IMG/VR virus record: IMGVR_UViG_3300043427_002431
Location: 1 to 20,357 of that record
DNA: 20,357 nt
DNA from: a virus
Reading direction: 5' to 3' (one strand)
Shown here: positions 1 through 20,357 of the stretch, one piece after another
How the letters are laid out: each line of letters opens with the position of its first letter
How positions within the stretch are numbered: position 1 is the first letter of the stretch
Notes under the pieces: model-generated
Databases searched by the model: none
Seen by the model: only the letters and a program-made list of their open reading frames with translations
What the model was told of the DNA's origin: nothing
Program-made: the position numbers and the translations under genes

Positions 1-519
1 AACGGTGCGCGGCTTGCCCTTATCCGGGTCAATAAGGGTAAAGTTCTTATACTTCAAAAGTTGCACAAAATCCTTATCTCCCGAAACACCAATTACTTCA
101 TCTCCAGCCTCGGTGCACATTTCAACGTATCCACCGAATAAGTCATCACCTTCTAAATGTTCATTTGACAAGCATACCAGTGAAGTGTGATTTTTTGCTA
201 GATCCTCAAAAGACTTCATGAGCTCAAAAAACGGCTCCATTGAGGGGTCGCGCGTTCTATTAGCTTTGTAGACTTTCTTGGAAACACAATCGCTTGATTT
301 AGTGTATGCCTTTCTCCAATTCTTAGATCCTTCGAAGGTCAAAGCAATCTCGTCTGGTTTAAATGCCTTATAGTATTTGTTGAACGAGTTGAGGGCCATG
401 TGCATTGCCAGGCCAGCCTTAACCTCAGGAGATTGAGAGTCATCTGTATGATACTTTGAATGTGCAGCAGACACCCTAAATAAGATATTAGCTGTGTCAA
501 AAATAAGTCTCTTTTTCAT
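1..519 (-). CDS. rnh: 5'-3' exonuclease / T4 RNase H-like nuclease (partial, C-terminus outside window)
   Basis: Open for 173 codons from an ATG at 519 to the left edge of the window, so the C-terminal part is missing. The protein starts MKKRLIFDTANILFR, giving the first metal-binding Asp of a FEN-1/PIN-type nuclease (D8). Later it has LEGDDL (E123, D125, D126) and VSGDKDFVQLL (D148, D150), the two acidic clusters that bind the catalytic metals in T4 RNase H and the 5' nuclease domain of bacterial Pol I. A basic YKANRTRDP segment (residues 84-92) fits the helical arch region. In T4 this enzyme removes RNA primers from lagging-strand fragments and works with the clamp, which is encoded just upstream here. 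Family assignment is firm. The specific symbol is inferred from the T4-like context. Confidence 0.85.
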   Translation of the reverse strand, partial: MKKRLIFDTANILFRVSAAHSKYHTDDSQSPEVKAGLAMHMALNSFNKYYKAFKPDEIALTFEGSKNWRKAYTKSSDCVSKKVYKANRTRDPSMEPFFELMKSFEDLAKNHTSLVCLSNEHLEGDDLFGGYVEMCTEAGDEVIGVSGDKDFVQLLKYKNFTLIDPDKGKPRTV

Positions 520-532
520 TGATTTCTTTCGT

Positions 533-838
533 TTAGGCAATAAACCTATTTGCTTCATTTGTCAACTGTGGGGTCGCTTGTGGATTAATTGCATCTTCAT
601 CTTCTTCCCAAGATTTAGGTACCATCCTAGACATTAGGAAAAACGTCTGAACCAGCTCCTCGTCTGTAGTTCCTTCTAGCCCGTACTTACGCAAATTTTC
701 TACTAATGCTTTATTATAGCTTATAGAAAATTCAATGATGCCTTCTTTTGTGATACCAGATGTTTCAAAGCACCCCCATGGTTTGTTAGAAAACTTTTCA
801 GACAACTCTTTTGCTATGATTAGAAAACTTCTCTTCAT
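533..838 (-). CDS. hypothetical protein (101 aa) downstream of the clamp
   Basis: I do not recognise this protein. It has 101 residues, with an N-terminal hydrophobic/basic stretch (MKRSFLIIAKELSEKF) and an acidic, Pro/Asn-rich C-terminus. No transmembrane segment, metal site or nucleotide-binding motif is visible. Its ATG overlaps the stop of the preceding gene as ATGA (835-838), which suggests translational coupling, and 13 bases separate it from the exonuclease gene. Its place between clamp and RNase H-like nuclease suggests a small replication or late-transcription accessory protein. This is context only: I could not match it to T4 gp33 or RpbA from memory. Confidence 0.7.
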   Translation of the reverse strand: MKRSFLIIAKELSEKFSNKPWGCFETSGITKEGIIEFSISYNKALVENLRKYGLEGTTDEELVQTFFLMSRMVPKSWEEDEDAINPQATPQLTNEANRFIA

Positions 839-1197
839 TTTTTACTATCCATAAGTGCTACGTTAACTACTGCTCGTGTTAGTTCTTGCATTAGATCCTT
901 CTTAAGTTCATTCTTTAAAAGCACTAAAAAGATCTCTTCACAAATAGTTTCTGCTAGTGAGCTAACATCATTTTTGTAATATAAAGAAATTTCCTTTGGG
1001 ATGGTTTTAATCATTCCACCACCATTGAGAGGTTTCTTTACGCTGATTTCAATGTCTAGATTATCAATGTTGACTCTTGCGTCAAACTCAACCATGTACC
1101 TAGAAAGATATAAGTTTGCTGCATTTAAGCGCTCAGTCAAAACCCGCACTGTATTTTGAGCTTCGGTGATTTCTGTCATTTTTGTTACGTCTTGCAT
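835..1197 (-). CDS. hypothetical protein (120 aa) downstream of the clamp
   Basis: Not recognised. A 120-residue soluble protein whose N-terminal third is predicted helical (ITEAQNTVRVLTERLNAANL). A central beta-rich part carries NGGGMIKTIPKEISLYY, and the C-terminal half is helical and charged. The ATG at 1197 has a good AAGGA ribosome binding site and lies 9 bases after the clamp stop codon, so the two are probably co-transcribed. The end overlaps the next gene by four bases (ATGA). Function unknown. Context suggests a role in replication or transcription alongside the clamp. Confidence 0.7.
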   Translation of the reverse strand: MQDVTKMTEITEAQNTVRVLTERLNAANLYLSRYMVEFDARVNIDNLDIEISVKKPLNGGGMIKTIPKEISLYYKNDVSSLAETICEEIFLVLLKNELKKDLMQELTRAVVNVALMDSKK

Positions 1198-1206
1198 GTT
1201 TTTCCT

Positions 1207-1929
1207 TTAGTCGTTAAATCGTTGGGCTACCTGTGGGAGTAACGCTATCTCATGACCCATTAATACTGTTTTAAGGGTTCCTTTTGCGCAAATTAAAATG
1301 GGAGCACTACTTGATTTTAAGTGTTGAAGAACATTACAAAATACATCTGTAGTGTAACATACCACAGATGATTCTATTTCATCATCAGCATGCTTTTCTA
1401 CCTCTGTATCTAAGCTAACAGTAAAGACTTCATTACTTTCATCAGATATTTCAAAAGACACTTTGCCGTTTACATATAAAACAATCTGCTTTGCCCCCAT
1501 AACCTTAACGGCATCTAGAATCATTTTAGCATCTTCTGGAGAAATAAAGAAAGAAAACGCTGGATTATCATTAATAGCTCGAGGCACCTTTTTCTCAAAC
1601 AGCATAGTATTAGCACATCTAAATTGCACTTTATTTTTGCCAGATGAAATCTCCAACATAGAGATTTCATTTTTGGCTGATTCTACTGCATTTATAGAAA
1701 TATCCTTATTTCCAAAAACGTCAATCCTTGACTTTAGTGTCTTAGCACGAACTATTCCTACGCTTTTGTTAAATTTAGGAATGTTGTTTTCTGATATCAG
1801 CGCGAACGTTTTTGATTCATTCACACCACGTGCTACACCATCTTCTATGAGAAACATGTCAATTGATCCCACTTGACAGACAGCCAGGAGTGTCTTAAGT
1901 GCCAAAATATCTTCTGCATCTAATTTCAT
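1207..1929 (-). CDS. 45: DNA polymerase sliding clamp (gp45-like)
   Basis: A 240-residue protein, close to the 228 residues of T4 gp45. It starts MKLDAEDILALKTLLAV, like the first helix of T4 gp45. It has the alternating strand and helix pattern expected of a trimeric clamp subunit, with an ISPEDAKMILDAVKVM segment at the likely start of the second domain and a C-terminal ending of the type GTLKTVLMGHEIALLPQV. Gp45 rings encircle DNA, tether the polymerase and, in T4, activate late transcription. The ATG directly follows the TAA of the polymerase C-terminal gene (TAAATG), with a GGAG site inside the polymerase end, so the two are translationally linked. There is no single diagnostic motif, so the call rests on length, pattern and position. 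Confidence 0.75.
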   Translation of the reverse strand: MKLDAEDILALKTLLAVCQVGSIDMFLIEDGVARGVNESKTFALISENNIPKFNKSVGIVRAKTLKSRIDVFGNKDISINAVESAKNEISMLEISSGKNKVQFRCANTMLFEKKVPRAINDNPAFSFFISPEDAKMILDAVKVMGAKQIVLYVNGKVSFEISDESNEVFTVSLDTEVEKHADDEIESSVVCYTTDVFCNVLQHLKSSSAPILICAKGTLKTVLMGHEIALLPQVAQRFND

Positions 1930-2889
1930 TTAAAACTCCAAAATGCTTGCCGTTAAAACTGTTTGAGGAGATGGGACATCTTTTCCAATAGAGCTAAAAA
2001 TCCCATCTAACTTAGAGTCAAACATAAGTTTCTCTGTTTTATTTCTATCCAACTTAAAGTTTTCCAAAAACCAATCAGGAAACCTGGTTAATTCTGCTGG
2101 AAAAGCAATAGACTCAAATTTATACTGGTTTGGTTTTAAGTAGTACACAAGGGCTTTGTCGCCAGACTTAATAGTTTTTCCACCTTTTTCAAAAATGTCA
2201 ATTAGAAAGTTGTAGTTACATGCAGCTCTAACATGCCCAGGGATTGCTAGCTTCCCACCAGTGCTGCTTTTGATAGAACCAGGTGACCTATATTCGGCCA
2301 TGAATTTATCTATATCATTGACGCGTTTAGCAATGCCAACTGAAAACAAATTTCCGCCTGACTTTCCTAAAATGTTCAGCCTTTCTTTATTTACAAACTC
2401 TGCAATACTATTATAGTCAGCACCATCCAAAATCATATCAACTGTATTCTTTAAGAATTGTTGAATGATTTTAGGGGTATCAGCTTTTTTAATTTCAGAG
2501 CCCATTGACTTTAGTTTGTCAACGGGTGTTCCTTCAAGATCAACTACCTTTATTATATACTTCTTTTTTGCCTGAAAAAGACCTCTTCGCCCAACAACTT
2601 CTCTACCTGCTTTGATTAAGTTGTCAAAATTTTCTTGACAGTTAAACGCATCTCTCATGAATTGTGGGAAAGAGGAATTTAATTCTTCAGCAACTGTGTC
2701 AGCTATCGCGACAGCTGACTCTTTTGATGTTGCCCCAACACATGAAAAATAAACCGAGTTATGGACAAGTACATCATTAGCAAAAAAATAGGGTGTATCA
2801 TGATCGTCCATGACGAGATCATAGACGAATTCGTCATTAAAGTCTGCTAGTCGCTCAACGCTCTTAACTTTTTGTCTCTTAATCTGCAT
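1930..2889 (-). CDS. 43: split intein C-half fused to C-terminal part of family B DNA polymerase
   Basis: A 319-residue protein in two parts. Residues 1-44 are a C-intein: block F-like FVYDLVMDDHDTPYFFAN followed by DVLVHN, with the canonical His-Asn end. Residues 45-319 are the C-extein, beginning SVYFS, the second half of polymerase motif C. Further on lie FQAKKKYIIKV, matching the KKRY motif of T4-type polymerases, and a C-terminal tail QTVLTASILEF that could be the clamp-binding peptide. Joined to the other half it should give YSDTD-SVYFS. The ATG lies inside the end of the endonuclease gene (11-base overlap) behind a weak GAGTGG site. The gene has no catalytic meaning alone: it needs the product of the 3928-6171 gene. 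Ser is the +1 residue. Confidence 0.93.
   Translation of the reverse strand: MQIKRQKVKSVERLADFNDEFVYDLVMDDHDTPYFFANDVLVHNSVYFSCVGATSKESAVAIADTVAEELNSSFPQFMRDAFNCQENFDNLIKAGREVVGRRGLFQAKKKYIIKVVDLEGTPVDKLKSMGSEIKKADTPKIIQQFLKNTVDMILDGADYNSIAEFVNKERLNILGKSGGNLFSVGIAKRVNDIDKFMAEYRSPGSIKSSTGGKLAIPGHVRAACNYNFLIDIFEKGGKTIKSGDKALVYYLKPNQYKFESIAFPAELTRFPDWFLENFKLDRNKTEKLMFDSKLDGIFSSIGKDVPSPQTVLTASILEF
2758..2889 (-). other. C-terminal half of split intein (IntC, 44 residues)
   Basis: Codons 1-44 of the polymerase C-terminal gene. Key elements are EFVYDLVMDDHDTPYFFAND (block F) and VLVHN (block G), with terminal Asn44 preceded by His43. The next residue is Ser, a standard +1 nucleophile. The length and start of this piece resemble known natural IntC fragments such as gp41-1. 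Confidence 0.93.
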
Positions 2890-3868
2890 TTAACCACTCA
2901 ATAATGTTGTTAATAACCTTTTGCTGGTTTAGATCCCAGTCATTTTCCCATATCACCATTATATCATATCCAGCTTGTTTAGCCAGTAGCTGTTTTTTGT
3001 AATCATTTTCCCAAATTTCCAGTGCAGTTTTTTGTTTAATTGTATGAAAAAAATCAGGTTGATACTTTAGTGGATTACAGTGCCAATAGTCACCGTTAAA
3101 CTCAATAACCTTTTTATTACGCCCAAAATCAAAACATCCCGGGATTCCAGTTATAAAAAATTGATATTTTAATTTTTCAGATAAGTGCTCATTTAATTTA
3201 GCTAACACTTCTTTTTCTTTTACATTTTTAAAATTTACGCAGTTTCTGCCACGACAAAAATCGGCAAACCTGCGTGCACCGTCATCTTGTCCATAACGTT
3301 CAATAAAATATTCTTCTGACGTGGTGTATCGTTGCCGTTCGCAATAATTTTGCCATTTAGCTAATCCCTCACTTTCTCCATACCTATTAATAAAATTCGT
3401 AAGTGTGCATGCCCTGCTTGAATTGTATTCGTCAAAGTCTAGTTTGGACCACCCATATGTTTTAGATTTATATTCAAAGGTATTTGTTTCTGCCTGTCTA
3501 TCTCTATATCTTTCCCACAGTTGCCTACCTTCCAGCTCTCCATATTTTTCAATCATTCTTTGTTCTGTGATTGCTGTGTTCTTTGCCAAGTTGGGGGCAA
3601 CAAGGGGGCTATTGGGAAATTTGATAGCATATTCCCGTGTCGACTTAATATTACACTTATATTTAAAATGCGTGTATTGAAGCCTAGTGGTAATAAGACC
3701 ACAGCCAAGACACTTTATAGCATTTCCTTTATAAATTTCACCTTCTAAGTTATTTGCGTCTAACTTGATACCCTTTCTGTTGCAAATCTTTTTCCACCGC
3801 TTTAATCCTTCCTGTTCTCCATATTTTTCAATATAGTACTCTGGATCTATAGCAACTTTTTTGCGCAT
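2879..3868 (-). CDS. Vsr-like (EDxHD-type) homing endonuclease inside the fractured polymerase
   Basis: A 329-residue protein starting at ATG 3868, behind a GGAG site six bases away; an in-frame GTG at 3880 is less likely. Four copies of a short repeat of the form IEKYGExEGxxxW occur near residues 8-30, 104-122, 157-180 and 184-206. A KCLGCG...LQYTHFKYKC segment (residues 53-72) resembles the Ros/MucR-type zinc finger, with Cys as the last ligand. The C-terminal catalytic domain has FDFGRNKKVIEFNGDYWHCNP (D247, E256, D260, H262), the Vsr-type pattern, and ends with MVIWENDW. Free-standing endonucleases of this family sit between the halves of split-intein genes in marine metagenomes (fractured genes, Dassa and colleagues 2009). 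It probably cuts intact polymerase alleles and spreads the insertion. It has its own late promoter. Confidence 0.88.
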   Translation of the reverse strand: MRKKVAIDPEYYIEKYGEQEGLKRWKKICNRKGIKLDANNLEGEIYKGNAIKCLGCGLITTRLQYTHFKYKCNIKSTREYAIKFPNSPLVAPNLAKNTAITEQRMIEKYGELEGRQLWERYRDRQAETNTFEYKSKTYGWSKLDFDEYNSSRACTLTNFINRYGESEGLAKWQNYCERQRYTTSEEYFIERYGQDDGARRFADFCRGRNCVNFKNVKEKEVLAKLNEHLSEKLKYQFFITGIPGCFDFGRNKKVIEFNGDYWHCNPLKYQPDFFHTIKQKTALEIWENDYKKQLLAKQAGYDIMVIWENDWDLNQQKVINNIIEWLNAD

Positions 3869-3880
3869 GTTGTTCTCCAC

Positions 3881-3905
3881 ATAAATATTGTTAAATGATA
3901 TTTAT
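3881..3905. repeat. 8-bp inverted repeat around the late promoter
   Basis: ATAAATAT at 3881-3888 is matched by its exact complement ATATTTAT at 3898-3905, with a 9-base loop. It lies in the short gap between the IntN stop and the endonuclease start and overlaps the late promoter element. It may be chance in AT-rich DNA, or a stem near the 5' end of the endonuclease mRNA. Confidence 0.5.
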
Positions 3906-3906
3906 A
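3899..3906 (-). promoter_or_regulatory. T4-type late promoter (TATAAATA) upstream of homing endonuclease
   Basis: The minus strand reads TATAAATA exactly, the consensus -10 box used by the T4 late sigma factor gp55 with clamp activation. It sits 31 bases before the endonuclease ATG and just after the stop of the polymerase N-half gene, leaving room for a transcription start and the GGAG site. T4 late promoters need no -35 box, and none is seen. Only one other perfect match was found upstream of a gene in the window (18894). Confidence 0.7.
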
Positions 3907-3927
3907 TGGAGATGTCTGAATATATTT

Positions 3928-6171
3928 CTATTCAATAGAAATAAAGATATCTGACTGCAAAATTTCTGATGCTTTAACTTCTATTAATTTACCTTCACGC
4001 TCGACCATAATGGAATGATCATTTGTTACCTCCACTGTTTTTCCATCCTCTAAAGTAACTCTCCACCTAGCCTTAGACACTTTATGTCTATAAACAGATC
4101 TTACATTCATATACTTAGCATTATTTTCTGATAATGTAAGCGCTTTTAATCCTGGTAGTCCCTCACCAAACTGCTTGCCGTTTTCTTTTACGGTTTTAAT
4201 AGGACAGGCATGAAACAACGCATCTAGTCTTAGGGTTCCATAATTAGTTTTTACCTCTGTTTCTCCAATAAGAGAGTCCGTGTCGGAATATATGATAGCT
4301 AGGTTATCTATAGTGTATTCATTCTCATATTTTCCATCTTTATTTAATGTAGTGTGTTTATTAAGAGGAACCTTTTCACCTGTTAAAAGATACCCAATAG
4401 TTTCAATCATGTACGTAGTGATTGCTCTACCAGAAGATGTAACAGATGCTCCCATCCTTTCATCACCATACCTAAAGAACTTATTTAGTAAGGCGCCGTA
4501 TAAGGAGTTCATGCTATACTTTTTTGTGATTTGAAGAAGGTCATAGTGATCAACTTGGCGTTGTGCTTCTTCTTTATCTTTTCCAGGTGGAAGCTCTTTT
4601 GCTTTGCTACTCCATTTTTTCTTTTCCGCCTGAAGCCTCTTTCTTTCAGCATACCAGTATCCTAAGATGTCAGACACGACTCCTTTTTGAGAGCTTTGAT
4701 CAAATATTGTTCCATACGCAGATACAGCCCAACGGTTTTCTTTAATTATGTTTTTCCACTCATGTGCGCTTAGCACCTCTTGTGATCCATTTTCAAAGAC
4801 GCAGCACAGCTTTTCATCATTTTTATTTTTAAGACTTTTCCACGCACTTTCTTTTTGAGTAAACTGTCCAATGATCTTTTCTGGCGAAATATTTAATGAG
4901 CGGATTGTATTTGGATATAGTGAATTAATATCAACCGAGCCGATCCATTCGTGTAACCCGATCTTTGGTGTCAAAACTACAGCACCTTCTACCTTTTCAT
5001 GATCACTTACACTCTTATCATGAACGATCTTGTTCATTTTATAGTGTGCATGATTCGTGATGGCAGTTTCAACATAAGACACTGTCCCTAAAACTGCACC
5101 AAATAACACAGTGCTCTCATGAGCAATTTGATTTGCTAAGGCAATGAATTTAAACTTTTCATCTAGCTGAACCAGCCCGTCAACGTCTCTAAAGTTATAG
5201 AGGACAAAGAGCTCAAAATCATTCTTATAAAGTTGCTCTAGAGTGCCATCGTATTCAATCTTACCAATCCCAACTTCTTCCTGTAGGATATTGCCTAAAG
5301 CATAAGACGTGCGCCCTTCAAATGTAAACTTTTCAAAAAGCTGAAGATAGTCTAGATGACTCTTACCAGTGAATCTATAAACTGGTTCTTGAGAACCATA
5401 CCTATCCACGCTTTCTTTCGAAGGCGGCTTAACACCTGGATACTCAAGCTGCGCCAGTAGAGAATTGCCACCGTTCAAAATAATTCTTTCACACGTGTAT
5501 GGAATGTCATAAAACTCTGAGTTCCAGCCAGATATGATGTCAGCATTTTGCATCAACTCTATAAGGAGTGTTATAAGCTCTGCTTCTGTCTTGCAAAGAA
5601 TTATTTCTGGGATAATCCCATTTCTAAGCAACTCCTTTTTAATAAGCTCATCAAGTCTAGTATAAATCTTATCAACACAGTTTCCATCCTTATCTAGCCA
5701 ATTGACACCATCTACAGTTGGAGGGATGGCAATTGTAATAAACTTTTTAGTCCATGACTGATAAACTGTCACAGCGTTAATCACCGCATAAGGATTTGAC
5801 GGCGATGGAAAGCCTCCCTCCTTCGTGTAGTCTGATTCAATATCAAAAAAGGCATAATTTACTTTGGGAGTAGGCCTATCATAGTACTTGTCCATTAGGA
5901 CACGCTGAAGCGGCCTGAAGTCAGACTCAAACTTTACAGGAAAAAGATTTTTTGCAGCTTCGTATTCATGCCTGTTTGAAAATTCGGCCCGAACTAACTT
6001 GTGCCCATAAATAGACTCATATTCACCCTCCTCATCTTCCACATAAAAATAGTATGGAGCGTTATGGCGCGTCTTGATTAGATTTCCAGAGTCGTCTCTT
6101 TCTAAGACGACAACAGTATCATCTGACCAATCATGCCATGCTGCAACATAATTACTGCTCTTGTCGTTCAT
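3928..6171 (-). CDS. 43: N-terminal part of family B DNA polymerase fused to split intein N-half
   Basis: 747 residues. The first 632 are the polymerase N-extein: exonuclease motif I FFDIES (D110, E112), motif II SGWNSEFYDIPY (near 214-225), motif III YNFRDVDG (D329), polymerase motif A SVDINSLYPNTIRSLNISPE (D414), motif B KKYSMNSLYGALLNKFF (near 550-566), and IIYSDTD, the first half of motif C. Residue 633 is Ser1 of an intein that fills the last 115 residues to the stop. So the gene makes an incomplete polymerase lacking half of motif C, the palm end and the thumb. Spliced length would be 632 + 275 = 907 residues, against 898 in T4 gp43. Its ATG overlaps the stop of the DsbA-like gene (ATGA), so expression is linked to that gene. 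This is the replicative polymerase, with proofreading. Confidence 0.95.
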   Translation of the reverse strand: MNDKSSNYVAAWHDWSDDTVVVLERDDSGNLIKTRHNAPYYFYVEDEEGEYESIYGHKLVRAEFSNRHEYEAAKNLFPVKFESDFRPLQRVLMDKYYDRPTPKVNYAFFDIESDYTKEGGFPSPSNPYAVINAVTVYQSWTKKFITIAIPPTVDGVNWLDKDGNCVDKIYTRLDELIKKELLRNGIIPEIILCKTEAELITLLIELMQNADIISGWNSEFYDIPYTCERIILNGGNSLLAQLEYPGVKPPSKESVDRYGSQEPVYRFTGKSHLDYLQLFEKFTFEGRTSYALGNILQEEVGIGKIEYDGTLEQLYKNDFELFVLYNFRDVDGLVQLDEKFKFIALANQIAHESTVLFGAVLGTVSYVETAITNHAHYKMNKIVHDKSVSDHEKVEGAVVLTPKIGLHEWIGSVDINSLYPNTIRSLNISPEKIIGQFTQKESAWKSLKNKNDEKLCCVFENGSQEVLSAHEWKNIIKENRWAVSAYGTIFDQSSQKGVVSDILGYWYAERKRLQAEKKKWSSKAKELPPGKDKEEAQRQVDHYDLLQITKKYSMNSLYGALLNKFFRYGDERMGASVTSSGRAITTYMIETIGYLLTGEKVPLNKHTTLNKDGKYENEYTIDNLAIIYSDTDSLIGETEVKTNYGTLRLDALFHACPIKTVKENGKQFGEGLPGLKALTLSENNAKYMNVRSVYRHKVSKARWRVTLEDGKTVEVTNDHSIMVEREGKLIEVKASEILQSDIFISIE
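3931..4275 (-). other. N-terminal half of split intein (IntN, 115 residues)
   Basis: Codons 633-747 of the polymerase N-terminal gene. Block A is SLIGETEVKTNYGTLRLDAL, with Ser as residue 1 instead of the commoner Cys. Block B is WRVTLEDGKTVEVTNDHSIM with the TxxH motif (T84, H87 of the intein). The piece ends ILQSDIFISIE and then a stop. No endonuclease domain is fused. Relative to gp41-1 IntN (about 88 residues by memory) it has extra sequence between blocks A and B. Confidence 0.92.
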
Positions 6172-6488
6172 TCAATTTCCTGTGTCTGCATTAGTGCGTT
6201 GATAGCTGCTTCAAGCTTTTCAAGCTCTTCCTTTTTCTGTTCAAAATTGTTGTTGAAGAATAGACTTACCAAGGAATTAAACATCTTTGGTTCAATATTC
6301 AAATCATTAACCGCAGCGTCCTTAATAGATTTAATCGCTTCGTTTTGGTCTAAGATTCGTGTCTTACACCTTACAACTTCGTCAATATAATTTTGAAGCT
6401 TTGCGCGCTGAGCATCAACCTTTAAGATTGAAGTTACTTCTGTGAAGTGATTCTTCTTACTAGCTAGCACCATTTGATTGCGTGGCAT
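6168..6488 (-). CDS. dsbA: DsbA-like double-stranded DNA-binding protein
   Basis: A 106-residue protein. From memory, its middle part closely parallels T4 DsbA: QNEAIKSIKDAAVNDLNIEPKMFN matches the T4 segment that ends DELGVDGKMFNRLL, followed by a Glu-rich helix (FEQKKEELEKLEAAINAL). T4 DsbA binds double-stranded DNA and helps late transcription; in T4 it lies next to rnh and gene 33. The ATG at 6488 is preceded by AAGGAGAA, a good ribosome binding site, and the stop overlaps the polymerase start. This version has about 17 more residues at the N-terminus than T4 DsbA. No alignment was run, so the call is probable and not certain. Confidence 0.68.
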   Translation of the reverse strand: MPRNQMVLASKKNHFTEVTSILKVDAQRAKLQNYIDEVVRCKTRILDQNEAIKSIKDAAVNDLNIEPKMFNSLVSLFFNNNFEQKKEELEKLEAAINALMQTQEIE

Positions 6489-6511
6489 ATATTTTCTCCT
6501 TAAGAACGTGA

Positions 6512-6534
6512 TTCAATGAATTATATACATACGG
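6512..6534 (-). promoter_or_regulatory. candidate promoter -10 region upstream of dsbA-polymerase
   Basis: The 53-base gap before the DsbA-like gene contains TGTATATAAT on the minus strand, which includes a perfect TATAAT. It could drive the replication operon. No convincing -35 hexamer or MotA-box-like element is visible 17 bases upstream, so the support is weak. Confidence 0.3.
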
Positions 6535-6541
6535 GTTATCA

Positions 6542-6919
6542 CTACTGGGTGCTTTTTAAACACCCAAACACGTTGTATTTTACTAAAGAGCTTTTTAAGC
6601 TATCAGTATCTGCAACAAAAAATGTATAGAGAATTGATGGATCTATCAAATCATTTAGGCTTGATTTGACCTCGAACGGCGTGTCATTTGACTTTCCAAG
6701 CAAAGCATATTTTGATCCGTCATTACTAAATTTTTCTTCACTTAAACAAATTTTTTGCATGGTTTCGGCAAAATCTTGCTCACACTCGCCAAGATCAAAA
6801 TATTTCTTTGACTCAATTAAGATCTCTGTGCAGGTGTTTAGCGATTCTAATTTTCCGGAAAGTACAGTATTGAATAATGTGGAGTTTTTAAACCCACACA
6901 CAAAGTATATATATTGCAT
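6542..6919 (-). CDS. hypothetical protein (125 aa)
   Basis: Not recognised. A 125-residue soluble protein starting MQYIYFVCGFKNSTLFNTVL, with an acidic middle (FDLGECEQDFAETMQKICLSEEKF) and five cysteines spread without a clear metal-binding spacing. Four bases separate it from the stop of the preceding gene, and only a distant AAGG is seen before the ATG, so it may depend on translational coupling. It is the last gene before the candidate promoter of the replication block. No function is proposed. Confidence 0.65.
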   Translation of the reverse strand: MQYIYFVCGFKNSTLFNTVLSGKLESLNTCTEILIESKKYFDLGECEQDFAETMQKICLSEEKFSNDGSKYALLGKSNDTPFEVKSSLNDLIDPSILYTFFVADTDSLKSSLVKYNVFGCLKSTQ

Positions 6920-6923
6920 GAAA

Positions 6924-7433
6924 TTAGTGTAACCTTAAATAATTGTGACTAGAGTTAGATGTTTCGGAAGACATCAAAAAATCTAAATGTTTTTCTTTAA
7001 TGTAATGATTGACATTAGCAGCCGTCTTTATCAAGACACTGATGCCTTCATTCTTAGCTTCCACTTTGTATTGTACATAATCGCCAAAATCATCAAAAAC
7101 ATGCGTTATAGGAATCATTACTTTTGAGGCATTCATGTCTTCTGGCATGTTGTCCTTAATTGTCTGAATTTCAGCATCTTTCATGTTGAAGAAAGTTTCA
7201 CTTGATTTACACGGGTAAAATTCTGGGTTGTAATGTTCTACCATTGTCTCAGGAGATTCTCCCATGATACTAACTATTGTGCTTTTAGCTTCATTTATAG
7301 CCTCAATGTCATTATTAAATGCATCGGTGACGCATGTTATAGCTACAATGTTTTTATATGGTACTTTACTTAAAATATCTTTACCTTCAATTTTTATAAG
7401 GTTTACACAGTCAATTACTTTGTACGCTATCAT
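6924..7433 (-). CDS. hypothetical protein (169 aa)
   Basis: Not recognised. A 169-residue protein beginning MIAYKVIDCVNLIKIEGKDIL, probably beta-rich in the first half (VPYKNIVAITCVTDAFNND). The middle is acidic, and a VMIPITHVFDDFGDYVQYKVEAK segment follows. There is no signal peptide or membrane segment. It begins two bases after the stop of the Cys-motif protein gene with no obvious ribosome binding site, so reinitiation is likely. It forms a small pair with the 6542-6919 gene. Function unknown. Confidence 0.68.
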   Translation of the reverse strand: MIAYKVIDCVNLIKIEGKDILSKVPYKNIVAITCVTDAFNNDIEAINEAKSTIVSIMGESPETMVEHYNPEFYPCKSSETFFNMKDAEIQTIKDNMPEDMNASKVMIPITHVFDDFGDYVQYKVEAKNEGISVLIKTAANVNHYIKEKHLDFLMSSETSNSSHNYLRLH

Positions 7434-7435
7434 AG

Positions 7436-8542
7436 TTATTTTAATAATTTGTTACTTTTAAATGACTCATTTGTGTCATCACCTGCTATCATTTTAACAT
7501 TAATAAGACCAGTTAAATCGTTGATGATTGATGCTGATTCAATCATTAATGGCGGGTATATTTCTTTTAAAAATTCCTTAGCTGCAGTAAACTCAATTTC
7601 TGGTGTGTAAGAGATATTCAACCTGAAATCATCTGTGTAATTACTCGCGGGTGACACAAAGTTAAGATACCGATCAATGGTCATATATGGGTGTGATGAT
7701 AGTAAAAACATAATGCCATCCATTTGGCTAATCCCTTTTATGACATTACCTTCTTCATCAGCCAGCCCCGTTATCATAGCTTTAAAGTTGCCATTAAGTC
7801 TATGAAAGTCTTCACAGCTATATACAACCCAATTTGTCGGTGAATTGTCATTTGTTTTTTCATATGAGCGAATATTAGCTATGTTTGACCAAGCCCCATA
7901 CGTCATCTTTTTATATGCGTTCTTGAAAAGCGTAAGCTTCCCTGGAACTATCTTTTGTTCATCATACACAATAACCGTTACCTTAGTTCCAGGCAGTAAA
8001 GGCTCACTAAATGTTATTGACCCAGGAGTTATGCTGGAGATTTCTGTTCCAATTCTTGCAGGAATCCCATTTTTTGAAACGTAAATTTTACCAAGAAGTA
8101 TATCATCGGTTGTAAACGTAAGGTTTTTGCCGTTGACATCTTTCTTAACGTTGCCATTTACAATTTCAGGAATGGTTGTTGTTTGCTGACTAACGCTGAA
8201 AAGGTATTGATTAAACCTAACATTATCTATTTTTTTTAAGCTCAGATTAAGATTTAAAACGTCCGGCAAATTTACACTTGACTGAACTGCTACATTGATA
8301 AGTGGATTTCTTGAGTTTTTAAACGAAAATGTTGGAGAGTCCTTCACCTCAGCGATGTCAATTGATTGAGTAATATTTTGTCTATAGTAATTATCCGAAG
8401 ATTCTTTATCGCCCTGAGGGTATAGTTTACCGGAACAGTTTGTAGTAAGACTACAGTTGTTTGGGAGAATTCTTAAAGGGTCATTTAAAAAATCCCTAGA
8501 TTTACTGCAAATAGAGCACTGGAATGTGGTGAATTTTGACAT
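7436..8542 (-). CDS. conserved phage protein with N-terminal four-Cys motif, possibly structural
   Basis: I chose the ATG at 8542 (MSKFTTFQCSICSK); an in-frame ATG at 8566 would add eight residues. The 368-residue protein starts with a small zinc-ribbon-like region, C9-x2-C12 and C30-x5-C36. The rest is beta-rich, with Thr/Ser/Asn-rich segments, a run typical of Ig-like or jelly-roll domains around PGTKVTVIVYDEQKIVPG, and a C-terminal part VVYSCEDFHRLNGNFKAMITGL. This composition suggests a virion or tail protein, but there is no family I can name. It lies between the nucleotide-metabolism block and two unknown genes. Only a weak six-of-eight late promoter match lies upstream. Confidence 0.75.
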   Translation of the reverse strand: MSKFTTFQCSICSKSRDFLNDPLRILPNNCSLTTNCSGKLYPQGDKESSDNYYRQNITQSIDIAEVKDSPTFSFKNSRNPLINVAVQSSVNLPDVLNLNLSLKKIDNVRFNQYLFSVSQQTTTIPEIVNGNVKKDVNGKNLTFTTDDILLGKIYVSKNGIPARIGTEISSITPGSITFSEPLLPGTKVTVIVYDEQKIVPGKLTLFKNAYKKMTYGAWSNIANIRSYEKTNDNSPTNWVVYSCEDFHRLNGNFKAMITGLADEEGNVIKGISQMDGIMFLLSSHPYMTIDRYLNFVSPASNYTDDFRLNISYTPEIEFTAAKEFLKEIYPPLMIESASIINDLTGLINVKMIAGDDTNESFKSNKLLK

Positions 8543-8580
8543 AATTTTTCTAATAAGTAGACACATAGACTATTTACTTA

Positions 8581-8787
8581 TTATTCTTCTTTTTTAGTAG
8601 AATCAACAGTGAAAAGAACTCTAGGATCCACCCACTTTTTCCAATCCATGTCACTATCAACGGGAGTTATCTCAACTAAAGTACTTTTAGCTGGCGGGCT
8701 GTATGGTAAAGTCCCATGTGTCCTAGTTGCTACTCTCCCTGTCTTTCTTACTTCAACACCATCATATACATATGTTTTATCTAACAT
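8581..8787 (-). CDS. conserved small phage protein (68 aa)
   Basis: Three consecutive ATG codons lie at 8793, 8790 and 8787. The third is best, because AGGA ends six bases before it. The protein reads MLDKTYVYDGVEVRKTGRVA near the start and contains DWKKWVDPRVLF near the end. Short proteins with YDGVEVxxTGRxA and WKKWV patterns are, from memory, common in marine T4-like phages, without a known role. The ribosome binding site lies inside the end of the exonuclease gene, whose TGA overlaps this start region, so the two are probably translated together. Confidence 0.72.
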   Translation of the reverse strand: MLDKTYVYDGVEVRKTGRVATRTHGTLPYSPPAKSTLVEITPVDSDMDWKKWVDPRVLFTVDSTKKEE

Positions 8788-8789
8788 CA

Positions 8790-9425
8790 TCATTCCTGCA
8801 TAGATAAGAGGCTAAAGTTAATTAACTCACGGATAGTTTTGCACACCAATAGTGTTTGTCTGGCATCATCTAGCGCGTTATGCTTGCCGCGCTCGGGGCA
8901 ACCAACCTTTTCAAATAATAGATCTGATTTATACAGACCAAATGTAATATACCCACATGATGATGTATCTAGCAGAACATGGTGGACTTGGATCCAGCTA
9001 TCTAACTTGGTTTCCTTTTCAATTGAATATTCAATCCCTATAGTATTTAGGAGTTGATTGGTGAACCGCCTGTCAAACTCAGTATTGTGACCAAGCATTA
9101 AAACTTTTCCGTCAGGCCCCCAATACTTGAGAATCAATTCTGCTAAAGCAATGGCTGCATCTTCTTGTGAGACACCATTAGCATCTAAATACTCTTTAGT
9201 AATACCGTGAATATTTTCTGCTTCTATTGACCATTTATATTTGGAGCTGTCAAACTTTACATGCAAGTGTAAGCTTTCTAATTCATCAAAGTTCTCCGCA
9301 TTAAATACTATAGCACCGAAAGAAATACCTTGATAATTGATAGAACTATCTTTGCCCCAATCTGATCCGCTAGTTTCCCAATCAATGCACAGACCAAATC
9401 TAATAGCTTGTTGTTTAGTACTCAT
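8790..9425 (-). CDS. DnaQ-like DEDDh 3'-5' exonuclease
   Basis: A 211-residue single-domain exonuclease. Exo I is CIDWETSG (D15, E17), Exo II is LGHNTEFDRRF (H113, D118), and Exo III is KHNALDDA (H182, D187). This completes the DEDDh set for two-metal 3'-5' exonucleases such as RNase T and the Pol III epsilon subunit. Substrate could be DNA or RNA. It is not an obvious orthologue of T4 DexA, whose motifs I recall as differently spaced. Its ATG overlaps the stop of the kinase-like gene (TAATG at 9423-9427), placing it in one operon with RNA ligase 1 and the P-loop protein. A nucleic-acid processing role is likely. Confidence 0.9.
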   Translation of the reverse strand: MSTKQQAIRFGLCIDWETSGSDWGKDSSINYQGISFGAIVFNAENFDELESLHLHVKFDSSKYKWSIEAENIHGITKEYLDANGVSQEDAAIALAELILKYWGPDGKVLMLGHNTEFDRRFTNQLLNTIGIEYSIEKETKLDSWIQVHHVLLDTSSCGYITFGLYKSDLLFEKVGCPERGKHNALDDARQTLLVCKTIRELINFSLLSMQE

Positions 9426-10048
9426 TAATAGCTTTCCTTATTTTTGATTAAATTCTCAACCTTACAGAGAGTGTATAAAGCTTGTATTTCAGCAGCGCGC
9501 GCTTCTCTACTTTCTGTTTTCATTATATGCGTTGGGAGTGCACCGCTCCATAGAAAAGCATCAATAGCTTTTTCAACGAATGTTCTAGATTCTTCATCTG
9601 CGCGATTCTTATCTTGTTCAAACTTGATTGAATCTGCAGGTGGGACAATGATGAATTTCAGGTAATTATTTGAAAGATTACGGCACATGCTTAAAAATAC
9701 GGACAGCTGCTTATCTTGAATAAACGTGCCAGCCGGGTCATAGAACCCAAACCTTTTACACCATAGTGCCGTATATGCCCAAACGTCTGCGGGGGTCCTC
9801 TCGACGATGGTTGGGATTCCTTCATTAAGGATCTTTTGATCACGATCATAAAGGGCGATTAAAACCTCATTTTGAAATGCCCACATCGTGTCGACAGATT
9901 CTTCAACCTTAGACAGCGATTCCCACCCTAGTCGTTTTTGAACAGTGCGAGAAAGTTGAGTTTCATCAACCTTGCAGCCGGCACTTTTTGCAGATTGTAA
10001 AATGGTTGATTTTCCGGTCCCATGTGTTCCACAGATTCCAATGATCAT
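9425..10048 (-). CDS. P-loop AAA/kinase-like ATPase (NadR/AAA_28-like)
   Basis: The start is the ATG at 10048, behind a strong AAGGGG site. A longer reading to 10183 would only add a hydrophobic stretch translated from the opposite phase of the previous gene. The 207-residue protein opens MIIGICGTHGTGKST, a Walker A loop (residues 7-15). It then has IPTIVERTPADVWAYTALW, a likely Walker B/lid-type region, and KFIIVPPADSIKFEQDKNRAD, typical of small nucleotide or NMN kinases and the AAA_28 fold. The substrate is unknown. Its position between RNA ligase 1 and an exonuclease would suit nucleic-acid end repair or NAD/nucleotide salvage, but no polynucleotide kinase phosphatase domain is present. 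Confidence 0.8.
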   Translation of the reverse strand: MIIGICGTHGTGKSTILQSAKSAGCKVDETQLSRTVQKRLGWESLSKVEESVDTMWAFQNEVLIALYDRDQKILNEGIPTIVERTPADVWAYTALWCKRFGFYDPAGTFIQDKQLSVFLSMCRNLSNNYLKFIIVPPADSIKFEQDKNRADEESRTFVEKAIDAFLWSGALPTHIMKTESREARAAEIQALYTLCKVENLIKNKESY

Positions 10049-10049
10049 T

Positions 10050-10400
10050 TTATCCCCTTCGCATTTGTGCAACTTCAACAGCCGCTTCAGAATTAAAAAT
10101 TGGCACCAAGTTAGATTTATGCATAACGGCAATGCCAATGATAGCGTTACCAGTATATACTTTAGATTTTGCTTTTGTAGCAAGACCCATCATTGAGTTA
10201 GGATTAGATGTCTTAGCAATAGAAATATTTTCATTTTTGTTTTGCCTTGGCTGAGCCACACGCTTAGGCTTTGGCTTAGTTGAAAAGAGCGGAGCATAAA
10301 TCTGAGCGCGCTTTTTCTGCTCCTCTTTTTCTAGACGTTCCTGCTCAAGTCTTAATTGTCTGACCTTTTTGTCAGACATTCTAAATGCATGCTTTGCCAA
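10050..10400 (-). CDS. conserved hypothetical phage protein (116 aa)
   Basis: The best start is a TTG at 10400, seven bases after AGGAG, giving MAKHAFRMSDKKVRQLRLEQ; an ATG start at 10379 (MSDKK) is possible. The N-terminal half is a charged coiled-coil-like helix (residues 8-34), then a basic Pro-rich linker (FSTKPKPKRVAQPRQNKN). The C-terminal block AIIGIAVMHKSNLVPIFNSE ends AQMRRG. From memory, a similar C-terminal HKSNxVPIF...MRRG block is conserved in small T4-like phage proteins of unknown role. It overlaps the RNA ligase stop region and is followed by the P-loop gene. Confidence 0.75.
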   Translation of the reverse strand: MAKHAFRMSDKKVRQLRLEQERLEKEEQKKRAQIYAPLFSTKPKPKRVAQPRQNKNENISIAKTSNPNSMMGLATKAKSKVYTGNAIIGIAVMHKSNLVPIFNSEAAVEVAQMRRG

Positions 10401-10402
10401 AA

Positions 10403-11563
10403 TCAATCTCCTTCAGCAATGGTGGGAACAAGTACAAGTTGACGAAGAGTCCATTTCTCCTTTAGCACATTCTTACGATACCAATCTTTGACATTCAATT
10501 CTTTACCAGTATAACGGGCCATCAAAAGACCAAATACACCAGTAGGGATAGCATCATTATTCATGTACTTTATCGCGAAATCCTTGCGTTCCATTTTACC
10601 ATCTTTTTCGATGATTGAATCAATAAGCGTCAAAATGCTGCCAATGTCATTCACTACCTTGTTTTCAATCTCAATGATCTCAGAAATTTCTGCGCCCTCG
10701 CTTACCAGTAGAGATTTAAGATCGTCCAATCCCTCATCCAGCGTAAGTTCAACGATGTCTCGCTCACGTAGAAAAGTCATAGCTCGATGACGTCGGAGGT
10801 ACCATTCGGTCTTCACCTTAACCATATCACCATTTTTGAACTGAACAACCCAGCCTTCAATTCCTTCCTGTGTCTTCGCTGCATCTAGCATTTTCTCAGC
10901 GTTAAACACTCTGCTTCCTGACGAGCTGGGCTCCCAGAAATCTTCAACTTCGTCAACACGCTTCACGTTGAAATTTGCTGCTAGTTTTTTCATCTCATCA
11001 TGGTCAATGTATTGCCCACTTTCGTTATCACGAAGATGAAGAAGCTGAAGCTCTGGCTTCATGTATAGGAGCACAATTCGCGCATCAGGCGCGGTCCACT
11101 CGAAGACAGCGGTCCAATTTCGGTTTGCCACTGCGTTGATGAACTGCCCCAAAGTTGTGCTATTTTCAGACACAAATTTTTCGGCCGCTTGTGCTACGTC
11201 AGATGAAAATGTCTTCTTTGACTTCATCTTGACCGTGCCATTATCTGCAATGACGGTATGAACCATGCTCCCATCTCTTTTATTCATAACACGTATGACC
11301 TTAGACCAATCTACACGTTCTGAACGAGTGTCTTCGCGCTCTCCAACGTTGAAGAACTTATGTAGAGGTCGACTAACAACTTGGCCAGATGATGTGTTGA
11401 AAACGATACCACGGCACTCACGAGCCCAATCGCTATCAAAAGTATTTTCAGCTGACAGCATGTAACAGAAGCAGGATAGGTTACGATCAATTTCTGCTTC
11501 GCGAATCTCTTCCTTATGAGATACATGAGACCTCATGTCATCGATGCTCTTAATCGTGATCAT
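10403..11563 (-). CDS. rnlA: T4-type RNA ligase 1
   Basis: A 386-residue protein; T4 Rnl1 has 374. Motif I is NKRDGSMV, with K95 as the AMP-accepting lysine. Upstream it has ARECRGIVF and SRPLHKFFNVGE, as in T4 Rnl1. Motif III/IIIa is FEWTAPDARIVLLY, motif IV is EGIEGWVVQF (near 233-242), and motif V is VKVKTEWYLR (near 248-257). The C-terminal helical part fits the Rnl1-specific domain used for tRNA ends. The enzyme seals 5'-phosphate to 3'-OH RNA ends; in T4 it repairs host-cleaved tRNA and also helps attach tail fibres. It follows the tail-fibre cassette after a 64-base gap with a hairpin. An AAGGGT site precedes the ATG. Confidence 0.95.
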   Translation of the reverse strand: MITIKSIDDMRSHVSHKEEIREAEIDRNLSCFCYMLSAENTFDSDWARECRGIVFNTSSGQVVSRPLHKFFNVGEREDTRSERVDWSKVIRVMNKRDGSMVHTVIADNGTVKMKSKKTFSSDVAQAAEKFVSENSTTLGQFINAVANRNWTAVFEWTAPDARIVLLYMKPELQLLHLRDNESGQYIDHDEMKKLAANFNVKRVDEVEDFWEPSSSGSRVFNAEKMLDAAKTQEGIEGWVVQFKNGDMVKVKTEWYLRRHRAMTFLRERDIVELTLDEGLDDLKSLLVSEGAEISEIIEIENKVVNDIGSILTLIDSIIEKDGKMERKDFAIKYMNNDAIPTGVFGLLMARYTGKELNVKDWYRKNVLKEKWTLRQLVLVPTIAEGD

Positions 11564-11582
11564 TTTTTACCCTTAGGTTTGA

Positions 11583-11610
11583 AGAAGTATGAACATTATA
11601 ACATACTTCT
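11583..11610. repeat. intergenic hairpin with -10-like loop
   Basis: AGAAGTATG (11583-11591) is perfectly complementary to CATACTTCT (11602-11610), giving a 9-bp stem with a 10-base loop. The loop region on the minus strand contains TATAAT (11595-11600). No T-tract follows on either strand, so it is not a standard intrinsic terminator. It may be an mRNA end-protecting stem for the tail cassette, or a promoter for the RNA ligase operon. Confidence 0.55.
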
Positions 11611-11627
11611 CGCACATGCTTAGAAGA

Positions 11628-12386
11628 TTATTCCATCAACATGTTCGCAGCGCCAGAACTAAATGTATAAGATCCGTTTGTTGTTGTGATAAAGAGCTGT
11701 GTTAAGCTTCCCGGCAGGTCTACGCGGCCGTTTACTGTGGCAACGGAGACTCTCGAAGAATCATTTGCCATAAGAGTACCAGAGGCTAGCCAAATATTGT
11801 CTTGGCCGGTTTTATTAAAAATTAAACTTCCTGACATGGCCCACCCAGGACCTGCTTCGAACCCTACATCATGTGTAGTGGTTGAATGACCTATAGTTGA
11901 ACCAGTTTTTGACATAGTGTATGTAGTGCCTGTATAACCACTAGTTGCCAATCCTGCTGCCGTTCCAACCCTTATTCTTAGCTGCGTGGCAACGTTTGAC
12001 GACAAATCCCAAAACATTAGAGTGACTCTTTTGGCCCAACTTGGAATAGGAGTAAACGTGACACCTACTAAACCTGAAGTAGCAAAAGTTGTGAATGGTA
12101 TATCTAAAAAGAGAGAATCATTTCTAAGTGTAGCTGGACTTATAACCTTTGTGTTATCAGTTCCTTCCTGAATATCCAAAGATGTCGCAAAGCTAACTGA
12201 AGACCCGCCAGAACCAGAAGGACCAGTCGGCCCTGTAGGCCCCTGAGCACCAGTTGCTCCACTTGGCCCAGTAGGACCAAGCACTTGGGGCAATAGAGCA
12301 GTCCATTTTTCACCATCCCATTTATACGAAATACCGTTAGATGCTAAATGAACTTGATTTTCTGCTGGAAATCCAGGAAACTCCAT
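11628..12386 (-). CDS. collagen-like tail protein 5 with distinct C-terminal domain
   Basis: The start is the ATG at 12386, behind AGGAG; an upstream in-frame extension overlaps the previous gene. Of 252 residues, 1-30 are the shared N-terminal module (MEFPGFPAEN...YKWDGEKWTAL), 37-62 a short collagen-like GPTGPSG tract, and the remainder a Ser/Thr-rich beta domain. That domain includes ISPATLRNDSLFLDIPFTT and SWAKRVTLMFWDLSSN, unlike the C-termini of the four sister proteins. The IQEGTDNTKVISPATL piece resembles tail-fibre tip or pre-tip sequence. Likely a trimeric, virion-surface fibre or decoration protein. Last gene of the tail cassette. Confidence 0.85.
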   Translation of the reverse strand: MEFPGFPAENQVHLASNGISYKWDGEKWTALLPQVLGPTGPSGATGAQGPTGPTGPSGSGGSSVSFATSLDIQEGTDNTKVISPATLRNDSLFLDIPFTTFATSGLVGVTFTPIPSWAKRVTLMFWDLSSNVATQLRIRVGTAAGLATSGYTGTTYTMSKTGSTIGHSTTTHDVGFEAGPGWAMSGSLIFNKTGQDNIWLASGTLMANDSSRVSVATVNGRVDLPGSLTQLFITTTNGSYTFSSGAANMLME

Positions 12387-12403
12387 TATAATTCTCCTAT
12401 TAC

Positions 12404-13234
12404 TTATGTTACACGGACCCAAATTGTTTTACTATGATATACACTTCCACCACTAGATACAATTACACTGTACGGCTGCACGGCTTTCCATGATCCAACT
12501 AAACCAAGATCTACAAGATCATTGCCGGGATTAAGCTCCATATCAAAAGGACCAACGGTCATTACTCTAAGGCTACTTCCATTTCTAATAGTACCAATAG
12601 GATAATTCCCTGCAGCGGTGTCATCTATTGATAGTGCGACTTTTATGTCTCCAACCTGTCCAGTTGAAAAAATATCTGTAACTGCTGGACCAGTAGGTCC
12701 TATATCACCTTGAGCGCCAATTGGGCCCTGTCTACCAGTTGGACCAGTTGGTCCCCTTATTCCTTGTATGCCATCTGGTCCGGTTGGTCCTTGAATGCCT
12801 TGGGGGCCAGTAGGACCAATAGGGCCATCAATTCCTTGAATTCCCTGTGGGCCAACAGCGCCTTGAGGACCAGTAGGTCCCACGCTACCTTGGGGCCCAG
12901 TAGGACCAATTGGTCCTTGAACCCCCACTGGTCCTATATCTCCCTGTGGTCCTGTTGGTCCTATATCTCCCTGAACACCTTGAGGCCCGATTGGACCTAC
13001 ATCGCCTTGAATACCCTGTGGTCCTGTTGGTCCAACTTCTCCTTGAATACCCTGAACACCTTGAGCGCCCTGCGGGCCAGTAGGACCAGATGGACCCATT
13101 GGACCTGTGGGTCCAACTTGACTTTTTACCTCACCATTCCATTTTTCACCATCCCATATATAGACAATATTATTGGGTGCTGTATATGTCTGACCCATTG
13201 CTGGAGATACTGGAAAATTTATTAAAGTGCTCAT
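12404..13234 (-). CDS. collagen-like tail protein 4
   Basis: 276 residues in three parts. The N-terminal module (1-37) contains INFPVSPAMGQTY and YIWDGEKW. A long collagen-like Gly-X-Y tract runs from about residue 41 to 183, with GPTGPQG and GIQG units. The C-terminal domain (about 188-276) contains FSTGQVGDIKVALSIDD, RNGSSLRVM, GSWKAVQPY and ends KTIWVRVT. That domain is clearly related to the one in the 14723-15226 protein, showing a paralogous pair with very different stalk lengths. Phage collagen-like proteins usually form trimeric stalks. The start has only a weak ribosome binding site and follows the previous stop by four bases. Confidence 0.88.
   Translation of the reverse strand: MSTLINFPVSPAMGQTYTAPNNIVYIWDGEKWNGEVKSQVGPTGPMGPSGPTGPQGAQGVQGIQGEVGPTGPQGIQGDVGPIGPQGVQGDIGPTGPQGDIGPVGVQGPIGPTGPQGSVGPTGPQGAVGPQGIQGIDGPIGPTGPQGIQGPTGPDGIQGIRGPTGPTGRQGPIGAQGDIGPTGPAVTDIFSTGQVGDIKVALSIDDTAAGNYPIGTIRNGSSLRVMTVGPFDMELNPGNDLVDLGLVGSWKAVQPYSVIVSSGGSVYHSKTIWVRVT
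12686..13114 (-). repeat. collagen-like Gly-X-Y tract of collagen-like protein 4
   Basis: About 143 residues of unbroken or nearly unbroken Gly-X-Y triplets with GPTGPQG, GIQG and GDIGP units. At DNA level this gives many imperfect 9-base repeats around GGACCA/GGTCCT. It is the longest stalk in the cluster and a likely site of repeat-length change. Confidence 0.9.
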
Positions 13235-13238
13235 GATA

Positions 13239-13958
13239 TTAAATTCTTATCCATAGCGATTCATATAATCCAGCCCCAACAGCAGGTCCTACGTTTTTCC
13301 ATGTTCCAGATGGGGTGACACTTGAAGATCCGTTTGAAATTCTTAGTTGTGAGCCAGAGACGGTTTGTTCATAATAAATTATATTGAATCCAATATATTC
13401 AGCTAAAATGTATGTTCCTGTTCCACCGCTTGGTCCAGTACCACCCGCTGGACCAGTAGGACCTGTGGGACCTCTTAATCCTGCCGGACCAGTGGGTCCT
13501 CGTTCTCCGGTAGGACCAGTGGGACCATAGACAGAATCGCCCTGTGGGCCTGGAGGACCAGCGGGTCCTGTAGCACCTGTCGGACCAGTAGGACCAGTAG
13601 GACCTGTTGGGCCAATTAAAGTTTCTCCTTGAGGACCAGTAGGACCTGTCGAACCAGTAGGACCTGTCGGACCAGTATCTCCATTTTGACCAATCTCTCC
13701 TTTTTCTCCAGGCAATCCCATAGGACCCTGGGGACCAGTAGGACCAGTAGGGCCAAATCCATCATTTCCGGGAGGGCCAGTAGGTCCAATTGGCCCTTGA
13801 TCACCTTTTTCACCGATTGGGCCCACTGGCCCAGTGGGCCCAATCAACACAGTCGTCTCTACAGTCCATTTTTCACCATCCCACAAGTAAGTTTTAGTGC
13901 CAATAACAATTATTTGGCCTAAAAATGGATCTGATGGAAAAATTAATTGATCACTCAT
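13239..13958 (-). CDS. collagen-like tail protein 3
   Basis: 239 residues. The N-terminal module (1-33) has [20 protein letters not shown] followed by LWDGEKW. Residues 39-181 are Gly-X-Y repeats, mostly GPTGPTG, interrupted by short breaks such as DGFGP, ETLIGP and DSVYGP. The C-terminal domain (about 182-239) has [26 protein letters not shown] and ends SLWIRI. It shares the G.xLRIS...GTWKNVG...W.R pattern with the 13970-14713 protein, so this is a second paralogous pair. A TAGG lies upstream of the ATG at 13958. Likely a virion stalk or fibre protein. Confidence 0.88.
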
Positions 13959-13969
13959 TTTTAATTAAC

Positions 13970-14713
13970 CTACCCAACTCTTGACCATACAATGTAGCCT
14001 TCTCTTTTTGCACTTTCATTTCTATAAGTTCCTAATAAGGATATTAGCCCCCTTCCAGGTTCACCCGTAGAAATTCTTAAATTTGACCCTGAAGTTGTTT
14101 GCCCATAACTTGGAATTGTTGCTGTGCCAAATGGTCCACGGTAAAAATAAGCATAAAAATATGATCCTACGCCAGTGCCCCCAGTTGGACCAGTTGGTCC
14201 AGTTGGCCCTACTACACTGCTTGTTGCTCCAGTTGGTCCTCTTTCGCCCCAAGGACCAGTTGGTCCAGGTAAGTAAAACCCAGGAGGTCCTTTTTCTGTT
14301 CCATTTACGCCAGTTGGTCCTCTTTCACCCATAAGCCCTTCATATCCTGTTGGACCGGTGATTAATAAGTCATTTTGAGTAGCGGGGCCTACAGGTCCCT
14401 GAGGTCCAGAACTCCCAGTTGGTCCAGTTGGCCCTCGTGCTCCCTTAGGACCAATAATACCATTTATCCCAGGGGGTCCTATAGGGCCTGTTGGTCCTAT
14501 AGGACCAACCTTTAAAACAGCTAGTTCATTGATAGGACCTTTAGGTCCTGGCGGCCCAATATCTCCAATATCTCCATTTGGTCCTTGGGATCCAGTTGGT
14601 CCCACAGGCGCAAGTTTTACACCTGTCCATTTTTCTCCATCCCAATAATATTGGAATCCATCAGGAGCTACAACTTTTTGACCTATTGCGGGATATACCG
14701 GAAAATTTGTCAT
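13970..14713 (-). CDS. collagen-like tail protein 2
   Basis: 247 residues. The N-terminal module has TNFPVYPAIGQKVVAPDGFQ followed by YYWDGEKW. The collagen-like region spans about 37-180 but is broken by non-collagen inserts (PINELAVLKV, ATQNDLLITG, TEKGPPGFYLP), giving a jointed stalk. The C-terminal domain (from about 183) has FYAYFYRGPFGTATIPSYGQ, SGSNLRIST, LGTYRNES and ends IVWSRVG, related to collagen-like protein 3. The ATG at 14713 is only nine bases from the previous stop and lacks a clear ribosome binding site, so coupled translation is likely. Confidence 0.87.
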   Translation of the reverse strand: MTNFPVYPAIGQKVVAPDGFQYYWDGEKWTGVKLAPVGPTGSQGPNGDIGDIGPPGPKGPINELAVLKVGPIGPTGPIGPPGINGIIGPKGARGPTGPTGSSGPQGPVGPATQNDLLITGPTGYEGLMGERGPTGVNGTEKGPPGFYLPGPTGPWGERGPTGATSSVVGPTGPTGPTGGTGVGSYFYAYFYRGPFGTATIPSYGQTTSGSNLRISTGEPGRGLISLLGTYRNESAKREGYIVWSRVG

Positions 14714-14722
14714 TTTAAAAAA

Positions 14723-15226
14723 TCATGCTATTCTGACCCAAACAACAGGCGTTCTAGATACATACGGAGTTCCTTCATCAAACCCGGCATCGACCCGATA
14801 TTGGGTTATAGCTTTCCAGGATCCAGTAAAACCAGGATTTATATCATAGCCACCAACAGTTGAAAAGGGAGCTGATGCCGCATAACGTAAGCTACTTCCA
14901 CTACGAATTCTTCCCGCAGGTACTAGTTCTGCTACATTATCATCTAAACTTACTGCAGGACATATATCGCCAATTTGCCCAGTTCCAAATATAGTCGCAG
15001 TGTTTGTCCCATCTGCGCCTGGAGCGCCCTGCAACCCCGTAGGACCTTGCACTCCATCTGGTCCAGTAGGCCCTTGTGGACCAGTAGGCCCTTGTGGACC
15101 AGTAGGTCCGGTAGCTGGTCCAGACACCTCTACGAATGCAGTCCATTTTTCACCATCCCATTTATATGATTTTCCGTTAGGAGCTAAGTAAACTTGATCT
15201 ATTGCTGGTTCAGTAGGAAATTGCAT
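14723..15226 (-). CDS. collagen-like tail protein 1
   Basis: 167 residues, the smallest of the five. The N-terminal module (1-29) has MQFPTEPAIDQVYLAPNGKS followed by YKWDGEKW. Residues 40-73 are a short GPTGPQG tract. The C-terminal domain (about 74-167) has IFGTGQIGDICPAVSLDD, RSGSSLRYA, FTGSWKAITQY and ends PVVWVRIA, the same domain as in collagen-like protein 4. A strong AGGAG site precedes the ATG at 15226. Probably a tail-associated trimeric protein. Confidence 0.88.
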   Translation of the reverse strand: MQFPTEPAIDQVYLAPNGKSYKWDGEKWTAFVEVSGPATGPTGPQGPTGPQGPTGPDGVQGPTGLQGAPGADGTNTATIFGTGQIGDICPAVSLDDNVAELVPAGRIRSGSSLRYAASAPFSTVGGYDINPGFTGSWKAITQYRVDAGFDEGTPYVSRTPVVWVRIA

Positions 15227-15242
15227 GTTACTCTCCTAAATA

Positions 15243-15488
15243 TTAAGAGCTTGAACCTGGGCTCAAGTCAATCCACGTGCTTCCTATATATACATAAGCA
15301 CGCATTGTGTCATTGTTGTCAAAATAAACGTCACCTACTCTAGGGTTTTCAGGTGGAGTACCAGATACTATCACGGTGGGCGGTGATTCACCAGCTGAAG
15401 ACCAAACAGTGCCATCCCAAGAATACTTTACATTGTTTATGGCTACATATACTTGTCCAACTTGAGGATTTTCAGGAAAAATTATCAT
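15243..15488 (-). CDS. 81-residue modular tail-associated protein without collagen
   Basis: The start is the ATG at 15488, seven bases after AGAGG. Residues 1-29 are the same N-terminal module as in the collagen-like proteins (IIFPENPQVGQVYVAINNVK, then YSWDGTVW). Residues 42-77 (PPENPRVGDVYFDNND, RAYVYIGSTWIDLSPG) match a segment of the long fibre protein ([29 protein letters not shown]). It therefore combines one module from each protein class with no stalk. Function unknown; it may be an adaptor between fibre and collagen-like proteins, or a recombination remnant. Confidence 0.75.
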   Translation of the reverse strand: MIIFPENPQVGQVYVAINNVKYSWDGTVWSSAGESPPTVIVSGTPPENPRVGDVYFDNNDTMRAYVYIGSTWIDLSPGSSS

Positions 15489-15500
15489 AATCAAACCTCT

Positions 15501-15968
15501 TTATAGTTTAGAAGCCATAGCAAAAAGATCATTTATCTGTTCTGCAGACATATTCATTTTAGTCAAAAGCTCATTTATCCAAGCGTCATTTCTACTTATG
15601 ATGGTAGAATATTCCCACTCAATTTTAATCTTTTGATCAGCAGCGCTATCTCCCAGTCCGTTAACTACGGATACAGTATCTTGCAAAATGCCTTTTTCTA
15701 GAAGAGCAAGTCTAAGTTGTCTCATACTAACACTTATTGGGATTAATACTGTTTCTGGGATTGCAGGAGGAGTATATTCTTGGATTTGGCCAAATAATCC
15801 TGTTTTTGCGCTCTCAAACAGTTCTCTCCCATATCGCTCAGTGTCTTTAGATGATGCCGTGAAAGGCACTTCCTCTGATATATGGGAAAATTTAACTATT
15901 AAATCAATAGCAGACTTTTCTTCATTTACCCACTTGGGTGATTTTGCATATTCTACCGTCACTGACAT
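15501..15968 (-). CDS. tail-fibre-associated / assembly protein-like
   Basis: 155 residues behind a good AGGAG site. The C-terminal half, RQLRLALLEKGILQDTVSVV, then KIKIEWEYSTIISRNDAWIN and a final MNMSAEQINDLFAMASKL, matches a pattern I know from small proteins next to phage tail fibres: an (R)QxRLAL helix, an IEWEY motif and a terminal LTxxQIDxLFxxA helix. These are usually annotated as tail-fibre assembly or uncharacterised tail proteins. The N-terminal half (VEYAKSPKWVNEEKSAIDLI) resembles phage-encoded small beta domains. It lies between tail accessory genes and the collagen-like series. Confidence 0.68.
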   Translation of the reverse strand: MSVTVEYAKSPKWVNEEKSAIDLIVKFSHISEEVPFTASSKDTERYGRELFESAKTGLFGQIQEYTPPAIPETVLIPISVSMRQLRLALLEKGILQDTVSVVNGLGDSAADQKIKIEWEYSTIISRNDAWINELLTKMNMSAEQINDLFAMASKL

Positions 15969-15981
15969 TTTTACATTCTCC

Positions 15982-16323
15982 TTAGTGTTTAACTATCCAC
16001 TTCAAAATGAATTCTTTTGGAATTTCATAAAATAATCCATCTTTTTCACCATTATCCATTAACTTATGTATCCTGTGTCTTCCATCAATAAGCCTGTACT
16101 TTTTATTATAGGGATTTTGCATCTTTGAGACTATCATCGGATAATTTGTGTTTGCTAATTGATATCTAAAAAAATCCCTATCTATGTTACCCTTATATGC
16201 TATTTCATCAAAAGATATTCTCTGCGGCTTCAACGCATTTATCTTTATAAAATTAAATAGAACACCATTATTTATTGAATAAACGTTTTCATCTATACGC
16301 CATTCATCAGTAAACCAATGCAT
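15982..16323 (-). CDS. ParB/sulfiredoxin-fold-like small protein
   Basis: 113 residues. Residues 58-88 read NTNYPMIVSKMQNPYNKKYR then LIDGRHRIHKL, the box-like DGxHR motif of ParB-type nuclease/CTPase and sulfiredoxin-fold domains. The N-terminal part (MHWFTDEWRIDENVYSINNG) is not recognised. The ATG overlaps the stop of the preceding gene (TAATG at 16321-16325). The catalytic meaning is unknown; in phages such domains occur in modification and toxin-like proteins as well as in structural regions. Its place in a tail cassette is unusual. Confidence 0.62.
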   Translation of the reverse strand: MHWFTDEWRIDENVYSINNGVLFNFIKINALKPQRISFDEIAYKGNIDRDFFRYQLANTNYPMIVSKMQNPYNKKYRLIDGRHRIHKLMDNGEKDGLFYEIPKEFILKWIVKH

Positions 16324-16862
16324 TAAAGTTCTTCTATCCTAAAACCAAAACTATATCTATTAGTGTTAGAGTAAACGCAGTGCCAAAATGGTTCAGTTTT
16401 ACTTATGTCGAATTCCCTTATAATTATCTTTTCATCATCAACATCATCAATCACATTTCTCCCGTTAACATATTTAAACCCAGATTTATATGAATCATCC
16501 ACTACGGTGATATAAACTCTTTTACATGGAAAATCTGAATTAGTATGCCATCCCATATATCCACCTTCTGGATAGATAAAATTTCCACTTGGCTGTATAG
16601 AAGAATTAGGATACACCTCAATTAAAAATCTAATAAGCTTTAAGTTATAACTGTGTGGAAAGTGAATCAACTTTTTGTATTGCGCTATATCTAGATTTAT
16701 CCCACGATCAATTAGAGACATTACAGCACCATGTGATACTTCATTACCATATGATGCTGTGGTGTCTTCTACTGTTTGGTGTTTAGTCTTTATATCTTCT
16801 ACACACTCTAAAAGCTTTGAACAAAAATCATTGCCGGCCTTTATTCTTCTAAGTTTAGACAT
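16323..16862 (-). CDS. 2OG-Fe(II) oxygenase-like protein in the tail cassette
   Basis: 179 residues. The C-terminal half has GGYMGWHTNSDFPCKRVYIT (H106, D110), EPFWHCVYSNTNRY (H161) and SFGFRI (R175). The order His..Asp..His..Arg, with a beta-rich context, resembles the jelly-roll core of 2-oxoglutarate/Fe(II) dioxygenases, and WHTNSD...FWHCV is a pattern I associate with phage proteins of this type. The usual HxD pair is not exact here: H106 is followed by Thr-Asn, and the Asp is four positions on. So it may be a divergent enzyme or a non-catalytic fold. It overlaps the next upstream gene by 8 bases. Confidence 0.62.
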   Translation of the reverse strand: MSKLRRIKAGNDFCSKLLECVEDIKTKHQTVEDTTASYGNEVSHGAVMSLIDRGINLDIAQYKKLIHFPHSYNLKLIRFLIEVYPNSSIQPSGNFIYPEGGYMGWHTNSDFPCKRVYITVVDDSYKSGFKYVNGRNVIDDVDDEKIIIREFDISKTEPFWHCVYSNTNRYSFGFRIEEL

Positions 16863-17331
16863 AACTATACTTATCCTTATAGTCTACTAATAAAATTGCC
16901 GGCATTCGAGTATAGATGTGTCTTATCTCTGTGATATTGCTATAATTTGTAGAAGTAGTTAAATCTCTAAGCGCCTGTTTATCTGCTTCTATAGCAGATG
17001 CTGCATCCATTTTTCCTAATGCGATGGCGCGCTGCTGTAAAAAGTCAAGCTTGCTCAATACTTCTTCCCTCTTCTTTCTTATCTCAGTAATATATACTTC
17101 CCGTATTGCGTCAATATCAAAATGAAGTGCTGTTGGGTTGTCTTTGTTGTCAAATTTGATACATTCTATATGCTGTGTCATTAATTCACTCTCGGTGGGG
17201 TTTATTAAAAATTTAGCGCCGTGACCAATTACTCCCATATCCTTTAGTCTATCTACTGATCTATTGGAGATAATCATCGCTACCTTAGAAGGAAAGATAG
17301 GGTGTGTGTAAAATATTTTTGATACTGTCAT
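16855..17331 (-). CDS. hypothetical tail-fibre-associated protein (158 aa)
   Basis: Not recognised as a named family. 158 residues starting [20 protein letters not shown]. The middle to C-terminal part is a long helix (EVYITEIRKKREEVLSKLDF to MDAASAIEADKQALRDL), which looks like a coiled coil and resembles small proteins that follow phage tail fibres. The start overlaps the stop of the long fibre gene (TAATG at 17329-17333), a sign of coupled synthesis. A chaperone or hinge role in fibre assembly is an inference from position and coiled coil. Confidence 0.66.
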   Translation of the reverse strand: MTVSKIFYTHPIFPSKVAMIISNRSVDRLKDMGVIGHGAKFLINPTESELMTQHIECIKFDNKDNPTALHFDIDAIREVYITEIRKKREEVLSKLDFLQQRAIALGKMDAASAIEADKQALRDLTTSTNYSNITEIRHIYTRMPAILLVDYKDKYSYV

Positions 17332-18815
17332 TATCCTCTCCCAACTACAACATTTAATGTGCCTGAATTAAAGTACGATTCACTGAATAACGTGGCATTG
17401 TCGTCAAAGAAATTTTGTACTGATGTTGATCTAGAAATAACCACCACATCAAAGAATGTTGGTTGAACATTTTGAGTATATACCATAATATCTGTTGGCG
17501 CGTGCCAAGAACTATTAGGTGTCTTTGAAGATGGCGCAGAGAAAGTGACTGCAGGAACTCCTCTTGGCCGTTCTGGGTGAAACACTCTAAACTGACCGGC
17601 ACCAAGTTTTGAAGCTGTTATAGTACCAGAAACGCTTCCTGATTCTATGTCTATCACACCAGCAGAAGTAACACCACCAGGCACTCCTTGTATGCCCTGA
17701 GAGCCCTGCGGACCTTGAGGCCCTCTAGGACCTGCCGCACCTTGAGGTCCTACTGGACCCTGGGGACCTACAGGTCCAGACGGTCCTGCTGGTCCAGGAA
17801 TTCCACTTGGGCTTAATTCAACCCATGCATTATACCAAACGAAAGCTCTGCCGCGTAAGCCAGTGTCAAACCAAACATCCCCAAGTCTTGGGGCCCCTGG
17901 AGGCTCAGCTGAAACATAAACTGCTGCAAAGTCTGCCTCTTTCCAAAAGAGATCAGATCCATCAGTGCTAAGCACCCGATCTTCATTTCCTGGTTGGAAT
18001 GGAAGTAAGTTGTTAATTGCGCCTATTACAGTTGATGCGCCGGTTCCTCCCTTAGAGATAGGAAGGGGTTGGCTTTCTAAAAGTGCTTGAAGCGCATTTT
18101 CTGCAGTTGTTTGTCCTGTCCCGCCATTTTCTATAGGAAGAACATCTCTCCATTGCAAATTTGCGCCATCAGTAATTAAGAAATAATTACCTTTACCTTG
18201 TTGATTTGGGATTATTAAATCTATCAATCCGGCAATTGAATTTTTTCCTGTTCCACCAAAGCCAACACCAAGAACACCTCCACTTAGTGTGATTGTTCCA
18301 GAAGATGTTACTGGTCCTCCAGTAAAGACAAGACCTGATGGACCACCAGAAACATTTACTGAGCTAACGGTTCCAATAGTTTCCCAAGCAGAATTTTTTC
18401 TGACCTTTAGTCTTAAATCGCTCGTATCAAACCATAAGTGACCTTGCTGTATTCCTTCAGGCTCGCTGGTTGATGCTACATTTCTCAGAGAAACCCAACT
18501 TCTTTCTGATGTTATCTCATTAACGTCATAACATATCTTTAGATCCCTTTGACCATAATCATACCAAAGTTGACCTATTGTTGCATTATCAGGTGGATAT
18601 GAAGAAGCAAAGTTTTCTAGCAGTCTTAGAAAATTTTCCTGTTGGATTTCTCCATAATCAGGAGAAGCTCTTCCTGTTAAAACTAGAGAAGTGCTTGTGT
18701 TATTTTTCTGTTTATCGGGCAGTAAGATTGATGATTGTTTTCCAGGTATGACACCATTGTTTGGCTCGCGCTGGTGGTCAGGGTGTAGACTTTGCCAGTC
18801 TATTATGTATGACAT
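17331..18815 (-). CDS. long tail-fibre-like protein with collagen-like segment
   Basis: The start is the ATG at 18815 behind AGGAGA; an upstream in-frame extension is less likely. Of 494 residues, the N-terminal part has [20 protein letters not shown] and then [15 protein letters not shown] and GQLWYD, a pattern typical of T4-like virion proteins. Residues about 185-270 hold three GGTG repeats ([24 protein letters not shown]), as in fibre shafts. Residues 304-337 hold a [13 protein letters not shown] module shared with the 81-residue protein. Residues 339-380 are a Gly-X-Y tract, and the end is a beta-rich head ([19 protein letters not shown]...). It is the first gene after the late promoter. 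Likely a host-contacting structural fibre. Confidence 0.88.
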
Positions 18816-18893
18816 GTTTTCTCCTATGTGCCAGTTCACATTATAAAAATACAATTTTGGTCTTAGAAATTGCTGGTTTTTTCTAATTATTAT

Positions 18894-18901
18894 TATTTAT
18901 A
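18894..18901 (-). promoter_or_regulatory. T4-type late promoter (TATAAATA) of the tail cassette
   Basis: The minus strand reads TATAAATA exactly, 78 bases before the ATG of the long fibre gene. Initiation would fall near 18885-18890, giving a leader of about 70 bases that ends with an AGGAGA site. The element overlaps the T-tract of the phoH terminator. Together with the AT-only surroundings and the tail genes downstream, this is a strong late promoter candidate. Confidence 0.78.
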
Positions 18902-18940
18902 AAAACACTAGGGCTAGTCCTCCTTTTTAACTAGCCCTAG
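18898..18940 (-). terminator. rho-independent terminator after phoH
   Basis: CTAGGGCTAGT (18908-18918) pairs perfectly with ACTAGCCCTAG (18930-18940), an 11-bp stem with an 11-base loop. On the minus strand the stem is followed by GTTTTTAT, a T-tract. It lies 22 bases after the phoH stop, so it ends phoH transcription before the late promoter. Confidence 0.85.
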
Positions 18941-18962
18941 GTCCTTGTTTATAAACTAAATC

Positions 18963-20156
18963 TCAATAAGTATCGGGAGCATCAAGTAAATTTAATATCC
19001 TTTGAACTAATTGAGATCTAACCACGTCTCTATTAAAAAATTCAATGTAATTTATTTTCTCGTCCCTCCCTTTAAGTTTACGAACTATGTACTGAAGACC
19101 ATTTTCCCAATCGTCTCCAGCGCCTTTTGGCTTTCGTAAGTCTGATTGACTTACATCGCCGTTAATAGCAAAAAAGCTATTAAAACCAATTCTAGTCACG
19201 AACATTTTGACTTGTTCTACAGTAGCGTTCTGGCATTCATCAAGTATTACGTAGCAGTTTGATGATAAAACACCACCATTTGTGAAAAAGTTATGATTGT
19301 CTTCTACAGTAATATCATAGACATCATCGTCGCTGTTTATTATTTCGATTTTTGAAATCTCTAATCTTATGCACTCTGATCCTTTTGAATTTCTCGCCAG
19401 TGGGGGTTCATCATTTTGAGCCTCGCTTAGACTTATAATTCCATCCTCTAGCGTTAGATTTACCATAGGTATATATCCGCGCTGAGTAAACAGCTTATGA
19501 TCTGGTGTAGCTAAAATCTCAGTCCCATTTTTAAGAGTTAACTTAACCAGTTTTTTATGCTGGTTGGGTTGCTTAAAGGCAAACTGAATTTTTTTATTTT
19601 CTAATTTTTTACTTTCAATGTTATAAGTGACAACTTCTAATGATTTGCCAGAACTGAATTCTTCAAGCAAAGTATCCATCCTGATCCATTCACCAGACGA
19701 AAGAAGCACTTTATGATCAGCTGGCAAACAGTTATTAAAACTCCGGCCTCTCATAAATGCTAATGGTGCTATTTCTATCTTTCTATTTTCAAGAAGCTTC
19801 TTTGTCATTGTAGGACCAACGTGGTCTTCAATGCTATCTAGAAGTGGTAACAGATAGGGATCAAGCTTTTCTTCAAGTGTACCTGGCAAAAATCCTAGGT
19901 GCTCTCCTGCCTCAACCACTGGTCTAGTGATAATGATTCTATCTACTTCTTGATTGATTAATTTTTCAACTGCAATTGCGGTAACTATGTATGTTTTACC
20001 CGAACCTGCTGGTCCGTTGCATATTGTAAGCGGTTGTTCTCTAAGAGAATCAATATACAGTGCCTGCGCTGTATTTTTTGGTGTTATTTTATGTCTTATA
20101 CTTATGTTTTCTCCATTTGCCTTAACTGTGTTAGGTGGATACTTATTTCTCTTCAT
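18963..20156 (-). CDS. phoH: PhoH-like ATPase interrupted by a mini-intein
   Basis: 397 residues, of which 239 are extein. The N-extein (1-142) has NGPAGSGKTYIVTAIAVEKL (Walker A, 48-55), IIITRPVVEAGEHLGFLPGT, and AFMRGRSFNN. The C-extein (301-397) begins CYVILDECQNAT (Walker B), then FAINGDVSQSDLRKPKGAGD. Joined, it reads MRGRSFNNCYVILDECQNAT, the standard PhoH order. PhoH is a P-loop NTPase common in marine phages; its role (RNA metabolism or phosphate stress) is unsettled. The ATG is behind GGAGA with seven bases spacing. The gene is complete and in frame, so the intein should be removed by cis-splicing. Confidence 0.93.
   Translation of the reverse strand: MKRNKYPPNTVKANGENISIRHKITPKNTAQALYIDSLREQPLTICNGPAGSGKTYIVTAIAVEKLINQEVDRIIITRPVVEAGEHLGFLPGTLEEKLDPYLLPLLDSIEDHVGPTMTKKLLENRKIEIAPLAFMRGRSFNNCLPADHKVLLSSGEWIRMDTLLEEFSSGKSLEVVTYNIESKKLENKKIQFAFKQPNQHKKLVKLTLKNGTEILATPDHKLFTQRGYIPMVNLTLEDGIISLSEAQNDEPPLARNSKGSECIRLEISKIEIINSDDDVYDITVEDNHNFFTNGGVLSSNCYVILDECQNATVEQVKMFVTRIGFNSFFAINGDVSQSDLRKPKGAGDDWENGLQYIVRKLKGRDEKINYIEFFNRDVVRSQLVQRILNLLDAPDTY
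19257..19730 (-). other. cis-splicing mini-intein in PhoH (158 residues)
   Basis: Residues 143-300 of the PhoH reading frame. Block A starts CLPADHKVLLSSGEWIRM, with Cys1. Block B is VKLTLKNGTEILATPDHKLF, with TPDH. Block F is VYDITVEDNHNFFTN. The C-terminus is GGVLSSN followed by Cys+1. The penultimate residue is Ser, not the usual His. No LAGLIDADG or HNH endonuclease domain is present, so this is a mini-intein. Insertion lies directly before the Walker B strand. Confidence 0.92.
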
Positions 20157-20253
20157 ATATTATCTCCGTTTGTGTTGAGTTGATTAAATCACCAGGCAGT
20201 GGTTTATCATCGAAGACTATTCCTCCTTTCTTTATAAATTTTTCCCTCGTTAA
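20157..20253. other. leader region of phoH with short overlapping reading frames
   Basis: 97 bases with no gene I can support. On the minus strand there is AAGGAGG (about 20221-20228), a strong ribosome-binding-like site, followed after 11 bases by an ATG opening only eight codons. The frame of the upstream gene stays open past its stop, reading about KFIKKGGIVFDDKPLPGDL, up to a second stop inside the start of phoH. Confidence 0.4.
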
Positions 20254-20357
20254 TTAATCTTGACGCCTTAATACCCATTTTACCCAATCTATTGAATCTA
20301 GATCTTGGTTTACGTACTGCTTCTGCGCCTCAGCTTTAGCAGATTGATTCAGTGAAT
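20254..20357 (-). CDS. C-terminal end of an unidentified gene (partial)
   Basis: One minus-strand frame is open from the right edge to a TAA at 20254, giving 34 residues ending DLDSIDWVKWVLRRQD. The other two frames close within the first 25 bases. The composition is plausible for a protein C-terminus, but there is no recognisable motif and no start in the window. It would lie just upstream of phoH in the same direction. Confidence 0.45.
   Translation of the reverse strand, partial: SLNQSAKAEAQKQYVNQDLDSIDWVKWVLRRQD

Follow-up and report, generated by a model that had tools for sequence, protein, structure and literature searches.

A putative late-on switch, with a T4-type late promoter box nested in a predicted ribosome-binding-site hairpin, precedes a Vsr-fold homing endonuclease in a fractured phage DNA polymerase gene

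The window—the whole stretch of 20,357 nt analyzed here, from IMG/VR virus record IMGVR_UViG_3300043427_002431—carries a fractured DNA polymerase gene on its minus strand. Specifically, an open reading frame (ORF) for the polymerase N-half and N-intein (3928–6171), in which the intein begins at Ser633 after YSDTD, is followed by a separate ORF for a 329-aa endonuclease (2879–3868) and then by one for a C-intein (44 aa, ending ...LVHN) and the polymerase C-half (1930–2889), the first 11 nt of which overlap the end of the endonuclease ORF; the exteins join to an intact polymerase. In two relatives (L106 and L107; N-half identities of 55 and 62%), the polymerase runs uninterrupted through IIYGDTDSCY at the insertion place, and thus the intein, endonuclease, and the promoter and hairpin described below are absent together. 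The gene immediately upstream of the polymerase (6168–6488, minus strand) encodes a DsbA-family protein that shares its PHROG with T4 DsbA, a protein linked to late promoters. Downstream lies a gp45-like sliding clamp (1207–1929, minus strand), whose identity rests on its relatives: phrog_223 (DNA polymerase processivity factor) is matched by three of the four family members but not by the copy in the window, whose fold as predicted from the single sequence (pLDDT 33) is unusable. Peptide patterns retrieved no clamp relatives from viral contigs. Elsewhere on this strand, a PhoH-like ATPase gene (18963–20156) contains an in-frame mini-intein (Pfam Intein_splicing, residues 159–294), and tail-fibre-like ORFs follow one another through 11628–15494; most contain collagen-like GPTGP repeats, and the N termini of all of them share a similar motif (YxWDGEKW or near).

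The endonuclease, which matches phrog_22677, was modeled with a pLDDT of 90, and its best structural matches are Vsr and I-Bth0305I (top Foldseek matches 1cw0 and 3r3p; probability 1.00, E 0.02–0.05). Its relatives share the invariant residues D247, E256, D260, and H263. The structure model, together with these residues, places the enzyme in the Vsr/I-Bth0305I nuclease fold.

Ahead of this gene, an exact copy of the T4-type late promoter box, TATAAATA, occupies 3906–3899 on the minus strand, within the 59-nt gap between the N-half stop (3928) and the endonuclease start and outside any reading frame. The original prediction placed the box 31 bases before the ATG, and this is confirmed: 30 nt separate it from the ATG (3868–3866), the A of which is base 31. 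As the T4 late box covers −13 to −6 relative to the start (PMC1524935), transcription would be predicted to begin at 3893. The octamer alone is weak evidence, since the window holds 2 exact copies vs. 1.92 expected from shuffles; for the coding strand of the 59-nt gap, the expectation is ~0.0025. The only second copy (18894–18901, minus strand) lies ~40 nt ahead of a tail-fibre-like ORF (17331–18854) that starts with TTG. Sigma-70 promoters in the locus do not exceed their count in shuffles.

We collected 80 IMG/VR loci with related endonucleases, nearly all of them in T4-type polymerase genes fractured at either of two insertion sites, and counted 44 distinct loci, window included. The two intein sites lie two codons apart (YGD/TDS and DTD/S; L003–L082), and both carry Vsr-type endonucleases of one family. 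The core motif ATAAATA stands 18–31 nt before the endonuclease ATG in 29 of the 44 distinct loci, vs. 15 of 411 other ORFs from these loci; 300 shuffles gave 1.03 of 44 on average and 5 at most. Some loci scored as box-negative have GTAAATA or CTAAATA at the same place, the latter being the form reported for the late box of Aeh1. The box is absent from several relatives, including the nearest by endonuclease (L003, 61% identity), which also lacks a significant hairpin. In Klebsiella phage KP13-7 a hairpin is present without the box; in Aeromonas phage Aes508, where the nuclease overlaps the polymerase N-half, there is neither; and in PA5oct, a relative of phage MIJ3, neither was found ahead of the nuclease. 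A further polymerase relative (L105) has the same kind of split intein with a different ORF of 513 aa (7213–8754), whose ATG overlaps the N-half stop; neither late box nor hairpin was found there.

The machinery for late transcription is also represented among related phages. Of 16 related records, 9 encode a late sigma factor of the gp55 family, and the three isolates (Klebsiella phage KP13-7, Salicola phage SCTP-2, and Pseudomonas phage PA5oct) are all among them; no such gene was seen in the window, a 20-kb fragment, nor in G001, the 101-kb fragment that carries the closest endonuclease relative. All 16 records, like the window, encode the DsbA family, and gp33 (phrog_254) was not detected in 11 records by a search that is uninformative, no positive control having responded. 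Among 7-mers upstream of ORFs, ATAAATA ranks first in enrichment in the window plus G001 (13 vs. 1.06 expected) and again in another related record, G009 (17 vs. 1.15 expected), as judged by positional expectation, because ATAAATA reads identically backwards and a reversed-motif control is therefore void. In G001, 8 of 14 copies of TATAAATA lie upstream of ORFs vs. 0.49 expected, and some of these sites precede tail-fibre- or baseplate-like genes, such that a late-type motif stands upstream of late-type genes in related phages (G001 and G009). By comparison, then, there is good support for the proposal that the endonuclease has a T4-type late promoter, through box placement in 29 of 44 loci, gp55 in relatives, and enrichment of the upstream 7-mer, though as a reading of sequence it stays a predicted promoter.

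The main feature that the original prediction missed is a hairpin over the endonuclease Shine–Dalgarno (SD) sequence. In the predicted fold, a stem of 15 bp, capped by a 9-nt loop, pairs 3912–3898 with 3888–3874 (−16.5 kcal/mol; z −5.5; none of 200 shuffles as good), the 5′ arm (3898–3912) holding the entire late box and the 3′ arm (3874–3888) the whole SD (GGAG, 3875–3878). The structure of the ribosome-binding-site (RBS) region (z −6.7) lies beyond that of every one of 120 control starts. The hairpin does not coincide with any terminator-like site. The predicted +1 at 3893 falls within the loop, so a transcript from it would lack the 5′ arm and could not form the hairpin. On this geometry, the mean probability that the SD is unpaired rises from 0.00 in read-through RNA to 0.48 in the predicted late RNA, and the fold energy weakens from −18.9 to −6.6 kcal/mol, with some structure kept. 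The hairpin thus makes the site a likely early-off/late-on switch rather than an extra promoter. Because its stem is near-palindromic, the plus strand also carries a late-like box with one mismatch, CATAAATA (3880–3887), whose predicted +1 is likewise 3893; this candidate promoter could give antisense RNA across the end of the polymerase N-half.

Across the family the same tendency appears in weaker form. An RBS-region z below −2 was found in 14 of 29 box-bearing loci vs. 7 of 120 control starts (Mann–Whitney P 9e-7), and from read-through to late RNA the exposure of the SD rises from 0.60 to 0.73 (P 0.009), a small gain, with AUG exposure also rising (P 0.002); these P values are optimistic because the loci are mutually related. 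Around half of the loci present the SD in the loop of a shorter, ATG-anchored hairpin, unlike the form in the window. A search for covariation in the ATG-anchored hairpin gave nothing convincing: outer and inner pairs are conserved, and the middle is often mismatched.

We therefore favor, with good though not full confidence, a late-on switch in which the hairpin blocks the endonuclease in read-through RNA and a late promoter in the 5′ arm frees the SD. The box, the hairpin, their geometry, the family conservation of a late-type box, and the motif enrichment in related phages can be read from the sequences; from these we infer promoter activity, the start site, early repression, and timing. 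Early and middle read-through RNA would carry both hairpin arms, leaving the SD paired and endonuclease synthesis blocked. Late in infection, a gp55-type sigma factor, aided by the clamp, would initiate at the TATAAATA box in the 5′ arm, and the resulting RNA from ~3893, without that arm, would have a more open SD from which the endonuclease would be translated. Late-only synthesis of the endonuclease is thus probably the best reading, and the delayed cutting that the original prediction proposed fits, by analogy, the known logic of I-TevI. As for the polymerase C-half, in 35 of 36 loci its ORF begins before the endonuclease ORF has ended, and an SD-like sequence precedes that start, within the endonuclease ORF, in 27 of 36, the window's being weak (GAG). 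With its own SD-like sequence in most relatives, the C-half could be made early from read-through RNA. It is plausible that the late promoter adds to this supply instead of replacing it, and a late-only C-half is unnecessary. Late expression of the clamp and a shifting ratio of the two polymerase halves, which the original prediction also raised, may be further effects.

The leading alternative is that only the promoter matters, i.e., the box works and the hairpin has little influence on translation. That many relatives conserve the box without an unusually structured RBS region agrees with such a view. On the contrary, the window hairpin is far beyond chance, pairs the SD fully, and matches the geometry of I-TevI, and we thus regard a promoter acting alone as unlikely in the window.

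I-TevI also represses its own synthesis through an operator that resembles its homing site, and a similar arrangement could be proposed here, with the endonuclease binding a copy of its homing site that overlaps the late promoter. The candidate operator, ATATATTCAGACA (3923–3911, minus strand), is identical at 12 of 13 positions to homing-site DNA, ATATATTCCGACA (P ~0.02, uncorrected), and across the family there is a resemblance between the hairpin arm and the YGDT codons (offset z 7.3). Yet homing sites swapped among loci match as well as a locus's own (P 0.28 and 0.89), and the match could stem from a single chance resemblance of two conserved blocks; as the main function of the site, autorepression is therefore very improbable, although it could coexist with the late-on hairpin switch. 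The most elaborate version, in which Vsr-kind split-intein endonucleases carry the full I-TevI package (a hairpin-nested late promoter and homing-site autorepression) plus a divergent antisense promoter at CATAAATA, is speculative, and we give it little weight. That the octamer and palindrome are meaningless products of an AT-rich gap, as the near-expected count of TATAAATA in the window and the bare L003 locus might suggest, is hardly credible given the family-wide placement of the box, the hairpin z, and the unbiased 7-mer enrichment in relatives.

The late-on switch preferred here has precedents in other kinds of endonuclease gene. An arrangement of late promoter and RBS-sequestering hairpin is described for I-TevI, T4 gene e, and Aeh1 mobE (PMC2988022, PMC3014915). 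As here, the I-TevI gene of the T4 td intron has its late box within the hairpin region, with early RNA folded and late RNA open, though I-TevI belongs to the GIY-YIG nucleases and its gene lies in an RNA intron that splices itself, and its hairpin also shields the splicing of intron RNA (PMC2988022, PMC3014915). Our own procedure, applied to I-TevI as a yardstick, placed the box 23 nt before the ATG, gave a read-through fold of −19.7 kcal/mol, and left the late RNA unfolded. Protection of RNA splicing cannot apply in the window, because a split intein splices as protein, and the locus therefore helps to separate that role from the timing or toxicity of cutting. The leader of T4 gene e (lysozyme) likewise has TATAAATA in the 5′ strand of the stem that pairs the SD (PMC3014915), but gene e is not a mobile element. 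Aeh1 mobE, as summarized in PMC2988022 from Gibb and Edgell, is similarly embedded in an essential DNA-metabolism gene (the split nrdA) and preceded by an RBS-sequestering hairpin and a late promoter just upstream; it differs, in that summary, in being an HNH nuclease in a split ribonucleotide reductase without an intein, whereas here a Vsr-fold nuclease sits with a split intein in a DNA polymerase gene.

The gene arrangement itself has close counterparts. Dassa et al. (2009) reportedly described fractured genes that combine split inteins with Vsr-like endonucleases, and these, like the Aes508 polymerase locus, have the order found here, i.e., N-half with IntN, free-standing endonuclease gene, and IntC with C-half; Aes508 further shares a related Vsr-type nuclease, unlike the window without box or hairpin. 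Phage MIJ3 has a split PolB with an HNH nuclease (PMC6892783). In the literature searched, we found no published late promoter or hairpin in fractured split-intein loci. As the predicted switch precedes half of an essential polymerase, homing could be linked to polymerase supply. With late-on switches already described for GIY-YIG and HNH endonucleases, a Vsr-fold case points to repeated selection for late expression, and a switch of the I-TevI/mobE type, serving a Vsr-fold nuclease within a split-intein locus, is a better description of this site than a promoter alone.
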